Shown: piece by piece, positions 1 to 64,000 of the stretch | How the letters are laid out: each line of letters starts with the position of its first letter | Numbering within the stretch: position 1 is the stretch's first letter | Assembly (NCBI GenBank): GCA_937916845.1 | Contig: CALFSK010000067.1 | Span: 62,001-126,000, forward strand | Direction of reading: 5' to 3' | From: an uncultured Lactobacillus sp. | GTDB taxonomy: Bacteria; Bacillota; Bacilli; Lactobacillales; Lactobacillaceae | DNA: 64,000 nt | Translations under genes and position numbers: made by a program | Notes under the pieces: model-generated | What the model was told of the DNA's origin: nothing | The model's database searches: none | What the model saw: only the letters and a program-made list of their open reading frames with translations

Positions 1-107
1 GCGGGATACTCATTGTTTGAGTAATAACAAGTTGATATGAAAGTCTATATTACAAATGAAATTTAGGCACGATACGACTACTAGAGCACAATAAACAGCG
101 CTTAGGT

Positions 108-1127
108 ATGATACAAATTTCTGCATCAGAAGTGAAGATAGGATGTAAAAAAGTAGGAATAGTTTATACAGGAGAAATTATCATAAAAAGAAGCAAAAAA
201 ATTTTAAAGCAACTAATAAAAACATATGACAAAAATAATGATACAGTTTCTGATAAATTAGAATTGCCAAAAAACGTACCTTTATTTATTAAATTTATAG
301 ATAAAAAGCGTTATCCAAGTTTTATTCTTAATGGTGAACTACATTTTGGTAAGCTTTCGGAATATCGAAATATGGCGTTACCTGGAGTTTATGATACTGT
401 TGACACAGTTATCGGAGATCTTGATGAGGATACATTTTATAGGGAATTTGGTGAAAATACACAATTATTTCTGGACAGATTTGGTACTAGATTGAAGGAA
501 AAAGAATATGTAACATATCGTGAAGTTTTGCATCCAGATGCAGCAGCATTTTGTTTTACGGCAATTCCACGTAAAGCACTATATAGTATTGGTAATAATA
601 CTTTTAAAATAAATAAGATATTAATAAAACAATTATTGAAAAATTTTCCAAGTTCGGAGAAAGTACCGGTGGTCTTAACCGGTATTGGACATATATGGGA
701 GATGATAAAATTAAGTACAAATGAAACAAGAAGTATCCGTGGGCCGGTAATATACACAGATAATCAAGCATTGGCAGTAACGTTAGTGCGTAGAGAAATG
801 GGGGGGAATATTGATTCAAAAGGAATTGTACCCCTTACTAAAAAAAGTCGATATAGAAATCAATATGAGTATCGTTTTTTATTAGAAAACACCAAACAAT
901 TGAATAAGCAAGGAAATTTGAAAATTGGATCACTTAAAAACTATGTTCGTTCTGTGGATGATTTAAATGATATTTCTATCCATCTAGAATTAAGAAGAAA
1001 AAAATTAACGAGACTTGAAATTTATCGAAGCTTACAGTATACATCACTTTCAACTTTAAGCTTGTTAGAATTTTTTGGTGCATGTCATTCTGGGAAGTAT
1101 ATTGTGAGTATGGATAGAAAAAATTAA
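108..1127 (+). CDS. Hypothetical protein, AT-rich orphan
   Basis: An open frame of 339 codons with no family I recognise. The central part (about residues 60-250) is hydrophilic and contains the run LSEYRNM and later a NQYEYRF segment, a pattern seen in several uncharacterised accessory proteins, but I cannot name a domain. There is no signal peptide or membrane segment. The reading frame is much richer in A and T than the genes from 10 kb onward, and its codon use (AAA, ATA, TTA) is unlike them, which suggests horizontal acquisition. The start is uncertain: only a weak ribosome-binding site (TTAGGT) precedes the ATG. It faces the next gene across a bidirectional terminator. Confidence 0.6.
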   Translation: MIQISASEVKIGCKKVGIVYTGEIIIKRSKKILKQLIKTYDKNNDTVSDKLELPKNVPLFIKFIDKKRYPSFILNGELHFGKLSEYRNMALPGVYDTVDTVIGDLDEDTFYREFGENTQLFLDRFGTRLKEKEYVTYREVLHPDAAAFCFTAIPRKALYSIGNNTFKINKILIKQLLKNFPSSEKVPVVLTGIGHIWEMIKLSTNETRSIRGPVIYTDNQALAVTLVRREMGGNIDSKGIVPLTKKSRYRNQYEYRFLLENTKQLNKQGNLKIGSLKNYVRSVDDLNDISIHLELRRKKLTRLEIYRSLQYTSLSTLSLLEFFGACHSGKYIVSMDRKN

Positions 1128-1275
1128 GGACGCAAGCAAATTTTGCATTGATTCAAGCCCCGTTTTAACGCGTTGTACTGTGATATAGAATGGTAAAATT
1201 GGAGTGTTTTATGATGAGTGTTTCAAACTTATTCCAGTATCATTATCTATGAATATAATTGCTCTCTTAACTAAT

Positions 1276-1325
1276 AAAAAATGTTGCTGGTGATCAATGT
1301 TTCTGATTACTGGCAACATTTTTTG
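1276..1325. terminator. Bidirectional terminator
   Basis: AAAAATGTTGC pairs with GCAACATTTTT across a loop of about 25 bases, with A and T runs on both sides. It separates the two convergent hypothetical genes. Confidence 0.75.
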
Positions 1326-2543
1326 TTAAATATGAAACGGATTATAGTGATCGTTACTCTTAAAAAATTCGGATATCAACTGACTACGATCAAACTCGCT
1401 TAAAATATCACTTGATTCTTGACCATCAAGCCATTTTGTTAAATGTAGTGCCAGTGCTAATGTTTCTTTATTTTTGAAGTCGGTATCTTGAATATAGCTT
1501 CTAAGCAGTTTAGCTACTTGATGTGCCTGCGCTTTTTTTAATAACTCTTTTAGATTACTGTAAGCTTCATCGTGCTGTTTTCTACGTTCCTCTTGCTTCT
1601 TTTCCTCTTCTTCACGCTTGATTTCCTGAAGTTGATCATCATGAACTATTTTTCTGCTATTGGGAATTAAGCGAATAGCTTTGATGAAAATTCTTTTAAC
1701 ATAATCGGACGCATCTTCTTTTTCTTTATGATGAATTAGATTAGTGTTCCAAGAATGTTGTAACTTAACATTGTAGCAAACTTTCTCATCAGTCGGTTCA
1801 TAAGCCGTGTCAGCCCATTGTGTCCATCTTTTGTCATTGGGTTTTAATAGTATCTTGTGGCTAGGTATATGACAGGATATTGTTAAAATAGCACCTTCTA
1901 GTGTAACCATGATATCTTTTTCTTCAGTCAGAGTAACAGACGCACCAGCTTTATTAAAAGCTTTAAGCAGGGTGTTTGTTACTATCAGAGCTGATTTAGT
2001 AGGCGTTATACCAAATCTACCATGAAATTTTATTGTACTGACATCTCTAGAGTGCATGGGGAAGTAATCCATCCTATCAGCCTGCTTTTCTTCCCTATCT
2101 TGCTTAATAATTTCTGCTATTAATGGTTCTGGATTGGTTGGCATATTTTTTGGAACCTTAATCCGTGCGAGTGCTTGATTTATAGCGCTTGTATTTTTCA
2201 ACGAGATTTCTGAGAAAAAGTTTGTTGGTTTTTCTAGTCCTATGGATTCAGTAACCTTATTAGTAGTCTGTTTCTTTAGTTCTTCCTGAATGTGTCGCAG
2301 CCGTTTTTTACGTTCAGGTATACTTACAATTGATTGATCAGTCGGATCAGGTAGTTTTGTTTTAATTGCATTTGTGCCCATATGAAGGTGCCCCCAGTAA
2401 GCATTATTTGGTAGGGGAATGTTTGCTTTGATAGCGGCAGATTTAACCTTATCGGCGGTAGTATTTAATTTTTCAGCAGTTTTGCTGGTTCCATCTTTCC
2501 AAATATGGTTGTATAACTCTGTACGTGTTAGCTTTATAGTCAT
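1326..2543 (-). CDS. Hypothetical protein with HTH-like N-terminus
   Basis: A 405-residue protein starting MTIKLTRTELYNHIWKDG. This 'LTR-ELY--IW' opening followed by 'A----I-----K---I--P---YW--L--G' resembles the N-terminal helix-turn-helix-like region of a widespread uncharacterised family in mobile and defence-adjacent contexts. The C-terminal third has a highly charged helix rich in E and K (roughly residues 290-320), likely a coiled coil. I prefer the ATG at 2543 over the GTG nine bases upstream because AAGGAAGTGG sits at the right distance. No catalytic motif is visible, so the function is unknown. The gene is AT-rich like its neighbour, and the two may form an acquired pair. Confidence 0.65.
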   Translation of the reverse strand: MTIKLTRTELYNHIWKDGTSKTAEKLNTTADKVKSAAIKANIPLPNNAYWGHLHMGTNAIKTKLPDPTDQSIVSIPERKKRLRHIQEELKKQTTNKVTESIGLEKPTNFFSEISLKNTSAINQALARIKVPKNMPTNPEPLIAEIIKQDREEKQADRMDYFPMHSRDVSTIKFHGRFGITPTKSALIVTNTLLKAFNKAGASVTLTEEKDIMVTLEGAILTISCHIPSHKILLKPNDKRWTQWADTAYEPTDEKVCYNVKLQHSWNTNLIHHKEKEDASDYVKRIFIKAIRLIPNSRKIVHDDQLQEIKREEEEKKQEERRKQHDEAYSNLKELLKKAQAHQVAKLLRSYIQDTDFKNKETLALALHLTKWLDGQESSDILSEFDRSQLISEFFKSNDHYNPFHI

Positions 2544-2721
2544 CAAAACCACTTCCTTAAAAATTTAAATTATATAGAAGGTCTTTTAAGGCTAAGTATA
2601 GTCCTTGATAGGTACTATATTTGAATTTGTTTATAGAGTACTAAATTTGAAGATTAGCATCAAAATTATAATGACTTTGATATAGTGGGTTGAATAATAT
2701 TGTCGCAGTTAGGGGGGGAGC

Positions 2722-3393
2722 ATGGAGAATTTAGCACAGCTACTAGCAAACAAACCGGATCTGAGTGGATTCTATGCAGCTTTAACGCCGAGCAATCAAG
2801 CTAGATATCAACAATGGTTTGATAGAGCGAAAAATCCCGACGACCGACAAGTTCGTTTTCGACATATCCAACATGAGTTAAGCAACGGTCACCGACGGCT
2901 AGCAATCGGCAGCTATATGGGGGATGTGCGGGCGCCTAATCCGAAAATGGATAATGTTACTTTGCGTGCAAAGTTAATAGAGACTAGTGAACAAGTATCG
3001 CATCGCCAGATGGCAGTCTATGTCATTACGTTGTGTCAACATGTGGCGACAAAATTGAACTTTTTAGATGATCCGCTACTTCAGGAGACAATTACAATTA
3101 ATAAACGTTGGCTAGCCAGTGAAATCACCTTCAAAGAAGCACGTGCGTATGCTGGAACTCCAATGCAACGTAGCCGTGACGCTTTGGATGAAACTCATCG
3201 ATTATTTTATCGAATGTTACATCAGGCTGCGGTTACTCCACACGTAAAACGGCACGCATTAATTGCCTCGGATTTTGCTTTGGAAACATTATTAACGAAA
3301 TCGGCACAGCCGCAAGTAGCGACTAAAGAGCGTACTTGGCAGTGTGCACAATTATTGCGAGCTGGTCTGAGTGAGAGGAAGAATACTAATTAG
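2722..3393 (+). CDS. YdeI-like / Imm5-like two-part protein
   Basis: A 223-residue cytoplasmic protein with a strong ribosome-binding site (GGGGGGGAG). Residues about 14-58 (YQQWFDRAKNPDDRQVRFRH) match the C-terminal helix-rich motif of YdeI/OmpD-associated proteins (Y--W---AK-P-TR--R). Residues about 70-215 contain the 'A---AA--H---HA' helical pattern of the Imm5-like putative immunity proteins. Members of both families have been proposed to protect against toxins or bacteriocins, but neither has a settled biochemical role. The next gene follows directly and may be co-transcribed. The domain assignment comes from motif memory, not a search. Confidence 0.6.
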   Translation: MENLAQLLANKPDLSGFYAALTPSNQARYQQWFDRAKNPDDRQVRFRHIQHELSNGHRRLAIGSYMGDVRAPNPKMDNVTLRAKLIETSEQVSHRQMAVYVITLCQHVATKLNFLDDPLLQETITINKRWLASEITFKEARAYAGTPMQRSRDALDETHRLFYRMLHQAAVTPHVKRHALIASDFALETLLTKSAQPQVATKERTWQCAQLLRAGLSERKNTN

Positions 3394-3444
3394 TTGTGTA
3401 TAAGCAGTTATTTAAATACAATCCAATGTATGAGGTGTGAAAGC

Positions 3445-4398
3445 ATGGACAAAAAGGCGTCATTTGTTTTGGGCTTGAAGCGGGCAGTAGCTTTGGATTT
3501 AATCTTGAAGGACAATTTAAATTGTCCTAATTGCGGTAACGGAGACGTTGCGAAAATACTATATGGCTTAGTGAACGGTTCAAATATGGAGGATGAATTT
3601 TCCAGCAATTCAATCTACATGGCCGGGTGTGATATTCCAGTAGGCGATGATCCAGTATTTTACTGTAATAGGTGCCAGACTAAGTTTGGAAATCGGACAG
3701 GTGAATATGACGACGATTGTCAGGCTTTATTTTCTAAAGAATGGCAGCTTTTTAGAAATAGCCAATCATACTTAAACGTAACAATCTTGCCATTAGTGGA
3801 GTTGGATAAGTTTAGTCTCGATGAAATCGTCTGTCAGCGTGAGTCAATCCCACCCGTTAGTTCACCAGATATTGTAATCAATAGGTTTTACTGTGATTGG
3901 CAAGGTGGACTTGCAACCTGGTTCTGGTTATATCGTCAGGGAGATATTTTTCGAATTGATTCTGAATTACACCGGCTATTTCGAGATACAGAATATTTAA
4001 AAATGGATGACTATATTTATAATAGCCATGAAAATCAGGTAGTGTTTGATTGTAATACAATTGTTGAAGTATCCGTTGACGAGTTTGAAGAGCAGTTAAA
4101 TGCCCAATTATTTTTAAAACCACAACGACGTGTGCAAGTCGTGTTAGCTTGTTATCGTGGTCCGGATAGTTTGCTTTGGAAACAAAATCATCTATATGAA
4201 GTAGAACTGTTATTTGATCATATGGCGAGAGTGCCAGATCAAAGGCAAGGATGGCATTATCTGGAACTCACTAATTATCACGTTAGTCGTGGTAGAGTTG
4301 AAATGACAGATGTTAATCAAAATTGGTTCTTGTTTTACGAGGAGTTTGTTGCTAAGAAGGCCTCAGATTTATCGGTTTATAAATACAGTTGTTCTTAA
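3445..4398 (+). CDS. Zinc-ribbon hypothetical protein
   Basis: A 317-residue protein with two CxxC knuckles near the N-terminus (CPNCGNGD and CNRCQTKFG), which together form a probable zinc ribbon at residues about 25-90. The rest is acidic and aromatic-rich with no recognised fold. I chose the ATG at 3445 because GAGGTGTG lies seven bases upstream; upstream in-frame TTG and ATG codons lack a good site. It lies 51 bases after the YdeI/Imm5-like gene and probably shares its transcript. Function unknown. Confidence 0.6.
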   Translation: MDKKASFVLGLKRAVALDLILKDNLNCPNCGNGDVAKILYGLVNGSNMEDEFSSNSIYMAGCDIPVGDDPVFYCNRCQTKFGNRTGEYDDDCQALFSKEWQLFRNSQSYLNVTILPLVELDKFSLDEIVCQRESIPPVSSPDIVINRFYCDWQGGLATWFWLYRQGDIFRIDSELHRLFRDTEYLKMDDYIYNSHENQVVFDCNTIVEVSVDEFEEQLNAQLFLKPQRRVQVVLACYRGPDSLLWKQNHLYEVELLFDHMARVPDQRQGWHYLELTNYHVSRGRVEMTDVNQNWFLFYEEFVAKKASDLSVYKYSCS

Positions 4399-4418
4399 AG
4401 AAAATTAGATTCCGTCAT

Positions 4419-4434
4419 AGTTTCACGTGAAACA
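4419..4434. other. parS-like site (15/16)
   Basis: AGTTTCACGTGAAACA differs from the palindrome TGTTTCACGTGAAACA only in the first base. It lies between a stop codon and a terminator. ParB/Spo0J binds such 16-mers to load SMC and segregate the origin region. Confidence 0.8.
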
Positions 4435-4460
4435 TTTTCCGCATCACAGAAATCAATTAA

Positions 4461-4505
4461 AAAGGCAGCCCATAAATCCTCATTACGAGAATAGTGGGCT
4501 GCCTT
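4461..4505. terminator. Bidirectional terminator
   Basis: AAAGGCAGCCCA and TGGGCTGCCTTT form a perfect 12-bp stem between two convergent genes. Confidence 0.85.
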
Positions 4506-4519
4506 TGGCTGATTAGCCG

Positions 4520-5179
4520 TTATTTTTTATGATTTCGTTGTGGCCGGACTACCGTTAGAAAATCCTCTAACGGTTGAAGATTCGTCAACTGCCGGTTGCA
4601 CTGTGCACTATCCCGGCAAATGTAATTTCCCTTTTTCGTATAAGTTCCTAGTCCAGACGATTTAGTTGTTGATAGGAACAGGGCGACGTTGCCAATGGTT
4701 TGGCAAATCGCGCATACACCTTTGACTGTCTGTGGCGCCAATTCACCTTGAATGCCAATCAAGCGGCCTTCGTAAGGTGCAACTAGGTACTTCTTTTGGT
4801 TACCACCATCATTCCAACCCAGATATGTCATCTCGTGTAACCGCATCTCTGACCAATTAGGCTGTTTCAGTTTCTTCACTTTCCGGAAAAACTTTTCCAG
4901 CTGCTTCGGCGTTAACTGTGGAAATGGCACCACCAACGGGATCAGTGGGTCCAGTAGTTTAGCTGCTTTAGCTCGGGTCAAACGTTCCGTCTGAAGTCCC
5001 TTGAGAAAAGTTGTGACTACCGGTTCGTCGGTCGGCAATAGTGGTGTAATACGATCGAGGATCTTAGCTAAGACCGCCGCACGAATTTGCGCGTCGTTAA
5101 CGGATAGTTCCGCGCTGACGAGGTCGTCAACTTGTTGGGTAATATAACTGTATTGATAGGTGGTAATAGTTGGTTTCAT
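4520..5179 (-). CDS. FusB/FBP-type EF-G-binding protein
   Basis: A 219-residue protein of the elongation factor G-binding (FusB/FusC/FBP) family. The N-terminal helical domain (about 1-75) is followed by the conserved KKLKQP-W segment and a C-terminal treble-clef zinc finger with CAIC near residue 150 and a second pair in ICRDSAQCN. Characterised FusB proteins bind EF-G and release it from fusidic acid-stalled ribosomes. Chromosomal relatives in lactic acid bacteria are poorly studied, so a role in drug tolerance is inference. The start at 5179 is set by GAAAGGAAC, 11 bases upstream. That ribosome-binding site is itself buried in a predicted hairpin, see the attenuator entry. Confidence 0.85.
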   Translation of the reverse strand: MKPTITTYQYSYITQQVDDLVSAELSVNDAQIRAAVLAKILDRITPLLPTDEPVVTTFLKGLQTERLTRAKAAKLLDPLIPLVVPFPQLTPKQLEKFFRKVKKLKQPNWSEMRLHEMTYLGWNDGGNQKKYLVAPYEGRLIGIQGELAPQTVKGVCAICQTIGNVALFLSTTKSSGLGTYTKKGNYICRDSAQCNRQLTNLQPLEDFLTVVRPQRNHKK

Positions 5180-5189
5180 AAATAAAGTT

Positions 5190-5261
5190 CCTTTCAGATT
5201 CAAACCAGACACTTCTCTGAAAGGTGTTCTAGAAAAGTGTCGCTAACAAGCAGCACTTTTC
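5190..5261 (-). promoter_or_regulatory. Translational attenuator of the FusB-type gene
   Basis: Three nested inverted repeats sit between the leader peptide gene and the start codon. Segment 1 (5254-5261) pairs with segment 2 (5232-5239), GAAAAGTG/CACTTTTC. Segment 3 (5216-5224) pairs with segment 4 (5190-5198), CCTTTCAGA/TCTGAAAGG, covering the ribosome-binding site. The competing pairing is segment 2 (5231-5241) with segment 3 (5208-5218), 11 pairs including one U-G. This is the erm-type arrangement: a ribosome stalled on the leader would cover segment 1, allow 2:3, and expose the start. Translational attenuation has been proposed for staphylococcal fusB. Confidence 0.7.
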
Positions 5262-5284
5262 CGTACTAATAACGATGCCATCAT
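5243..5284 (-). CDS. Leader peptide MMASLLVRKSAAC
   Basis: A 13-codon open frame preceded by AAGGAG (5295-5300), ten bases before the ATG. Its last codons overlap segment 1 of the attenuator hairpin, so ribosome position on this peptide would decide the fold. It lies 63 bases upstream of the FusB-type gene on the same strand. Expression is inferred from the ribosome-binding site and its position only. Confidence 0.6.
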   Translation of the reverse strand: MMASLLVRKSAAC

Positions 5285-5519
5285 CGTCGATCATCTCCTT
5301 ATTTCGGCACTGGGCCGAATGGTTAGTAGTATACAAGAAATTAAATTAAATGGCAACGGACGGAAAAAAGAGTGGCAAATCTTTCATATGGGACCTGATT
5401 TTAGGCTTCTTGGTTTCGACTAAAATAACCCTATTGAGTATTTTGGAATGGCTGTCATACTTATAAGTAAAAGTAAGTTTACCAAAATAAAGCGTAATAA
5501 GTTTTTGGGGGGATTTGGG

Positions 5520-6125
5520 ATGGCAAATAAACCAGTATTTGGACCCGCGGCGTTAAGGCCGGGGGAACTGAGTGAGTTGCCTACACAAAAGCAGGAATCT
5601 GATAGTTTGTCGGAAGTAAGTGGGCTACGAACACGGACACCAGCCGATGATCCGGCACAAGTGTTACCAACTCATCCAATACCTAAAACCAAAGCTAATA
5701 AGACGGAACCTAGTGAAAGTCCGTCGCTAAGTCAAGCTAAGATAGCGACAAAGCCAAAGCGTCATTTTCTACAAAAAATTTATCAACTACAGTCACCGTG
5801 GGCGTGGGGACTGTATTACATTATTGCAATCATTGGCTTTTTTATGAGTAAAGACGCCGGAGTCGGGGTCTCAGTGATGGCATCAGTGTTATTCCCGTTT
5901 GCCATTCTAATTGTTGAAAAGTTGATGGGACGCTTCCATCACACACCGTACCAATTACTCAAATTTTTATGGCAATCTGTACGAAAGGGGCATAGGTTAA
6001 TGGCCCTACTACTGCTCCCGTACGGCCTAATCATGTTATTTTATTTTATGGCGATATACACCGTCAGCTGGGGCTTGGGGATTATCGGGATAATTTATGC
6101 GATAATTCGAGGGCTTAAAAATTAG
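5520..6125 (+). CDS. Small membrane protein, disordered N-terminus
   Basis: A 201-residue protein. Residues 1-90 are rich in proline, serine, threonine and lysine and look disordered; residues about 95-200 hold three to four hydrophobic segments, the first beginning WAWGLYYIIAIIGFF. The ATG at 5520 has GGGGGATTTGGG just upstream; an upstream in-frame ATG at 5448 lacks such a site. The gene ends 12 bases before the AAA ATPase gene, so the two form an operon. The function is unknown; a membrane partner of the ATPase is a reasonable guess. Confidence 0.6.
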   Translation: MANKPVFGPAALRPGELSELPTQKQESDSLSEVSGLRTRTPADDPAQVLPTHPIPKTKANKTEPSESPSLSQAKIATKPKRHFLQKIYQLQSPWAWGLYYIIAIIGFFMSKDAGVGVSVMASVLFPFAILIVEKLMGRFHHTPYQLLKFLWQSVRKGHRLMALLLLPYGLIMLFYFMAIYTVSWGLGIIGIIYAIIRGLKN

Positions 6126-6137
6126 GGGGGGATTTCA

Positions 6138-8639
6138 ATGCAACCATTTATTACTGTAGGACCTGAAGCTGGAAGCTTAGAAAAAGCCCTCCGTGAAAGT
6201 AAAAGCGGAACGATGTTGATTTTAAATCCGGGGAAATATCGAGTTTCAAACAGGATAATCAGCAAGCAGTTACTATTACGTGGGACTGGCCAAAATGCAA
6301 CGGACGTCGTCGTTGAAGGAACTTTTCAAGTTAGCGGAAATTTACAACTTGAAAATTTAATGATTCAGCAGTCAACTATGCATAACAACTTAGTAAGTCT
6401 TTCAGAGGGGGCTAAGTTAACGGCCAAAGGTGTCGTCTTTCATAATTTGGGTGGCCCCGCAGCTAGTATTTATTTAAATCACGCCTCCCTGACACTAATT
6501 GCTTGTACGGTACGACAAACGGATGGTGAGCGGCGTGGAATTGTTGCCGATAAACATAGTGAAGTTTTGATAGATCGTAGCGAAGTTCAATTTGTTCAGG
6601 TATCTGAAACAACAATTACGGCGAAATCTTCCTTATTGCGATTAGCGTTACTTATCCGTGATAACAGTGTGCTTAATGCCGACACGCTGTACTTAGCCGA
6701 CTATAATTCGAAGTACTATGCGATGAACGGAGAAAACCATGCTGAAATAAAAATCGATGATTTAGAGCTACCTGCTGGAGAAACTCGAACTGTTTTTGGT
6801 GAGAGTACAGTCCAGATTGGTAACACTAATATTGATTCGACCCATCGTTTAATCGCTCATACGGATGAGGGTGCCACGGTAGGTATTCCGGGTGCGCAAA
6901 TCAGACCAGTTAACGGCTCGGTGAATGAAACACCAACTACTAAACCAGCAACTGTTGTTAGTGCGACGGTAAACGTAGAACCACAACGTAAGTCGGCGGA
7001 GTTGCAGGCTGATGCGCCCAAACGAGCCATTGATCAGCTAAATGAAATGATTGGCTTAGCTAGCGTTAAGAAACAGGTTAACCAGTTTATTGAATTGGCT
7101 AAGTTCAATAAACGTCGAGAAGCGCTAGGAATCAGTCAAGTTTCACAATCATTGCATGCGACTTTTTGTGGTAACCCTGGGACTGGGAAAACTACGGTGG
7201 CACGATTAGTTGCGAAAGCGATGTATGAAGAGGACGTCATGCCCAACGATACTTATGTCGAGGTCACCCGCCAAGATTTAGTTTCCCAGTATGTCGGTGG
7301 TACGGCAGTGAAGACGCAGAAGGTTTTGGAAAAGGCCTTGGGTGGCGTCTTATTCGTGGATGAAGCTTACTCGCTATACCAGGCCGACGGTTCCTCCAAC
7401 TGGGGCCAAGAAGCCGTCGATACGATTCTGAAGTTTATGGAAGACCACCGTAATGATTTGATGATTATTTTTGCAGGCTACCCTAAAGAAATGGCAGACT
7501 TTATTAGTATGAACCCGGGTTTAGAATCTCGGATTGCGAATCACTTTGAGTTTGCAGACTATACACCGGAAGAGGTTGCGGAAATTGGGGTACGGGCATT
7601 AACCCAGCAAGAATTTAAATTTGATGAAGCAAATTACCGGCAAGCCGTAATTAAAGCTTATCAAGCCGATATTGCACATAGTAATGGACGATGGATACGC
7701 AACTTTAATGACAAATTGATCAGAATTATGGCTGAACATGCAATGAATACAAGTAATCGGGATACTGTGACAATTTTAAATAGTGATATTGCAGAATTAG
7801 TCGATGGTGGTCAAACGGATAAAGCACAAGCCGTTAAAATGTTACTGGCACAGCTTGATGACATGGTGGGATTGGAGTCAGTCAAAAAGTTTGTTCATGA
7901 CTTAGTCAGTCAAGTTGTTGTTAGTCAGCGGTTTGGGGACCAACTTGGTGAGGTTGAGCCGACTTATCACATGACGTTTACGGGTGATCCTGGGACTGGT
8001 AAGACGACGGTGGCGCGACTCATTGCACAATTGTTTTTTAATTTAGATATTCTTCCTAAGAATACGGTCAGTGAGGTTTCACGAACGGATCTCGTCGGCG
8101 CTTACGTGGGGCAAACTGAAGAAAAGACAAGTAAGGTGATTCGAAACGCACTCGGTGGCGTCTTATTTATTGATGAAGCTTATCAGCTGACCAGTAGTCA
8201 GGGGAGCAATGACTTTGGTCAACAGGCCGTTGAGACGATGATTACAGCGTTAGAAAATCAGCGGAATGAATTTGTGGCGATTTTTGCGGGTTATACCAAG
8301 GAAATGCAGCAATTTTTAAGCGCAAATCCAGGATTGCGGTCACGGATACCACTGAATATTGAGTTTGATCCTTATTCAGCGACAGAAGTCGGCCAAATTG
8401 TTGATCAGATTGTTAGTAAAAAATTTCAAGTTAATCACGACTTACTGATACAAGTTGTGACACAACACTATCAAGCCTTACCGAGTGATGAATGCTCAAA
8501 TGGCCGGTGGGCACGAAATTTTGCTGATCAACTCATCGCACACCATAAGCTGTGGTTGAGTGACCGGTTAGATCAGGTGAAAAACGTTAAGCAAATTAAT
8601 GACGACGTTGTGAGTGCTAGTCTCGATTGGAAGATTTAA
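6138..8639 (+). CDS. Beta-helix/double AAA+ ATPase (CbxX/SpoVK-like)
   Basis: An 833-residue protein. Residues 1-225 show the short repeated strand pattern of a right-handed parallel beta-helix (pectin lyase-like). After a linker come two AAA+ modules of the CbxX/CfqX/SpoVK type: Walker A GNPGTGKTT near 345 with Walker B GGVLFVDEAY near 402, and Walker A GDPGTGKTT near 616 with GGVLFIDEAY near 672. Each has the FAGY/NPGL.SR sensor and arginine finger region. EccA of type VII secretion and Rubisco activase CbbX share this ATPase class, but no ESX-type genes are seen here. The beta-helix may bind a substrate or carbohydrate. RBS GGGGGGGA is strong. Confidence 0.8.
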   Translation: MQPFITVGPEAGSLEKALRESKSGTMLILNPGKYRVSNRIISKQLLLRGTGQNATDVVVEGTFQVSGNLQLENLMIQQSTMHNNLVSLSEGAKLTAKGVVFHNLGGPAASIYLNHASLTLIACTVRQTDGERRGIVADKHSEVLIDRSEVQFVQVSETTITAKSSLLRLALLIRDNSVLNADTLYLADYNSKYYAMNGENHAEIKIDDLELPAGETRTVFGESTVQIGNTNIDSTHRLIAHTDEGATVGIPGAQIRPVNGSVNETPTTKPATVVSATVNVEPQRKSAELQADAPKRAIDQLNEMIGLASVKKQVNQFIELAKFNKRREALGISQVSQSLHATFCGNPGTGKTTVARLVAKAMYEEDVMPNDTYVEVTRQDLVSQYVGGTAVKTQKVLEKALGGVLFVDEAYSLYQADGSSNWGQEAVDTILKFMEDHRNDLMIIFAGYPKEMADFISMNPGLESRIANHFEFADYTPEEVAEIGVRALTQQEFKFDEANYRQAVIKAYQADIAHSNGRWIRNFNDKLIRIMAEHAMNTSNRDTVTILNSDIAELVDGGQTDKAQAVKMLLAQLDDMVGLESVKKFVHDLVSQVVVSQRFGDQLGEVEPTYHMTFTGDPGTGKTTVARLIAQLFFNLDILPKNTVSEVSRTDLVGAYVGQTEEKTSKVIRNALGGVLFIDEAYQLTSSQGSNDFGQQAVETMITALENQRNEFVAIFAGYTKEMQQFLSANPGLRSRIPLNIEFDPYSATEVGQIVDQIVSKKFQVNHDLLIQVVTQHYQALPSDECSNGRWARNFADQLIAHHKLWLSDRLDQVKNVKQINDDVVSASLDWKI

Positions 8640-8642
8640 ATT

Positions 8643-8693
8643 AAAAACGTACCGTCTGCATACATATCACGCGTATACAGACGGTACGTTTTT
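8643..8693. terminator. Bidirectional terminator
   Basis: A 16-bp perfect stem (AAAAACGTACCGTCTG and its complement) between the ATPase gene and the convergent surface protein gene. Confidence 0.9.
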
Positions 8694-8740
8694 AATTATG
8701 ATTGTAGGTTTAGTAGTAGGGATTGCTTAATGGGTGTAGG

Positions 8741-10030
8741 TTAGTTTTGACGGTGCTTTTGTGATTTAAAGGCACCGAGCGTGAATGTTCCTAGCAGTAA
8801 GCTTAAGAGGGCGATACCCCAAGCTGAGACTGCACTGGTCTGACGTTCACCAGTTTGTGGAAGTGAGTGCCCGTGTGCAAGTGATTCGTGTTTGATGAGG
8901 CTAGGTGCTTGTGTATGATGGCTAGTAGCTGGTAGGGCGACTGAATGAGTATTACCAGTCGTCCGTGAAGAATTGAATGGCACGTAAGAAGCGTCGGTTA
9001 GTCCTGGAACGTAAAACCCGTTGCTTTCAGGATTGTACACTGGTGAAGAAGTTTCGGTTGTCCCAGGGGTTACTTTTGGAGCCACCAAGTCGTATTCTTT
9101 TTGTGCTTGGTCTAGGTCCTGTTGGTCGGCGTTTACGGATGCTCTTAGATTGCCTAAAGTTGTGTCGGAAACGTGGATACTAGAATATTCGGACTGAGCG
9201 GTATTACGTTCAGTATCGCGTTGCTTGTAAAGTTGATCAGCAGCGTTGAATGCGACTGTAGCCACAGTGAGTTTTTGTTTTGCATCGGCTAAGGCTGCTT
9301 TAGTAGCTTCTAACTTTTGATTGGCTTGATCCAACGCAGCCCCGGTAGCTGCTGCTTGACCCTTAGCCGTATTGAGTTCTTTTAGTGCTTTTTCTACAGC
9401 GTCGTCAGCTGACGGCGTACTTAATTGAGTGGTCGTCTCGGTTACGGCTTTAGTCGTTTTTTTAACCGTATCTTTAGTCGTTTGGGTGTTAGTTTCATTT
9501 TTAACCGGTGCTGTTGGCTGAACTTTGTTAGCATCTGCTTTTAGTTGATTGTAACGGGTTGTCTTAGCTGTAACATTCGCTTTGGCTGTGTCATCGGCAG
9601 TCTTAGCCTTGTCAACTTCTGCTTGAGCTTGATCAGTTTTGAGTTGTTGGGTCTTAACGGCATCAGCTGCGTTGTCAACGGCCTTCTTAGCTGCGGTTCT
9701 ATCATCGGCAGCCTTAGCATAGTTTTGGTTAGCGGTGTCAAGCTTAGCTTTAGCTTTCTGGAGTTGTTCAGGCGTTGTCTTGTCCTTAATCGCTTGGACC
9801 TTGTTAAGGTGGGCTAAAGCATTTTCGTGGGCCTTTTTAGCATCTGCTAATTTTTGGGCAGCTGCCGCCACGTCTGGTTTTGCCGTTGGCGTGGTCGTTT
9901 GAACGCGCGTGCTTTCTGCCTGGGGCTGAGTGACAGCCGCGGCATCAGCGTTAGTGTTGGTACTTACTACGGCACCTAAAGTTGCAAGGCTAACTAGGGT
10001 CGCTGTGGTTAATGATTTGGACTTGTTCAT
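8741..10030 (-). CDS. LPXTG cell-wall anchored, alanine-rich coiled-coil protein
   Basis: A 429-residue surface protein. The N-terminus (MNKSKSLTTATLVSLATLGA) is a signal peptide with probable cleavage around TNADA-AA. Residues about 50-320 are rich in A, K, Q, T and D with heptad-like spacing, interpreted as long coiled coils, split by a threonine-rich linker near 170-205. The sorting signal LPQTG lies at 390-394, followed by a hydrophobic helix and a KSQKHRQN tail, so sortase A should anchor it to peptidoglycan. The binding partner is unknown; an adhesion or wall-spacing role is inference. The ribosome-binding site is AAAGGAG. Confidence 0.9.
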   Translation of the reverse strand: MNKSKSLTTATLVSLATLGAVVSTNTNADAAAVTQPQAESTRVQTTTPTAKPDVAAAAQKLADAKKAHENALAHLNKVQAIKDKTTPEQLQKAKAKLDTANQNYAKAADDRTAAKKAVDNAADAVKTQQLKTDQAQAEVDKAKTADDTAKANVTAKTTRYNQLKADANKVQPTAPVKNETNTQTTKDTVKKTTKAVTETTTQLSTPSADDAVEKALKELNTAKGQAAATGAALDQANQKLEATKAALADAKQKLTVATVAFNAADQLYKQRDTERNTAQSEYSSIHVSDTTLGNLRASVNADQQDLDQAQKEYDLVAPKVTPGTTETSSPVYNPESNGFYVPGLTDASYVPFNSSRTTGNTHSVALPATSHHTQAPSLIKHESLAHGHSLPQTGERQTSAVSAWGIALLSLLLGTFTLGAFKSQKHRQN

Positions 10031-10483
10031 AATTGAAGGACTCCTTTAAAGGTATTTTTAAAGCCGATTTGAGCCACAAACTTAGCTTAGAACGGAAAGT
10101 TTGTTCAGTGAAGTATCATGGCTCTGTATATAGTTTACGGCAACCAGTATTGAAACTGTTGAAAAGTGAAACGATATTTTTTGAAAAAATACTGGATTTT
10201 GCTTTTCGATATTATGGCTTTATCAGTTAATAATAACCGTTTAAAAGCTTTTTTATCTAATGCTGAGTTATGAAAAATATTGAAAGGTTGGAGTTCCAAT
10301 CATTGACTATGAAAATTCAAAAAATGTTTTCAAGACGATTTAAATCAGTAATATACAAAAAATATAATGATGATAAAATAGTTACTTTTACAAGGATACT
10401 TATGCAAAATGCTTTCCTATTATCACTTTGTTAGTGTAAGCTTACGGAGAATAGTAATCGGAATAAATGAGGAGTGCTAATAC
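10031..10483. other. AT-rich intergenic region
   Basis: 453 bases between the divergent surface protein and arsC genes. It presumably carries both promoters. A short forward frame (10033-10230) has no start signal and atypical composition and is not called. No RNA gene or strong repeat is seen. Confidence 0.5.
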
Positions 10484-10909
10484 ATGCAGAAAATTTACTT
10501 TATTTGTACGGGTAACTCGTGTCGGAGTCAAATGGCCGAGGGCTTTGCGAAGCAACTTTTCGGTCCTAACTGGGAAGTGGCTAGTGCGGGCATCGAAACG
10601 CACGGGGTCAATCCGCTGGCTGTTAAGGTGATGCAAGAAGTCGACGTGGATATTTCCCAACAGACTTCTAAACTGATTGACCAGGACTATTTAAATACGT
10701 GCGCCCTGGTGGTCACACTATGCGGCGATGCGCGTGATCGTTGTCCGATGACTCCGCCCAGTGTTCAAAAGATGCATTGGCCACTACCTGATCCTGCCCA
10801 GGCGACCGGGACTGAAGCGGAACGGCTCGTCGTTTTTCGGCAAGTGCGTGACCAGATTCAAAAAAACGTTGCCGAATTAGCACAGACACTGAATGCAGCT
10901 AGTCACTAA
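10484..10909 (+). CDS. arsC: Arsenate reductase, thioredoxin-coupled type
   Basis: A 141-residue protein of the low-molecular-weight phosphatase fold. The P-loop CTGNSCR sits at residues 8-14, and the redox pair lies in [10 protein letters not shown], matching Cys82/Cys89 of Staphylococcus aureus ArsC. Such enzymes reduce arsenate to arsenite, regenerated by thioredoxin. No arsB, arsR or arsA is adjacent, so it is a solitary copy. The RBS is GAGGAGTG. It is followed nine bases later by the glycosylase-like gene, likely co-transcribed. Confidence 0.85.
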
Positions 10910-10917
10910 AGAAAGAC

Positions 10918-11505
10918 GTGAGTACCGTGACCATTGAAGAAATGACGCAAGCGATTAAGGCTGACCCTGAAAATGCGGCCTATACGGCACAAGGGTGGGA
11001 GCCACTCTTTCACGTTCCTGCAACGGCGACTATTTTGATTATTAGCCAGGCCCCGGGACGGATTGCGCAGAACACGAAGACCTACTTTAATGATGCAAGT
11101 GGGGACCGGTTGCGTGACTGGATGGGCGTTACCCGCGAAACCTTTTATGGGAGTGATAAGATTGCAGTGATGCCCCTTGATTTTTACTATCCTGGTAAGG
11201 GGAAGAGTGGGGATCTACCACCCCGGAAAGACTTCGCGGGTAAATGGCACCCGCAACTATTTAAAATGATGCCAAATATCCAATTAACGTTGCTAGTGGG
11301 GCAGTACGCCATGCGGGTCTATCTGGGTAAACAGCGGCAAAGGAACCTAACGCTGACAGTGCAAAATTATGCCGATTACTTACCGACCTATTTTCCGCTA
11401 GTACATCCGTCACCCCTGAACTACGGCTGGCAGAATCGTAATCCGTGGTTTCAAACGCAAGTGGTTCCTGAATTACAAAAACGGGTTGCCCAAGCTTTGA
11501 AATAG
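10918..11505 (+). CDS. Uracil-DNA glycosylase superfamily protein
   Basis: A 195-residue protein with the superfamily landmarks: an SQAPGRIAQ loop (water-activating region, GxAPG type) near residue 43 and the minor-groove loop HPSPLNYG near 163. This fits the UDG family often annotated in lactobacilli, which removes uracil or related bases from DNA. The start is a GTG with a modest site (GAAAGA); another GTG lies three codons downstream. Coupling to arsC by a nine-base gap looks positional rather than functional. Confidence 0.75.
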   Translation: MSTVTIEEMTQAIKADPENAAYTAQGWEPLFHVPATATILIISQAPGRIAQNTKTYFNDASGDRLRDWMGVTRETFYGSDKIAVMPLDFYYPGKGKSGDLPPRKDFAGKWHPQLFKMMPNIQLTLLVGQYAMRVYLGKQRQRNLTLTVQNYADYLPTYFPLVHPSPLNYGWQNRNPWFQTQVVPELQKRVAQALK

Positions 11506-11532
11506 AAACCGCATAAGCATAACCAAAAGTAA

Positions 11533-11548
11533 TGTTTCACGTGGAACA
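11533..11548. other. parS site
   Basis: TGTTTCACGTGGAACA is the exact reverse complement of the Bacillus parS consensus TGTTCCACGTGAAACA. It lies just downstream of the UDG-like gene. Confidence 0.9.
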
Positions 11549-11566
11549 TTGTAAGCTACAAAATTA

Positions 11567-11601
11567 AAAGTGCCTCTCAAAAAAATTTGAGAAGCACTTT
11601 T
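11567..11601. terminator. Bidirectional terminator
   Basis: AAAAGTGCCTCTCAAA pairs with TTTGAGAAGCACTTTT with one mismatch between convergent genes. Confidence 0.8.
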
Positions 11602-11605
11602 GATT

Positions 11606-12031
11606 TTATTTAGTGAGCATTTCTTTTGCGAACTGTTTAACCAGATCAATCTGCTCTGGTTTTAGTTTGCCGCCATGGCTGCCTAAGAGTTTCATCCCTT
11701 TGCCACCCATGACTTGGTGGAAATGACCGACGATTTCGATGCCCTTCTGATCTGCAATCTTCGTCAGGGCCTTATCGGAAACCATTTCAGGACCGCCAGA
11801 CGTGGTGAAGAGGGCGATTTTCTTAACTTTACTTGCGTCGAGTCCTTTCATGAACGCCGATGCTGATGAATCCGGCTTCATGAAGTAAGTCCCACCGCCA
11901 AAGAAAAGCAAGTCAGTCTCGGTGACGGGTGTCTCAACGCTTTCAGCTGGGACGCCAGCTACCGTCGAGATTTGTTCAGCAAAAGCCTTAGTATTTCCAT
12001 TACGAGTTTGATAACGAATAGCCACTGTCAT
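11606..12031 (-). CDS. Flavodoxin-like protein
   Basis: A 141-residue protein beginning MTVAIRYQTRNGNTKAFAEQ, the phosphate-binding loop of flavodoxins in degenerate form (TRNGNTK for TGNT), followed by FFGGGTYF and the SGGPE region, which shape the FMN site. It likely carries electrons or acts as a small FMN reductase. The ATG at 12031 is chosen because GGAGGAA precedes it by six bases. It is monocistronic with a terminator on each side. Its partner is unknown; it lies next to a flavin-rich reductase gene on the same strand. Confidence 0.8.
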   Translation of the reverse strand: MTVAIRYQTRNGNTKAFAEQISTVAGVPAESVETPVTETDLLFFGGGTYFMKPDSSASAFMKGLDASKVKKIALFTTSGGPEMVSDKALTKIADQKGIEIVGHFHQVMGGKGMKLLGSHGGKLKPEQIDLVKQFAKEMLTK

Positions 12032-12201
12032 AATAAATTCCTCCATTTTGAATCAATGGCCGGTGTAAGTACGCGCCGGTGTCGATATTATCTATTAGAA
12101 CCATTAGTTTAAGTATAGAACAGTTTGAAACCGATTACAAAAATGACCCTTTAACGCCGTGAACTGATTTTTGTTGGTTAGTCTAATAGCTGGATTTTAA
12201 T

Positions 12202-12241
12202 AAAAACAACGTCCGCCAGTAAATGGAGGACGTTGTTTTTA
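12202..12241 (-). terminator. Terminator of the reductase gene
   Basis: AAAAACAACGTCC pairs with GGACGTTGTTTTT. Confidence 0.85.
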
Positions 12242-12251
12242 TTTTCGAGAA

Positions 12252-14621
12252 TTAATTAGTTGCTGGTTGTTTAGCTTGCTTCAGGGCGTCATTAACAGCT
12301 TCTTTAATGGCTCGACTGGAAGCGGAAGCACCCGAAATCGCGTCAACTTCAGTTGAGTTAGCGGCCACGATTTCTTCTGGAATCTTGGAAACAGCGACTA
12401 AACCAACGTCTTCACTTTCGTGGTGTTGGACGACTTCGACGTTTTGGATGGCTTGGTCTTTGTAGGTGACCCGAACGACCACTTTGCCGCCTAAGCCACT
12501 GTTTGAACTCCCAAGGTATTGGTTAGGCGCGAGTGGCACGTTGGCGGCACTTTCACCGTCCGCAAGATCGTTGATCCCGTTGGCCTTGGTTGCGTTGACT
12601 AGTTCGTCATCTGGGGTTGTTGTTGCAGCACTTTCGCCGGCTAACTTCCCAAAGATCAAGCATTCAGCTAAGTTCCCGCCACCTTGGTAGCAGTTGGCGA
12701 TAATGCCGCCGAGTTCACCAGCGCCGAACAAATGTGGAATTGGTTGGTCATTAGTGTTCAAAATTTGTGCGTTTTCGTTACGTTGCGGCCCACCTTGTGT
12801 GTTCAAAACGTCGTTTGTTGCGGCGATGGCGTAGTAAGGCCCGTCGTCAATGGCACGCATGGTCTTAGGATCGCGTCCAAAGGCGTAATCCCGACCGGCT
12901 TCAGTGTAGTGGTTAAAGTCAGTGACGGTTTGTTGTAAGTGGTCAGCTGGCACACCAATTTTATCCGCCAAGTCGGCAATCGTTTCAGCATGAACGAGTT
13001 TATCCAAAAATTGAGGATATGGTAAGCGACCACGGTCCGCCAATTGTTGTTTAAAGTCAGCATATTGGTCCTGATCAAACACGATGTATGGATGCTGGTT
13101 CATCATTGGAATCAACCATGAGCCGTGTGTTTGGATGTGACCATGACGGTGCTTAGCGTCTTCAGGGAAGTAACGGGTCCCATCATCGGCTACGACGAAG
13201 ATACTGCCGTGTCGTAGTAATGGCCATTGTTCAATCTGGCGACCACGTTCGTTAGGGCCTTCTTTAAAGGTAATCCCAGGTAAGATCCCGTGAGATTCGT
13301 AGTTTGTCATGTGCCACATTTTAGCGCCGACTTCTTGGGCCATCCGAATCCCATCACCGCGGTTGTAGAGGGTGCCTAATGGGGTTAAATGATGACTGTG
13401 TAAGTAAGTCTCAGTTAAAGCGGAATTATTTTCAAAACCACCCATTGCCATAACCACGCCATGGGTTGCGTGAATGTTCAATACTTGATGGTTGCGTTCA
13501 ATCTGAACACCACGGATGACCTTTGAAACGGGATCTTGAATAAGGTGTTGTGCCCGTGAATCGAGCCAAACATCAATATTATCGGTCCGCTTGAGAACTT
13601 CCTGACGTAATACTTTCCATAAACCGGCGTCCTTATCACGTTTATGAACAAGGGCGAAGTCGACCGTGTCGCTACCAGGAAGTTCAGGGTATTCAGCCAT
13701 GGCCTTCTTAACGGCAACCGCATCGCCTGGTTTGATATCGTGTTTCCAGCTAACGGCCTTGATGCCTAAGTATTTCTGGAAGTATTCAGGAATACGACTC
13801 ATCCCAGTTAAGTAGGCGTTCAACGTCTTTTCAGGGGTGTTGAACGGTGCGCTTAAGGCCCGGTAATAATCGGTCAGTTTTTCTAAACTTTCGCCAGTGA
13901 CGACGTGTTGTGCCGAGTAGCGGGTATTCCCACCTTCGTGGCCGAATGGCGCGGTATCAACGAGTAAGACTTTGGAACCGTGATCAGCGGCGAACCGAGC
14001 AGCGGTTGCCCCGGCGCCCCCAAAGCCTAATACGATAACGTCGTAGTTGCCTTGCCATTTAACGGTGCTGGCAGGGGTACCTTGTAACATTTTTACGAAC
14101 TGAACAAAGTTTCCAAAGCAGGTTTCCAAAAACTTAATGGAGCCATCCTGGGTCAAGGTCCCCGTTTGGTCAAAGGCTTTTTGTGCGTAACTTAGCATGT
14201 ATTCGTTACCTGGAAGCACGATCCCGTCAACGCCGGGTGCGTTCAAAATACTGCGGAGTTCTTCTTGTGCCCGACAAGTGCCTTGAACGCCAAGTGACGT
14301 TCCGACTAACATGATGGGTTTATGGGCAAAGGGGTGTAACTGGTAAGACAACCATTCGATCACATTTTTAAGTGCGGCCGTAACGGCGTGGTCGTATTCA
14401 GGAACACCAATGATAACGCCATCCGCGTGGCTGATTTTATCATTAAGGGTCTGGACGGCAGCGGGCAGGTCGTCCGTAGCCGGTTCATTAAATAGTGGAA
14501 TCTCTGTAATTTCGTTTACGTCAATGTCTGCTTGGGCGCTAAAATGCTTTTGCATATAGTGTAGAAGATCACGATTATATGATTTAGCGGCGGTCGTCCC
14601 GACAAGTGCGATTAATTTCAT
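12252..14621 (-). CDS. Three-domain flavoprotein, fumarate/urocanate reductase type
   Basis: A 789-residue fusion. Residues 1-175 are an NAD(P)H-dependent FMN reductase domain (GTTAAKSYNRDL loop, GVPEYDHAV). Residues about 190-680 are the FAD-binding fumarate reductase domain (VIVLGFGGAGATAA Rossmann motif, HEGGNTRYS). The last 90 are an FMN-binding domain whose attachment motif DAISGASASS has serine where threonine is usual. Such soluble fusions reduce fumarate, urocanate or similar enoates using NADH as an electron sink. The ATG at 14621 follows AAAGGACTG. A cre-like site upstream and the divergent carboxylate carrier support a role in anaerobic acid metabolism. The precise substrate is not readable. 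Confidence 0.85.
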   Translation of the reverse strand: MKLIALVGTTAAKSYNRDLLHYMQKHFSAQADIDVNEITEIPLFNEPATDDLPAAVQTLNDKISHADGVIIGVPEYDHAVTAALKNVIEWLSYQLHPFAHKPIMLVGTSLGVQGTCRAQEELRSILNAPGVDGIVLPGNEYMLSYAQKAFDQTGTLTQDGSIKFLETCFGNFVQFVKMLQGTPASTVKWQGNYDVIVLGFGGAGATAARFAADHGSKVLLVDTAPFGHEGGNTRYSAQHVVTGESLEKLTDYYRALSAPFNTPEKTLNAYLTGMSRIPEYFQKYLGIKAVSWKHDIKPGDAVAVKKAMAEYPELPGSDTVDFALVHKRDKDAGLWKVLRQEVLKRTDNIDVWLDSRAQHLIQDPVSKVIRGVQIERNHQVLNIHATHGVVMAMGGFENNSALTETYLHSHHLTPLGTLYNRGDGIRMAQEVGAKMWHMTNYESHGILPGITFKEGPNERGRQIEQWPLLRHGSIFVVADDGTRYFPEDAKHRHGHIQTHGSWLIPMMNQHPYIVFDQDQYADFKQQLADRGRLPYPQFLDKLVHAETIADLADKIGVPADHLQQTVTDFNHYTEAGRDYAFGRDPKTMRAIDDGPYYAIAATNDVLNTQGGPQRNENAQILNTNDQPIPHLFGAGELGGIIANCYQGGGNLAECLIFGKLAGESAATTTPDDELVNATKANGINDLADGESAANVPLAPNQYLGSSNSGLGGKVVVRVTYKDQAIQNVEVVQHHESEDVGLVAVSKIPEEIVAANSTEVDAISGASASSRAIKEAVNDALKQAKQPATN

Positions 14622-15105
14622 AAGTAACAGTCCTTTATTTAAGAATATTGGCTTCTTCAAACGTTAATAATTGTTTACGCTTTCAATATAGAAATACCGC
14701 GATTAATTGCAAGCCTTGTTTTTAATTATTGGGAGGAATTGCCGGTGTGACGGGCGAAAAAAAGTAAAATTCAAGTCACGAAAAATCGAAATTAGTGAAG
14801 ACTAGTGTAAGTGTCAAAAATTATTTTTAGTTTTTTATCAATATTATTTATAAGAACATTCTATTACTGAAACTGAGTGCACCGATTTACGGAAATGATT
14901 TAACTTATTAGATTGGCGGTAAATAAAGCGGTTACAGCAGTCTGGGATTTTATCCCCTAGCTGGCTACTAAAATTAAATTGACAGACTAATAAATTAAGT
15001 TATGTTAAAAAGTGAAAAAACAAGTGAGCACCCAAGGCGAGACGGTCACGATATGTGAACAATTGAGCAGCAAACTTGAATCTGGTTTAGTGAGGGGAAA
15101 ATACG
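14622..15105. other. Divergent intergenic region with promoters
   Basis: 484 bases separating the reductase and carrier genes. It holds the cre-like site near the reductase start and is otherwise AT-rich; no further structure is clear. Confidence 0.5.
14672..14685 (-). promoter_or_regulatory. cre-like site (CcpA)
   Basis: Read on the minus strand, TGAAAGCGTAAACA agrees with the catabolite-responsive element consensus TGWAARCGYTWNCW at 13 of 14 positions. It lies about 50 bases upstream of the reductase start, where CcpA would repress in the presence of preferred sugars. Confidence 0.6.
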
Positions 15106-16521
15106 ATGAGTAATAACGTAAAGTGGAAAGGTTTCATACTACCGTTGATTTTTGGGGTCGGGATTTGGTTGCTGACACCGTTAAAGCCAGTTGCCATTAC
15201 CGTTGTCGCGTGGCACCTATTTGCCATCTTTGTTGCGACGATTGTTGCCTGCATTACTAAGCCGCTGCCAATGATGGCAACGACGCTAATTGGCGTAATT
15301 GTGGCAACGGTGGCCGGCATTTTCAAGATGGACGAAGTTGCGGCTGGTTTTGGTAACTCGACGGCTTGGATGGTTGCCATGTGTATGTTTATGGCAGCTG
15401 GCTTCATCAAATCCGGGCTTGGAAAACGCATTGCCTACCTATTTGTTAAATTATTTGGTAAGAAGACGTTGAGCCTCGCATACGCGCTGTCCGTTGTTGA
15501 CGGGGTCCTCGCTATTGGGATTCCTAGTAACAACGCCCGGGTCAACGGCATTATGTACCCCATCATTGATAACCTCTCCCGTGAAATGGGATCCGATCCG
15601 GATAAGGGAACACAACGTAAAATTGGCTCTTTCTTAGTTTTCAATGAATATGAAGTTAACAACATTACTTCGGGTCTGTTTTTAACTGGTTTGGCCGGTA
15701 ACATGATTGCCATCGGGTTAGCGAAGATTCAAGGAATCACGATTAGTTGGATGCAATGGTTTGCGGCCGCTAGTGTTCCCGGAATTTTAGCTTTGATCGT
15801 CGTTCCCTTCGTTTTATACAAAGTTTATCCACCCGAAATTAAAGAAACGCCTAACGCCCATGCGTGGGCAGACAAGAAACTCCAAGCACTCGGTAAGATG
15901 GGTCGTAGCGAAAAAATTATGGCGGGCACGTTTGTTTTAGCAATTATTTTATGGCTCGTCGGCGCTAAGATTGGGATCGATGCCACGGAAGTTAGTTTCA
16001 TCGCGGTCGTTATTTTACTATTGACCGGGGTATTAACGACTAAGGACATGTTAAATGAACACTTTGCTTGGAACATCTTGGTTTGGTTATCGATCATCAT
16101 GTTAATGTCACAAAAATTGATGAAATTAGGGTTCTTCCCGTGGTTCTCAAAGACGTTGGGCCTGTTACTTCACGGAATGAATCCAATCGTCGTATTAGTT
16201 ATCTTGTTTCTCTCTTACTTCTACCTACACTACATGTTTCCTAGTGTCGCAACGCAGATCTCCGCACTGTATGCCGGTTTCTTATCCGTTGCGGTCGGTG
16301 CCGGTGCACCACCCGTATTGTCAGCGTTAATGCTAGCCTTCTGCGGGTCGATTTACTTATCAACGACGCCGTATTCAGCCGGACCAGCAGCCTTACTTTC
16401 CAGTACCGGCTACGTTTCTAATGCAGACTGGTGGAAATTAAGTGCCCTGATTGGGGTCGTCTTAAACGTCATCTGGCTTGGTGGCGGGTTGCTTTGGACA
16501 AAAGTAATCGGGCTTTGGTAA
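15106..16521 (+). CDS. DASS/SLC13-type carboxylate carrier
   Basis: A 471-residue polytopic membrane protein with about 11-13 hydrophobic segments and the divalent anion:Na+ symporter pattern: an SNNARVNGIMYP segment resembling the SNT motif near residue 150, and the STTPYSAGPA stretch near 425. Relatives move citrate, succinate, fumarate or malate, or exchange them. Its divergent position to the fumarate reductase-like gene and the following LysR gene suggests dicarboxylate uptake for that reductase. RBS GAGGGGA precedes the ATG. Confidence 0.8.
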   Translation: MSNNVKWKGFILPLIFGVGIWLLTPLKPVAITVVAWHLFAIFVATIVACITKPLPMMATTLIGVIVATVAGIFKMDEVAAGFGNSTAWMVAMCMFMAAGFIKSGLGKRIAYLFVKLFGKKTLSLAYALSVVDGVLAIGIPSNNARVNGIMYPIIDNLSREMGSDPDKGTQRKIGSFLVFNEYEVNNITSGLFLTGLAGNMIAIGLAKIQGITISWMQWFAAASVPGILALIVVPFVLYKVYPPEIKETPNAHAWADKKLQALGKMGRSEKIMAGTFVLAIILWLVGAKIGIDATEVSFIAVVILLLTGVLTTKDMLNEHFAWNILVWLSIIMLMSQKLMKLGFFPWFSKTLGLLLHGMNPIVVLVILFLSYFYLHYMFPSVATQISALYAGFLSVAVGAGAPPVLSALMLAFCGSIYLSTTPYSAGPAALLSSTGYVSNADWWKLSALIGVVLNVIWLGGGLLWTKVIGLW

Positions 16522-16548
16522 AGAGAAGTCTAAATGAATGTAACAAAG

Positions 16549-16579
16549 AATAACCGTTCAGAAATGAATGGTTATTTTT
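16549..16579 (+). terminator. Terminator of the carrier gene
   Basis: AATAACCGTTCA pairs with TGAATGGTTATTTTT; it abuts a dispersed repeat. Confidence 0.75.
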
Positions 16580-16583
16580 CTGT

Positions 16584-16719
16584 CTAGATGTCTGAAACGT
16601 GCGCCAAAAGGCAATTTGCTCCGCTTAACCCGGCATCAGCGACTATTCCAAGCCCAGGAATAATCGCTGATGCCACGTTAATGCTCACAAACTACCCGCC
16701 TTTTGGCCCACTCTTTCAG
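16584..16719. repeat. Dispersed palindromic intergenic repeat, copy A
   Basis: About 135 bases with nested inverted repeats: outer arms GCCAAAAGGC/GCCTTTTGGC and an inner stem CAGCGAC-ATTCC/GGAAT-ATCGCTG. It is similar to copies at 17690, 22331 (both inverted relative to this one), 26100 and a fragment at 34717. Like the others it adjoins a terminator. Confidence 0.8.
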
Positions 16720-16797
16720 TCAAAATACCTTGGCGCTGCCCACCTAAACGGCTTATGATAGGGAGAAGAATACGATGACTGAGAAGGAAGTGATTGT

Positions 16798-17682
16798 GTG
16801 AATGAACGAGATCTGAGATATTTTTGTTATTTAGTCGAAACGGGCAATTATACCGAAACTGCCGAACGGTTTCACGTCACCCAGCCCGCGATTTCAGCGG
16901 CCTTAAAGCGGTTAGAAACGGAATATGGGACCACCTTACTGACGCAACGAAATCACCGAGCCAAGTTGGAAACTACGCCCGCGGGCCGGGTCCTGTACGT
17001 CAAGGCCACCCGACTGATCAAGGAACTAGCCCAAGTCGCGGTGGAAGTGAAACACGCTAACGACGCCCAGGTCCGGCTGGGATTTTCCACGGTAGCTGGT
17101 GGAATCTGGTTACCACGGGTCGTTAAACGTTATTTAAAAATGCAATTATTAGATCAAGTGACGACCACGGTGGCCGATTCCGAGCAATTACTAGCCGAGT
17201 TACGGGAAGGTAAACTCGATGCGGCGGTCTTTTCGACGCTAGTCTCTGAGCATTCTAGTGATTTGCGGGTGACGACCTTAGAAGAGCACCAACTCTGTTT
17301 GTTGGTCAATCGCCACAATCCCCTGAGTCAGTTAGAGACGGTGCAAGCCGCTGATTTGAAAGATGTGCCCGTGATTGCCCGGCCGAAGCATTCCCTGCCA
17401 CGGACGGCCTTGGAACAGTGGTGTCGCCAGGGGCGGGTGCGCCCCGACATCGTTTATGAAGCCGCCACGAACGCACTAGTTGAAGGCTTGGTTGCCCAAG
17501 ACATTGGGGTCGGCATGGTGATTGATCGGTCGGTCGTCCTGAGTGAGGCCGTCGTCAGCATCCCGATAACGCCGCAGGAACGGGTGAACTGTTTCATGCA
17601 ATTAGCGGTGCGGCGGTCATTTTTACCCAATGCCAAACAGCAACAGTGTATTAACGTGTTGAAAGACGTTAAAGACGATTAA
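16798..17682 (+). CDS. LysR family transcriptional regulator
   Basis: A 294-residue protein. The N-terminal winged HTH (RDLRYFCYLVETGNYTETAE, then TQPAISAALKRLE) is typical of LysR, followed by a periplasmic-binding-like effector domain. The start is a GTG with GAAGGAAGTG upstream. It lies downstream of the carboxylate carrier, separated by repeat copy A, and probably controls the carrier and the reductase; this is inference from position. Confidence 0.85.
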   Translation: MNERDLRYFCYLVETGNYTETAERFHVTQPAISAALKRLETEYGTTLLTQRNHRAKLETTPAGRVLYVKATRLIKELAQVAVEVKHANDAQVRLGFSTVAGGIWLPRVVKRYLKMQLLDQVTTTVADSEQLLAELREGKLDAAVFSTLVSEHSSDLRVTTLEEHQLCLLVNRHNPLSQLETVQAADLKDVPVIARPKHSLPRTALEQWCRQGRVRPDIVYEAATNALVEGLVAQDIGVGMVIDRSVVLSEAVVSIPITPQERVNCFMQLAVRRSFLPNAKQQQCINVLKDVKDD

Positions 17683-17689
17683 TTTTGAG

Positions 17690-17830
17690 AGAGTGGGCCA
17701 AAAGGCGATTAGCTTGTGATCATTAACGTGAAATTAGCGATTAGTCCTGGGCTTGGAATGGTCGCTGATTTCGGGTTGAGCGGAGCAAACTGCCTTTTGG
17801 CTCACGTTTCGGCCATAACAATAGGAAAAG
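17690..17830. repeat. Dispersed palindromic intergenic repeat, copy B
   Basis: Inverted relative to copy A. Outer arms GGCCAAAAGGC/GCCTTTTGGC; inner arms with AGCGA/TCGCT. It fills most of the gap between the LysR and GH2 genes and runs directly into a terminator. Confidence 0.8.
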
Positions 17831-17862
17831 CTAACCAGAAATTTTCTGATTGGCTTTTTTTT
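17829..17862 (+). terminator. Terminator next to repeat B
   Basis: AGCTAACCAGAA and TTCTGATTGGCT form a stem followed by eight T. Confidence 0.75.
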
Positions 17863-17977
17863 AGTTACGAGGCCGTAAAGTGTGGTAATGAGCATCTTTG
17901 TCCGCATTTTGAAGGCTTGTGACGGCTTGAAATAAGGGTTAGGCTGAGGCAAAGATTGATTTTGAGGTGAATGATGA

Positions 17978-19657
17978 ATGATTCGTTTGTTTGAACAACA
18001 CCATGTCCGGCCGGTTCAGGAGTTAGCGGGAACCTGGCAATTTCAACGTGAAAATGATGAACACGTCTACCACTTAGCCGTACCCGGTTGTTGGGAACAG
18101 CATCCTGATTTAGCCGCCTATCGCGGTCGCGGTGAGTATCAGCGCACCTTGCAAGTTGAACGGAATCATACGAACTTGCGCTTAGAATTTCAGGGTGTGA
18201 GTCATACGGCCGACGTAATTTTAGATGGTCATCAGGTAGCCCACCACTACAACGCGTATACGCCGTTTGCGGCGTTGATTAGGGATGTGGCAGCGGGCGA
18301 CCATCGCTTAACGGTCGCGGTCGATAACCGGTTTGGGCCCGCATCGGCGCTACATAAACCTAATGACTACTATACGTATGGTGGTATTATTCGCGGGGTG
18401 ACCGCGGAAATTGTCCCGGATGTGTTTATCCAACAAAGTCATTTTACGAGTACGATGACGGCAACTGGCTGGCGGGGCCGCTTACAAGTGACGGTCACAA
18501 ACACGGCGGCAACGGCGCAAGTGGTCAGCGTAAAAGCCCAATTAGCCGGTCATCAGGTTCAGCTTGAACCGCAAACCGTTGCGGGCCAGACGACCGCGAC
18601 GTTTGAGTGGCAAACGGATTTTGACCAAGTGACCGCGTGGACGCCAGCGCAACCGCAACTGTATTTGGCCACGACGGAACTGATTCAGGATGGTCAGGTG
18701 ATTGATGACTTAGTCGAGCGGGTCGGTTTTCGACAGGTCAAAGTGGTTGGCAATCGCATCCAGTTAAACGGTCAGTCCGTCTTTTTACAAGGCTTTAACC
18801 GCCATGAAGACAGCGTTGCGTTCGGTTGTGCGTTACCGTTTCAGCAAATTGTTCAAGACCTCGATTTGATGGTCGACATGGGAGCCAACGCCGTGCGGAC
18901 CTCGCACTATCCAAATGATCAACGGTTCTTAGACTTGTGTGACGAGCGCGGGTTACTCGTTTGGGAAGAGGCACACGCCCGGGGATTGACCTTAGCACAG
19001 ATGCAAAATCCAAACTTTGACCAGCAGTGTGCCGACTGCAACCAAGAGATGGTGGACGCCCACTTTAACCACCCTAGTATTGTGATTTGGGGTCTGCTTA
19101 ACGAGTGCGCTAGCGACACGGCGGCTGGACGGAAAAAGTATCAGATGCAGTATCAGCAGATTCGCCAGCTGGATGCGACCCGTCCCGTAACGTCCGCCAC
19201 GTGCCAACACTTCAAGGACCAGTGCCTCGATTTGCCAGACGTGGTCTCGTATAACCTTTATACGGGATGGTATGAAGATGGTTCCGTTGAAAAGGGGAAT
19301 GATCGTGAAATTGAATGGATCGACCAGACGCCGGGTGCGGGTAAACCGATGATTGTCAGTGAGTTTGGGGCGGGGGCCATTTACGGCTATCGCAACCGGA
19401 CGAGGTGCAAGTGGAGCGAGGAACGTCAAGCGGATATTTTAGGTGCGTGCTTGGACACGTATCTCAACGATTCCCGGTTGTCCGGCGCCTTTATCTGGCA
19501 GTTTTGTGACTGCCGGGTAACCGAAGAAGAATGGTTTGCGGTCCGGCCGCGTTCGTATAACAATAAGGGCATCTTAGACGAATACCGCCGGCCTAAACTG
19601 GCTTATGACGTCGTTAAGACCAAGTTTCAGGCACATTTAAAGCAATTAAACCAATAA
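17978..19657 (+). CDS. GH2 beta-glucuronidase-like enzyme
   Basis: A 559-residue cytoplasmic glycoside hydrolase of family 2. An N-terminal jelly roll (about 1-150), an immunoglobulin-like domain (to about 250) and a TIM barrel follow in order. The acid/base glutamate is in WGLLNEC (near 372) and the nucleophile in SEFGAGAIYG (near 463). The C-terminal YNNKGILDEYRRPK contains the N-x-K-G motif that binds the carboxylate of glucuronides in known beta-glucuronidases, which favours this over beta-galactosidase. The gene starts with ATG at 17978. Its neighbour is a choloylglycine hydrolase; both enzyme types release aglycones from host conjugates. Confidence 0.8.
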   Translation: MIRLFEQHHVRPVQELAGTWQFQRENDEHVYHLAVPGCWEQHPDLAAYRGRGEYQRTLQVERNHTNLRLEFQGVSHTADVILDGHQVAHHYNAYTPFAALIRDVAAGDHRLTVAVDNRFGPASALHKPNDYYTYGGIIRGVTAEIVPDVFIQQSHFTSTMTATGWRGRLQVTVTNTAATAQVVSVKAQLAGHQVQLEPQTVAGQTTATFEWQTDFDQVTAWTPAQPQLYLATTELIQDGQVIDDLVERVGFRQVKVVGNRIQLNGQSVFLQGFNRHEDSVAFGCALPFQQIVQDLDLMVDMGANAVRTSHYPNDQRFLDLCDERGLLVWEEAHARGLTLAQMQNPNFDQQCADCNQEMVDAHFNHPSIVIWGLLNECASDTAAGRKKYQMQYQQIRQLDATRPVTSATCQHFKDQCLDLPDVVSYNLYTGWYEDGSVEKGNDREIEWIDQTPGAGKPMIVSEFGAGAIYGYRNRTRCKWSEERQADILGACLDTYLNDSRLSGAFIWQFCDCRVTEEEWFAVRPRSYNNKGILDEYRRPKLAYDVVKTKFQAHLKQLNQ

Positions 19658-19658
19658 G

Positions 19659-19696
19659 AAAAACGTCGTGGAATCTAAAAATTCTACGGCGTTTTT
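19659..19696. terminator. Bidirectional terminator
   Basis: AAAACGTCGTGGAAT pairs with ATTCTACGGCGTTTT between convergent genes. Confidence 0.75.
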
Positions 19697-19730
19697 ATAA
19701 TCGTGACTGTCGAATTTAATGGCGAGGCCA

Positions 19731-20741
19731 CTATTTTAATTCAGAAGTTTCTTCCGTATTTAAAATATGGACGTGGGCCTGATGGTTGAGCGGATACTCA
19801 ACCGGATGAGTCACGTTGTTGAGCATGTCATCCGTCAAAGCAACTTGCTGTAAGTCACCCGGATTTTCGTATAATTCCATACTGTAAGTTAACCCATCAA
19901 GGTCCATGTAACTCCGATATTCCGTATAGTCACTTTCGCCATCGGAAACCTTTTTAACGCCCTTAGGAATCGTGACCGAGTTTAAGATGTACTGTAATAG
20001 GTTTAACGTGTCCGGGGTATCAGTTGGAACGTCAATGAAGTGCTTCAAGTAGTTGGTCCGAACGAAGCGTGAAATTGAGGTATAGTCGCCGGGGAGGCCA
20101 ATGGCGCCAGTCCCGGGGCCCTGGGTCATAGGATGATAGTCCCCGTATTGTTGGAGCGGCTGTTCCGTGTTGGTTAGCATCCCGTAAGTGCTGATGTTTT
20201 GCAGGTGCCAGTCTAAATCGGGTGAGTTCGTCATGACCCCGACCGGATCGGCGGTCAATTTGAGTTCTGGGCCGGTTGGTTCTAAGACGACCGTTTCACC
20301 AGTCGGATCACTGATAATAAAGTGTAGCGGTGGGACCATTCCAACCACTTCCGCGGAATGACTGATCAGTTGGACGTGTTTGATATGTTCCCGTAAATCA
20401 TCGATGCTCTTTGCGTTACCGAGTGCCCACGCGACAAAATCTTGGGGTGCCAGGGCGAGTTTGCCGGCAGCCGCCTTTTCCTGATAGACGGCGTGGTCGG
20501 GGAAGTACAGGGTCGCAACCCCGACGCCGTATTCATTAACGCCGTCGGTAAATAATTCGTGTTTTAATTGCCGACCAGCACCGATGAAGCCGTACTTGGT
20601 CAAAAATTCACCCGCGTCGCCCTTAACGGCACGGTGGCGGGGCATAAACATGATGCGGGCACCAAAGTCGATACTATAGTCCATGGTCCGGGCTAAAAAG
20701 TGGCCGCCATTTTGGTTCGTATACGTTAAACTTGTGCACAT
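19731..20741 (-). CDS. Choloylglycine hydrolase family (bile salt/acyl amide hydrolase)
   Basis: A 336-residue Ntn hydrolase. The ATG at 20741 is chosen because GGAGGG precedes it and because removal of Met exposes Cys2 (MCTSLTYT), the catalytic nucleophile. ARTMDYS carries the conserved Arg and Asp; later N residues of the active site are present in MTNSPDLDWHL. Members hydrolyse conjugated bile salts or penicillin V and other acyl amides. L. plantarum has several paralogues, of which only one has strong bile salt activity, and this position fits one of the weaker ones (a bsh2-type locus). The preferred substrate cannot be read. Confidence 0.85.
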   Translation of the reverse strand: MCTSLTYTNQNGGHFLARTMDYSIDFGARIMFMPRHRAVKGDAGEFLTKYGFIGAGRQLKHELFTDGVNEYGVGVATLYFPDHAVYQEKAAAGKLALAPQDFVAWALGNAKSIDDLREHIKHVQLISHSAEVVGMVPPLHFIISDPTGETVVLEPTGPELKLTADPVGVMTNSPDLDWHLQNISTYGMLTNTEQPLQQYGDYHPMTQGPGTGAIGLPGDYTSISRFVRTNYLKHFIDVPTDTPDTLNLLQYILNSVTIPKGVKKVSDGESDYTEYRSYMDLDGLTYSMELYENPGDLQQVALTDDMLNNVTHPVEYPLNHQAHVHILNTEETSELK

Positions 20742-20989
20742 AAAATATCCCTCCTGGCTATGATGACGCCAATTTAGCACATTATCGGGAACGTGACGAT
20801 TAATCGCGCTAGTAAGGCCAACTATGAAAGTAACGGGAAAAATAAAAATGAGCCCGCCGTGACAGTCATTTTCAAGCTATAATTGAGCTAGTTAAGTTTA
20901 AAAGAATGAAAACAGTATACTATTCAGTTTTATGAACAACTGATTTAGCTTGATAAATATAATAAATTCAGGATTGGTGGAGGATTGAT

Positions 20990-22327
20990 ATGACTAAGAA
21001 AAAGCAACCGGAATTGTCGCAGCGCCACCATATGACGATTCCGTGGAAGGATTTCATTCGTAACGAAGATGTGCCGGCTAAGAATGCGAGTTTGCAAGAA
21101 CGGACCTCGATCGTTGGCCGGATTGGGATCTCGCTACTATCTTGCGGAACGGGGGCTTGGCGCGTCCGGGATGCGATGAATAAAGTTGCACGGAGCCTTA
21201 ATTTGACCTGTTCCGCGGACATCGGCTTGATTGCGCTGCACTACACTTGTTTTAACCACGATCGAAGCTATACGCAGGTGCTCGCGCTACCGAATACGGG
21301 TGTTAATACGGATAAATTGAATGTTTTGGAAAAGTTCGTGAGTGAATTCGACGACCGTTACGCTAATTTGACGATCCGGGAATTACACACGGCCATCGAT
21401 AACGTCCAGAAGCGCCCTAAGCAATACACACCGGTGATGCTAGGATTAGCGGCCGCGTTAGCCTGCAGCGGATTTATTTTTTTGCTAGGTGGCGGCTTGC
21501 CAGAAATGTTGTGCTCCTTTTTAGGTGCCGGCTGTGGGAACTACGTGCGGGCGAAAATGGGTAAGCGTTCCATGACAACCATTGCGGGTATTGCGGTGAG
21601 TGTCGCTGTCGCCTGCCTCGTATACATGGCCAGTTTCAGATTACTCGAGCTGGGGTTTCACGTGTTAGCTGAGCACGAAGTCGGTTATATTGGGGCGATG
21701 CTGTTCGTTATTCCCGGGTTCCCATTCATTACGAGTATGTTGGATATTTCTAAACTGGATATGCGTTCAGGATTGGAGCGCTTAGCTTACGCCATCATGG
21801 TAACGTTAATTGCGACGTTGGTCGGGTGGTTAGTGGCAACGCTGTTCCATTTCAAACCGGGGAACTTTTTACCCCTCGGGTTGTCACCCTTGATGTTAAT
21901 GCTATTACGGTTGCCAGCCAGTTTTTGTGGGGTCTACGGTTTCTCGATTATGTTTAACAGTTCGCAAAAAATGGCGATTACGGCGGGATTTATGGGGGCA
22001 ATTGCAAATACGCTCCGACTAGAACTCGTCGACTTAACAACGATGCCACCGGCTGCCGCCGCGTTTTGCGGGGCGTTGGTCGCCGGACTGATGGCCTCCG
22101 TGATCAACCGGTACAATGGTTATCCACGGATTTCACTAACGGTGCCATCGATCGTGATCATGGTTCCGGGACTCTATATTTATCGGGCCATTTACAATAT
22201 GGGCAGTAATCAGATTGGGGTAGGTGCGCTGTGGCTCACTAAAGCGATGTTGATTATCATGTTCTTACCACTGGGACTGTTCGTTGCCCGGGCGTTAATG
22301 GATCGAGATTGGCGCCATTTTGATTAA
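20990..22327 (+). CDS. ThrE-type threonine/serine exporter
   Basis: A 445-residue membrane protein joining two parts that are separate genes in many bacteria: an N-terminal DUF1212-like half (RIGISLLSCGTGAWRVRDAMN, with four to five helices) and a C-terminal DUF3815-like half (PSIVIMVPGLYIYRA). The fused form is the Corynebacterium ThrE architecture, which exports threonine and serine. About ten membrane segments are visible. RBS GGTGGAGG is strong. It is a single-gene unit ending in repeat copy C. Confidence 0.8.
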   Translation: MTKKKQPELSQRHHMTIPWKDFIRNEDVPAKNASLQERTSIVGRIGISLLSCGTGAWRVRDAMNKVARSLNLTCSADIGLIALHYTCFNHDRSYTQVLALPNTGVNTDKLNVLEKFVSEFDDRYANLTIRELHTAIDNVQKRPKQYTPVMLGLAAALACSGFIFLLGGGLPEMLCSFLGAGCGNYVRAKMGKRSMTTIAGIAVSVAVACLVYMASFRLLELGFHVLAEHEVGYIGAMLFVIPGFPFITSMLDISKLDMRSGLERLAYAIMVTLIATLVGWLVATLFHFKPGNFLPLGLSPLMLMLLRLPASFCGVYGFSIMFNSSQKMAITAGFMGAIANTLRLELVDLTTMPPAAAAFCGALVAGLMASVINRYNGYPRISLTVPSIVIMVPGLYIYRAIYNMGSNQIGVGALWLTKAMLIIMFLPLGLFVARALMDRDWRHFD

Positions 22328-22330
22328 ATA

Positions 22331-22470
22331 GAGTGGGATCAAAGGCGATTAGTTTGTGAGCATTAACGTGAAATCAGTGATTATTCCTGGGTTTGGAATA
22401 GTCACTGATTTTGGGTTAAGCGGAGCAAACTGCCTTTGATACCACGTTTCGACTATAAATAATAGGAAAA
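22331..22470. repeat. Dispersed palindromic intergenic repeat, copy C
   Basis: Same orientation as copy B. Outer arms changed to GATCAAAGGC/GCCTTTGAT and inner arms to AGTGA/TCACT, so both stems keep pairing while the bases differ from copy B. It ends in a terminator. Confidence 0.8.
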
Positions 22471-22500
22471 GCCGTTCAGAATTTTTGAACGGCTTTTTTA
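22468..22500 (+). terminator. Terminator next to repeat C
   Basis: AAAGCCGTTCA pairs with TGAACGGCTTTTTT. Confidence 0.85.
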
Positions 22501-22628
22501 GACGATTTTTCAAAAAATAGACCGGTCTAATTAAAGAAATAAAATTTTTTATGTTAAAAGCTTGTCTTAGAGTCAACTCTAAGTTTTATACTGATGATAA
22601 TTAGTAACAGTGAAGGGAAGATGAAATA

Positions 22629-23606
22629 ATGAAATACCGCAAATTTGGAAACACCGGTTATGAAATCAGTGAAGTTTCACTTGGCACGTGGCAATTAGGA
22701 GGTAAGTGGGGGTTACCATTTAGCGAAAAAGACGCGATGGACACCTTAGCGGAAGCCTATGATCGTGGCGTTAACTTTTTTGATACCGCGGATGGCTATC
22801 AAGGTGGGGCCAGTGAACACGCCGTTGGTCAATTTTTAAAGACTCATCCCGACGTTCACTACACGACTAAAATTGGTCGGAAGGAAGAACCACTGACAAT
22901 CGACCATTTCAGTCCTAAGAGTATCGACCGTTACGTGGACGAATCGTTGGCTAACTTGGGCGTCGACGCGTTAGACACCGTCTTGTTACACTGCCCACCA
23001 ACGCAAGTGCTGTATCAACCAGAGACGTTCTTTGAATTGGACCGTTTGAAAAAAGCGGGGAAGATTCGCCACTACGGTGTGAGTGTTGAAAAGGTTGAAG
23101 AAGCCATTAAAGCCATGGACTACGACATTTCAGCAATTGAAATTATTTTCAACATGTTCCGGTTACGGCCTGCCAACCTCTTTTTTGACTTGGCGAAGCA
23201 AAATAACATTGGTATTTTAGCCCGGGTGCCGTTAGCAAGTGGGTTACTGAGCGGCAAGTATACCGCTGATACGACTTTTGCCCCGGATGATCACCGGACG
23301 AATAACCGGCAAGGTCAACATTTTGATCAGGGTGAAACGTTCTCTGGCGTGGACTTCTTAACGGGGGTCGAAGCGGCGGATGAATTGAAGGAACGGCTCA
23401 AAACGGATAACTTGGCGGCCTTAGCCTTACGTTATATCTTAATGTACGATGCCGTTTCCGCCGTTATTCCAGGCGCTAGCAATCCGTCCCAAATTGAGCG
23501 GAATACGGTCGCAGCTGACTTAGCCCCATTGACGGCTCAACAAATGGGTATCGTGCGCGCTGTTTATGATCAATACATCAAGAACCCGGTGGAATACCGC
23601 TGGTAA
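22629..23606 (+). CDS. Aldo/keto reductase
   Basis: A 325-residue TIM-barrel oxidoreductase of the aldo/keto reductase superfamily (YRKFGNTGYEISEVSLGTW opening; catalytic Asp and Tyr in FDTADGYQGGASE; Lys in TTKIG; VIPGASNPSQIERN for NADPH binding). It reduces aldehydes or ketones; the substrate is not predictable. RBS GAAGGGAAG. It is expressed alone, with a terminator downstream. Confidence 0.85.
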   Translation: MKYRKFGNTGYEISEVSLGTWQLGGKWGLPFSEKDAMDTLAEAYDRGVNFFDTADGYQGGASEHAVGQFLKTHPDVHYTTKIGRKEEPLTIDHFSPKSIDRYVDESLANLGVDALDTVLLHCPPTQVLYQPETFFELDRLKKAGKIRHYGVSVEKVEEAIKAMDYDISAIEIIFNMFRLRPANLFFDLAKQNNIGILARVPLASGLLSGKYTADTTFAPDDHRTNNRQGQHFDQGETFSGVDFLTGVEAADELKERLKTDNLAALALRYILMYDAVSAVIPGASNPSQIERNTVAADLAPLTAQQMGIVRAVYDQYIKNPVEYRW

Positions 23607-23643
23607 AAATTTGATTCCGGTATAAAAACCGTAATTAAACGCA

Positions 23644-23688
23644 AACAACCATTCAGAAATGGCTAATATTTCTGAATGGTTGTTTTTT
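23644..23688. terminator. Bidirectional terminator
   Basis: AACAACCATTCAGAAAT pairs with ATTTCTGAATGGTTGTTTTTT; convergent genes. Confidence 0.85.
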
Positions 23689-23704
23689 CTATTATGATGC
23701 AGGC

Positions 23705-25120
23705 TTACCGTTTGAGTAGTTTATCCAGCATAGCGTTACCGGCACTTAAATCTTCATCGTGATAGTGCATGGAGCGAATCCGCATCGGGTCGCCACCGTG
23801 GTAATATTCGTACATCAGTTGCCGTTGACCGAAACCGGCCGTGGTTAGGTCAAAGACTAAGTTGAGTAATTTGGAGCGGTCCTTGGCTTCTGCCAGGTCA
23901 GTGGTTAGGGCCTGCTCTAAAATGGAGCCATTTTCACCGTCAAATTCGGCAAAGCCTGGGACGCCAACCATGGAGCCCGCCGCAAAGTGTTGGGCAGCCT
24001 TTAAAGCAGCTTCGAAGTATTCTGGTAACGTCGACCGCACGGCTAATAAGGCTTGTTGGCTCGGCGTGTAAATCCCAAACTCGTCTAAGTGCCCCTCTTC
24101 TTCCGAACGGGTAATGGTGCCCTTGATGAGTTCCAGGTTAGCCGTTAACCGACCCAGTTTTTCTTGGACCCCTAAGAAGCCGTCCAATCCTAAAACGTGG
24201 GCGGTGCGAATGGCTAAACTAGTAGCGAATTCCAGCTTAGTGATTCCGCGGACTTCATCTTGGTGGGAGGTGTGAATAAACATACCGGATTCAATGAAGA
24301 ACCGGTTACTCATTTCAACGTCATTTTCAACGAAGACTTTATTCCACGGAATAAAGGCGTGATCAAAGACGATGTAGGCGTCGATTTCATCCAAGGCGTT
24401 GCTGAGTGGGTAGTCGTCTTCCGTATAGCCAGGGTGGTCGAGCAACTTCCGGCAAATCACTTTAACGCCGGGCGTGTTTAATGGCGTAGCAAAGGCGACC
24501 GCGTAACTGGTGTCCCCTTTGTCGAGGAGTAGTTCTGGTGGATTGAAGACCAAGAGATCGTCTGCAATCGGTGCCATCGTGTTAACCATTTTGGCGCCAG
24601 AAACGACGATTCCTTTGTCCGTTCGCTCGAGCACGTGAACACCGGCGTAGCCCGATGGAATGCCGTTAATGGCCTTTTGCCGGTCTAACTGTGGATTTTG
24701 AAGCGCGTGACTGATGAAAAGGTCATTTTCTTTAATCCATTCAGCGTAGTGCTTGGCATTTTCACCGAAGTCGGTGTAGTCGTTGTGCCCTAAAAAGGCG
24801 CTCCGTTCAGCTAAAATCGCCATTCCCGTATCCAAAAAGTCGGGTGTACGGCCCAGCATACCGTTGTTACTTTGAGCAATTTCTTGATAAGCTTGGTGTT
24901 TTTGCCGCAGGTCTTCAATGGTTCGCGGCACCTTAAAGGCGATATCGTAAGTCCGACCATTCTCTTGGTAGGTGTGGACTTCGGGATGCGTCTTTTGTAG
25001 GTCGTAATACTGGTTGTTTAACGCCAGTGTTTTTCTGAAGATTGGAATCTCTGAAACTTTAACGCGTTGGCCGTTCAAATAAACGGCGCGGCCGTCGTCA
25101 AGTTGTTCGATCGTGTGCAT
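23705..25120 (-). CDS. HpaB-like 4-hydroxyphenylacetate 3-hydroxylase family protein
   Basis: A 471-residue protein of the 4-hydroxyphenylacetate 3-monooxygenase / 4-hydroxybutyryl-CoA dehydratase family, with the acyl-CoA dehydrogenase-like core. Recognisable stretches are RTPDFLDTG, VVSGAKMVNTMAPIAD, DHAFIPWNKVFVEN and SMVGVPGFAEFD. HpaB enzymes hydroxylate phenols with FADH2 from a separate reductase (HpaC); no hpaC-like gene lies adjacent. Dehydratase relatives carry an iron-sulfur cluster ligand set that I do not see. A role in phenolic compound metabolism is inference. Confidence 0.8.
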   Translation of the reverse strand: MHTIEQLDDGRAVYLNGQRVKVSEIPIFRKTLALNNQYYDLQKTHPEVHTYQENGRTYDIAFKVPRTIEDLRQKHQAYQEIAQSNNGMLGRTPDFLDTGMAILAERSAFLGHNDYTDFGENAKHYAEWIKENDLFISHALQNPQLDRQKAINGIPSGYAGVHVLERTDKGIVVSGAKMVNTMAPIADDLLVFNPPELLLDKGDTSYAVAFATPLNTPGVKVICRKLLDHPGYTEDDYPLSNALDEIDAYIVFDHAFIPWNKVFVENDVEMSNRFFIESGMFIHTSHQDEVRGITKLEFATSLAIRTAHVLGLDGFLGVQEKLGRLTANLELIKGTITRSEEEGHLDEFGIYTPSQQALLAVRSTLPEYFEAALKAAQHFAAGSMVGVPGFAEFDGENGSILEQALTTDLAEAKDRSKLLNLVFDLTTAGFGQRQLMYEYYHGGDPMRIRSMHYHDEDLSAGNAMLDKLLKR

Positions 25121-25239
25121 GAATTATTCTCCCCCTTTTGGTATCCCTTTCACTATAGCACTGTGTAAACGGTGGCAATAGGGGCAATTACGGGTGCATG
25201 TCGCACATGAAAAAGGTCAGTAGTGCTTGGACAAAAAAA

Positions 25240-25255
25240 TGTTTCACGTGAAACA
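25240..25255. other. parS site
   Basis: TGTTTCACGTGAAACA, a perfect 16-base palindrome; symmetry extends to 24 bases (25236-25259). Intergenic, between divergent genes. Confidence 0.9.
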
Positions 25256-25401
25256 TTTTAAAAGCAGAACCTATTTGTGAAACATTACGGTGACTATCGA
25301 TCCGTTTCTAACTGGGTTTCTGAGCCATGTTATAATGAGGCTACTTTGGGGACTTGCAGGCGATACCCACACCAAACATTGCCGTTGAGGAAAGGATTAA
25401 C

Positions 25402-26073
25402 ATGCGAATTAACGTTTTGCAACATACGCCTAACGAGGGACCCGGTATGATTCAGGACTGGGCCAACGCGCATGGGCATACGATGTTTGTTTATCACCCG
25501 TATCAGTTCGGCCATTTGCCAACGGCGGACGAAACGGATTTATTAGTGATTTTGGGTGGGCCAATGAGTCCCAACGATGATTTGCCATGGATCAAACAGG
25601 AACGGGTCCTGATTCAAACGTTGTTGGAACGGGACATCCCCATGTTTGGGGCTTGCTACGGTGCCCAACAGATCAGTAAAACCCTCGGGTACCCAGTGAC
25701 TAAAGCACCGGCTAAGGAAGTGGGCTGGGCGCCCGTTTATCGGCGAAGTACGGTTATTCCTGAGTTGCCGGCAAAGTTAACGGTCTTACACTGGCATGAA
25801 GAAATGTTTGCCATCCCAGATGAGGCCGAGTGGTTATTTTCAAGTGACCGGGTCGCCAACCAGGGATTCGTGTTAAATCACCGCGTCGTTGGGTTGCAAT
25901 TTCATTTTGAACCGGCGGCGGATAATGTGCGTGAAATGGTCGTGAATGACTATCCGTATATTCAGGTGTCGGTCTTAAATCAAACGGCCGATGAAATTAT
26001 AAACATGCCAATTCCAGCAGAAAACCGGGTGGCGTTGGCGACAATTCTAGATTATATTACGGCTGGAAAATAG
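25402..26073 (+). CDS. Class I glutamine amidotransferase-like protein
   Basis: A 223-residue protein of the GMP synthase-like amidotransferase family. The nucleophile elbow is FGACYGAQ, and the catalytic His/Glu pair is in LQFHFE. No synthetase domain is fused, so it belongs to the stand-alone group whose substrates are mostly unknown. The ATG at 25402 follows GAGGAAAGGATT; an in-frame ATG at 25354 lacks a site. Confidence 0.8.
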   Translation: MRINVLQHTPNEGPGMIQDWANAHGHTMFVYHPYQFGHLPTADETDLLVILGGPMSPNDDLPWIKQERVLIQTLLERDIPMFGACYGAQQISKTLGYPVTKAPAKEVGWAPVYRRSTVIPELPAKLTVLHWHEEMFAIPDEAEWLFSSDRVANQGFVLNHRVVGLQFHFEPAADNVREMVVNDYPYIQVSVLNQTADEIINMPIPAENRVALATILDYITAGK

Positions 26074-26097
26074 ATTGTTTAGAAAACTGAACACCTT

Positions 26098-26234
26098 TTC
26101 CTATTATTATGGTCGAAACGTGGTCCAAAAGGCAGACTGTTCCGCTTAACCCGAAATCAGCGACTATTCCAAACCCAGGAATAATCGCTGATTTTACGTT
26201 AATGCTCACAGCCTAATCGCCTTTTGGCCCACTC
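26098..26234. repeat. Dispersed palindromic intergenic repeat, copy D
   Basis: Same orientation as copy A, starting CCTATTATTATGGTCGAAACG and ending in CCTTTTGGCCCACTC against the stop of the WYL regulator gene. Inner stem GCGACTATTCC/GGAATAATCGC. It lies between two convergent genes. Confidence 0.8.
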
Positions 26235-27164
26235 TTAGTCATACATAGCCTTGATTTTATCAATGGCTGCTAAGTAACCCGTTTGCAAAGACTGAGGTTC
26301 TAAAATTTGAACGTTGGTTCCGAGAGACAATAAATATTGGATCATGTAGTCGTACTCGTCTTGGTTGTAGCCACCATACAGGTAGTCCTGCCCGTCAATG
26401 CGTTTGAGCTGCATGTTCGCGTAGTGGTTACGCTGAACAATTTCACGACCGCGCGGAGTGAGCTTGCACCGATACGCAATATTATGATGGTGTTGGTCAT
26501 AGGTCGCTTGGCGCTGCTTAAGCGCGTCATAGCTGAGTTGGGCCGGTTGATCGGTGGTCGTGAGGTCGGTTACCGTATCACAGCGAATGATTTCCCAGTG
26601 CTGGGTCGTGAGGTTAACCCCGCTGACGAACCAGACGCCGTTACGGAAAAGTAAGTCGAATAACTGGAATGGTTGTGGCTGAGGGTTAGTCTTTAACCGC
26701 AACGCCACGACGGTTTCGTCTAAAATGGCACTTAATAGTGGCCGCAAAAGTTTGGGCCCATCGAGGTTAGGAATCGTGTAGTAATTGACGACTTCCTGTA
26801 GCCGGGTCACTTTTTGTTGCTCAGCGAGGGGGAGGGTGGCCATGAGTTTTTGATAAATCGTGGTGTAGGATTTTTCAAACGGGGTCGCCGATAGTAGGCT
26901 CAATGCTTTGATGGCAAAAAAGAGCGCGTTAATTTCTTGAATGTTTAACAACACGGGAACCCATAGTTCGCGTTTAGTAAGTTTATAACCGCCGTAACGC
27001 CCGGGTTCAACGTAAAAGGTGAGGCCTAACTGCTCTAAAGATTGGATATCACGCAGGGCGGTGCGTTTAGAGATGTTAAAAGCGGCTACTAGGTCGTTAA
27101 CGTGGAAGCCATTTTTGTAGCTTAAGAAAATCAACTCTTGGTTTAAACGTTCAGAACGATCCAT
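26235..27164 (-). CDS. WYL-domain transcriptional regulator (YafY family)
   Basis: A 309-residue protein: an N-terminal winged HTH of the DeoR/HTH_11 type (VNDLVAAFNISKRTALRDIQSLEQ, residues 20-43), a central helical region, and a C-terminal WYL-type ligand-binding domain (GVWFVSGVNLTTQHWEIIRCD). Such proteins respond to nucleic acid or small ligands. It is divergent from an NAD(P)H reductase gene with a 19-base inverted repeat between them, a common autoregulatory arrangement. Confidence 0.85.
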   Translation of the reverse strand: MDRSERLNQELIFLSYKNGFHVNDLVAAFNISKRTALRDIQSLEQLGLTFYVEPGRYGGYKLTKRELWVPVLLNIQEINALFFAIKALSLLSATPFEKSYTTIYQKLMATLPLAEQQKVTRLQEVVNYYTIPNLDGPKLLRPLLSAILDETVVALRLKTNPQPQPFQLFDLLFRNGVWFVSGVNLTTQHWEIIRCDTVTDLTTTDQPAQLSYDALKQRQATYDQHHHNIAYRCKLTPRGREIVQRNHYANMQLKRIDGQDYLYGGYNQDEYDYMIQYLLSLGTNVQILEPQSLQTGYLAAIDKIKAMYD

Positions 27165-27193
27165 TTAATTCCCTCCACAAAAAGTTTTTTAAT

Positions 27194-27212
27194 GGTGACG
27201 ATGATTGTCACC
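27194..27212. promoter_or_regulatory. Candidate operator of the WYL regulator
   Basis: GGTGAC and GTCACC arms separated by seven bases, in the 101-base gap between the divergent regulator and reductase genes. Binding is inferred from symmetry and position. Confidence 0.5.
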
Positions 27213-27265
27213 TTTGACGTTTAGTATAGGCCTTGTTGAAAGATAAAAGAAATGAGGACTTACTA

Positions 27266-27916
27266 ATGATGAAAACTTTATTGATTAATGCCCACCCTGA
27301 TTTTCGTAACGCCGCACACTACTCCGTTCAAATGGAACAGGACTTTTTGGTTCAGTTTCGGGCTGATTTTCCGGATGAGCAAGTCGACGTTTTGAACCTC
27401 TATGATGCTGAAATTCCTCAAGCCACGACGGAAGAATTGCTGGGAATATGGGAAAAGCAGATGGCACACGTCAGCCTAAGCGCCGTGGAACAACACGTTT
27501 ACGCCGTTAATCAACGGCTACTGGCTCAATTTAAATCCCATCACCGGATCGTCATTGCCACGCCATTACACAATTTTAACGTGACGTCGAAACTAAAAGA
27601 TTACATGGATAATATTTTAGTGGCTCGTGAAACGTTCCGGTACACGGCAGCCGGTTCGGTCGGCTTAATGACGGATAACTACAAAGTCATGTTGTTACAA
27701 GCCAGTGGCTCCATCTACACGCGCAATGACCGCTACACGCCGATGGAATTTTCACGGCTGTACTTGGATAAAATGTTCACTGAAATTATGGGCTTTGACG
27801 CCTTTTACATGGTGCGGGTCCAAGGCACCCAGACGCAGGGCGTCGATCTTGATCAGGCCGTTAAAGCGGGGCACGATGAATTGACGGCGGCTTTTCCTAA
27901 GTTTTACCAACAATAA
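27266..27916 (+). CDS. FMN-dependent NADH:quinone reductase/azoreductase
   Basis: A 216-residue flavodoxin-fold enzyme (KTLLINAHPDFRNAAHYSV phosphate loop; TPLHNFNVTSKLKDYMD, the conserved P-x-x-N-F region of AzoR-type reductases). These enzymes reduce quinones or azo compounds at the expense of NADH. Two tandem ATG codons (27266, 27269) follow GAGGA. It is paired with the divergent WYL regulator. Confidence 0.8.
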   Translation: MMKTLLINAHPDFRNAAHYSVQMEQDFLVQFRADFPDEQVDVLNLYDAEIPQATTEELLGIWEKQMAHVSLSAVEQHVYAVNQRLLAQFKSHHRIVIATPLHNFNVTSKLKDYMDNILVARETFRYTAAGSVGLMTDNYKVMLLQASGSIYTRNDRYTPMEFSRLYLDKMFTEIMGFDAFYMVRVQGTQTQGVDLDQAVKAGHDELTAAFPKFYQQ

Positions 27917-27939
27917 TGGGTCACATTGACACATCACTT

Positions 27940-27987
27940 AAAATAGCTGTTCAGAAATTATTTGAGAATTTCTGAACAGCTATTTTT
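27940..27987 (+). terminator. Terminator of the reductase gene
   Basis: AAATAGCTGTTCAGAAATT pairs with AATTTCTGAACAGCTATTTTT. Confidence 0.9.
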
Positions 27988-28074
27988 GTTTCCAAGAAAG
28001 CCCAGATTGGTCATCCCCCCTGGATAACCGGTATACTACTTAATAGATAGTAAAAAGAATTCGAGGCAAACGAC

Positions 28075-30033
28075 ATGAAACACATCGTAACGGGCATCGT
28101 TGCCCACGTCGATGCTGGGAAGACCACCTTATCCGAAGCGTTGCTCTACCGGGCAGGAGCGCTGCGTAAATTAGGGCGGGTCGATAACGGCGACGCATTT
28201 TTAGATACTGACGCACTAGAAAAACAGCGGGGAATCACGATCTTTTCCCACCAAGCAAATTTAGACTACCACGACGTTAGTTTAAATTTGCTCGATACAC
28301 CGGGACACGTGGATTTTGCGAGCCAAACGGAACAAGTTTTGAGTGTCTTGGACTACGCCATCTTAGTCGTTTCGGCGACTGATGGGATTCAGGGCTATAC
28401 CCGAACCTTATGGCGGTTATTAGAACGCTACCACGTGCCAACCTTCATCTTTGTCAATAAAATGGATGCGGTGGTTGCAGATGGGGACGCAATGCTCTCG
28501 CAGCTGCAGGAGACCCTATCCGCCGGGTGCATTGCGTTTAACGCCCCTGACGGTAAAAATGAGGCACCGAGTGACGCGGCCATTCCGGCGCCGTCGATTG
28601 AGGACGTTGCCATGCAAAATGACGACGTGTTGACGGCTTATTTAGAGACCGGGACCCTTTCAGACGACGCGGTGCGGCGCATGATTAGTGACCGGGAGCT
28701 ATTCCCGGTCTACTTCGGTGCGGCACTCAAACTAACGGGCGTGGACACCCTCATGGCCGGCATCGAACGCTGGACACAGCCGGCACAATTGACGGACCAG
28801 TTTGGCGCTAAAGTCTTTAAAATCACCCATGATGAGCAGGGTGAGCGCCTCACTTGGCTACGGCTGACTGGCGGGGAACTCCATCCAAAGGACAACTTGC
28901 TGGGTGAACAAAAAGTTAACCAGTTGCGCTACTACAACGGGACGCGCTACACTACCACGACGACCGTTTCAGCCGGAGAGATTTGTGTGGTTCCGGGGCT
29001 GACGGCGACTTATCCGGGACAGGGACTCGGTCAGGCCGCGGATGGCCGGCACCCGAGTTTACAGCCGGTGTTAACGTATGCGGTCGATCCTCAGTCCGAA
29101 GACCGTCACGCTTGTTTAACGGCGTTGCGGCAGTTGGAAGATGAAGATCCCCAGTTGCACGTGGCGTGGTCGAGCCACCTACAAGAAATTCGGGTCCAAG
29201 TCATGGGAAAAATGCAGTTAGAAGTGTTGCAACAACTTTTAGCGGATTGGTTCCACTTAAACGTGGCGTTTGGTACGGGAAGTATCCTGTATCAGGAAAC
29301 TGTCACGCAGGCGGTAGAAGGCGTGGGTCACTTTGAACCATTGCGGCACTACGCCGAGGTCCACTTGTTGATCCAGCCTGCACCGCGGGGGAGCGGGTTA
29401 AGTTTTGCCACGAATTGCTCCTTAGAAACGCTGGGCAAGAACTGGCAACACCAAGTGATGGCTAATTTACAAGCCAAGGAACAATTAGGCGTTTTAGTCG
29501 GCGCACCGTTAACGGACGTTAAAGTGACGTTGGTTAGCGGTCGGGCTAGCATCGTTCACTCAGTCGGCGGTGACTTTCGCGAAGCCACTTGGCGGGCGTT
29601 GCGTCAGGGCCTAATGATGTTAAAAACGAAAGTGGCGTGCCAGTTGTTAGAACCTTGGTATCGGTTCCGGTTAGAGGTCGGTCAGGACCAAGTTGGGCGC
29701 GCAATGACTGATATTCAGCGCATGCACGGCGAGTTTGAACCACCCGTTGCTGGGGGCGTTGCCACGATGCAGGATTATAGTGAAGAAGTTCGGGCATACA
29801 CCCACGGTCAGGGGCAGTTAGAGTGCGTGGTTGACGGGTATCAGCCGTGTCACGATTCTGAGGCCGTCGTTGCCGATAAGGCTTATCAACCGGTGAGTGA
29901 TTTAGAAAATACGCCGGATTCCGTTTTCTGCGCGCACGGTGCGGGTTATCCAGTTGCCTGGGATCAGGTTCCAGCGATGGCGCACGTGCCGTACGTTTAT
30001 ACGGACGCGCAACTTGCCCAATTAAAAGCATAA
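28075..30033 (+). CDS. TetM-like ribosome-associated translational GTPase
   Basis: A 652-residue GTPase of the EF-G superfamily, closest in layout to tetracycline ribosomal protection proteins. G1 AHVDAGKTT, G3 DTPGH and G4 NKMD are intact; domains II to V follow, ending with the C-terminal helix region. The GVGHFEPLRHYAEVHLLIQP segment is the domain IV hallmark. TetM-type proteins release tetracycline from the ribosome, but many chromosomal homologues in lactobacilli are not known to give resistance. It is not flanked by mobile elements and its codon use is native. A resistance role is unproven. Confidence 0.75.
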   Translation: MKHIVTGIVAHVDAGKTTLSEALLYRAGALRKLGRVDNGDAFLDTDALEKQRGITIFSHQANLDYHDVSLNLLDTPGHVDFASQTEQVLSVLDYAILVVSATDGIQGYTRTLWRLLERYHVPTFIFVNKMDAVVADGDAMLSQLQETLSAGCIAFNAPDGKNEAPSDAAIPAPSIEDVAMQNDDVLTAYLETGTLSDDAVRRMISDRELFPVYFGAALKLTGVDTLMAGIERWTQPAQLTDQFGAKVFKITHDEQGERLTWLRLTGGELHPKDNLLGEQKVNQLRYYNGTRYTTTTTVSAGEICVVPGLTATYPGQGLGQAADGRHPSLQPVLTYAVDPQSEDRHACLTALRQLEDEDPQLHVAWSSHLQEIRVQVMGKMQLEVLQQLLADWFHLNVAFGTGSILYQETVTQAVEGVGHFEPLRHYAEVHLLIQPAPRGSGLSFATNCSLETLGKNWQHQVMANLQAKEQLGVLVGAPLTDVKVTLVSGRASIVHSVGGDFREATWRALRQGLMMLKTKVACQLLEPWYRFRLEVGQDQVGRAMTDIQRMHGEFEPPVAGGVATMQDYSEEVRAYTHGQGQLECVVDGYQPCHDSEAVVADKAYQPVSDLENTPDSVFCAHGAGYPVAWDQVPAMAHVPYVYTDAQLAQLKA

Positions 30034-30040
30034 AAGGGTC

Positions 30041-30080
30041 AAACTGACAGGCGTTCTATTTGGAAGACCTGTCAGTTTTT
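30041..30080 (+). terminator. Terminator of the GTPase gene
   Basis: AAACTGACAGG pairs with CCTGTCAGTTTTT. Confidence 0.85.
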
Positions 30081-30152
30081 GTATCAGTGTTAAAATTTAT
30101 TACGAGTATAGGAATTATAACGGGGAAAGTTTACGTATAAAGGAGAAGTATT

Positions 30153-31043
30153 TTGAAAAAGTTAGCACCAATCTTTGTGGCGCTGGGTGCCATTAGTTTT
30201 GGTGTCCCGGCTTCACTATTTAAAATTGCGCGGGCGCAAGGAGTCGTTAACGGCCCGCTGTTGTTCTGGTCGTTTCTTAGCGCGGTCGTTATTTTAGGGC
30301 TTATTCAAGTTGTTCGGCGCCAATGGTTGCGTAATCAGCATACCAATTGGCGGCAAATCGGACTGGTGATTGCGGCGGGGACCGCATCTGGGTTCACCAA
30401 TACGTTTTACATTCAGGCGTTAAAACTGGTTCCGGTAGCCGTCGCGGCGGTCATGTTGATGCAAGCGGTCTGGCTGTCGACGTTACTCGGGGCGTTGATT
30501 CATCGGCGCTGGCCGTCACGGTTACAAGTCCTGAGCATTATCTTAGTTTTGGCGGGGACGGTGCTTGCAGCGGGCCTATTTCCAATTACGCAGGCCCTAT
30601 CACCGTTGGGGATGCTGTTTAGTTTCTTAGCGGCCTGTTCGTACGCGTGCACGATGCAGTTTACGGCCAGTTTGGGTAATAATTTAGACCCGCTATCCAA
30701 AACGTGGCTATTATGTTTGGGTGCCTTTTTATTGATCAGTGTTTGGTGGGCGCCGCAGATTATCGGCGCGCCAACGACGGTCGCAACCATCAAGTGGGGC
30801 GTGTTGATTGCCCTGTTCTCGATGGTGTTTCCGCTGGTGGTGTACTCCATTTATATGCCGTACTTGGACTTGGGGATTGGCCCCATCTTATCGTCACTAG
30901 AATTGCCGGCTTCAATCATTGTTGCCTTCGGGTTGCTTGGTGAAACGGTGAGCTGGTTACAGATGGTCGGCGTGGGGTTGATCATTGTGGCCGTGATGCT
31001 ACCAAATATTTTGGGTATGCGGCAACCGCGACGGCAGCCATAA
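30153..31043 (+). CDS. EamA/DMT family transporter
   Basis: A 296-residue protein with ten hydrophobic segments in two repeats of five, the drug/metabolite transporter (EamA) fold. The C-terminal repeat ends SSLELPASIIVAFGLLGE, typical of the family. It probably exports a metabolite or drug; substrate unknown. The TTG start at 30153 is supported by AAAGGAG nine bases upstream. Confidence 0.8.
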   Translation: MKKLAPIFVALGAISFGVPASLFKIARAQGVVNGPLLFWSFLSAVVILGLIQVVRRQWLRNQHTNWRQIGLVIAAGTASGFTNTFYIQALKLVPVAVAAVMLMQAVWLSTLLGALIHRRWPSRLQVLSIILVLAGTVLAAGLFPITQALSPLGMLFSFLAACSYACTMQFTASLGNNLDPLSKTWLLCLGAFLLISVWWAPQIIGAPTTVATIKWGVLIALFSMVFPLVVYSIYMPYLDLGIGPILSSLELPASIIVAFGLLGETVSWLQMVGVGLIIVAVMLPNILGMRQPRRQP

Positions 31044-31053
31044 TTAGGCTAGT

Positions 31054-31085
31054 AAAGACGTCTTCAAATTGAAGGCGCTTTTTTG
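31054..31085 (+). terminator. Probable terminator of the EamA gene
   Basis: A short stem around GTCTTCAAATTGAAGGC followed by six T. Confidence 0.5.
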
Positions 31086-31246
31086 TTTTTCATTTAATCA
31101 GCGTTCGTTGAACGTGAGTAAAACATTCAGTGATTTGCTGGGATGGGGTGGGTAAACGTTGTTAATCAGGTTAACGTTTATGCTATGATAAGACTGTTTT
31201 ACAAGGGTAATGTCATTAAGGTTGTTAAAGGGAAGAAGGAAAAGGA

Positions 31247-32146
31247 ATGAAGAATGCAAAGTTTTGTCCGCACTGTGGGGCTGAATTGGAAGCGGGGGTT
31301 AAGTTCTGCTCGAAGTGTGGTTACCAATTAACCGACGCAGCGGACACCAAAACGGCGCAAAAAGCGACCACGCAAACGACTGCTGAGCCAGCTAAACCGG
31401 CACAGCAGGCAGCACCAACGACGGGTCAGGCGGCTAACAAGGGCAATGGGAACTTTTCAGAACGTTTAGACGCAATGGTCAACTGGGTAGCGAATAACTG
31501 GGCAACTGCAATTATTATTGTCGCCGCACTTTTGATCTTCACGTTGGTCACACGGGCCATGTTCTACAACGTTTGGTTAGGTGTCATTGGTTTAATCGCC
31601 ATTTTAGTTTGGTTATACAGTTCAGCTTGGACAAACGGGAGTGGCGCGACTCAGTTTTAACAGAAATTACGTCACACGACGCAAACGACGGCGAATACGG
31701 TCAACAACACGGTGAACGCGCAACAGTCAAACACGACGGATGCGACGGCCGGAACTACTTCACAGGCGGCGCAACCTAAGATGCAACAGGCGACGACTAA
31801 CGGTAATCAAGCTGAACAAAAGACGGCTGGTACCGGTACTCAAACGCAGCCAGCTGGACAAACGGTTGGTGGGAACACGGTCTACATCCAACAATCTGAA
31901 CAACATAGTAACGGATTAGGGACGGCCGGGTTCGTGCTTGCTTTAATTGCGCTGTTTACGTCCTTTATCCCATTTGTGGATTGGGTCGTTTGGTTCTTAG
32001 GCGCACTCTTCTCATTTATCGGCCTATTCCGGCAACCACGTGGTTTAGCCATTGCAGGATTCATCATTTCATTTATTGGAATTATTATTATTTTAACCAT
32101 TGCAACGGCCATTGCGGGGATGCTCGGCATTGGATCGATGATGTAA
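31247..32146 (+). pseudogene. Zinc-ribbon membrane protein gene split by in-frame TAA
   Basis: Two open frames lie in the same reading frame with one TAA at 31658-31660 between them. The first part (137 codons) has an N-terminal zinc ribbon (FCPHCG...FCSKCG), a low-complexity Thr/Gln/Ala linker and two membrane helices; the second has another Thr/Gln/Asn linker and further helices (GTAGFVLALIALF). Read through, they make one protein of 299 residues with Gln/Thr-rich linker continuing on both sides (TQF-stop-QKLRHTTQTTA). A CAA to TAA change is the simplest explanation. The second half could start at a GTG (31712) but lacks a good ribosome-binding site. The function of such proteins is unknown. 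Confidence 0.7.
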
Positions 32147-32162
32147 AGTTAAACATCGAATA

Positions 32163-32202
32163 TAAAAAGCTGTTACCCAGATAAAATGGGAACAGCTTTT
32201 TT
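32163..32202. terminator. Bidirectional terminator
   Basis: AAAAAGCTGTTACCCA pairs with TGGGAACAGCTTTTTTT between convergent genes. Confidence 0.85.
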
Positions 32203-32209
32203 TGTTCAG

Positions 32210-33538
32210 TTAGTGCTCAAATTGTGTCGCGCGGAAAGTTCGGCGATATAAGGCCCAGCCGATTAAACAGGTCAAAACATCGGCAACGGGCTGTGCCCAA
32301 ATAATACCGTTTAAGCCAAAGAGGTAGCCTAAAATAACGATGGCTAAGCCTAGTAAGACGGCTTGCCGGGAAAGCGCCATGATGAGGGCGCTCGTTCCCG
32401 CACCCACCGACTGAAAGACGGTGGTGAAGACGAGGATAAACCCAACGAGTGGCGTGGTAATCAGCATGGCCCGTAACATGACGGTTCCCATTGAAACAAT
32501 GGCGGTTTGCGTCATAAATAATTTGATCAATTGTGGTGCAAAAGTTATTAAGATGATGGCACAAATGAGGGCGTAACCCCCCTCGATTTTCAAATCGTAA
32601 CGGAGCGTCGCACGTAGCCGGTCCCAATTCTTAGCGCCGTAAGTATACCCAATCAGGGGTTGGGCGCCGAATGCGAATCCGACCATCACCATCATGACGA
32701 CCATGTAAATCTTTTGAACAATCCCCATTGCGGCGACAGCCTGGGCACCGTACGCGGCCAGGTAACTATTGAGCAACATCATCCCGAAACTCTGGGTGAG
32801 GTTGGTGAGCGATGCGGGAATCCCAACGGCAATGACCGCTTTAAAAGCCGGACGTGAAATGTGGGCCTGTTTGGGTGCTAGTGAAAGCGACTTAGCGCGC
32901 CGCATGAAGAGGACTAATAACCCGGTATTAACCGCGAAGCCTAGCACGTTTGCGAAGGCCACGCCGGATGCGCCCCAGTGAAAGACAAAGAGAAAAAGTG
33001 GGTCGAGAATAATCGTCAAAATAGTCCCACTAATGGTGGCAATCATTGAGAACTGGGCGAGGCCTTCCGTCCGAATAATGTTGCCGGGGACGAGGGACAC
33101 GATGATAAACGTCGATCCAATCACGAGTACCCGGTAAAAGTCGGCGACGTAAGGCCGGGTTGCGGCCGTAGCGCCCAGTAAGTTCAGAATGGGGTCTTCG
33201 AAGATGAGTAAGAGCCCGGTTAATACGAGGCTTAGTGCGATTGCCACGTAAAAGCAGAAGCTACTGACCCGGGCGCTTTGTTTGTAATCGTGTTTGCCGA
33301 GGGCCCGGGAAATGACCGCGCTACCGCCTAGCCCAAAGATGTCCCCGACGGCTAACATAAACGTAAATAGGGGACTTCCTAAGGCAATCCCAGCGACTAA
33401 GTCGGCGTTACCCGTTTGGGCGACGAAAAAAGTGTCGACGAGGTTGTAGATCATACTAGCCACCATCCCTAAAACCACGGGTAATGCTAGTTGCATATAG
33501 GCTTTAGGAATCGGGGCTTTTTCAAATAAATCGTTCAA
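32210..33538 (-). CDS. MATE family efflux transporter
   Basis: A 442-residue membrane protein with 12 predicted helices and the two-lobed MATE layout; LALPVVLGMVASMIYNLVDTFFV at the N-terminus and PLIGYTYGAKNWDRL after the seventh helix are characteristic. It probably exports cationic compounds using Na+ or H+. Single gene, facing the zinc-ribbon pseudogene. Confidence 0.85.
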   Translation of the reverse strand: MNDLFEKAPIPKAYMQLALPVVLGMVASMIYNLVDTFFVAQTGNADLVAGIALGSPLFTFMLAVGDIFGLGGSAVISRALGKHDYKQSARVSSFCFYVAIALSLVLTGLLLIFEDPILNLLGATAATRPYVADFYRVLVIGSTFIIVSLVPGNIIRTEGLAQFSMIATISGTILTIILDPLFLFVFHWGASGVAFANVLGFAVNTGLLVLFMRRAKSLSLAPKQAHISRPAFKAVIAVGIPASLTNLTQSFGMMLLNSYLAAYGAQAVAAMGIVQKIYMVVMMVMVGFAFGAQPLIGYTYGAKNWDRLRATLRYDLKIEGGYALICAIILITFAPQLIKLFMTQTAIVSMGTVMLRAMLITTPLVGFILVFTTVFQSVGAGTSALIMALSRQAVLLGLAIVILGYLFGLNGIIWAQPVADVLTCLIGWALYRRTFRATQFEH

Positions 33539-33661
33539 AAAATGTCACTCCTTATCTGAACGGCCAATCGTCAGATAGCGTGACTAGACGGAACAGAAAT
33601 GTAATTTTTACCAATCCTGTCTATGATACGCTTGAAAAAATTGGACTTCAAATGAGGCCAA

Positions 33662-33692
33662 CAAAAAAGCCAGCCAAAATGGCTAGCTTTAT
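33662..33692 (-). terminator. Terminator of the downstream aldo/keto reductase gene
   Basis: AAAGCCAGCCA pairs with TGGCTAGCTTT on the minus strand side of the reductase stop. Confidence 0.7.
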
Positions 33693-33705
33693 GGTTTAAC
33701 GCATA

Positions 33706-34527
33706 CTAATAGGCGTCTTCACGCATAGATTGGGGCCAATCCTTGATGGAATGGTGGCGGTCAAACTGGCGCAGACTGTCGATTTCAGCGGGGGTAAGGT
33801 TGAAAGTCGTGGCGTCAAAGTTTGACTGGATGTGAGCGGGGTTCGTTGATTTAGGGATGGTGACGATCCCTTGTTGCGTCAACCAACGTAACAGAACTTG
33901 TGCGGGCGCGACGTGATATTTTTGTGCCAAGGCAGTCACGGCGGGCAGGCCCATCATTTCGCGACCAAAATTTTCACCCAGTGGTGCCCAAGATTCATGA
34001 ATTAAGCCGTGTTGCAGCAGGTAGGGATGCATCTTAGCTTGTTGCCAGAAAAGGTGTGTTTCAATCTGATCGATGACGGGTTTCACGTGGCTGTTGGCCA
34101 AGAGTTGATCGATTTGAGCGCTGTTGAAATTGCTCAGCCCAATGGCCCGAACTTTGCCAGCCTGATAAGCATCTTCTAGGGCCCGGTAAGTTTCTAAACT
34201 GTTGGTAGTTGGCCAGTGAATGATGACCAAATCAAAGTAGTCGCTACCAAAACGTTGCAGTGACGCGTCTAAGCCTTGAACCGTGTCCTGGTAGCCGTCG
34301 GTTTGGGTCTTAGTCGTTACGAAGAACTGGTCGCGGGATAAGTTACTGTGCGCAATAGCGGCACCGACTCCGGCTTCTGTCCCGTAGACCTGAGCAGTAT
34401 CGATACTGCGGTAGCCAATTTTTATGGCTTGGGCCACGTTTTCCTCGGTAATTGCCGGGGGCGTTTGAAACGTTCCGTATCCTAAGACGGGCATGGTGAC
34501 GCCGTTATTAAATGTGACATTTTCCAT
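33706..34527 (-). CDS. Aldo/keto reductase (2,5-diketogluconate reductase type)
   Basis: A 273-residue AKR5-like enzyme: GTFQTPPAITEENV, catalytic Asp/Tyr in SIDTAQVYGTEAGV, Lys in VTTKTQ and His in LVIIHWP. The C-terminal IPKSTNPAHIQSNF binds NADPH. It reduces ketones or aldehydes, with unknown substrate. RBS AAAGGAGTG is good. Confidence 0.85.
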   Translation of the reverse strand: MENVTFNNGVTMPVLGYGTFQTPPAITEENVAQAIKIGYRSIDTAQVYGTEAGVGAAIAHSNLSRDQFFVTTKTQTDGYQDTVQGLDASLQRFGSDYFDLVIIHWPTTNSLETYRALEDAYQAGKVRAIGLSNFNSAQIDQLLANSHVKPVIDQIETHLFWQQAKMHPYLLQHGLIHESWAPLGENFGREMMGLPAVTALAQKYHVAPAQVLLRWLTQQGIVTIPKSTNPAHIQSNFDATTFNLTPAEIDSLRQFDRHHSIKDWPQSMREDAY

Positions 34528-34675
34528 TAGTAAGCACTCCTTTAATGACGAAAATTTTGATTGTTTCCTAGGTTACACGTCCTTTGATGATAGGTAAAAT
34601 GCCTAGATTGAATTTTTATGATTCATAAAATGAATACTTCATGAGCCATGATACTTTTATTTAAAACATCCATGC

Positions 34676-34717
34676 AAAAAGCCATTTAGAAATATCAAAA
34701 TATTTCTGAATGGCTTT
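34676..34717. terminator. Terminator-like hairpin beside repeat E
   Basis: AAAGCCATTTAGAAATAT pairs with ATATTTCTGAATGGCTTT; short T run only. Confidence 0.6.
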
Positions 34718-34765
34718 CCCTATTATTATGGTTGAGACGTGCGCCAAAAGGCAATTTGTTCCGCG
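34717..34765. repeat. Dispersed intergenic repeat, truncated copy E
   Basis: Begins CCCTATTATTATGG and continues GACGTGCGCCAAAAGGCAAT as in copy A, then breaks off at TTCCGCGCTC just before the LysR stop. Only about 50 bases remain. Confidence 0.7.
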
Positions 34766-34776
34766 CTCTTAATTTT

Positions 34777-35667
34777 TTATCTTGGCATCTTTTGGATTTC
34801 AGCGGTCACGGCTTGGACGAACTCCTGGACGGTCGGGGGCAACTGATGGTTTTTGCGATAAATTAAAGTGTGTTGCGATTTACTCAGTGGGCTGAACGGC
34901 ACGAAGGTGACTTTGCTCGAATCATAGAAGTCCAACATGCCGTTGATAGAAATGTCATAGTAACCAAACTGTGTAATCAGGGGAAGAATGTTATTTTCCA
35001 AGTTACGCTCGCCACAGAGATTCAAAGTGTCTGGGTCAATTTTGAGCCAACTAGAGATCTGATTGATAACGATGCTTCGCCGGGCGCCTAACAACGGGAG
35101 GCCCGCTAGATCTTTGCCGGTAATAGCAGTCCGGTGGGCTAGTTTAGCCTCGTTAGCCATCATGAGGCCCCACGTCTCAGTTACGGGAATGTGTTGAACT
35201 TGGTACTTCGCCGATTCCACGGGTTCCAATAGAAAACCAATGTCTAAGTTACCTTGATCGATTTGAGTTCTGATAGAGTTACCATCAGCGCTATAGATGG
35301 AGAAAGTGACGTTGGGATGTTGTTGTTGAAAGGTCGCCAGCCACTTAGCAACGTAGGCCGTCACGTGACTTTCAACGCAACCGATTCGGATTTTGCCGGC
35401 TAAACCGGATTTCTGATTTTGAAGGTCCCGTTTGGTTTGGTCGAGGTAGTCCAGCATGGCTTGCGCGCGCTGCGCAAAGATGATACCAGCGTCGGTTAGC
35501 GTGATGAGCCGTTTGCCACGGATGAAGAGCTGGGCGCCAACCTCGTCTTCTAGCTCTTTCAGTTGGCGGGAGAGGCTGGGCTGACTAGTATGTAAGGCTT
35601 CAGCGGTGTTTGTGATGTTGCCGATTTGTGTTAATACAACGAAGGCATGTAATATGCGCGTATTCAC
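34777..35667 (-). CDS. LysR family transcriptional regulator
   Basis: A 296-residue LysR protein: HTH residues 1-60 (TRILHAFVVLTQIGNITNTAE, then TSQPSLSRQLKELE), effector domain after residue 90. It is divergent from an MFS transporter gene 152 bases away, which is its probable target. Confidence 0.85.
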   Translation of the reverse strand: MNTRILHAFVVLTQIGNITNTAEALHTSQPSLSRQLKELEDEVGAQLFIRGKRLITLTDAGIIFAQRAQAMLDYLDQTKRDLQNQKSGLAGKIRIGCVESHVTAYVAKWLATFQQQHPNVTFSIYSADGNSIRTQIDQGNLDIGFLLEPVESAKYQVQHIPVTETWGLMMANEAKLAHRTAITGKDLAGLPLLGARRSIVINQISSWLKIDPDTLNLCGERNLENNILPLITQFGYYDISINGMLDFYDSSKVTFVPFSPLSKSQHTLIYRKNHQLPPTVQEFVQAVTAEIQKMPR

Positions 35668-35819
35668 AGTTATCCTCCTAGATATGCAAAAATTAAATGA
35701 AAGTCAAGCTAACATTAGTATTTTACATCATTATGGGTTGCTCGTATGCTTAAGTCAACGGGTTTAAAGTTTGTGACCCGATTTGCGTAGCCATTTTGGT
35801 TCGATTGGGAGAACTTAGT

Positions 35820-37301
35820 TTGAATAGAAATGAAAAAATCCTTGTCACCTTTGCGTTAGTCCTATCGAATGCGATGGCGGGGTTAGACGGGACGATTGTA
35901 AACACGGCTTTGCCAGCAATTATTAGTGATTTTCACGCGATTCAGTACATGGGATGGATCGTGGCTTGCTTCTTGTTAGGAATGGCCGTCACAACGCCGC
36001 TTTGGAGTAAATTTGGTGAGCGTTATGGTAATAAAGTTGCCTATATTTTAGCTATTCTTATTTTTATGGTGGGGGCGTTATTTCAAGGACTCGCACCTAA
36101 TATTATTTGGTTCATTGTGGCACGGGGACTGATGGGAATCGGTGCTGGAGGCGTCAACACGATTCCCTTTATCATCTACGCTCAACTTTTTGCCAGTCTC
36201 AAACGGCGTGGCCAGGTCATTGGCATCGCCGCGGCCAGTTTCAGTGGTGCTTCCATTATTGGTCCGCTACTGGGTGGTTGGATCGTTGATCAGTTTAGTT
36301 GGCACTGGGTATTTTACGTCAACATTCCAATTGCGTTATTGTCAATTGCGATTATGCTCATCTGGTTTAAGCTGCCACAGACCTTGAATAAGGCCAAAAT
36401 TGATTATTTGGGGATTCTGTTAATGGTGGTCGGATTGTCCGCCATTTTAGTCGGTGTGCAAGAGATTGGGGTCTTGCCGCTTCGTTTTACGTTAGTCTTT
36501 GTGGGGAGCGGCTTGCTGCTACTGATTGGGATGTTTTTTGCGGAACAACGCGCGGCTGATCCAATCGTTCCCAGCCGGTTATTCAAAAATTCTCAGTTGG
36601 TGATTGATTTTACGCTGTTTGCTTTACTCTGGGGAGCCTTCGTGGCGTTCAATATTTACGTGCCGATGTGGGCGCAGGGACTTCTAGGATTGAGTGCTTT
36701 AGTTGGAGGGATGACGCAGATTCCAGGGGCGTTTGCCAACTTTAGTGGATCCGAATTGGGTGCCATCATTCAGCGGAAGCTCTGGCGATACGATATTATT
36801 TCAATTGGGACGGTGGCGTTTTTAGTGGCGTTTATTGGCTTGAGCGTTGCTAACCAACAAACGAGTTACGGCTGGTTGTTAGTATTCGGTGCCTTTGAAG
36901 GTTTTGCGATTGGGCTCAGCTTTAACATTTTACAGGTGGCGGTTCAATCCGATGCCGAGTCCCGCGACATGCCAATTGCGACTTCCTTCGCGTACTTAGT
37001 GAGAATTTTAGCGCAGACCTTCATGTCGGCAATTTACGGGGTTATTTTGAATCATACGTTACTGATAGGGGTTCAAGCTAGTCATGGAAAAATCACCATG
37101 GCCATGATGAACCGCCTGAGTAATTCGCAGACCGTGGGCAGTTTACCTAAAAACTTGGTACCAGCAATGCGACAGATTTTCTTTACCGGCCTCCATCACA
37201 TTATGCTGACGGCGTTGTTGTTATTACTAGTTGTTGTTGGAATCCTCATCGTACTGTATACGAGGGGGATTGCCCGTTCGGAGAAGAGCGTACTGCGTTG
37301 A
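35820..37301 (+). CDS. MFS transporter, DHA2 (14-TMS) family
   Basis: A 493-residue protein with 14 hydrophobic segments. The motif-C region (AAASFSGASIIGPLLGGW) and LDGTIVNTALPAI after the first helix mark the EmrB/QacA drug:H+ antiporter group. I chose the TTG at 35820 because GGGAGAA lies just upstream; a TTG eight codons earlier is the alternative. It probably exports toxic compounds under the divergent LysR. Confidence 0.8.
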   Translation: MNRNEKILVTFALVLSNAMAGLDGTIVNTALPAIISDFHAIQYMGWIVACFLLGMAVTTPLWSKFGERYGNKVAYILAILIFMVGALFQGLAPNIIWFIVARGLMGIGAGGVNTIPFIIYAQLFASLKRRGQVIGIAAASFSGASIIGPLLGGWIVDQFSWHWVFYVNIPIALLSIAIMLIWFKLPQTLNKAKIDYLGILLMVVGLSAILVGVQEIGVLPLRFTLVFVGSGLLLLIGMFFAEQRAADPIVPSRLFKNSQLVIDFTLFALLWGAFVAFNIYVPMWAQGLLGLSALVGGMTQIPGAFANFSGSELGAIIQRKLWRYDIISIGTVAFLVAFIGLSVANQQTSYGWLLVFGAFEGFAIGLSFNILQVAVQSDAESRDMPIATSFAYLVRILAQTFMSAIYGVILNHTLLIGVQASHGKITMAMMNRLSNSQTVGSLPKNLVPAMRQIFFTGLHHIMLTALLLLLVVVGILIVLYTRGIARSEKSVLR

Positions 37302-37317
37302 GGTTAAAAATATAGCA

Positions 37318-37376
37318 ATAAAAAAACTGGCTGACAAGTCTCGGGTAATGTACCGAAAACTTGTCAACCAATTTTT
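37318..37376. terminator. Bidirectional terminator
   Basis: AAAAACTGGCTGACAAGT pairs with ACTTGTCAACCAATTTTTT, with few mismatches, between the MFS gene and the small membrane peptide gene. Confidence 0.8.
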
Positions 37377-37436
37377 TAGATGCTGTATCCAACTTCAGAA
37401 TTCGCTCTGGTTTCCGATAACGGATAGCCAAGTGAA

Positions 37437-37589
37437 CTAAAGAAAGTCGATTTGGTGGAGATTTGCGGGCATCTTACCATAATGGTGGTCTACCGTCCCC
37501 GCTTGCATTGCTTTTGCGCCGTTCACAAAGTGAGCACCCGTAGCTGCGATCAAACCCATGCCTAAAATAGTAATAATACTCAATACCAT
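37437..37589 (-). CDS. Small membrane peptide (50 aa)
   Basis: A short gene missed by length cut-offs. Three tandem ATG codons (37595, 37592, 37589) follow AAAAGGGTGA; spacing favours the last. The peptide opens with a hydrophobic segment MVLSIITILGMGLIAATGAH and ends in a polar tail rich in His and Lys (VDHHYGKMPANLHQ). One membrane helix is predicted. A cre-like site lies about 32 bases upstream. It stops just before the bidirectional terminator, consistent with a real transcript. Function unknown. Confidence 0.5.
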   Translation of the reverse strand: MVLSIITILGMGLIAATGAHFVNGAKAMQAGTVDHHYGKMPANLHQIDFL

Positions 37590-37626
37590 CATCATTCACC
37601 CTTTTCTGATTACTTTACGGTTCCAT

Positions 37627-37639
37627 TGTAGCGCTTACA
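37627..37639 (-). promoter_or_regulatory. Cre-like palindrome
   Basis: TGTAGCGCTTACA, TGTA/TACA arms around GCGCT; on the minus strand TGTAAGCGCTACA resembles a CcpA site with about two deviations from consensus. It lies upstream of the small peptide gene. Confidence 0.35.
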
Positions 37640-37877
37640 CTAGCGGTGTCATTTGAGAACCATTAAAGAAAGATTAGGGTTTTCTTTTTTTAGCATTTTA
37701 TTCCAAAAACGTTAGATTCTTAACCTTTAAGCGTCAATAACTAATGATTTAGTGGTTTTGGGGCTTATAATATAAAGCGTTTTTGGGTGGGTTGGCGTAG
37801 AATAAATGGGGTTAAGTTGTTCACTTTACAAAAATAAATTCAAATGATTAAATTCTTATCGGAAGGGGTATTTGTTC

Positions 37878-38762
37878 ATGCAAATTAAGGAAGGCTACGT
37901 GCCGTTTCACGGCTATCAAACTTATTATCGGATCGTTGGGACCCAGCAAAATCGGCAAGTTCCGTTGTTATTACTACACGGTGGTCCAGGATCAACGCAT
38001 AATTATTTTGAAGCGTTCGATGAATTGGCCCGGACAACGGGCCGCCAAATTATTATGTATGATCAGTTAGGATGCGGGCGTTCGTCGATGCCTGATGAGC
38101 CTCGACTTTGGCAACCAGAAACGTGGGTCGCTGAATTACAGATGGTTCGGCACGCTTTAGGATTAGATAAAGTGCACTTGTTGGGCCAGTCTTGGGGTGG
38201 CATGCTGGCGATTATGTATTTGTGTGATCAGCAGCCAACGGGCATTCAAAGTCTGATTTTGGCTAGTACGTTGTCATCGGCTAAGCTGTGGGCGCAAGAA
38301 CAACATCGGTTAATAAAATTCATGTCGACCACGGATCAAGAAGCCATTGCGATGGCGGAACAAACGGGCGATTACACAACAGAAGCATACTTAGCGGCCA
38401 ACGCCCGGTTTATGACTGCGCACGCTGCGGGTCCGGTGACGGCAGCTTCACCAGCATTTTTGCAGCGCCCAAAACGTGCGGGCGTTACGGCGTATAACGT
38501 AGCTTGGGGCCCTAACGAGTATCACCCGACCGGTACGCTGGCTGATTATGATTATACCCAACAGTTAGGGCAGATTACGACGCCGACCCTAGTGACGAGC
38601 GGAACGAATGATTTATGCACGCCGTTGGTGGCGAAAACGATGGTCGATCAGTTACCAAATGCTGAATGGGCGTTATTTCCCCATAGTCGGCACATGGCTT
38701 TCATTGATGAACCGGCGGCGTATTTCAAACGTTTAGGAACTTGGTTAGAGGATTACGATTGA
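37878..38762 (+). CDS. pepI: Proline iminopeptidase (prolyl aminopeptidase)
   Basis: A 294-residue alpha/beta hydrolase of peptidase family S33. LLLLHGGPGSTHNYFEAF forms the oxyanion hole (HGGPG), the nucleophile is the Ser of GQSWGG (near 105), the Asp lies in SGTNDLCTP and the His in PHSRHMAF. PepI removes N-terminal proline from peptides, part of the casein-derived peptide breakdown of lactobacilli. The ATG at 37878 follows GGAAGGGG. The epithet pepI rests on the family motifs and the known single-domain size. Confidence 0.75.
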   Translation: MQIKEGYVPFHGYQTYYRIVGTQQNRQVPLLLLHGGPGSTHNYFEAFDELARTTGRQIIMYDQLGCGRSSMPDEPRLWQPETWVAELQMVRHALGLDKVHLLGQSWGGMLAIMYLCDQQPTGIQSLILASTLSSAKLWAQEQHRLIKFMSTTDQEAIAMAEQTGDYTTEAYLAANARFMTAHAAGPVTAASPAFLQRPKRAGVTAYNVAWGPNEYHPTGTLADYDYTQQLGQITTPTLVTSGTNDLCTPLVAKTMVDQLPNAEWALFPHSRHMAFIDEPAAYFKRLGTWLEDYD

Positions 38763-38825
38763 GTGTGAAAAACCATCTCGGAAATAACAATTTTATTTCC
38801 CGGGAAATTTTTGGCACAATATAAC

Positions 38826-38872
38826 CAAAAATGACGACTACCCTGAATCTGGGGTGTCGTCATTTTTAATGA
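38826..38872. terminator. Bidirectional terminator
   Basis: AAAAATGACGAC-ACCC pairs with GGGGTGTCGTCATTTTT between convergent genes. Confidence 0.85.
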
Positions 38873-39627
38873 CTTTTCTGATAAATAAAAACTAACCGGG
38901 TTGGGGTGGAACGCTGGGCGTCGAACTGGTAATCCGGGTGGTCAAAAGCTTTAATCCCGTCAAGGTCGTTGACTTGGTGCTCAGCTAAAAAGCGTACCAT
39001 GGCACCGCGCGCCATCTTTGCTAAGGTTGCTTTCGTTTTGAGTTGGCCATCGACCCAACTGGCAAAGACGATGTCAATCATGGGCTGATTCGGTGCCAAG
39101 TAGGGCGTAATGACCTTGGCGTACTCTAACGAGGCAAGGTTAACGATGGGTTCCGGGTTTGAGGTGAGTGCTTGATATAAATGGTTACCCCAAAAAGTAT
39201 ATAAATTCGGCGTGGCCCCGATTCCTAAACGGGCCTGCATTTCTAGTCGGTAAGGCACAACGCCGTCAAAGGGGCGCAGAATCCCGTAAAACCCTGACAA
39301 GATTCGCAAGTTATTGCGGACATAGTCAAGGGCGGGCTGCGTGAAAATGTTCGGCGCCATGTAACGATACTGAATACCACTGTAGCTGAGTAAGGCGGGG
39401 GTTTGGTGCCGCGTTAAGTCGAGCTCTTGCAGCCACTTGAAGTTGGCTTGGGCCAGTTTGTCGCTGCAATGCCACAGGGCTTTAGCTTCGTCATAGTTAA
39501 GCTGGCGCATTTGGTGTAGAATTTGGGTCGTTTGCGCTAAATATTGTGGTTGCGTCTCAACGGGAAAACTATCCTGATCAACGACCATCTTCTTAGCTGG
39601 TGCAATAATGATTTTCGTGGGGCTCAC
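38866..39627 (-). CDS. yaaA: YaaA (DUF328) peroxide stress protein
   Basis: About 253 residues of the YaaA family: IIAPAKKM at the start, SYSGIQYRYM, RILSGFYGILRPFDGVVPYRLEM and FASWVDGQLK-KA are conserved. In E. coli YaaA lowers intracellular free iron under peroxide. The start is uncertain: homologues begin directly with the (M)KIIIAPAK strand, but here the codon at that position is ACG. The nearest in-frame start upstream is a GTG at 39627 with a close GGAAAG. No partner genes are seen. Confidence 0.75.
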   Translation of the reverse strand: MSPTKIIIAPAKKMVVDQDSFPVETQPQYLAQTTQILHQMRQLNYDEAKALWHCSDKLAQANFKWLQELDLTRHQTPALLSYSGIQYRYMAPNIFTQPALDYVRNNLRILSGFYGILRPFDGVVPYRLEMQARLGIGATPNLYTFWGNHLYQALTSNPEPIVNLASLEYAKVITPYLAPNQPMIDIVFASWVDGQLKTKATLAKMARGAMVRFLAEHQVNDLDGIKAFDHPDYQFDAQRSTPTRLVFIYQKSH

Positions 39628-39817
39628 TTCTTTCCATGGTGCCAATAAGATTAGGTTTAAGCATACCACTTGCTAAGGGTGGTCGGGAGTTGGATTGTCA
39701 GAGAGTTCATCTAAGTTATGCTATGATTGGCTTTAAATAAGTGAACGGTGACTTTTAAAATCGGATCCACTAGCTGGGTGTTGTTTTAGTAGCTACTAGT
39801 AATGGGAGGAAATTAAT

Positions 39818-40777
39818 ATGCACGCAGTAGTTGTAGCTCGGCCAGGTGGGCCAGAAGTCCTTAACTATCAAGAAGTACCGACTCCAGTTGTCAAACCAGG
39901 TTGGACACGGATCAAAGTGGGTGGCTTTGGGATTAATCATTCGGAAGTATTTACGCGTGAAGGTAAGTCGCCGAGTGTTCAATTTCCCCGGATATTAGGA
40001 ATTGAAGTAGTTGGGACGATTGATGAAACGAGTGCGCCTGAACAATTTCAGGTGGGACAAACGGTTGTGTCACTGATGGGCGAAATGGGGCGGGCGTTTG
40101 ATGGTAGTTATGCTGAGTACGTTTTATTACCTAATGCACAGATTTATCCGGTAACGACTGACCTAGATTGGCCGCGCCTGGCTGCCGTCCCGGAAACGTT
40201 CTACACGGCGTTTGGGATTTATCAAAGTTTACAGCTCCATGACGGTGACCGAGTTCTAATTCGTGCAGCTACTAGTGGGGTCGGTGTTGCAATTCTAAAG
40301 TTGATGAAGGCCTCGGGTATTGATCTTTCAGTGAGTGGGACGACGCGGTCTGATCGTAAAGACGCGGCGCTTACGGCACTTGGAATTGATCAAGTCATTC
40401 ATACACCGAACGCTAATCAACTCCCATCGACCGTCGGGGAATTCGATAAGGTGGTCGACCTGATTGGTCCTTCGGCAGTCCGGGATTCGCTAGAGCATAC
40501 GGCTGAATTTGGTATTGTTAGTTCAACTGGTGAACTTGGCGGTGTTTGGACACTGGACGGGTTTGATCCGATTATGGATATTCCTAACAATCGCTATCTC
40601 ACGGGATTTTATTCCGGAGACGTGGATGCGGCGCATGTGCAGGCGTTATTTGATTTTATTGCGAGGCATAATGTTGATGTTACGCCGGAAAAGGTCTTTA
40701 AATTGGCTGAAACCCGGTCAGCGCACGAATACCTGGCAACTAGTGTTGGGTTAGGCAAAGTTGTGGTTTTACCATAG
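39818..40777 (+). CDS. Zinc-independent quinone oxidoreductase (MDR family)
   Basis: A 319-residue medium-chain dehydrogenase: MHAVVVARPGGPEVLNY opening, RILGIEVVGTID in the N-terminal domain, and a Rossmann core RVLIRAATSGVGVAILKLMK. No zinc ligands are seen, so it belongs to the quinone oxidoreductase-type NADPH reductases. RBS GGGAGGAAA. Single gene. Confidence 0.8.
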   Translation: MHAVVVARPGGPEVLNYQEVPTPVVKPGWTRIKVGGFGINHSEVFTREGKSPSVQFPRILGIEVVGTIDETSAPEQFQVGQTVVSLMGEMGRAFDGSYAEYVLLPNAQIYPVTTDLDWPRLAAVPETFYTAFGIYQSLQLHDGDRVLIRAATSGVGVAILKLMKASGIDLSVSGTTRSDRKDAALTALGIDQVIHTPNANQLPSTVGEFDKVVDLIGPSAVRDSLEHTAEFGIVSSTGELGGVWTLDGFDPIMDIPNNRYLTGFYSGDVDAAHVQALFDFIARHNVDVTPEKVFKLAETRSAHEYLATSVGLGKVVVLP

Positions 40778-40904
40778 TGGTGTGAAGTGGTTCTAATTTA
40801 AGCTAATCCGACCAGTGTCAAAAATAAAGGCCAATCATTATGAACGTATGTTCCTTTAGTAGTATAATTAACTTACTGATATGATTATAAAGGAGTTCAT
40901 AAAA

Positions 40905-41339
40905 ATGGATATTTCACTATTGAAGCAAGTTGTCAGCACGACCAATAAGATTGCCCTTGGTACAGCGGTTAACAATGAAGCTGAAGTTAAAATTGTTAAC
41001 TTTGTCTGGTTTGAAGATCGTCCTAATACGTTGTACTTTTCGTCAGTTAAGACTAGTGCGGCGCTGAAGACGTATGATCAAAACCCAGATGTCGCGTTTA
41101 TCACGGTGCCAAATGACGGGACTCCGGGCAACCCGTATCTACGGGCCCAACACGTAAAGTTACACCGTTCTGACAAGACGATGGCTGATTTATTGCCGCG
41201 CTATTTAGAGACGGTTCCTAATTATCAAAAAGTTTGGGACGCGATTGGCTCATCATTAGTCGTGTTCGAACTCCAAGTAACCGACTTGTTTGTCGATGGT
41301 GGGATTGGCCAAGCCAAGGAAACGTTAACCTTTAAATAA
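40905..41339 (+). CDS. Pyridoxamine 5'-phosphate oxidase-like FMN protein
   Basis: A 144-residue split-barrel protein (KIALGTAVNNEAEVKIVNFVWFED, later PNTLYFSSVKTSAALK and NPYLRAQHVKLHRS). Members bind FMN or F420-like cofactors and reduce small molecules. The ATG at 40905 follows AAGGAG. Single gene with a terminator downstream. Confidence 0.7.
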   Translation: MDISLLKQVVSTTNKIALGTAVNNEAEVKIVNFVWFEDRPNTLYFSSVKTSAALKTYDQNPDVAFITVPNDGTPGNPYLRAQHVKLHRSDKTMADLLPRYLETVPNYQKVWDAIGSSLVVFELQVTDLFVDGGIGQAKETLTFK

Positions 41340-41346
41340 CTTGTAA

Positions 41347-41396
41347 AAAAACACAAAAGTAGCCCGGTAAAATCAAATTTTACCGGGCTACTTTGC
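41347..41396. terminator. Bidirectional terminator
   Basis: AAAAGTAGCCCGGTAAAAT pairs with ATTTTACCGGGCTACTTT; convergent genes. Confidence 0.9.
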
Positions 41397-41861
41397 GTCT
41401 GGGTTAATAATTTTTTGCATGCGATAGTTGGTCAACTTAATGCCAGCACGTTCGACCTGTTGCACGCGAATCACTTGGTAGCCTTGCTGTTCAAAGAATG
41501 GTCGCGCAGTAATGGAAGCAGCCGTTTCGTAACGGTTTACGGGGATGGCTTGTTCCAAGGCAGTCGCTAATGCCCATGCGATGCCTTGACGTTGGTACTC
41601 GGCATGCACATATAATCGGTCCAAATAGCCAGTGGCGGTCATGTCGGCGAAACCAACTAGCTGGTCAGCCTGACTAGCGACTAGTGTTGTATGGGCGGCG
41701 AGGGTGGTTTGCCAGCGCGCCCGGGTGGCTGCATCGTCCAGTCCAATCCAAGCGGTCAGCTGTGCCGGTGTGTAATCTTTGGCGTTGACCGTTTGAATGG
41801 TTTGCTTAAACAATTGCCGCACATCTTCGAAATCCGTGGGTTGATAATGACGGATGATCAT
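41388..41861 (-). CDS. GNAT family N-acetyltransferase
   Basis: A 157-residue GNAT protein: RLYVHAEYQRQGIAWALATALE is the acetyl-CoA pyrophosphate loop (R-x-Q-G-I-A, with the usual second G replaced by W). The C-terminal GIKLTNYRMQK is a common ending of the group. Substrate unknown. Confidence 0.8.
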   Translation of the reverse strand: MIIRHYQPTDFEDVRQLFKQTIQTVNAKDYTPAQLTAWIGLDDAATRARWQTTLAAHTTLVASQADQLVGFADMTATGYLDRLYVHAEYQRQGIAWALATALEQAIPVNRYETAASITARPFFEQQGYQVIRVQQVERAGIKLTNYRMQKIINPDAK

Positions 41862-41929
41862 CAGTGCTCACCTGCTTTCATCAGCTCATTGTAGCAAAAA
41901 AGCCGACTAATGCGTCGACCCTTCCTTAT

Positions 41930-42394
41930 TTAAGCTTTAATTTTTAAGGTGGCGAGCTGGTTGCCTTGAGAAATTAACCCAGTCTGGCTAATTTCAAAGT
42001 CGGCCGCCTGCTTGTCAATTAACCCACAAGTGACCAGTGCGGACTGGTTTGCGGCGTGAATCGCATCAATTGATACGTTGGCCAGCATGACATCAGCTGA
42101 GACTGCATCACCCACTGTAACTTGCCAATTAATGATTTGGTCATCCAAATTAGCGGTTAAATCACCGATCTGTACGAGATACTCGCAACCAAAGTCCGCG
42201 GCAATTGTGACTGTCTGCGCCGTAACTGCCGTAATCTGACCAGCAATTGGGGCGTGAATTTCACCTTCCATTGGTTCGACAGCAAAGCCAGCGGTAATGG
42301 TCGTTTCACCCGCTTTTCTCAGATCCACATACATCCCATTAACTGGTGCAGCTAAAGTAACCGTGCGTTTGCGTTGGAATAATTTCATCATCAT
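41930..42394 (-). CDS. Degenerate EIIA(Glc)-like domain protein
   Basis: A 154-residue stand-alone domain with the PTS EIIA glucose-type fold: LAAPVNGMYVDL, AVEPMEGEIHAPIAGQI and GCEYLVQIGD align with the family. The phosphorylated His (in FVHFG) is Gln75 here, and the second active-site His (in the HA segment) is Gln60. It cannot accept phosphate in the usual way; it may be a regulatory or folded relic, but the frame is open. Start by GGAGGTC before three ATG codons at 42394. Confidence 0.75.
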   Translation of the reverse strand: MMMKLFQRKRTVTLAAPVNGMYVDLRKAGETTITAGFAVEPMEGEIHAPIAGQITAVTAQTVTIAADFGCEYLVQIGDLTANLDDQIINWQVTVGDAVSADVMLANVSIDAIHAANQSALVTCGLIDKQAADFEISQTGLISQGNQLATLKIKA

Positions 42395-42529
42395 AAAGAC
42401 CTCCATTAAGTCAGGTTCAATCACCGGTGGCCACCAGTTTCATCAATTTATTAAGTGCTTTCTTAATTCGCCTTTACTGTAACTTATCGAACGGGTTTCA
42501 AGTCAAGCGTCATTCGCAAAAAAATTGAA

Positions 42530-42568
42530 ATAAAAAAAGCCGACCGCTGAAAAGGGTCGACTTTTTGT
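42530..42568 (-). terminator. Terminator downstream of the oppA-like gene
   Basis: AAAGCCGACC pairs loosely with GGGTCGACTTTTT; it follows the oppA-like stop on the minus strand. Confidence 0.7.
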
Positions 42569-42589
42569 TTTGAAATTATTTAGATCAGC

Positions 42590-44233
42590 CTACTTTAGGT
42601 ACGCAGTTCGATAGCTCGGAACGCCACTGAAGTTATTGTAAACGACACCTTTCAAGTTCGATTTGACGAGCATGTTGGTACTGCCTTCATAGAGGGAAAC
42701 GCCGGCTTGGTCGCGAGTCGCTAATTGCGCAGCTTGGACTAAATCTTGGTAACGTTTTGTCGGGTTGAGGGCGTCAGCGCCGTCCGCTTTGGTCATTAAT
42801 TGGTCAAATTGATGACTGTTATAGTGCCCCATGTTGGAATTACTGTCAGCCGTTAAAATCGTGAGCGCCCGTGATGGGTCCGCAAAATCCATGTTCCAGC
42901 CGGCAAGGTTTAGCTGGAACTCACCCTTGGAGACTTTTCCAAGCATGGCGTTAAATGGCATTGGTTTGACGTTAACTTTGATTCCAGGGAGGTTGCGGGT
43001 CAATTGCCCTTGAATAAATTCCGCGACTTGGTGGGTCGTATCATTGTCGCCACAAGTTAAAGTCAGGGTGATCTGTTTGGTCCCTAATTGATGCTGGGCT
43101 TTCTTATACAAAGACCGGGCCTGGTTAATATCGGTATCGACCGTTTGCTTGACGTAGGCGTCCTGCGTAAAGTCTTTGCCCGTTTTAGGATTCTTAGCCA
43201 TGTTTTTTACGGCAAAGGTTTTAGCGGGACGGGCACCGTTTTGTAACACTTTATCAACTAATTGTTGCCGGTTGATGGCGAGTGAGACGGCGGTCCGTAA
43301 GTCGTGGTTCGCGGCCGTTTTATCCTTTTCGTTAAATTGAATAAACTCGAGGGTCCCAGTCGGTAACGTTTTACGTTCGGCATTGTTCTTGTTCTGAACG
43401 TTTTGTTCACCGCTCAGCGTGACCGTGTCCAGTTTGTTGGATTGATACAAGTTGTAGGCGGTCGTGGTTGATTTAATCACTTGGTAGTTGATCTTCTTAA
43501 GCTTAACGACCTTACGAGCGTAGTAATCGGGGTTCTTAGTTAGCGTCCAAGTATCGTTAGTTCCAGTCCAGCCGTTCAGCACGAAGGCGCCGTTGTAGAC
43601 CGCCTTTTTAGCGGTGGTACCGTAAGCGCGACCGTATTTTTGAACGGCACGTTGGTTCAAAGGATAGAAGGTTATGTTAGCCAGAACCTTTTTGAAATAT
43701 GAGGCCGGTTTGCTCAAGGTAATGGTGAGTTGGTGGTCCCCGTTGGCTTTAACGCCAAGTGAAGTGGGGGCTTTCTTACCAGCCGCAATTGCATCGGCGT
43801 TTTTAATATTGCTAAATAAATACGTGAATTCTGACTTTGATTTGGGGTTGAGCGTGCGCTCCCATGAATAAACGAAGTCGTGGGCGGTCACCGATTGGCC
43901 GTTGCTCCACTTTGCGTTGTGACGCAATTTGATGACGTAGGTTTTGCCGTCTTTTGAAACGGTCGTCTTAGTGGCTAAAGCGTTGACGGGGTGACTTTTG
44001 GCATCCAGCCGGTAAAGTCCTTCGTCAATTTGACTTAGTTGTTCTTGAGAAGTGCTATCGGTGATTTTAGCCGGGTCGAGGCTCATAATCGCCGTTCCTT
44101 CAGAGAGGTTGAGGGTCTGATTTGGTGTGGTCTTAGTAGGCTTAGATTGGGCGTTAACTGTAAAGGCGATCCCGCCGACGAGCGCGACCCCGGCAACTGT
44201 TAATAATGTTTTTTGTGTAGTAGACAAGCTCAT
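42590..44233 (-). CDS. OppA-like peptide-binding protein without lipobox
   Basis: A 547-residue solute-binding protein of family 5. Core motifs: LNLSEGTAIMSLDP, KWSNGQSVTAHDFVYSWER and FNEKDKTAANHDLRTAVSLAINR. The N-terminal region (TLLTVAGVALVGGIAFTVNAQS) is a hydrophobic signal, but there is no cysteine to serve as lipobox, so it may be membrane-anchored by an uncleaved helix or released after VNA. No permease or ATPase genes follow, so it is an orphan receptor. The ATG at 44233 follows GGAGGAA. Upstream lies a T-box leader, so its level should track uncharged tRNA. Confidence 0.8.
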   Translation of the reverse strand: MSLSTTQKTLLTVAGVALVGGIAFTVNAQSKPTKTTPNQTLNLSEGTAIMSLDPAKITDSTSQEQLSQIDEGLYRLDAKSHPVNALATKTTVSKDGKTYVIKLRHNAKWSNGQSVTAHDFVYSWERTLNPKSKSEFTYLFSNIKNADAIAAGKKAPTSLGVKANGDHQLTITLSKPASYFKKVLANITFYPLNQRAVQKYGRAYGTTAKKAVYNGAFVLNGWTGTNDTWTLTKNPDYYARKVVKLKKINYQVIKSTTTAYNLYQSNKLDTVTLSGEQNVQNKNNAERKTLPTGTLEFIQFNEKDKTAANHDLRTAVSLAINRQQLVDKVLQNGARPAKTFAVKNMAKNPKTGKDFTQDAYVKQTVDTDINQARSLYKKAQHQLGTKQITLTLTCGDNDTTHQVAEFIQGQLTRNLPGIKVNVKPMPFNAMLGKVSKGEFQLNLAGWNMDFADPSRALTILTADSNSNMGHYNSHQFDQLMTKADGADALNPTKRYQDLVQAAQLATRDQAGVSLYEGSTNMLVKSNLKGVVYNNFSGVPSYRTAYLK

Positions 44234-44329
44234 AATGATGAATTCCTCCAAAAATAATTTGATTGTTGGTGTTATGATTCATCGAGCGTTGCCATCGTTT
44301 GTTTACCATTTTGTTCACCCCGTTTTAAA

Positions 44330-44630
44330 GTCAAAAAAACCGTCCTTATACAGCCAATGCTGCGATAAGGACGGTTAATAAACCGCGGTGCCACCTTAAT
44401 TGAGTACACTTCAATCATCATTGATCAAATATGCACTCCTTCTCTGTAGGGAACCAACATTCCCCTGACAACTGACGTATGTCGCACGTCTTTCCGTACT
44501 CTTAGCAAGCTAGTTTCGGAAAAGCCCTCGGTGGTCCATTTAATTACCTGCGTTCGGCCATACTCTCAGCAACGATGACTCTCTGTGCGGGCACGATAAT
44601 CTTGATCTCCACCTCATTGGTTTATAAGGA
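44330..44630 (-). ncRNA. T-box riboswitch leader
   Basis: On the minus strand a leader of about 300 bases ends with the T-box sequence AAGGTGGCACCGCGG (44384-44398) followed by a terminator (44334-44376: CCGTCCTTAT and ATAAGGACGG with a T run). Upstream, a Stem I-like region (44530-44620) opens with GAGGTGG and closes with CCACC. A probable specifier loop is AAATGGACC; TGG (Trp) at 44536-44538 is my best reading, with low certainty. Binding of an uncharged tRNA would favour the antiterminator. It controls the OppA-like gene. Confidence 0.85.
44334..44376 (-). terminator. T-box terminator
   Basis: AACCGTCCTTAT pairs with ATAAGGACGGTT followed by T; part of the T-box switch. Confidence 0.85.
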
Positions 44631-44724
44631 CGATATTTAAGTTGGACTAAGTATAAGGCTTATGAAAATGGTTTGTCAACTCAATTTTTAATTTTGATGT
44701 TAGTGAATAAAAATTCGGTGCTGC

Positions 44725-44766
44725 TTTCCAATAGAATTGTTTCACGTGAAACAATTCTATTGGAAA
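44725..44766. other. parS site inside a 42-bp perfect palindrome
   Basis: The 16-base TGTTTCACGTGAAACA at 44738-44753 is the centre of a palindrome that stays perfect for 21 bases on each side (outer arms TTTCCAATAGAATTG and complement). No other parS here has such long symmetry. It lies in a gene-free stretch between the T-box and the 78-residue hypothetical gene. Confidence 0.9.
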
Positions 44767-45048
44767 AGGGATTTGTGACCAACTTCAACGTGAAAATCTG
44801 GCAGCACTCGTAAATAATTGAAAGTTAATTTAACGCCTATAAAAGTTTTTGAAAAATAGATATTATACAGGGATTTCGTTGAAAATTCAGGCTTTAGTAG
44901 ACTTTGAAATTATGCCAGTAATTTAAGATGGTAATTGATAGCAGTTGAAATGATGAGATTGTGTGGTTCAGGAGTCTATCCGTGTTACTAATGATTTAGC
45001 GGGGAACATTAGAACGACTGTATGCATTTATATCCTGATTTTACGAAT
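44767..45048. other. Gene-free AT-rich stretch
   Basis: No plausible coding frame, RNA gene or repeat is seen between the parS palindrome and the next terminator. Confidence 0.5.
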
Positions 45049-45084
45049 AAAAAAATCCCGCTGAATTTCAGCGAGACTTTTTTG
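45049..45084 (-). terminator. Terminator of the 78-residue hypothetical gene
   Basis: AATCCCGCTGAA pairs with TTCAGCGAGACTTTTTT. Confidence 0.75.
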
Positions 45085-45089
45085 GGTGA

Positions 45090-45326
45090 TTAGAGACGGC
45101 TGTTATAAATCAAGAAACTGATGTAACAGGTGTCGCCATTTGGAAGATCGTACCCGGTGGTTTCACGAGGGCCAGCACTTTCGTGTAAGACCGTGAATTC
45201 ACCTGAACCATAATCTTGGTCGTTAAGGTATGTCACGAGGCGTTCGTCGCATTCGGCTAAGGTTTTACCCGTAACTACGCGGCGGTTCCAGCCACGATGA
45301 ATCGTACCACTGTTAGGATTAATCAT
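45090..45326 (-). CDS. Hypothetical protein, 78 residues
   Basis: A short soluble protein (MINPNSGTIHRGWNRRVVTG...). No domain is recognised. The ATG lacks a clear ribosome-binding site. It lies between the parS palindrome and the tnpB remnant and has its own terminator, which supports expression. Confidence 0.45.
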   Translation of the reverse strand: MINPNSGTIHRGWNRRVVTGKTLAECDERLVTYLNDQDYGSGEFTVLHESAGPRETTGYDLPNGDTCYISFLIYNSRL

Positions 45327-45424
45327 ATTCTCAACTGCTATGCAAAATATGGAGAAATGTAGAAAAACATTACTGACTTCTACATTTAGAAAGATTACAT
45401 ATTTCCTTTCTTAATTTTTGCTTG

Positions 45425-45529
45425 CTACCGTTATAACGCCGGTGTTCCGATATTCCACCAGGGAGTAATCACATTGACCAACTATGACAGCTTAAGGGCT
45501 TTAGCCAGCCCCGTTAAATTATTATTTTT
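45425..45529 (-). ncRNA. Candidate omega RNA / right end of the tnpB element
   Basis: Just downstream of tnpB on the same strand lie GC-rich stems in an AT-rich setting: GGGCT/AGCCC around GGCTAA, and CTGGTG/CACCGG around a GAATATCGG loop. In the IS200/IS605 superfamily, omega RNA spans the tnpB 3' end and right element end and guides TnpB. Assignment rests on position and folding only. Confidence 0.45.
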
Positions 45530-46679
45530 TTAGATTAAATCTAGTAAGTTGGCAACAGCATTTTCGTCACGATCCAGTATTGCGCCACAGCTATAACAAA
45601 CATATTCATTATGCTTAGTCTGATGTGCTCCATTACCTTGTAATGTGATTTTATCATCCCCAACTTTGATATGACCACACTTTGAACAGCGCTGCGTTGA
45701 AGGATACTGGTGATCTGCCAGAATAAGATCTTTACCGTACCAGTCACATTTGTAGGTTAATGTCTGTCGAAAATAGCCAAACATCGACCGCTGCAAACCT
45801 TTAGAAGCGACGTGACTCATCTGCATTGCCTTAACGGACAAGTCTTCAATCACAACTTTGTCGTAATCGTTGACTAGCTGTGTCGTAAATTTTTGAATGA
45901 TGTCATGTTGGATATTGGCAACTTTACGATAGTCACGCTGCAATTTGGCTCTCATTGTAACGTAACGACCGCTCTTAGTTGCACTATTTCTATTCACGAC
46001 TCGCTTATGAGCTAACTGCTTTTGGTAGAATTTGATCCGCTTATACAGCTTACGTAATCGTTTCGGTAAGGTATTAATGACACCAGCCGTGTAATTTAAA
46101 TGACCAACGTTCACGTCAACGGCTGAATTATCACCAGTTTTTGGTTTGGCATCAAGTTCAACTTCGAAGGGAAGACTGGCCCAGTATTTCCCATTTTCAC
46201 GATAAATACTGACCACTTTTAACACGCCTGACAAGTCAGCGTGTTTACTAATCCTAATGTCATACCAATCCTTAACGCCATGTGGTTTATCCAAGCGAAG
46301 CTTACCAGCAACGATTTTTGTTCGGTCAGTTTTAAAGCTTTGCCGAGCTGTTTTTTTGGATTTGAATGCCGGTTTACCCCAATCGGATTGTATCAAAGAA
46401 GTTCTGCCAAGCTGTTCCTAAATCAGCAATCGCTAACTGTAGTGTACGCGCTGATAACTCATACTGCCAATCAGCTTTATTCGCAACCAATTCATTTCGA
46501 ACTGAGTAAGTACTAGGACGGGGACTATTGGAATCAAGTGTATATAAATCATACATGTCATTCCAAGTAGCCAGCCCCTCATTCCAGCAATATCGCCGGT
46601 AATCACAAAGGTTATCGAGTACCTTTTTCATATGACGATTAGGATAAAGTCTTACTTTTTGTGTTCGAATCATCAGCAT
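45530..46679 (-). pseudogene. tnpB: tnpB (IS200/IS605-family) disrupted by a frameshift
   Basis: The N-terminal part (TQKVRLYPNRHMKKVLDNLC) runs in one frame to a stop at 46374, and the remaining 290 codons continue in another (from 46396). The joint falls in NFFDT/IQSDWGKPAFKSKK, where an intact TnpB would read straight on. The RuvC-like residues survive (Asp in DVNVGHLN, Glu in VVIEDLSV, Asp in ILDRDENA) with the CSKCG...CYSCG zinc ribbon. TnpB is an RNA-guided nuclease relative of Cas12. No tnpA is seen, so this was an IS1341-type element, now immobile and probably without active protein. An indel error in assembly is the alternative. Confidence 0.8.
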
Positions 46680-46974
46680 CACCACCCAAATTAGTGTTGT
46701 CTTTTCACTTCTCATTATAGTTTAGGCAACTATTGATGTCAGTGATTTGATCATCGAGAATGATTTCTTTGGTATCAATAAGACTGATTTAGTTGGGCAA
46801 GATAAAATGCGGATTTTCACTTTTTACAGCGTACGAACTGTGATGGATTATTACTAGATTTAATCATTACCAAGCTCGCCACCTCCATATTTACTCTCTG
46901 TGGGGGAACTTGGTATTCTTTTCTACATTGTTCTACATTTTTCTATGTTTTAGTTAATGATCACTTCCTCCTTA
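46680..46974. other. Intergenic region upstream of the tnpB remnant
   Basis: 295 bases with the sequence TTCTACATTGTTCTACATTT, also seen in part at 45356-45387 on the other side of the element. It may hold the left end of the element; no gene is seen. Confidence 0.3.
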
Positions 46975-47706
46975 TTATAATGTCATCAATTGCGCCTGAC
47001 GCTCAGGCTGCCGTTGAAGGTCAGCCTGAGACATGTCGGCGTCGAGTTGGTGGAGACGGTTAAAAATAATGAAACGTTGGCCAACGGTTTGAACTTGTTG
47101 AAAATTGTGACTGGCCATGATAATGGTCTTACCAGCCGCTTGCAACCGTTGCAGGAGGGTTAACATTTGCTGTTGCGCCGCAATGGTCAATCCATTGAGC
47201 GGTTCGTCTAACAGCAAAATTTCAGGATTTAAGGCCAGTACGCTGGCTAACGCGACGCGTTTCTTTTCACCACCAGATAACTGGTAGGGGACCCGATCAC
47301 GTAAGTCTTCGCAGGCGGTTAATTGTAAACAATCATTGACCCGTTGCTCGATTGCTGATGCACTGAGCCCCAGCTGACGGGGGCCAAACGCCACCTCTTC
47401 GGCAACTGACGTGTTAAATAACTGCACGTCGGTGTTTTGAAAAACCATGCCGATTTTTTGGTGGAGCTGTTGCCGCTGCTGAGCATCGGCTAGGTACGCC
47501 GCAGTCACCGCTTGTCCGTGTAACTGGTACTCACCAGACTTAGGTGAGGCGAGCCCACTTAAAATCCGGAGCAACGTGGATTTTCCCGACCCGTTCGGCC
47601 CCATCAAACAGACGAATTCGCCGGCATTAATGGTTAAACTGAGGTGGTCTAAACCACACGTATTAGGATAATCATAGCAAAGATTTGCTAATTTAATCAA
47701 CACCAC
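46975..47706 (-). CDS. larO: LarO, nickel ECF/Cbi-type ABC ATPase
   Basis: A 243-residue CbiO-type ATPase: Walker A GPNGSGKST, signature LSGGEKKRVALA, Walker B EILLLDEPLNGL, His-loop ASHNF. It powers the LarMN-LarQ-LarO nickel importer that supplies lactate racemase. The gene follows larQ by one base, and the order larMN-larQ-larO with overlaps means one operon, convergent to nothing and divergent from larA through larR. Confidence 0.9.
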   Translation of the reverse strand: MVLIKLANLCYDYPNTCGLDHLSLTINAGEFVCLMGPNGSGKSTLLRILSGLASPKSGEYQLHGQAVTAAYLADAQQRQQLHQKIGMVFQNTDVQLFNTSVAEEVAFGPRQLGLSASAIEQRVNDCLQLTACEDLRDRVPYQLSGGEKKRVALASVLALNPEILLLDEPLNGLTIAAQQQMLTLLQRLQAAGKTIIMASHNFQQVQTVGQRFIIFNRLHQLDADMSQADLQRQPERQAQLMTL

Positions 47707-47707
47707 G

Positions 47708-48529
47708 TTAATTCCCCCAAAAAATAAATAATATCAGGACCAAAATATCAGGACTGAGTGACAGGTAATCACGCCACCGATTATGTGGTGTGGTGGTACG
47801 AACGTAGTGACCGTTAAACCCGCGGGCTTCCATGGCTGCGTAGAGTTCTAGCGCATAGGAATAACTCTTGAGGTAAAGGTTACCGAACATCGCGCCAATC
47901 AAGCGATACGGATGTTTAGCCGGTGCGACCGTTCGTAATTCTAAGGCTTCCATAGTTAACAACAAGTGTTGACCGAGCATTCGCAAGTAGGTGATGGCAA
48001 TCGCACAAGTCATGATCAACACGTCAGGACAGTGCAGTGCTTTGAGCCCACTTAACAAGTCTTGAAAGGGCGTCGTTAGGCGGTAGTACTGGGCGTTAGC
48101 CAGCATTAAACTCGTTTTTAAACCGAAAAATACTAATGTGCTTGGCCCAGTTAACCAGTAACTGGGAAGGACGAATATGAGGGCCACTAATGAGCTGGTC
48201 AACCAGCTTTTAACGAAGCGGCGCAACTGGCTAGGTGACAGCAAAAGCAGCTGAAAACCTAGCAAGATGGCAAGACACCACAACAACGTCACGTTGCTAA
48301 TTAGGGCAATCAAGAAAACCAACAGTAATAAGCGAATTAAATTAATTTGCGGGGCAAGGTGCCACCGCCGTTTAGCCGTCACCGGCGCGGGCTGTGCTAA
48401 CCGGGTTAGCAGGGCGCGCAAGTGGCGTTGGTTGCGTTGCAGGAAACTTGTTCTGGTCGCTTGGCCTTTTGTTGAAGTGGATTTTTCAATAAGCCAAGCT
48501 GGTAACTCAGTTCGTGGTTTCAGATCCAT
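47708..48529 (-). CDS. larQ: LarQ, CbiQ-type transmembrane component
   Basis: A 273-residue protein with about six helices and the CbiQ coupling signature region ALELYAAMEARGFNG (A-x-x-x-RG) near residue 237, which contacts the ATPase. It is the T-component of the nickel importer. It overlaps larMN by 23 bases. Confidence 0.9.
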   Translation of the reverse strand: MDLKPRTELPAWLIEKSTSTKGQATRTSFLQRNQRHLRALLTRLAQPAPVTAKRRWHLAPQINLIRLLLLVFLIALISNVTLLWCLAILLGFQLLLLSPSQLRRFVKSWLTSSLVALIFVLPSYWLTGPSTLVFFGLKTSLMLANAQYYRLTTPFQDLLSGLKALHCPDVLIMTCAIAITYLRMLGQHLLLTMEALELRTVAPAKHPYRLIGAMFGNLYLKSYSYALELYAAMEARGFNGHYVRTTTPHNRWRDYLSLSPDILVLILFIFWGN

Positions 48530-49490
48530 GTTGAAGGCCTCGAATCAAAAGTAGGAAGATTAAAATGGCAGACAATGCGGATAAAATGTATCCCACGCTA
48601 ACCGGTAAACCGGCAATGGCGTAGTTACTAAAGAGTGCTTGAAAATGGAAACCGTGAACCATCCCTTGTGGTGCTTGGGTACTGAGGTGCTGTTGAACAA
48701 GCATCTGTTTGAGTTCGGTTGGATCCCATTCGCCCCAGGCCGTGTTACTAGCTAATAAGCCGAGTGGTGATAATGCGGCTAAGCCGATGAGCAAGGCAAT
48801 CCAGGGACGCTGGTTAGAACGCGTTGGCGTCTGATATAAGTTTGTTGGTGCGACTTTTTTAACGAATTGGAAGACGAGCAGGGTGAAAATTAATTCGACC
48901 CAGCCGGCGACTAATAAGTGGGCGGTCAACATTGCAGGAACGGCGATATTTAAGCCGTATGGGCAATACAACGGTGCACCGCTAGCCGTGTGGGCAATCA
49001 AGGGTTGTAACCCCAGTTCAATACCAGCAACGAGGGCGGCAACGTTAATTCCGAGGTAAGCACCTATGGCTAGACCTAACTTTTCATGGTGCAACTTTTG
49101 GCCGAGTCGGTAACAGGCGTAACCGACAAATGGCATGATGAATGCCATATTGAAGGCGTTAGCGCCAAAGGCAAGGATACCGCCGTCACCGAATAGCAGG
49201 GCTTGGAGGGCTAATGTGACCGTTAACGCTAGAGAAGCCGCCCACGGCCCAATTAGCACCGCTAACAAGGTCCCTCCGACTGCGTGTGCAGTTGTTCCAC
49301 CAGGAATTGGTAAATTGAACATCATGATTAAAAAAGCCAATGAGGCGGCAATGCCTAGCATTGGTAAAGTTTCGTGGTGTTCTTTGACTTGGGCTTTAAC
49401 TTTAATGACGGCCACGGTCCAAACGGGTGCCATGGCAGCGACTAACGTCCCACACGTGGCAGGACTTAGATAATTATCCGGAATATGCAC
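48507..49490 (-). CDS. larMN: LarMN, CbiM/CbiN-fused nickel-binding component
   Basis: A 327-residue fusion: CbiM-like N-terminal part with seven helices (MHIPDNYLSP) and a C-terminal CbiN-like part with two helices. In CbiM/NikM proteins the N-terminal Met-His-Ile contributes the metal site, which supports the GTG start at 49490 (GAGGTG eight bases upstream) over the longer frame to 49505. It forms the S component of the Ni2+ importer of the lactate racemase system. Confidence 0.9.
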   Translation of the reverse strand: MHIPDNYLSPATCGTLVAAMAPVWTVAVIKVKAQVKEHHETLPMLGIAASLAFLIMMFNLPIPGGTTAHAVGGTLLAVLIGPWAASLALTVTLALQALLFGDGGILAFGANAFNMAFIMPFVGYACYRLGQKLHHEKLGLAIGAYLGINVAALVAGIELGLQPLIAHTASGAPLYCPYGLNIAVPAMLTAHLLVAGWVELIFTLLVFQFVKKVAPTNLYQTPTRSNQRPWIALLIGLAALSPLGLLASNTAWGEWDPTELKQMLVQQHLSTQAPQGMVHGFHFQALFSNYAIAGLPVSVGYILSALSAILIFLLLIRGLQHGSETTN

Positions 49491-49504
49491 GGATGAGCAC
49501 CTCA

Positions 49505-50170
49505 CTAGTTTGCAATTTGATCTAAAAGGTAGCTGATATCTTGAATGATAAATTTGTGGTTCTTAACTGTAATAACCCCATCTGCCCGTAATTCCTTCAG
49601 CATTCGGTTAACACTACTACGAGAACTAATTCCGCAAAAACCGGCGATATCATCGTTAGTGACGGTAAAATCAATTAAAATTCCCTCGTTGATTTTGCGG
49701 CCAAATAAGTCGACCAGACTATAGAGGAAGGAGCAAATCGCGCCCTTCTTCCCGTTCATCACCATGCGTTGTAAGCGCAAAATGTTTTCGGATAATTTCT
49801 TCCGGTAATAGTTTTTAACGTAGTTTTGTAATTCGGGCGTGCTGTTGACATACTTCCAGAAGGCCACGCGGTTAACTTGGTAAAACGTGGCGTATTCGGA
49901 TTCGATCCGCACGTTAAACGGCTGGTCAGTTGAACGGGAAACTTCATCCCGTAGTAATGAGATCACATCGGGTTTTGCAATGTAGGACAGGTTAAATTCC
50001 CGACCGTCTTGCAAAATGATGCTATTTTTAATGATCCCGTCTTTTAAGACGTAAGTGTAATGTTCAGCTAAACCGTGATAAGTCAGATAGGTATGCCGTT
50101 TCTTCTTAATCGTCGGCACATGGTGGGCTTCCAGGTAACTTAATAAATATTCAATATCAGTTAATACCAT
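49505..50170 (-). CDS. larR: LarR, Crp/Fnr-type regulator of the lar genes
   Basis: A 221-residue regulator: an N-terminal cyclic-nucleotide-like beta-barrel (HTYLTYHGLAEHYTYVLKDG) and a C-terminal winged HTH (DIAGFCGISSRSSVNRMLKEL). In L. plantarum LarR activates the lar operons in response to L-lactate and is antagonised by D-lactate. The ATG at 50170 gives the usual Crp length, although a TTG at 50239 also opens the frame. It is divergent from larA. Confidence 0.85.
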   Translation of the reverse strand: MVLTDIEYLLSYLEAHHVPTIKKKRHTYLTYHGLAEHYTYVLKDGIIKNSIILQDGREFNLSYIAKPDVISLLRDEVSRSTDQPFNVRIESEYATFYQVNRVAFWKYVNSTPELQNYVKNYYRKKLSENILRLQRMVMNGKKGAICSFLYSLVDLFGRKINEGILIDFTVTNDDIAGFCGISSRSSVNRMLKELRADGVITVKNHKFIIQDISYLLDQIAN

Positions 50171-50237
50171 CTTAGTTTCAGTTCTTTCGTGAAAGATTTT
50201 GAGGTCAAAAGTGAATGTATTAATGACTTTCAGCTTC

Positions 50238-50291
50238 AATCACGATAACTACTCTGCCTAGCATAGCGGTTTTCGTGATTGTAGCAATCGC
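50238..50291. promoter_or_regulatory. Candidate LarR-binding palindromes
   Basis: Between larR and larA: AATCACGA (50238-50245) and TCGTGATT (50273-50280) form one inverted pair, and GATTGTAGCAATC (50277-50289) is a second, nearly perfect, palindrome. LarR is reported to bind 16-bp palindromes in this intergenic region; which of these is that site cannot be settled by eye. A possible larA -10 is TATAAC at 50362. Confidence 0.5.
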
Positions 50292-50418
50292 ATTTAAAGT
50301 ATACATTTGTTAACTATCTTTGAAAACTTAAAATGTAACAGACAGTTTCGCAGACCTCTAGTATAACAAAACATGCACGTTAAAATTCATTTTACGAGAA
50401 AGAGGATGGCCAAAAGTC

Positions 50419-51693
50419 ATGGTTGCGATTGATTTACCATACGACAAGAAGACGATTACCGCTGAAATTCCTGATGAAAATTTCGCTGGCAAGCTCGTCT
50501 CACAAGCTGCAACATATCATAACAAATTATCCGAAAGCGAAACGGTTGAAAAATCGTTGGATAACCCGATTGGGTCCGCAAAATTAGAAGAACTCGCTAA
50601 GGGCAAAAAGAACATTGTCATCATTAGTTCAGACCATACCCGGCCAGTACCATCACATATTATTACCCCAATTCTTTTACGGCGTTTGCGTTCCGTTGCA
50701 CCAGATGCACGGATTCGTATTTTAGTAGCCACCGGTTTCCACCGGCCTTCAACCCACGAAGAATTAGTTAATAAATATGGCGAAGACATCGTGAACAATG
50801 AAGAAATCGTGATGCACGTTTCGACCGACGACAGTTCAATGGTCAAAATCGGTCAATTACCTTCAGGTGGGGAATGCATTATTAATAAAGTCGCTGCTGA
50901 AGCTGACTTACTCATTTCTGAAGGATTTATTGAATCCCACTTCTTCGCCGGTTTCTCCGGTGGTCGGAAGTCCGTATTGCCAGGGGTCGCTTCTTACAAG
51001 ACGATCATGGCCAACCATTCTGGTGAATTCATCAACTCACCAAAGGCGCGGACAGGGAACTTAATGCATAACCCAATTCATAAAGATATGGTTTACGCTG
51101 CGCGTACGGCTAACTTAGCTTTCATCGTCAACGTTGTTTTAGACGAAGATAAGAAGATTATTGGTTCGTTCGCCGGCGACATGGAAGCCGCTCATAAAGT
51201 TGGCTGTGACTTCGTTAAAGACCTTTCCAGTGTTCCTGGAATCGACTGTGACATTGCCATTTCAACCAATGGTGGTTACCCACTTGATCAAAATATTTAT
51301 CAAGCCGTTAAAGGGATGACCGCTGCCGAAGCAACGAACAAAGAAGGCGGTACGATCGTCATGGTTGCTGGTGCACGTGATGGTCATGGTGGTGAAGGGT
51401 TCTTCCATAACTTGGCCGACGTTGACGATCCTAAAGAATTTTTGGATCAAGCCATCAATACACCTCGTTTGAAGACGATTCCTGACCAATGGACCGCACA
51501 AATTTTTGCACGGATCTTGGTTCATCATCACGTCATCTTCGTCTCAGATTTAGTTGATCCAGAACTAATTACGGGGATGCACATGGAATTAGCTAAGAGT
51601 TTGGATGAAGCCATGGAAATGGCCTACGCCCGTGAAGGTAAAGCTGCCAAAGTAACGGTCGTTCCAGATGGTCTTGGCGTTATCGTGAAATAG
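50419..51693 (+). CDS. larA: LarA, nickel-dependent lactate racemase
   Basis: A 424-residue enzyme that interconverts L- and D-lactate by hydride transfer to the nickel-pincer nucleotide. The residues known for the L. plantarum enzyme are all in place: His108, His174, Lys184 (cofactor tether) and His200 (nickel ligand). The motif FIESHFFAGFSGGRKSVLPG spans the last three. The AGAGGA upstream lies 13 bases before the ATG, a longer spacing than usual. First gene of the larABCDE operon. Confidence 0.97.
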   Translation: MVAIDLPYDKKTITAEIPDENFAGKLVSQAATYHNKLSESETVEKSLDNPIGSAKLEELAKGKKNIVIISSDHTRPVPSHIITPILLRRLRSVAPDARIRILVATGFHRPSTHEELVNKYGEDIVNNEEIVMHVSTDDSSMVKIGQLPSGGECIINKVAAEADLLISEGFIESHFFAGFSGGRKSVLPGVASYKTIMANHSGEFINSPKARTGNLMHNPIHKDMVYAARTANLAFIVNVVLDEDKKIIGSFAGDMEAAHKVGCDFVKDLSSVPGIDCDIAISTNGGYPLDQNIYQAVKGMTAAEATNKEGGTIVMVAGARDGHGGEGFFHNLADVDDPKEFLDQAINTPRLKTIPDQWTAQIFARILVHHHVIFVSDLVDPELITGMHMELAKSLDEAMEMAYAREGKAAKVTVVPDGLGVIVK

Positions 51694-52440
51694 ATGGCAA
51701 CGTTGACAACCACTGAAATTTTACAACGGGTCGCGGCGGGAACGCTGTCGCCTGAAGATGCGACGAGCCAGTTAGAATCAGCTCAGACCGCTGATTTAGG
51801 CTTTGCCAGTGTTGATTTGAGTCGTCAAAAACGCAATGGGTTTCCGGAAGTCGTTTACGGCGCGGGCAAGACCGCACCACAAATTGCGGGAATCGTGAAG
51901 GCGATGACCAATCAAACCTTGCCAATTTTAACGACCCGGTTATCACCGGAAAAGTTTGCAGCGCTCCAACCAGCACTGCCGACTGCGGTTTATCACGAAA
52001 AGGCCCAGTGTATGACGGTCGGTAAAATGCCTACGCCGAAAAATGATGACTACATTGCAGTCGTCACGGCCGGGACTTCTGACCAACCAGTCGCTGAAGA
52101 AGCGGCGGTGACGGCGGAAGCCTTTGGTAACCACGTTGAACGGGTCTACGACGTTGGCGTAGCCGGTATCCACCGGTTATTCGCCCGGTTAGACGTTATT
52201 CGTGGTGCCAAAGTAGTGATCGTCATTGCTGGGATGGAAGGTGCTTTAGCCAGTGTCGTTGGTGGGCTGATTGATAAACCGTTGATCGCCGTTCCAACGA
52301 GTATCGGCTACGGGACGAACTTCCAAGGGATGACCGCGCTTTTGACCATGCTGAACAGCTGTGCGTCCGGTATTACCGTTGTTAATATTGATAACGGGTT
52401 TGGTGCGGCGTACTCGGCTAGCATGATCAACCAATTGTAA
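51694..52440 (+). CDS. larB: LarB, nicotinate dinucleotide carboxylase/hydrolase
   Basis: A 248-residue protein starting right after the larA stop. It is homologous to PurE at its C-terminal half ([19 protein letters not shown]). LarB carboxylates and hydrolyses NaAD to pyridinium-3,5-biscarboxylic acid mononucleotide, the precursor of the pincer cofactor. A conserved cysteine (NSCASG, residue 223 here) lies in the catalytic site described for the family. Confidence 0.95.
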
Positions 52441-52474
52441 AATTCAGATAACGAAACCAAGAGAGGAATTCAAG

Positions 52475-53805
52475 ATGCGAACACTTTATTTAGATGCGTT
52501 TTCCGGTATTAGTGGGGATATGTTTTTAGGTGCCATGCTGGATCTCGGCTTGGACTTTGACCAATTAAAAACGGAATTAGCCAAGTTACACGTTCATGGT
52601 TACGAGTTGACCCGCGAACGGTTAGCAAAAAGCAGTATTTACGGGACCAGCTTTGACGTTGAAGTCGCTGGCGGCAAGGACCATGGGTTTGTTGAACATA
52701 CCCATGAACACCATCACCACGCAGACGAAGACGACGCCCACCAACACACTCACGACGAGCATGGGCATGATCACCACGACCACGATGGTCACCATCATCA
52801 TCACGGTGAAGCCCGGCATTTAACGGATATTTTGCAGTTGATCGATGCTAGTGATCTATCGGATCACGTTAAGGCCCATGCGACTGCCATTTTTACCGAG
52901 ATTGCGAAGGCGGAAGCCACCGTGCATCATATGCCATTGGCTGACGTTCACTTTCATGAAGTGGGTGCGCTTGATTCCATCGTGGATATCGTTGGTTGTT
53001 GTGTTGCTTTGGAACTAATGGACATCAACGAAGTCTTATCATCACCATTGACGGACGGTAGCGGCTTTATCAACGTGGCTCACGGCCAAATGCCGGTTCC
53101 TGTTCCTGCTGTAATGCAGATGCGGGTCGGTAGTCGTATTCCGATTCAACAACGGTTAGATATTCATACCGAGTTGATCACGCCAACTGGGATGGGCATC
53201 GTCAAGACCTTAGTTCAAGATTTCGGTCCGCTACCCGAAGATGCCACGCCGTTAAAAATCGGTTATGGTTTCGGGAAACGGGAAACGGGCGGTTTTAACG
53301 CTTTACGCGCCGTTTTATTCGAAAAAAAAAACTAAGTCATCAAGTCGTTAACCGAACCAAGGACGACGTTTTGATGATTGAAGCCAACTTAGATGATCAA
53401 ACCGGTGAAGGGTTAGGTTACGTCATGGACCAACTGTTAACGGCGGGGGCCTACGACGTGTTCTTCACTCCGATTCAGATGAAAAAGAATCGGCCGGCGA
53501 CGAAACTGACCGTTTTGGGAAACGTTCAGGCAAAAGCCGCCCTCACTAAATTGATCTTGAGTGAGACCAGTACGATTGGTGTCCGTTATCAGACGTGGCA
53601 TCGCACGATTATGAAGCGTCATTTTATGACGGTTGAAACCCCGTACGGTTCGGTTCAATTGAAAATTGCGACTTATGACAATATTACGAAAAAAACACCG
53701 GAATACGCGGACTGCGCTAAGTTAGCACAGCAGTTCCATATTCCGCTGCGAACAGTTTATCAGGCGGCAATCGTTGCTGCTGCGCAGTTGGACGAGGAGG
53801 ACTAG
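52475..53805 (+). CDS. larC: LarC (LarC1-LarC2), nickel insertase made by -1 frameshift
   Basis: LarC1 (52475-53335, 286 codons) and LarC2 (open to 53805) overlap in different frames. The joint is a run of ten A at 53322-53331 (AAAAAAAAAA), just before the LarC1 stop TAA at 53333. A -1 slip there reads on as LSHQVVNRTKDDV and gives 443 residues. Programmed frameshifting is reported for L. plantarum larC. LarC1 carries a His-rich segment near residues 75-112 (HTHEHHHH and others) that may hold nickel. LarC inserts nickel into the pincer nucleotide using CTP. The RBS of larC1 is GAGAGGAA. Confidence 0.92.
53322..53331 (+). promoter_or_regulatory. Frameshift slippery run of larC
   Basis: Ten consecutive A, in frame-1 codons GAA AAA AAA AAC before the TAA stop; slippage by -1 leads into the LarC2 frame. 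Confidence 0.85.
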
Positions 53806-53809
53806 ATTT

Positions 53810-54523
53810 TTGGTACATCAATTATTTGCTGAATTCATGGGAACGGCCTTGATGATTATTTTTGGGGTCGGTGTTCATTGTAGTTCAGTCCTGAAGGGAA
53901 CTAAGTACCGGGGTTCCGGTCATATTTTTGCCATCACAACTTGGGGTTTTGGGATTAGTATTGCACTTTTTATTTTTGGAAATGTTTGCATCAACCCCGC
54001 GATGGTATTAGCACAATGCTTGCTTGGTAACTTGCCATGGAGTAGCTTTATTCCTTACTCCGTTGCTGAAGTGCTAGGTGGGGTGGTTGGTTCCGTGATC
54101 GTTTGGATCATGTACGCCGATCATTTCAAAGCATCGACGGGTGAAATTTCACCCATTACGATTCGGAACTTATTCTGTACGGCACCAGCTGTACGGAACT
54201 TACCACGGAACTTCTTCGTTGAATTCTTCGATACCTTTATCTTTATCTCAGGTATTTTAGCCATTTCAACGATCAAGACACCGGGGATCGTGCCAATTGG
54301 CGTTGGACTACTTGTCTGGGCCATTGGGATGGGACTGGGTGGTCCGACTGGGTTCGCCATGAACCTCGCACGGGACATGGGTCCTCGGATCGCGCACGCC
54401 ATCTTACCGATTGCTAATAAAGCGGACAGCGATTGGCAATACGGGATCATTGTTCCCGGAATCGCACCATTTGTCGGCGCTGCGGCAGCCGCTTGGTTTA
54501 TGCATGGATTTTTTGGAATTTAA
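53810..54523 (+). CDS. larD: LarD, lactate-permeable aquaglyceroporin
   Basis: A 237-residue GlpF-type channel with six helices and two NPA-like loops: CINPAMVLAQ near 62 and the second loop replaced by FAMNLARDMG, the NLARD signature of glyceroporins. In L. plantarum this protein (GlpF1/LarD) carries D-lactate. I choose the TTG at 53810 because GAGGAGG lies nine bases upstream, and because the start just follows the LarC2 stop. Confidence 0.9.
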   Translation: MVHQLFAEFMGTALMIIFGVGVHCSSVLKGTKYRGSGHIFAITTWGFGISIALFIFGNVCINPAMVLAQCLLGNLPWSSFIPYSVAEVLGGVVGSVIVWIMYADHFKASTGEISPITIRNLFCTAPAVRNLPRNFFVEFFDTFIFISGILAISTIKTPGIVPIGVGLLVWAIGMGLGGPTGFAMNLARDMGPRIAHAILPIANKADSDWQYGIIVPGIAPFVGAAAAAWFMHGFFGI

Positions 54524-54558
54524 CTAAGTATTTAAAATAAAAAAAGAAGGCTATTAAT

Positions 54559-55389
54559 ATGTCAACATTAGCAGAAAAGAAAGCAACGTTAACGAGTTTA
54601 TTAAAAGGTTTAAAAAAGGTCACAGTGGCCTTTTCTGGCGGGATTGACAGTACGTTAGTATTAAAGATGGCATTAAACGTTTTAGGTAAAGAAAACGTGG
54701 TTGCCGTTGTTGCTAACTCTGAATTATTCACCGATGAAGAATTCGACAAAGCCGTTAGCTTAGCAGAAGAATTAGGTGCCAACGTCCAAACAACGACGTT
54801 AGACTACTTAAGCGACGACCACATCAAGCAAAATACCCCTGATAGCTGGTACTTTGCTAAAAAGATGTTCTACGACCGTTTGAACGACTTAGCTACTGCT
54901 AACGGTAGCAACGCCGTTTTAGATGGGATGATCAAGAACGATGAAAATGACTACCGTCCTGGTTTGAAAGCCCGCACCGAAGCTGGCGCACGGAGCTTAT
55001 TACAAGAAGCCGACTTCTTCAAAGTTGACGTTCGTGCTTTAGCACAAGAATTAGGGTTAACTAACTGGAACAAGGTTGCTTCTTGCTCCGTATCTTCACG
55101 TTTCCCATACAACACGACTTTGACGCATGAAAACATCGCGCAAGTTATGGCTGCTGAAAAATACTTACGTAGCTTAGGCTTCCCAACGGTCCGTGTTCGT
55201 TTCCACGAAGACATTGCCCGGATTGAATTACCAGAAGCCCGGATCGGTGACTTCTTGGTCTTCAACGACCGTGTTAACCGTCAATTACAATCATTAGGTT
55301 TCCGTTACGTTACCTTAGACTTAGGCGGTTTCCGTAGTGGTCGTATGAACGATACCTTGACGAAACAACAAGTTGAAGCATTCGCTTAA
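54559..55389 (+). CDS. larE: LarE, sacrificial sulfur transferase
   Basis: A 276-residue PP-loop enzyme (SGGIDSTLVL near 26-35). It AMP-activates the precursor carboxylates and donates sulfur from Cys176 (ASCSVSSR), which becomes dehydroalanine; Cys176 is present here. LarE is the last gene of the operon, RBS AGAAGG, and is followed by a terminator. Confidence 0.96.
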   Translation: MSTLAEKKATLTSLLKGLKKVTVAFSGGIDSTLVLKMALNVLGKENVVAVVANSELFTDEEFDKAVSLAEELGANVQTTTLDYLSDDHIKQNTPDSWYFAKKMFYDRLNDLATANGSNAVLDGMIKNDENDYRPGLKARTEAGARSLLQEADFFKVDVRALAQELGLTNWNKVASCSVSSRFPYNTTLTHENIAQVMAAEKYLRSLGFPTVRVRFHEDIARIELPEARIGDFLVFNDRVNRQLQSLGFRYVTLDLGGFRSGRMNDTLTKQQVEAFA

Positions 55390-55413
55390 TTTGCTTGTCT
55401 GATTATCAATAAA

Positions 55414-55465
55414 AATGAGTTGCCGCACACCTGATTATTTCGGGTGTGCGACAACTCATTTTTTG
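55414..55465. terminator. Terminator of the lar operon
   Basis: ATGAGTTGCCGCACACC pairs with GGTGTGCGACAACTCATTTTTT; convergent with the next gene. Confidence 0.9.
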
Positions 55466-55480
55466 TTTTTCAATGACGTT

Positions 55481-56449
55481 TTAATCGAAATTAACGACTA
55501 ATTTTCCCATCACCTGGTGGGCTTGAATCTGGGCGAGGCCCGCAACGAGTTGGTCACGGTCCAAGACCTGACTGATGAGCGGATCAACTTGATCCTTGGC
55601 AATTTTTGCCAGTAATTCAAAGGCCATCTGACCTAAATCAGCGATTTGAGTCGGATTGCCACTCCGGTGCGCACCGCCTAAATCTAAGTTACTGATTGTG
55701 ACCGCCTGGTTGGCTGGAAATGCGGGTGGATTTAAGACGCAGACCAGCTGGCCGTTATACGCGAGACGGGGAAGGTCCGCTTCAGCGTTGCCCACCGTGT
55801 TAATGATGAGGTCGACCCCTTGACCGGCCGTTAATGTTTGAATCCTATCGGTCACGTTTTCGGCGTGGTAGTCGATTTGGGTGTCTGGCTTTAACTTAGC
55901 GACAAAGGCTTGTTTGCCCTTAGAAACCGTAGTGTAAACGGTCTTTCCAGCCTGCTTCGCTAATTGAATCGCCATACTGCCGACCCCACCAGCGCCGGCG
56001 TGAATAAGGACCGTCTGGACATTATTTAGGTTGGCTTTGCGATAAAGGGCTTGGTAGGCCGTTAATCCGGCACATAGGCTTCCCGCCGCAGTCTCAAAGT
56101 TAACGGTGGTTGGAATATCTGCGAGGGCGTCCGCCGGAAAACTGACGTATTCGGCAAAACAACCGTCCGTACCGAGATTGTCGTGGCCGCATACCCGCTG
56201 ACCGGGCCGGAAATTATGAACCTCGGCACCAACCGCTTCAATGATTCCCGCTACGTCTAAGCCTAAGGTGTGAGGGTAAGTCCAATCCGGATGGGGTCCA
56301 GTAAACACCTTATAATCGACCGGATTTAAGCCAACTGACTGGGTCTTAATTAAAACCTCGTTAGGCTTGATGGTTGGCATTGGGCGTTCCTGCCATTCCA
56401 AGTCGGTTAAACGATGGGCGCTTGCGGAAGGCACAACTAAAGCTTGCAT
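55481..56449 (-). CDS. Quinone oxidoreductase-like MDR protein
   Basis: A 322-residue medium-chain reductase: HTLGLDVAGIIEAVG, SLCAGLTAYQALYR and VLIHAGAGGVGSMAIQLAKQAG for NADPH binding. No structural zinc loop. Single gene; its substrate is unknown. Confidence 0.8.
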   Translation of the reverse strand: MQALVVPSASAHRLTDLEWQERPMPTIKPNEVLIKTQSVGLNPVDYKVFTGPHPDWTYPHTLGLDVAGIIEAVGAEVHNFRPGQRVCGHDNLGTDGCFAEYVSFPADALADIPTTVNFETAAGSLCAGLTAYQALYRKANLNNVQTVLIHAGAGGVGSMAIQLAKQAGKTVYTTVSKGKQAFVAKLKPDTQIDYHAENVTDRIQTLTAGQGVDLIINTVGNAEADLPRLAYNGQLVCVLNPPAFPANQAVTISNLDLGGAHRSGNPTQIADLGQMAFELLAKIAKDQVDPLISQVLDRDQLVAGLAQIQAHQVMGKLVVNFD

Positions 56450-56637
56450 GAATTGTCACTCTTTTCTTCGTATTTTGGAGATTGAATCCATTATAACCGC
56501 TTTAGTTAGGATATTTGAACGAAAAGCTGGTTGTTAGACAGTTACGTAAAAAGTGTAAAAAGTTGTTTTAAAACAAAGATTGACGACAGCGGTTACAATC
56601 ATTAAACTAAAGTTAATCAAATTAAATAACAATTAAC

Positions 56638-56735
56638 ACTAGGGGTGTCCAAAAATGGGCTGAGATGGTGCTGTGAGTACCGATCCCTTTGAACCTGTAA
56701 GTTCAGACTTGCGTAGGGAAAGTGTCACAGCTGAT
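56638..56735 (+). promoter_or_regulatory. TPP (thi box) riboswitch
   Basis: Contains the conserved pieces AGGGGTG, GGGCTGAGATGG, GAACCTGTAAGTTCAGA and GCGTAGGGAA of the thiamine pyrophosphate riboswitch. A hairpin with a T run (56741-56780) follows directly, which should end transcription when TPP is bound. It heads thiMDE-cytX. Confidence 0.95.
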
Positions 56736-56740
56736 AGTTA

Positions 56741-56780
56741 GCGACCACTCGATCAATGCATGTTGATCAGTGGTCGTTTT
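56741..56780 (+). terminator. Riboswitch-controlled terminator
   Basis: GCGACCACTCGATCAA pairs with TTGATCAGTGGTCGTTTTTT. Confidence 0.85.
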
Positions 56781-56812
56781 TTGGTTGGGCATGCCAATTA
56801 AAGGAGGAATTG

Positions 56813-57604
56813 ATGATGAAATTAGCATTACTAAACGAATTACGTGATCAAAACCCAGTTGTTTTTAACATTGCCAACTTTGTGACGGTTCAAGACGTCG
56901 CTAATGGGCTGAATGCGCTCGGTGCGTCGCCCATTATGTCAGCAGAAGTTCAAGAAGCCGAAACGATGGTTCAAATTGCGGGTGCGGTCTGTATCAACAT
57001 CGGGACCCTCACGGAACAGCAAGTTAACCAGATGCACGTGGTGGGGCAATTTGCTAATCAGTACCATAAACCCGTCGTTTTAGATCCCGTCGCTGTCGGG
57101 GCGGTTCCGTATCGGAAAGCCGTTACGACTGCTTTATTGGCGGATATTGACGTTGCGGTCATTCGTGGGAACGCCGGTGAAATTGCGGCATTAGCTGATG
57201 TTGATTGGCAGGCTAAAGGAATTGATGCTGGCAATGGTCAGGGTGATTTGGTTGAAATCGCCAAGACCTGTGCGCAGAAGTATCACTGCTGCGTGATCTT
57301 GTCCGGGCCAACCGATGTGATTACGGACGGCACGCGCGTTGCGCAAGTTCATAACGGGACGCCGCTATTTCAACTGCACGTTGGTTCGGGTGACCTGCTT
57401 TCGAGTATTGTGGCGGCGTTTACCGCTGTCAGCGACGATTACTTTGAGGCGGCCCAGACGGCGTGCCTCGTTTTAGCAGCGACTGGCGAACTCGTGGCTA
57501 GTCAGTTAACGGCGGACCGGCCAGCCACGTTTGCCGTCGATTTGATCGATAAACTCAGTTTGGTAAAAGTATCAGAAATTACTGATATTACAGCAATAAA
57601 TTAG
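56813..57604 (+). CDS. thiM: ThiM, hydroxyethylthiazole kinase
   Basis: A 263-residue ribokinase-like enzyme that phosphorylates 4-methyl-5-(2-hydroxyethyl)thiazole. NFVTVQDVANGLNALGASPIM and VVLDPVAVGAVPYRK bind substrate; GSGDLLSSIVAAF is the anion-hole and catalytic region, with Asp where a Cys is usual. ATG at 56813 by AAGGAGGAAT. First gene of the operon. Confidence 0.92.
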   Translation: MMKLALLNELRDQNPVVFNIANFVTVQDVANGLNALGASPIMSAEVQEAETMVQIAGAVCINIGTLTEQQVNQMHVVGQFANQYHKPVVLDPVAVGAVPYRKAVTTALLADIDVAVIRGNAGEIAALADVDWQAKGIDAGNGQGDLVEIAKTCAQKYHCCVILSGPTDVITDGTRVAQVHNGTPLFQLHVGSGDLLSSIVAAFTAVSDDYFEAAQTACLVLAATGELVASQLTADRPATFAVDLIDKLSLVKVSEITDITAIN

Positions 57605-57623
57605 AAATCAAGGGGACGAAGAT

Positions 57624-58448
57624 ATGAATGAATTTCCACAAGTGCTAACGATCGCGGGGACCGATAGTGGTGGAGGTGCTGGGGTGATGGCCGATTTGAA
57701 AACCATGCAGGCCCGGCACGTTTTTGGTACGGCGGTCGTCGTTGCGGTGACGGCTCAAAATACGTTGGGTGTTCAAGATTTTATGGCGATGCCGACGAAA
57801 TTAATTGATGAACAGTGTGCGTCACTGGGCGATGACTTTAACATTTTAGCGTGCAAAACGGGGATGTTAGCCGATGCCGAGCACGTACACGCGGTCGTTG
57901 AAAATTTGCGTCGCTACGATTTCGGTCCACTGACAGTTGACCCCGTCATGATTGCTAAGGGGGGCGCCCCATTGTTAGCCGAAGATGCGATTCAAACGGT
58001 TCGTGATGAATTACTCCCACTAGCAACGGTCGTGACGCCTAATTTACCCGAGGCTGAAAAGCTGACGGGTTTGACGATTGCAGATAACGCAGCCATGGTG
58101 CAGGCTGGGCACGCGTTACAAAAGTTAGGCGCTAAAAACGTGATCATCAAAGGTGGTCACGAAGCGGATCCCAGAATGGCCAATGACTTTGTTTTGCTGG
58201 CGGACGGCACGGCTTTCTGGTTAAGCGCACCCCGGGTTGCAACGATCCGGACTCACGGCACGGGTGATACGCTGTCAGCTTGTCTTACCGCAGAACTGGC
58301 GAAGGGGCAGTCGATGGCGCAAGCGATTAAAACGGCCAAAGCCTACGTTGCGGGCACGATTCAGGATACGATTCAGGTTGGTCACGGACACGGGCCGTTA
58401 AATCACTGGGCGACCCCTAGCAACGAGGTGACCGTTCATGACGCTTAA
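57624..58448 (+). CDS. thiD: ThiD, HMP/HMP-phosphate kinase
   Basis: A 274-residue bifunctional kinase of the ribokinase family: TIAGTDSGGGAGVMADLKTM at the start and HGTGDTLSACL near residue 212. It converts HMP to HMP-PP in two steps. RBS AAGGGGACG; it overlaps thiE by 11 bases. Confidence 0.93.
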   Translation: MNEFPQVLTIAGTDSGGGAGVMADLKTMQARHVFGTAVVVAVTAQNTLGVQDFMAMPTKLIDEQCASLGDDFNILACKTGMLADAEHVHAVVENLRRYDFGPLTVDPVMIAKGGAPLLAEDAIQTVRDELLPLATVVTPNLPEAEKLTGLTIADNAAMVQAGHALQKLGAKNVIIKGGHEADPRMANDFVLLADGTAFWLSAPRVATIRTHGTGDTLSACLTAELAKGQSMAQAIKTAKAYVAGTIQDTIQVGHGHGPLNHWATPSNEVTVHDA

Positions 58449-59094
58449 ATTTAATCGAAACCAGTTACGGGCGTACTTCGTTTGTGGGACGCAGGATGTT
58501 CCGGGAGCAAATCTTGAAACGGTGGTGCAATCAGCGTTGGACGCGGGCATTACGGCTTATCAGTACCGGGATAAGGGGACTAGTCAGCTAACGCCAAACG
58601 AGCGCTTGGCCCTGGGGCGACGGTTGCACCAACGTTGTGCGGCTGCGAACGTGCCGTTTATCGTGGATGATGACGTTGAGTTGGCGCTCGCGTTGAATGC
58701 GGACGGTATTCACGTTGGTCAAAAGGATGATCGTGTCACGACCGTGTTGCAACGGGTCGCGGGACAAATGTTTGTGGGGTTGTCATGCTCAACCTTGTCA
58801 GAGGTGGCCATTGCAAATAAAGTTGCGGGAATCGCCTACATTGGGAGTGGTCCCATTTTTCCAACGACCTCAAAGGCGGATGCGGATCCGGTCGTCGGCC
58901 TAACTGGCTTGCAACAGCTGGTGGCGCATTCGCAGCGGCCCATCGTTGCAATTGGTGGGATTACTGAATCCCAGTTAAAGCCGGTTGCGGCGACCGGCGT
59001 AGCGGGCTCGGCGGTGATTTCCATGATTGCGCGCAGTACGGATATGACGAGAACCGTTGGGGCCATGCTGGCCGCAACGGCGCTTCAGTCATGA
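58438..59094 (+). CDS. thiE: ThiE, thiamine-phosphate synthase
   Basis: A 218-residue TIM barrel: YQYRDKGTS, DDVELALALNADGIHVGQKD, GSGPIFPTTSK (pyrophosphate loop), VAIGGI. It joins HMP-PP and thiazole phosphate. Its TGA overlaps the next start as ATGA. Confidence 0.94.
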   Translation: MTLKFNRNQLRAYFVCGTQDVPGANLETVVQSALDAGITAYQYRDKGTSQLTPNERLALGRRLHQRCAAANVPFIVDDDVELALALNADGIHVGQKDDRVTTVLQRVAGQMFVGLSCSTLSEVAIANKVAGIAYIGSGPIFPTTSKADADPVVGLTGLQQLVAHSQRPIVAIGGITESQLKPVAATGVAGSAVISMIARSTDMTRTVGAMLAATALQS

Positions 59095-60293
59095 CGGAAC
59101 GGGGCGTCTTTAGGAGCCAGTTTCTACTCTGGTTAGGAGCGGCAATTTCGATTGCGGAAATTTTAACGGGAACGCTGATTGCGCCGTTGGGCCTGACGAA
59201 GGGGCTGCTAGCAATTGGCTTGGGTCATTTAATCGGCTGTGGGCTATTTCTGGTACCGGCAGGGTACTTAGGCGCCAAGCTACACCAGTCTGCCTTAAAG
59301 AGTGCTCAGATGGCGTTTGGTCGCGGGGGCGTGATGTTAGCGTCCGGGTTAAACGCGTTGTAACTTGTCGGGTGGACGGCGGTCATGATCGTGAACGCGC
59401 AACTGGCGATGAATCGCATTAGTGGTCAGTTATTCCATTTCAAAAGTTCCGTTTTGATGACCATTATCGTAGCCGTTTTAATTATTGGTTGGTTACTGAT
59501 GGGCAACCAGTTGCTTTTTAAAATTAATAACGTGGTCGTTGGGTTGTTGGTTCTAGGGGCAATCTTAATGTTGGTTCTCGTTTTTACGACACCGGCTGCA
59601 GCGCCAACGACCGTGACTAACGTGGCCAAGATGACGTTTGGGCAGGCCGTTGAGCTCAACGTCACGATGGGGTTGTCATGGCTACCGTTGATTGGGGACT
59701 ACACCCAGCACGTTGACCGACCGCTTCCAGCCGCAATCGTCAGCGCCGGGGGTTATTTTGTCGGCAGTGTGGCGATGTTTACGACCGGACTCTTGATCGT
59801 TTTACGAACCGGTCAAAGTGATATCACCGCGTTGCTGACACAGTCGGGGCTTGGCTTAATTGCGTTGCTGATTATTGTCTTTTCCACGGTTACGACGACG
59901 TTTCTGGATACGTACTCCGCTGCGACGAGCCTAGCCAATTTAACGCATACCAAACAAATTAACCGCTTGGCCGTGGGTGTGACGATTGTGGGTGCCGTCA
60001 TTGCGCTAACGGTTGCCATGACCTATTATCAAAATTTCTTGTCCTTAATTGGGTCAGTGTTTACGCCACTGTATGCCATTATTTTTGTGACGTACTTTAT
60101 TCGGCGAGCAACCTTACCATATTGGCTGAACTTTACTTGGTGGGTGGTTGGTATTTGGGCTTATTATCAGTTCCAAACGATTAACTTTTTCGGTGGGACC
60201 ACGCTGCTTGTCCTGCTTGTTTTAGGTGCGGCGGTCTATTTGACGGGATTGGTGGTAAAGCCAGCTCCGTTGAAACGGCTGGTTGTGAATTAA
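59091..60293 (+). pseudogene. cytX: cytX, HMP/cytosine-type transporter with in-frame stop
   Basis: About 400 codons of an NCS1-family carrier of the CytX group with about 12 helices. A TAA at 59361-59363 splits it in the same frame: GLNAL-stop-LVGWTAVMIV. In intact relatives the stop position is usually a Gln (N-x-LQLVGWTA), so a CAA to TAA change is the likely cause. It overlaps thiE by four bases and would import HMP (pyrimidine precursor). A downstream start at 59385 lacks the first three helices. Readthrough or correction is not excluded. Confidence 0.85.
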
Positions 60294-60525
60294 ATCTATA
60301 TTGAAATAATTTCTAGGTTCCCATTTTGAGGGCCTATTTTTTTAAACGTTAGAAATAAATGCGGTCGTGAAGGACGTGATGAATTGCCCGTAGTTGTCAC
60401 GGCGGGTACAATGGCTTTAAGCAGTATTGAAACCTAAGCAGTTAAATTGGTCGACCGCGTCAAGCACGAAACGTGCAACGATTGAAGACTTAACCGCGTT
60501 GTTCACGATGAGAGAAGGATAAAGT

Positions 60526-61260
60526 ATGACCAAACCAATGATTGGAATTGCACCAGGAACGGTGGTCGTTGACAGCCAGATGTTTCCGGGACGGAAGCGG
60601 GACTATGTCAACCGGGAGTTTTTACAGTCGATTACCGATAACGGTGGAATCCCGCTAGTGTTACCAGTGACCATGGATGAAGCAACCATTGCGCGTTACG
60701 TGCAACTGATTGACGGGCTACTGTTGTGTGGTGGCCATGACGTTGCACCGTTCACGTACGGCGAAGAGGCGCAGCCGAAGTTAGGTGGGATTGATCCTGA
60801 ACGGGATGCGTACGAGATTGCCCTGATTAAAGCAACGCACGCGGCCCATAAACCAGTCCTAGGGATTTGCCGGGGCGTTCAGATTTTAAACGCTTGTTAT
60901 GGTGGAACGATTTATCAGGACGTCAGCTATATGCCGGCTGGTCAAGGCACGCTGAAACACATGCAGGGGCAATTGGCCGCGTACGGGATGCACAACGTGA
61001 CGGTGACATCAGGGTCAACTTTGGCGGGCTATCTGGGTCAAACGCACTTGGCAGTCAATTCATTCCATCATCAGACGTTACACAAGATTGCATCAGGGTT
61101 TAAGCCAGTCGCAACGGCTTCTGATCAAGTGGTTGAGGCCATTGAGTCGACGACGGGTGGTTTACAACTGGGCGTGCAGTGGCACCCAGAAATGATGCAG
61201 CAAAGTGATCCAATTGAAGCACAATTATTTGGTGGCTTCGTTGCGGCGTGTGCGCACTAA
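60526..61260 (+). CDS. Class I glutamine amidotransferase, PuuD-like
   Basis: A 244-residue protein of the gamma-glutamyl-gamma-aminobutyrate hydrolase family: LLLCGGHDVAPFTYGEEA, catalytic Cys in LGICRGVQILN, His and Glu in VQWHPEMMQ. Members hydrolyse gamma-glutamyl amides; the natural substrate in lactobacilli is unclear. RBS GAGAAGGA. Confidence 0.85.
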   Translation: MTKPMIGIAPGTVVVDSQMFPGRKRDYVNREFLQSITDNGGIPLVLPVTMDEATIARYVQLIDGLLLCGGHDVAPFTYGEEAQPKLGGIDPERDAYEIALIKATHAAHKPVLGICRGVQILNACYGGTIYQDVSYMPAGQGTLKHMQGQLAAYGMHNVTVTSGSTLAGYLGQTHLAVNSFHHQTLHKIASGFKPVATASDQVVEAIESTTGGLQLGVQWHPEMMQQSDPIEAQLFGGFVAACAH

Positions 61261-61291
61261 GCAGCGGGTTACGGTAAAATAAACTTAGCAA

Positions 61292-61307
61292 TGTTTCACG
61301 TGAAACA
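61292..61307. other. parS site
   Basis: TGTTTCACGTGAAACA, with symmetry extending to 22 bases (61289-61310). It lies 30 bases after the amidotransferase stop. Confidence 0.9.
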
Positions 61308-61344
61308 TTGTGATACATATTTGAATAACGAGGGGATTGAGCGC

Positions 61345-61506
61345 ATGGCAGCAAAATTTCAATTTGAGTCAACCGCAATAACTGCGTTAGTGCCACAATA
61401 CGATGTCGCTGTTATCAGGTATGGTAATAACCGAATTGGCGGTAACTCAATCGCTGAGACGGTTGTTTTCGGGCGCCAAGCTGATTGGGATAGCATAACT
61501 AGTTAA
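61345..61506 (+). CDS. Small hypothetical protein (53 aa)
   Basis: ATG at 61345 follows GAGGGGATTGAG. The peptide begins MAAKFQFESTAITALVPQYD and has no membrane segment or known domain. A hairpin-like T-rich sequence follows at 61511-61555. Real expression is unproven. Confidence 0.45.
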   Translation: MAAKFQFESTAITALVPQYDVAVIRYGNNRIGGNSIAETVVFGRQADWDSITS

Positions 61507-61629
61507 TAAGTGTTAGAAACGTTAATTTCTTAATATAAGGAATTAACGTTTTTATTCACTATGAGAAGGCTTTCATCACTGGCCGTGTTTTCGTATAATA
61601 AGAGTAACTAAAAACGAGGGGGTGGGGTT

Positions 61630-63219
61630 ATGAAATCACTAGAAGTTGGCATGCAGGTCACAACTGAAAATCAACAGACGTATCGAATTTTATCGGTGAT
61701 TAATCAGGGCCAGCAATTCTTGGTCCAAGCAGAAACAGGGCATGGGGACGTGCAAATCGTCGGATTAAACGAAATTGTTCAGATAACTGAATCACATAAT
61801 GAAACCCCCGATGTTGAATTAGACCGTGTGACCGTCGTCGGGGAGCATTATGTCGATGATATTGAAACGACGCTTTTGGCACTACACGTTGGGATGGTCG
61901 TGTTGTTACAGCGGGAACCCGATAATGAGCACGATGCGGATGCCATCTCCGTTTGGACAGAGCAGCATGACCGGATTGGTTACGTGGCCCGTTATCAAAA
62001 TCAGGCGTACGCCGAACTCATGGATCAAGGCCGGTTACTATACGGCGTCGTAAGTGAATTAGCACGGGAACAGCAACGGGTAGAGCTCGTATTGTGGCGG
62101 GTAGCCGATGCGCCTAGCCCAGTCGATGCGATGCGGACGCGTCAGCAAGTTGAGGATCATCAGCCAACGTTAGCGGCCATGCCATCGGACCTTGTCCGTT
62201 CACCCTTGGGCGATGTCGTGATTACTTGTGATGGCCGGCCGTTGCATTATCAAACGGTCCCGTTAACACCGTGGCTAACGCCGGGAGATGAGTTAACCGT
62301 GACGCGCCGTTATTTGCTCACACCGGATTGGTCACGGGTCGGTGATCAAAGCGTTGTGGCGTGTCAGACCACTAGTGGTGGGCAAGTCGTTCAACGCTGG
62401 CAGTCTAAGCAGGAAAACGCACTCGTGTTAACCAATGCCGACAGCTTTTATGTCGTTGGGATGAGTGCGGCGGTCATGACTGGCTCGAATGATAATTTAA
62501 CGGATGATGCGAGTGCCACGACCGCTTTTTACCGGGTCAATGACGTGTCAGCACACGCCCGGTTAGGCTTTGTGGTTAGTTGGACGGCGTTTGGCGATCC
62601 CCGGGCGCAACCCGCTTTGCAAGCGGCGCTAACTTTTCCAGAACAGCCGGTTGTCCCGTATTTACCAGTGACTGCGAGCCAGAGTCACGCGACGTTTAAT
62701 CAACAGGAATTGGCCGCTTTGCTGATTTCGGGATTGCCTAACCAACAAGGCAGTCAACTGTTAGAGCCCAGTGTTTCGGATCTGACCGTGGAAAAAATCC
62801 GGGTAACGGTCGGCGATCAAGCCTACCACGCGTTGTCCGGCTATCAGCGCCGCGTCCAATTGTTACCGGGAAGTTTAGAAGCCGTGAATACGACGTTAGT
62901 CCAGGCGTTAATTCACGCGGTTATTTACCACGAGATCGCGACGATGCACTATTTTGAGCCGACTGTCGGGATGGTGACCCAACCCATTTATCCAGTGCAA
63001 CTCTTTACAACCACGGCAAAGGATGACGACCAGACGATTGTTGGTTGTTTGGCTTTCTATAATTATGATACGTTTGAGATGCAACAGGTTCCGCTGTCGG
63101 CGATTGCAAACTTAGCCGTTATTGCAAATCCCGAGCATCCACAAACATCGACCATTCCTCAGAATCCAGATTGGCGGCAAATCTTTTTGCATAGCTGGAA
63201 CGACCAGGATTTAGACTGA
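61630..63219 (+). CDS. HIRAN-domain protein
   Basis: A 529-residue protein. Residues about 60-155 (VGEHYVDDIETTLLAL, QREPDNEHDADAISVW, RIGYVARYQNQAYAELM) show the HIRAN fold, a nucleic-acid binding domain of replication and repair enzymes. Residues 1-55 are a small beta-rich domain; the rest (160-529) has no recognised domain. No helicase or nuclease motif is fused, unlike most HIRAN proteins. RBS GGGGGTGGGG. It is alone between terminators. Confidence 0.7.
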   Translation: MKSLEVGMQVTTENQQTYRILSVINQGQQFLVQAETGHGDVQIVGLNEIVQITESHNETPDVELDRVTVVGEHYVDDIETTLLALHVGMVVLLQREPDNEHDADAISVWTEQHDRIGYVARYQNQAYAELMDQGRLLYGVVSELAREQQRVELVLWRVADAPSPVDAMRTRQQVEDHQPTLAAMPSDLVRSPLGDVVITCDGRPLHYQTVPLTPWLTPGDELTVTRRYLLTPDWSRVGDQSVVACQTTSGGQVVQRWQSKQENALVLTNADSFYVVGMSAAVMTGSNDNLTDDASATTAFYRVNDVSAHARLGFVVSWTAFGDPRAQPALQAALTFPEQPVVPYLPVTASQSHATFNQQELAALLISGLPNQQGSQLLEPSVSDLTVEKIRVTVGDQAYHALSGYQRRVQLLPGSLEAVNTTLVQALIHAVIYHEIATMHYFEPTVGMVTQPIYPVQLFTTTAKDDDQTIVGCLAFYNYDTFEMQQVPLSAIANLAVIANPEHPQTSTIPQNPDWRQIFLHSWNDQDLD

Positions 63220-63238
63220 TTAGTCAAGATTATCATTT

Positions 63239-63278
63239 TAAAAAAAGGGCTGCGAAAAAAATCGCAGTCCTTTTTGAT
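63239..63278. terminator. Bidirectional terminator
   Basis: AAAAAGGGCTGCGA pairs with TCGCAGTCCTTTTT; convergent genes. Confidence 0.8.
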
Positions 63279-63306
63279 TGGCATTAAGGTATGCTCTCAC
63301 AGCGGC

Positions 63307-63762
63307 TTATTTTTCGAGGTAGTCGTGCGCGGCGGCTAACATGTCGGCTGTTTGCTGGTTAAGCAGTGGGGGCAAGTTATCAAAGTCAAAGTAATCTAAT
63401 TTAAGGGTTTCGTTGGTTGAGTGATCCAAGGCTTCGCCGCCGACCGGTTCAACGAGATACAGGGCGCTGATCGTTTGGGCAACATCGCCGTTAGGGTAAA
63501 CGGCTTCCCCACGATCAAAAATGCCAATTTGTTCGATGATGCGAACTTGAAAGCCACTATCTTCCTTGTATTCACGAACACAAGCTTCTGCGTAGGTTTC
63601 ACCGTATTCCAGATAGCCCCCGGGTAAACTCCAGTTGTGGGTGTCGGTTCGCAAGTTTAAGAGGACTTGTTGCTGGTCGTTGACTAAAATTCCCGCGGCA
63701 GTATTTAAAATAATTGGTTTATGACCAACGAGTGCGCGGATTTCCTGAATATAATTTGCCAA
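63307..63762 (-). CDS. Nudix hydrolase
   Basis: A 151-residue MutT-like protein. The Nudix box GGYLEYGETYAEACVREYKEDSG spans the G-x5-E-x7-REVxEExG pattern with one deviation (REYKEDSG for REVxEExG). It hydrolyses nucleoside diphosphate derivatives. The TTG at 63762 is supported by AAAGGGAGTG. An in-frame ATG further up (63804) lacks such a site. Confidence 0.8.
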   Translation of the reverse strand: MANYIQEIRALVGHKPIILNTAAGILVNDQQQVLLNLRTDTHNWSLPGGYLEYGETYAEACVREYKEDSGFQVRIIEQIGIFDRGEAVYPNGDVAQTISALYLVEPVGGEALDHSTNETLKLDYFDFDNLPPLLNQQTADMLAAAHDYLEK

Positions 63763-63990
63763 AAGAAACACTCCCTTTGTAGTTGATAACTTAATTATAC
63801 GCAAAACAAGTTAGTTTTCCGTTTGAGTCGATGAAATTCTACTAATAGCGCTTAATTTAGCGTGGATATTAGTACAGACCCGGTTTATTAGTTGTAATCT
63901 AATTTGCGTCGTCGTTATTTTTTAGCTAAGATAAAGGCTATATACTATCAAAAATCGATAGGTCGTTCTTTGATTAATGAAAAGAGAGTA

Positions 63991-64000
63991 ATGTATGCAA
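63991..64000 (+). CDS. Start of a gene cut by the window edge
   Basis: ATG TAT GCA follows GAAAAGAGAG at a suitable distance; only three codons are visible. Confidence 0.3.

Follow-up and report, generated by a model that had tools for sequence, protein, structure and literature searches.

A candidate translational attenuator ahead of a FusB-family gene in Lactobacillus and comparable leaders in other Lactobacillales

Translational attenuators of the ermC and cat-86 type consist of a leader ORF, alternative stems, and a hidden Shine-Dalgarno (SD) sequence. For fusB on the staphylococcal plasmid pUB101, the original paper on attenuation is said to be that of O'Neill and Chopra, published in 2006. 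The architecture of the ermC attenuator is described in passages of PMC6685928, and passages of three other papers describe pUB101 fusB as induced by fusidic acid (FA) through translational attenuation (PMC3352095, PMC12008383, PMC12493156), which matches the statement in an earlier note on this DNA that a similar control had been proposed for staphylococcal fusB. A 2025 review calls the regulation of FusB homologues unknown (PMC12493156). Antibiotic-responsive leaders in Gram-positives also include the transcription attenuators of the resistance genes lmo0919 and vmlR, as described in passages of PMC5418344. Among the best-ranked titles of a literature search that left subscription journals mostly outside, none dealt with such leaders in lactobacilli or enterococci.

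Here, we analyzed the leader of a FusB-type gene in the window, i.e. the whole stretch of 64,000 nt from an uncultured Lactobacillus sp. It resembles ermC and cat-86 in combining a leader ORF, exclusive stems, and a buried SD, and the likeness to erm and cat genes claimed in the earlier note is borne out as architecture. Unlike these systems, it (i) shows no evident conservation of an arrest peptide, (ii) precedes a gene whose product would act on EF-G rather than on rRNA or the drug, and (iii) has extra hairpins at its 5' end and at the leader start. With the pUB101 fusB attenuator, it shares a leader ORF with an SD before a FusB gene, a 2:3 hairpin, and a leader-start hairpin; the cost predicted for opening the SD in pUB101 fusB, which is lower with a ribosome in mid-leader than in the free RNA, was counted as a further likeness. 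In contrast, the pUB101 leader MLKDITYLKLLDLEYKMLCS and its arms have no evident sequence in common with those of the window.

Gene product and leader layout

The gene lies on the minus strand at 4520..5179, with an ATG start at 5179, and its product of 219 aa contains both EF-G-binding_N and FBP_C (Pfam PF07299 and PF16571) above cut-off. The solved structures of FusB and FusC match the protein at 2e-38 to 8e-37. Aligned with pUB101 FusB, which is plasmid-encoded whereas the window gene is chromosomal, it is 34% identical and has all four Cys of the zinc C4 site. Passages of PMC3811445 report that F156, K184, Y187, and F208 are required for EF-G binding by FusB. The last three are kept in the window protein and F156 is replaced by V, the most frequent residue at this position among leader-bearing homologues (42/78). 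The NCBIfam cut-offs for the named alleles FusB, FusC, FusD, and FusF, curated at 375-450 bits, are not reached (126-153 bits). Among the matches listed, the closest named relative is from Lactiplantibacillus xiangfangensis, with 96% identity. Judged by this clear sequence homology, the product is an EF-G-binding protein of the FusB family. No second match occurs in the source genome, and the gene is accessory in the genus, being present in 13 of 21 genomes.

Several neighboring features of the window were recorded as well. A 225-aa ORF (5448-6125) with no Pfam or NCBIfam match precedes the gene for an 833-aa protein with two AAA ATPase modules (6138-8639, plus strand), which passes the NCBIfam cut-off for SpoVK and falls short of the one for EccA of type VII secretion (405 versus 467 bits). 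An OmdA bacteriocin-protection domain is fused to an Imm5-like immunity domain at 2722-3393 (plus strand). By eye, an Ala/Lys-rich protein was noticed at 8741-10030 (minus strand); its N terminus has a signal-like stretch and its C terminus an LPQTG-type anchor.

The leader is read on the same strand as the FusB-type gene. Just upstream, a hexamer scan found a promoter-like pair at 5328..5356 (-35 TTGCCA, -10 TATACT, 17-nt spacer). Such matches are about as frequent in the scanned sequence as in shuffles, with no enrichment, and a TATACT or TACACT hexamer lies 5' of the leader SD in 30/30 class-A sequences (the window and its closest relatives, defined below). Folding predicts a 6-bp hairpin at 5303..5319, named P0, which probably sits at the mRNA 5' end. 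This region forms a local hairpin in 29 of the 30 class-A sequences despite a mean column identity of 54% (gaps counted against), and in 19 of 22 distinct segments, all of class A, its stability exceeds that of at least 285 of 300 shuffles. The leader ribosome-binding site AAGGAG (5295..5300), seen in the sequence and in the class-A alignment, is followed by the leader ORF MMASLLVRKSAAC, which has 13 codons and a TAG stop (5243..5284) and was delimited from the sequence and its relatives. The 13-codon leader with its own ribosome-binding site reported in the earlier note was thus found. An alternative frame starting with an ATG at 5294, right after the SD, was rejected because it leaves zero spacing and its product varies between relatives.

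In a 7-bp leader-start hairpin (5271..5288), the 5' arm contains the leader AUG and the 3' arm codons 3-5. Arm 1, GAAAAGTG (5254..5261), lies within leader codons 8-11 and can form 8 bp with arm 2, GACACTTTTCT (5231..5241). The other partner of arm 2 is arm 3, AGAGAAGTGTC (5208..5218), with which it can form 11 bp including one G-U. The anti-SD strand CCTTTCAGA (5216..5224) overlaps arm 3 and can form 9 bp with arm 4, TCTGAAAGG (5190..5198), which holds the gene's ribosome-binding site and ends 10 nt before the gene ATG. These mutually exclusive stems (1:2, 3:4 hiding the SD, and 2:3) have exactly the lengths given in the earlier note. When scanned, the leader contained no terminator-like site, by which transcription attenuation was rejected; lmo0919 and vmlR are likened to it as antibiotic-responsive leader control and differ in this respect. 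A known RNA family was also rejected, as no Rfam 15 family reaches its gathering score over the leader. Elsewhere in the window, there are a TPP riboswitch (56631-56737, plus strand; 69.3 bits versus a gathering score of 54.3) and an Rfam Transposase-1 RNA (RF03014; 45433-45490, minus strand; 46.1 versus 42.8 bits).

Conservation and distribution of the leader

Class A consists of those 29 loci, among the best 80 of 114 relatives in the database, whose protein identity is 61% or more, and makes 30 sequences with the window. The same leader type is found in 29/29 of these loci together with the stems, so the conservation in relatives on which the earlier note had staked its proposal was found. 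Over the 30 sequences, 98.8% of the cells are paired in 1:2, 99.6% in 3:4, and 99.7% in 2:3; when the 2:3 partners are slid out of register, pairing falls to 37-67%. In the arms, mean column identity (gaps count against it) is 0.93-1.00, compared with 0.54, 0.75, and 0.51 in the three spacers. Because the arms barely vary, covariation is scarce, with one compensated 2:3 pair in 4 sequences.

A covariance model matched 12 of 201 genomes of the family, once per genome and each time directly 5' of a FusB-family gene; with search filters that lose weak matches, no other gene was seen under the same element in these 201 genomes. The gene itself is present in 20 of them, one copy being decayed. The 19 intact genes have the class-A element (12), a different leader (5), or none seen (2), and the comparison of homologues' leaders that the earlier note had called for thus gives a leader for 17 of 19. 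On these sequence comparisons, we regard the leader element as real and dedicated to the FusB-family gene.

To 80 best relatives (of 114) we added 4 plasmid-collection records. In these 84 loci, a leader ORF with an SD at -99 to -138 is present in 73, and 11 were judged leaderless. The leaders were sorted into types A (xSL[LF]VRKSA, 29 loci), B ([VI][ST]YLK, 10, including pUB101 fusB), C (M[IV]RxVSS, 16), D (SSCIVRSK, 9), and E (others, 9). In Enterococcus, Vagococcus, Weissella, and Listeria and on staphylococcal pUB101, FusB-family genes are preceded by leaders of other sequence for which a comparable switch is predicted. A further 70 homologues of the same taxonomic class were taken from 119 genomes with a match (the best 30 and 40 chosen by hand; L169 has no gene start), and a leader was assigned in 5 (L185, L194, L198, L202 and, by eye, L204). 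The leader of L204, MLHINATCLIQGK, resembles class D, and the homologue is 56% identical to pUB101 FusB. Its swing (see below) is 6.5 kcal/mol, matched by 0/60 shuffles, and given L204, further fusB relatives may carry attenuators too.

The majority of homologues sampled outside Lactobacillales have no leader, a label that is partly judgement as the 77 homologues bearing it comprise 30 without a candidate ORF and 47 with an ORF rejected by eye. Two of the rejected ORFs, L118 and L192, beat their shuffles (0/60 and 3/60 matching) and could be leaders outside Lactobacillales that were overlooked; the label may thus conceal a few leaders. As far as these sequences go, the leader marks only part of the FusB family. 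On a tree of 156 proteins, the leader label requires 7 changes versus a shuffled mean of 52, and the starred branches force only 3; this tree leaves out 12 family-sample genes, which mostly repeat named species.

Predicted access to the gene SD

In our model, a ribosome is 30 unpaired nt, and the opening energy of the gene SD is computed for each P-site codon. In the free leader RNA of the window, the minimum-energy fold is the open one (-45.1 kcal/mol, the unconstrained minimum-energy fold containing 2:3, versus -44.2 kcal/mol for 1:2 with 3:4), the two global folds being 0.9 kcal/mol apart. When the RNA is grown stepwise, 1:2 is predicted once 90 nt are made, 2:3 prevails at lengths of 114-126 nt, 1:2 with 3:4 takes over from 132 nt, and 2:3 returns at the last step. 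Opening the SD costs 2.4 kcal/mol in the free RNA and 2.3 with the P-site at codon 1; the cost rises to 4.5-4.6 for codons 2-3, drops to 2.3 for codons 4-11, and climbs again to 4.3-5.7 for codons 12-14. A ribosome at the leader end is therefore predicted to shut the SD, and one in mid-leader to ease access. The earlier note had suggested folding the leader with its first segment blocked. With arm 1 covered by a mid-leader ribosome, the SD is indeed predicted to open more easily than with a ribosome at the leader end, but no more easily than in the free RNA; in the model, the easing in the window is only partial, and the free RNA holds the SD no more tightly than the stalled form does. As the free RNA is as open as the stalled state, the closed state would have to arise through the sequence of folding steps or through a ribosome close to the leader end. 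In the 29 relatives of class A, the mean opening cost is 1.1-1.4 kcal/mol in mid-leader versus 5.2-5.6 kcal/mol at the end.

We summarized this change as the swing, i.e. the opening cost at the last codon minus that five codons earlier, and compared it with 200 shuffles per locus of the stretch between leader stop and gene SD. Of the 73 leaders, L063 was excluded from the opening-cost, shuffle, and minimum-energy tests because its gene SD was not recognised. The swing exceeds 1 kcal/mol in 29/29 class-A, 8/10 class-B, 10/16 class-C, 3/8 class-D, and 9/9 class-E loci, and no more than 10 of 200 shuffles match it in 27, 5, 10, 3, and 8 loci, respectively. It is 1 or less in 13/72 loci, including pUB101 fusB, which, unlike the window, fails this fixed statistic (-3.2). 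A second statistic, used for classes B-E only, compares the free RNA with a P-site two codons past the conserved Ser. By this measure, no more than 5 of 100 shuffles match in B 5/10, C 9/16, D 6/8, and E 7/9 loci, and pUB101 fusB passes (3.0, 0/100 shuffles). As a specificity control, the 47 short ORFs before homologues judged leaderless have a mean swing of -0.02, above 1 in 7, and are matched by at most 3/60 shuffles in 2. Conversely, 10 accepted leaders from outside the 72-locus test, several of which repeat named species, have a mean swing of 3.90, above 1 in 9, and at most 3/60 shuffles match in 9, the miss being L198.

In the window, the swing (from 4.4 to 2.3 kcal/mol) is matched by 7/200 dinucleotide shuffles of the spacer and, taken alone, is only moderately unusual. 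This would suit a chance arrangement of stems next to an unused short ORF, a reading that we consider very improbable because leader, arms, and spacing are conserved in 30 sequences, the switch recurs with different sequences in other genera, and the shuffle tests over 72 loci and the rejected-ORF control speak against it. We conclude that the leader is very likely a translational attenuator. Judged by plain minimum-energy folds, moving the ribosome from the last codon to mid-leader takes the SD from half paired or more to less than half paired in only 20/72 loci; 44/72 keep it half paired or more with the ribosome at either place, and in 8/72 it is below half paired even with the ribosome at the last codon (4, 12, and 1 among 17 drawn loci). 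The predicted change is thus often one from strong to weak pairing rather than to a bare SD.

Possible trigger and scope of the control

In 53/58 distinct segments, drawn from all classes, two or more nt of the leader AUG are paired with codons 3-8, with letters that vary by class. No more than 10 of 200 shuffles are as stable in 27/58 segments, and the signal is strong in class B only (10/10); modelling is thus suggestive of a start hairpin across classes. Of 54 distinct leader peptides, many of them close relatives, 52 have Ser or Thr at codons 4-6. Because the conserved Ser overlaps the start hairpin, RNA and peptide reasons for its presence are inseparable here.

This near-universal Ser is a point in favor of the same attenuator being stalled at a specific codon by a peptidyl-transferase or tunnel antibiotic, as in cat and erm, with several drugs as inducers. 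Chloramphenicol and linezolid favor A, S, or T as the penultimate residue and, with the P-site just past Ser, the SD is beyond half its opening in 43 of the 50 peptides whose swing is 1.5 kcal/mol or more. The position of Ser was rejected as proof, its Spearman correlation with the onset of opening being only 0.45 over these 50 peptides; peptide length also tracks the onset (0.53). We rate stalling by such a drug as quite unlikely, since the Ser codon lies in the 3' arm of the start hairpin in most leaders, so that RNA alone can explain its conservation, the remainder of the peptide varies between classes, and FusB acts on EF-G rather than on peptidyl-transferase or tunnel drugs. Indeed, no erm-style conserved stall-site peptide is evident, the peptides differing between classes and drifting within class A, where codon 6 (window numbering) is L, F, or S, codon 8 R, Q, or K, codon 12 A, G, or V, and codon 13 C, S, or R. 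Leader codons left unpaired in the RNA change amino acid within class A. That the peptide drifts where RNA pairing imposes no constraint argues against an ErmC-style arrest peptide and for sensing of slowed elongation.

Slowed elongation could also reflect general translation stress (starvation, cold, or tRNA shortage), in which case the protein would be a housekeeping factor for the release of EF-G and not one of resistance. The wide open range predicted for codons 4-11 would fit, and so would the lack of a leader in most homologues sampled outside Lactobacillales, which implies a role for the protein without such control. Yet the gene is accessory in the genus, no run of one amino acid was found in the leader, and pUB101 fusB is reported as FA-induced in the passages cited above; this reading appears unlikely.

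Instead, we favor a translational attenuator that would keep the FusB-type gene low until ribosomes slow, with EF-G trapping as the likeliest trigger. In brief, during normal elongation, 1:2 would fold first while the RNA is made, followed by 3:4, and a ribosome finishing the leader would cover arm 2, holding the gene SD shut. If ribosomes were slowed or stopped while their P-site was near codons 4-11, they would cover arm 1, 2:3 would form, and the SD would be eased open. The FusB-type product, by homology to FusB, would then release EF-G held on ribosomes. In nature, the trigger is most likely trapping of EF-G by fusidic-acid-like compounds, presumably sensed as slowed elongation and not via a specific arrest peptide. 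We hold this full reading to be probable, and no more than that because the free-RNA result and the minimum-energy counts weigh against it. More tentatively, and with the balance somewhat against it, the leaders might form a peptide-agnostic sensor family of at least four types that reads EF-G trapping by ribosome position alone, the start hairpin pacing entry into the leader; this would be the common Lactobacillales control of EF-G rescue, of which staphylococcal fusB would be a mobile offshoot.

The comparison would extend translational attenuation, as reported for a single gene on a staphylococcal plasmid, to FusB-type genes across much of Lactobacillales, with different leaders. It offers a testable answer on the regulation of FusB homologues for most of the Lactobacillales homologues examined. 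If it is true that the leader responds to EF-G trapping without an arrest peptide, setting it against erm and cat leaders would be instructive, and it might serve as a reporter for translocation inhibitors. Taken together, these findings suggest that inducible protection of EF-G is an old trait of lactic acid bacteria that is not special to resistance plasmids.
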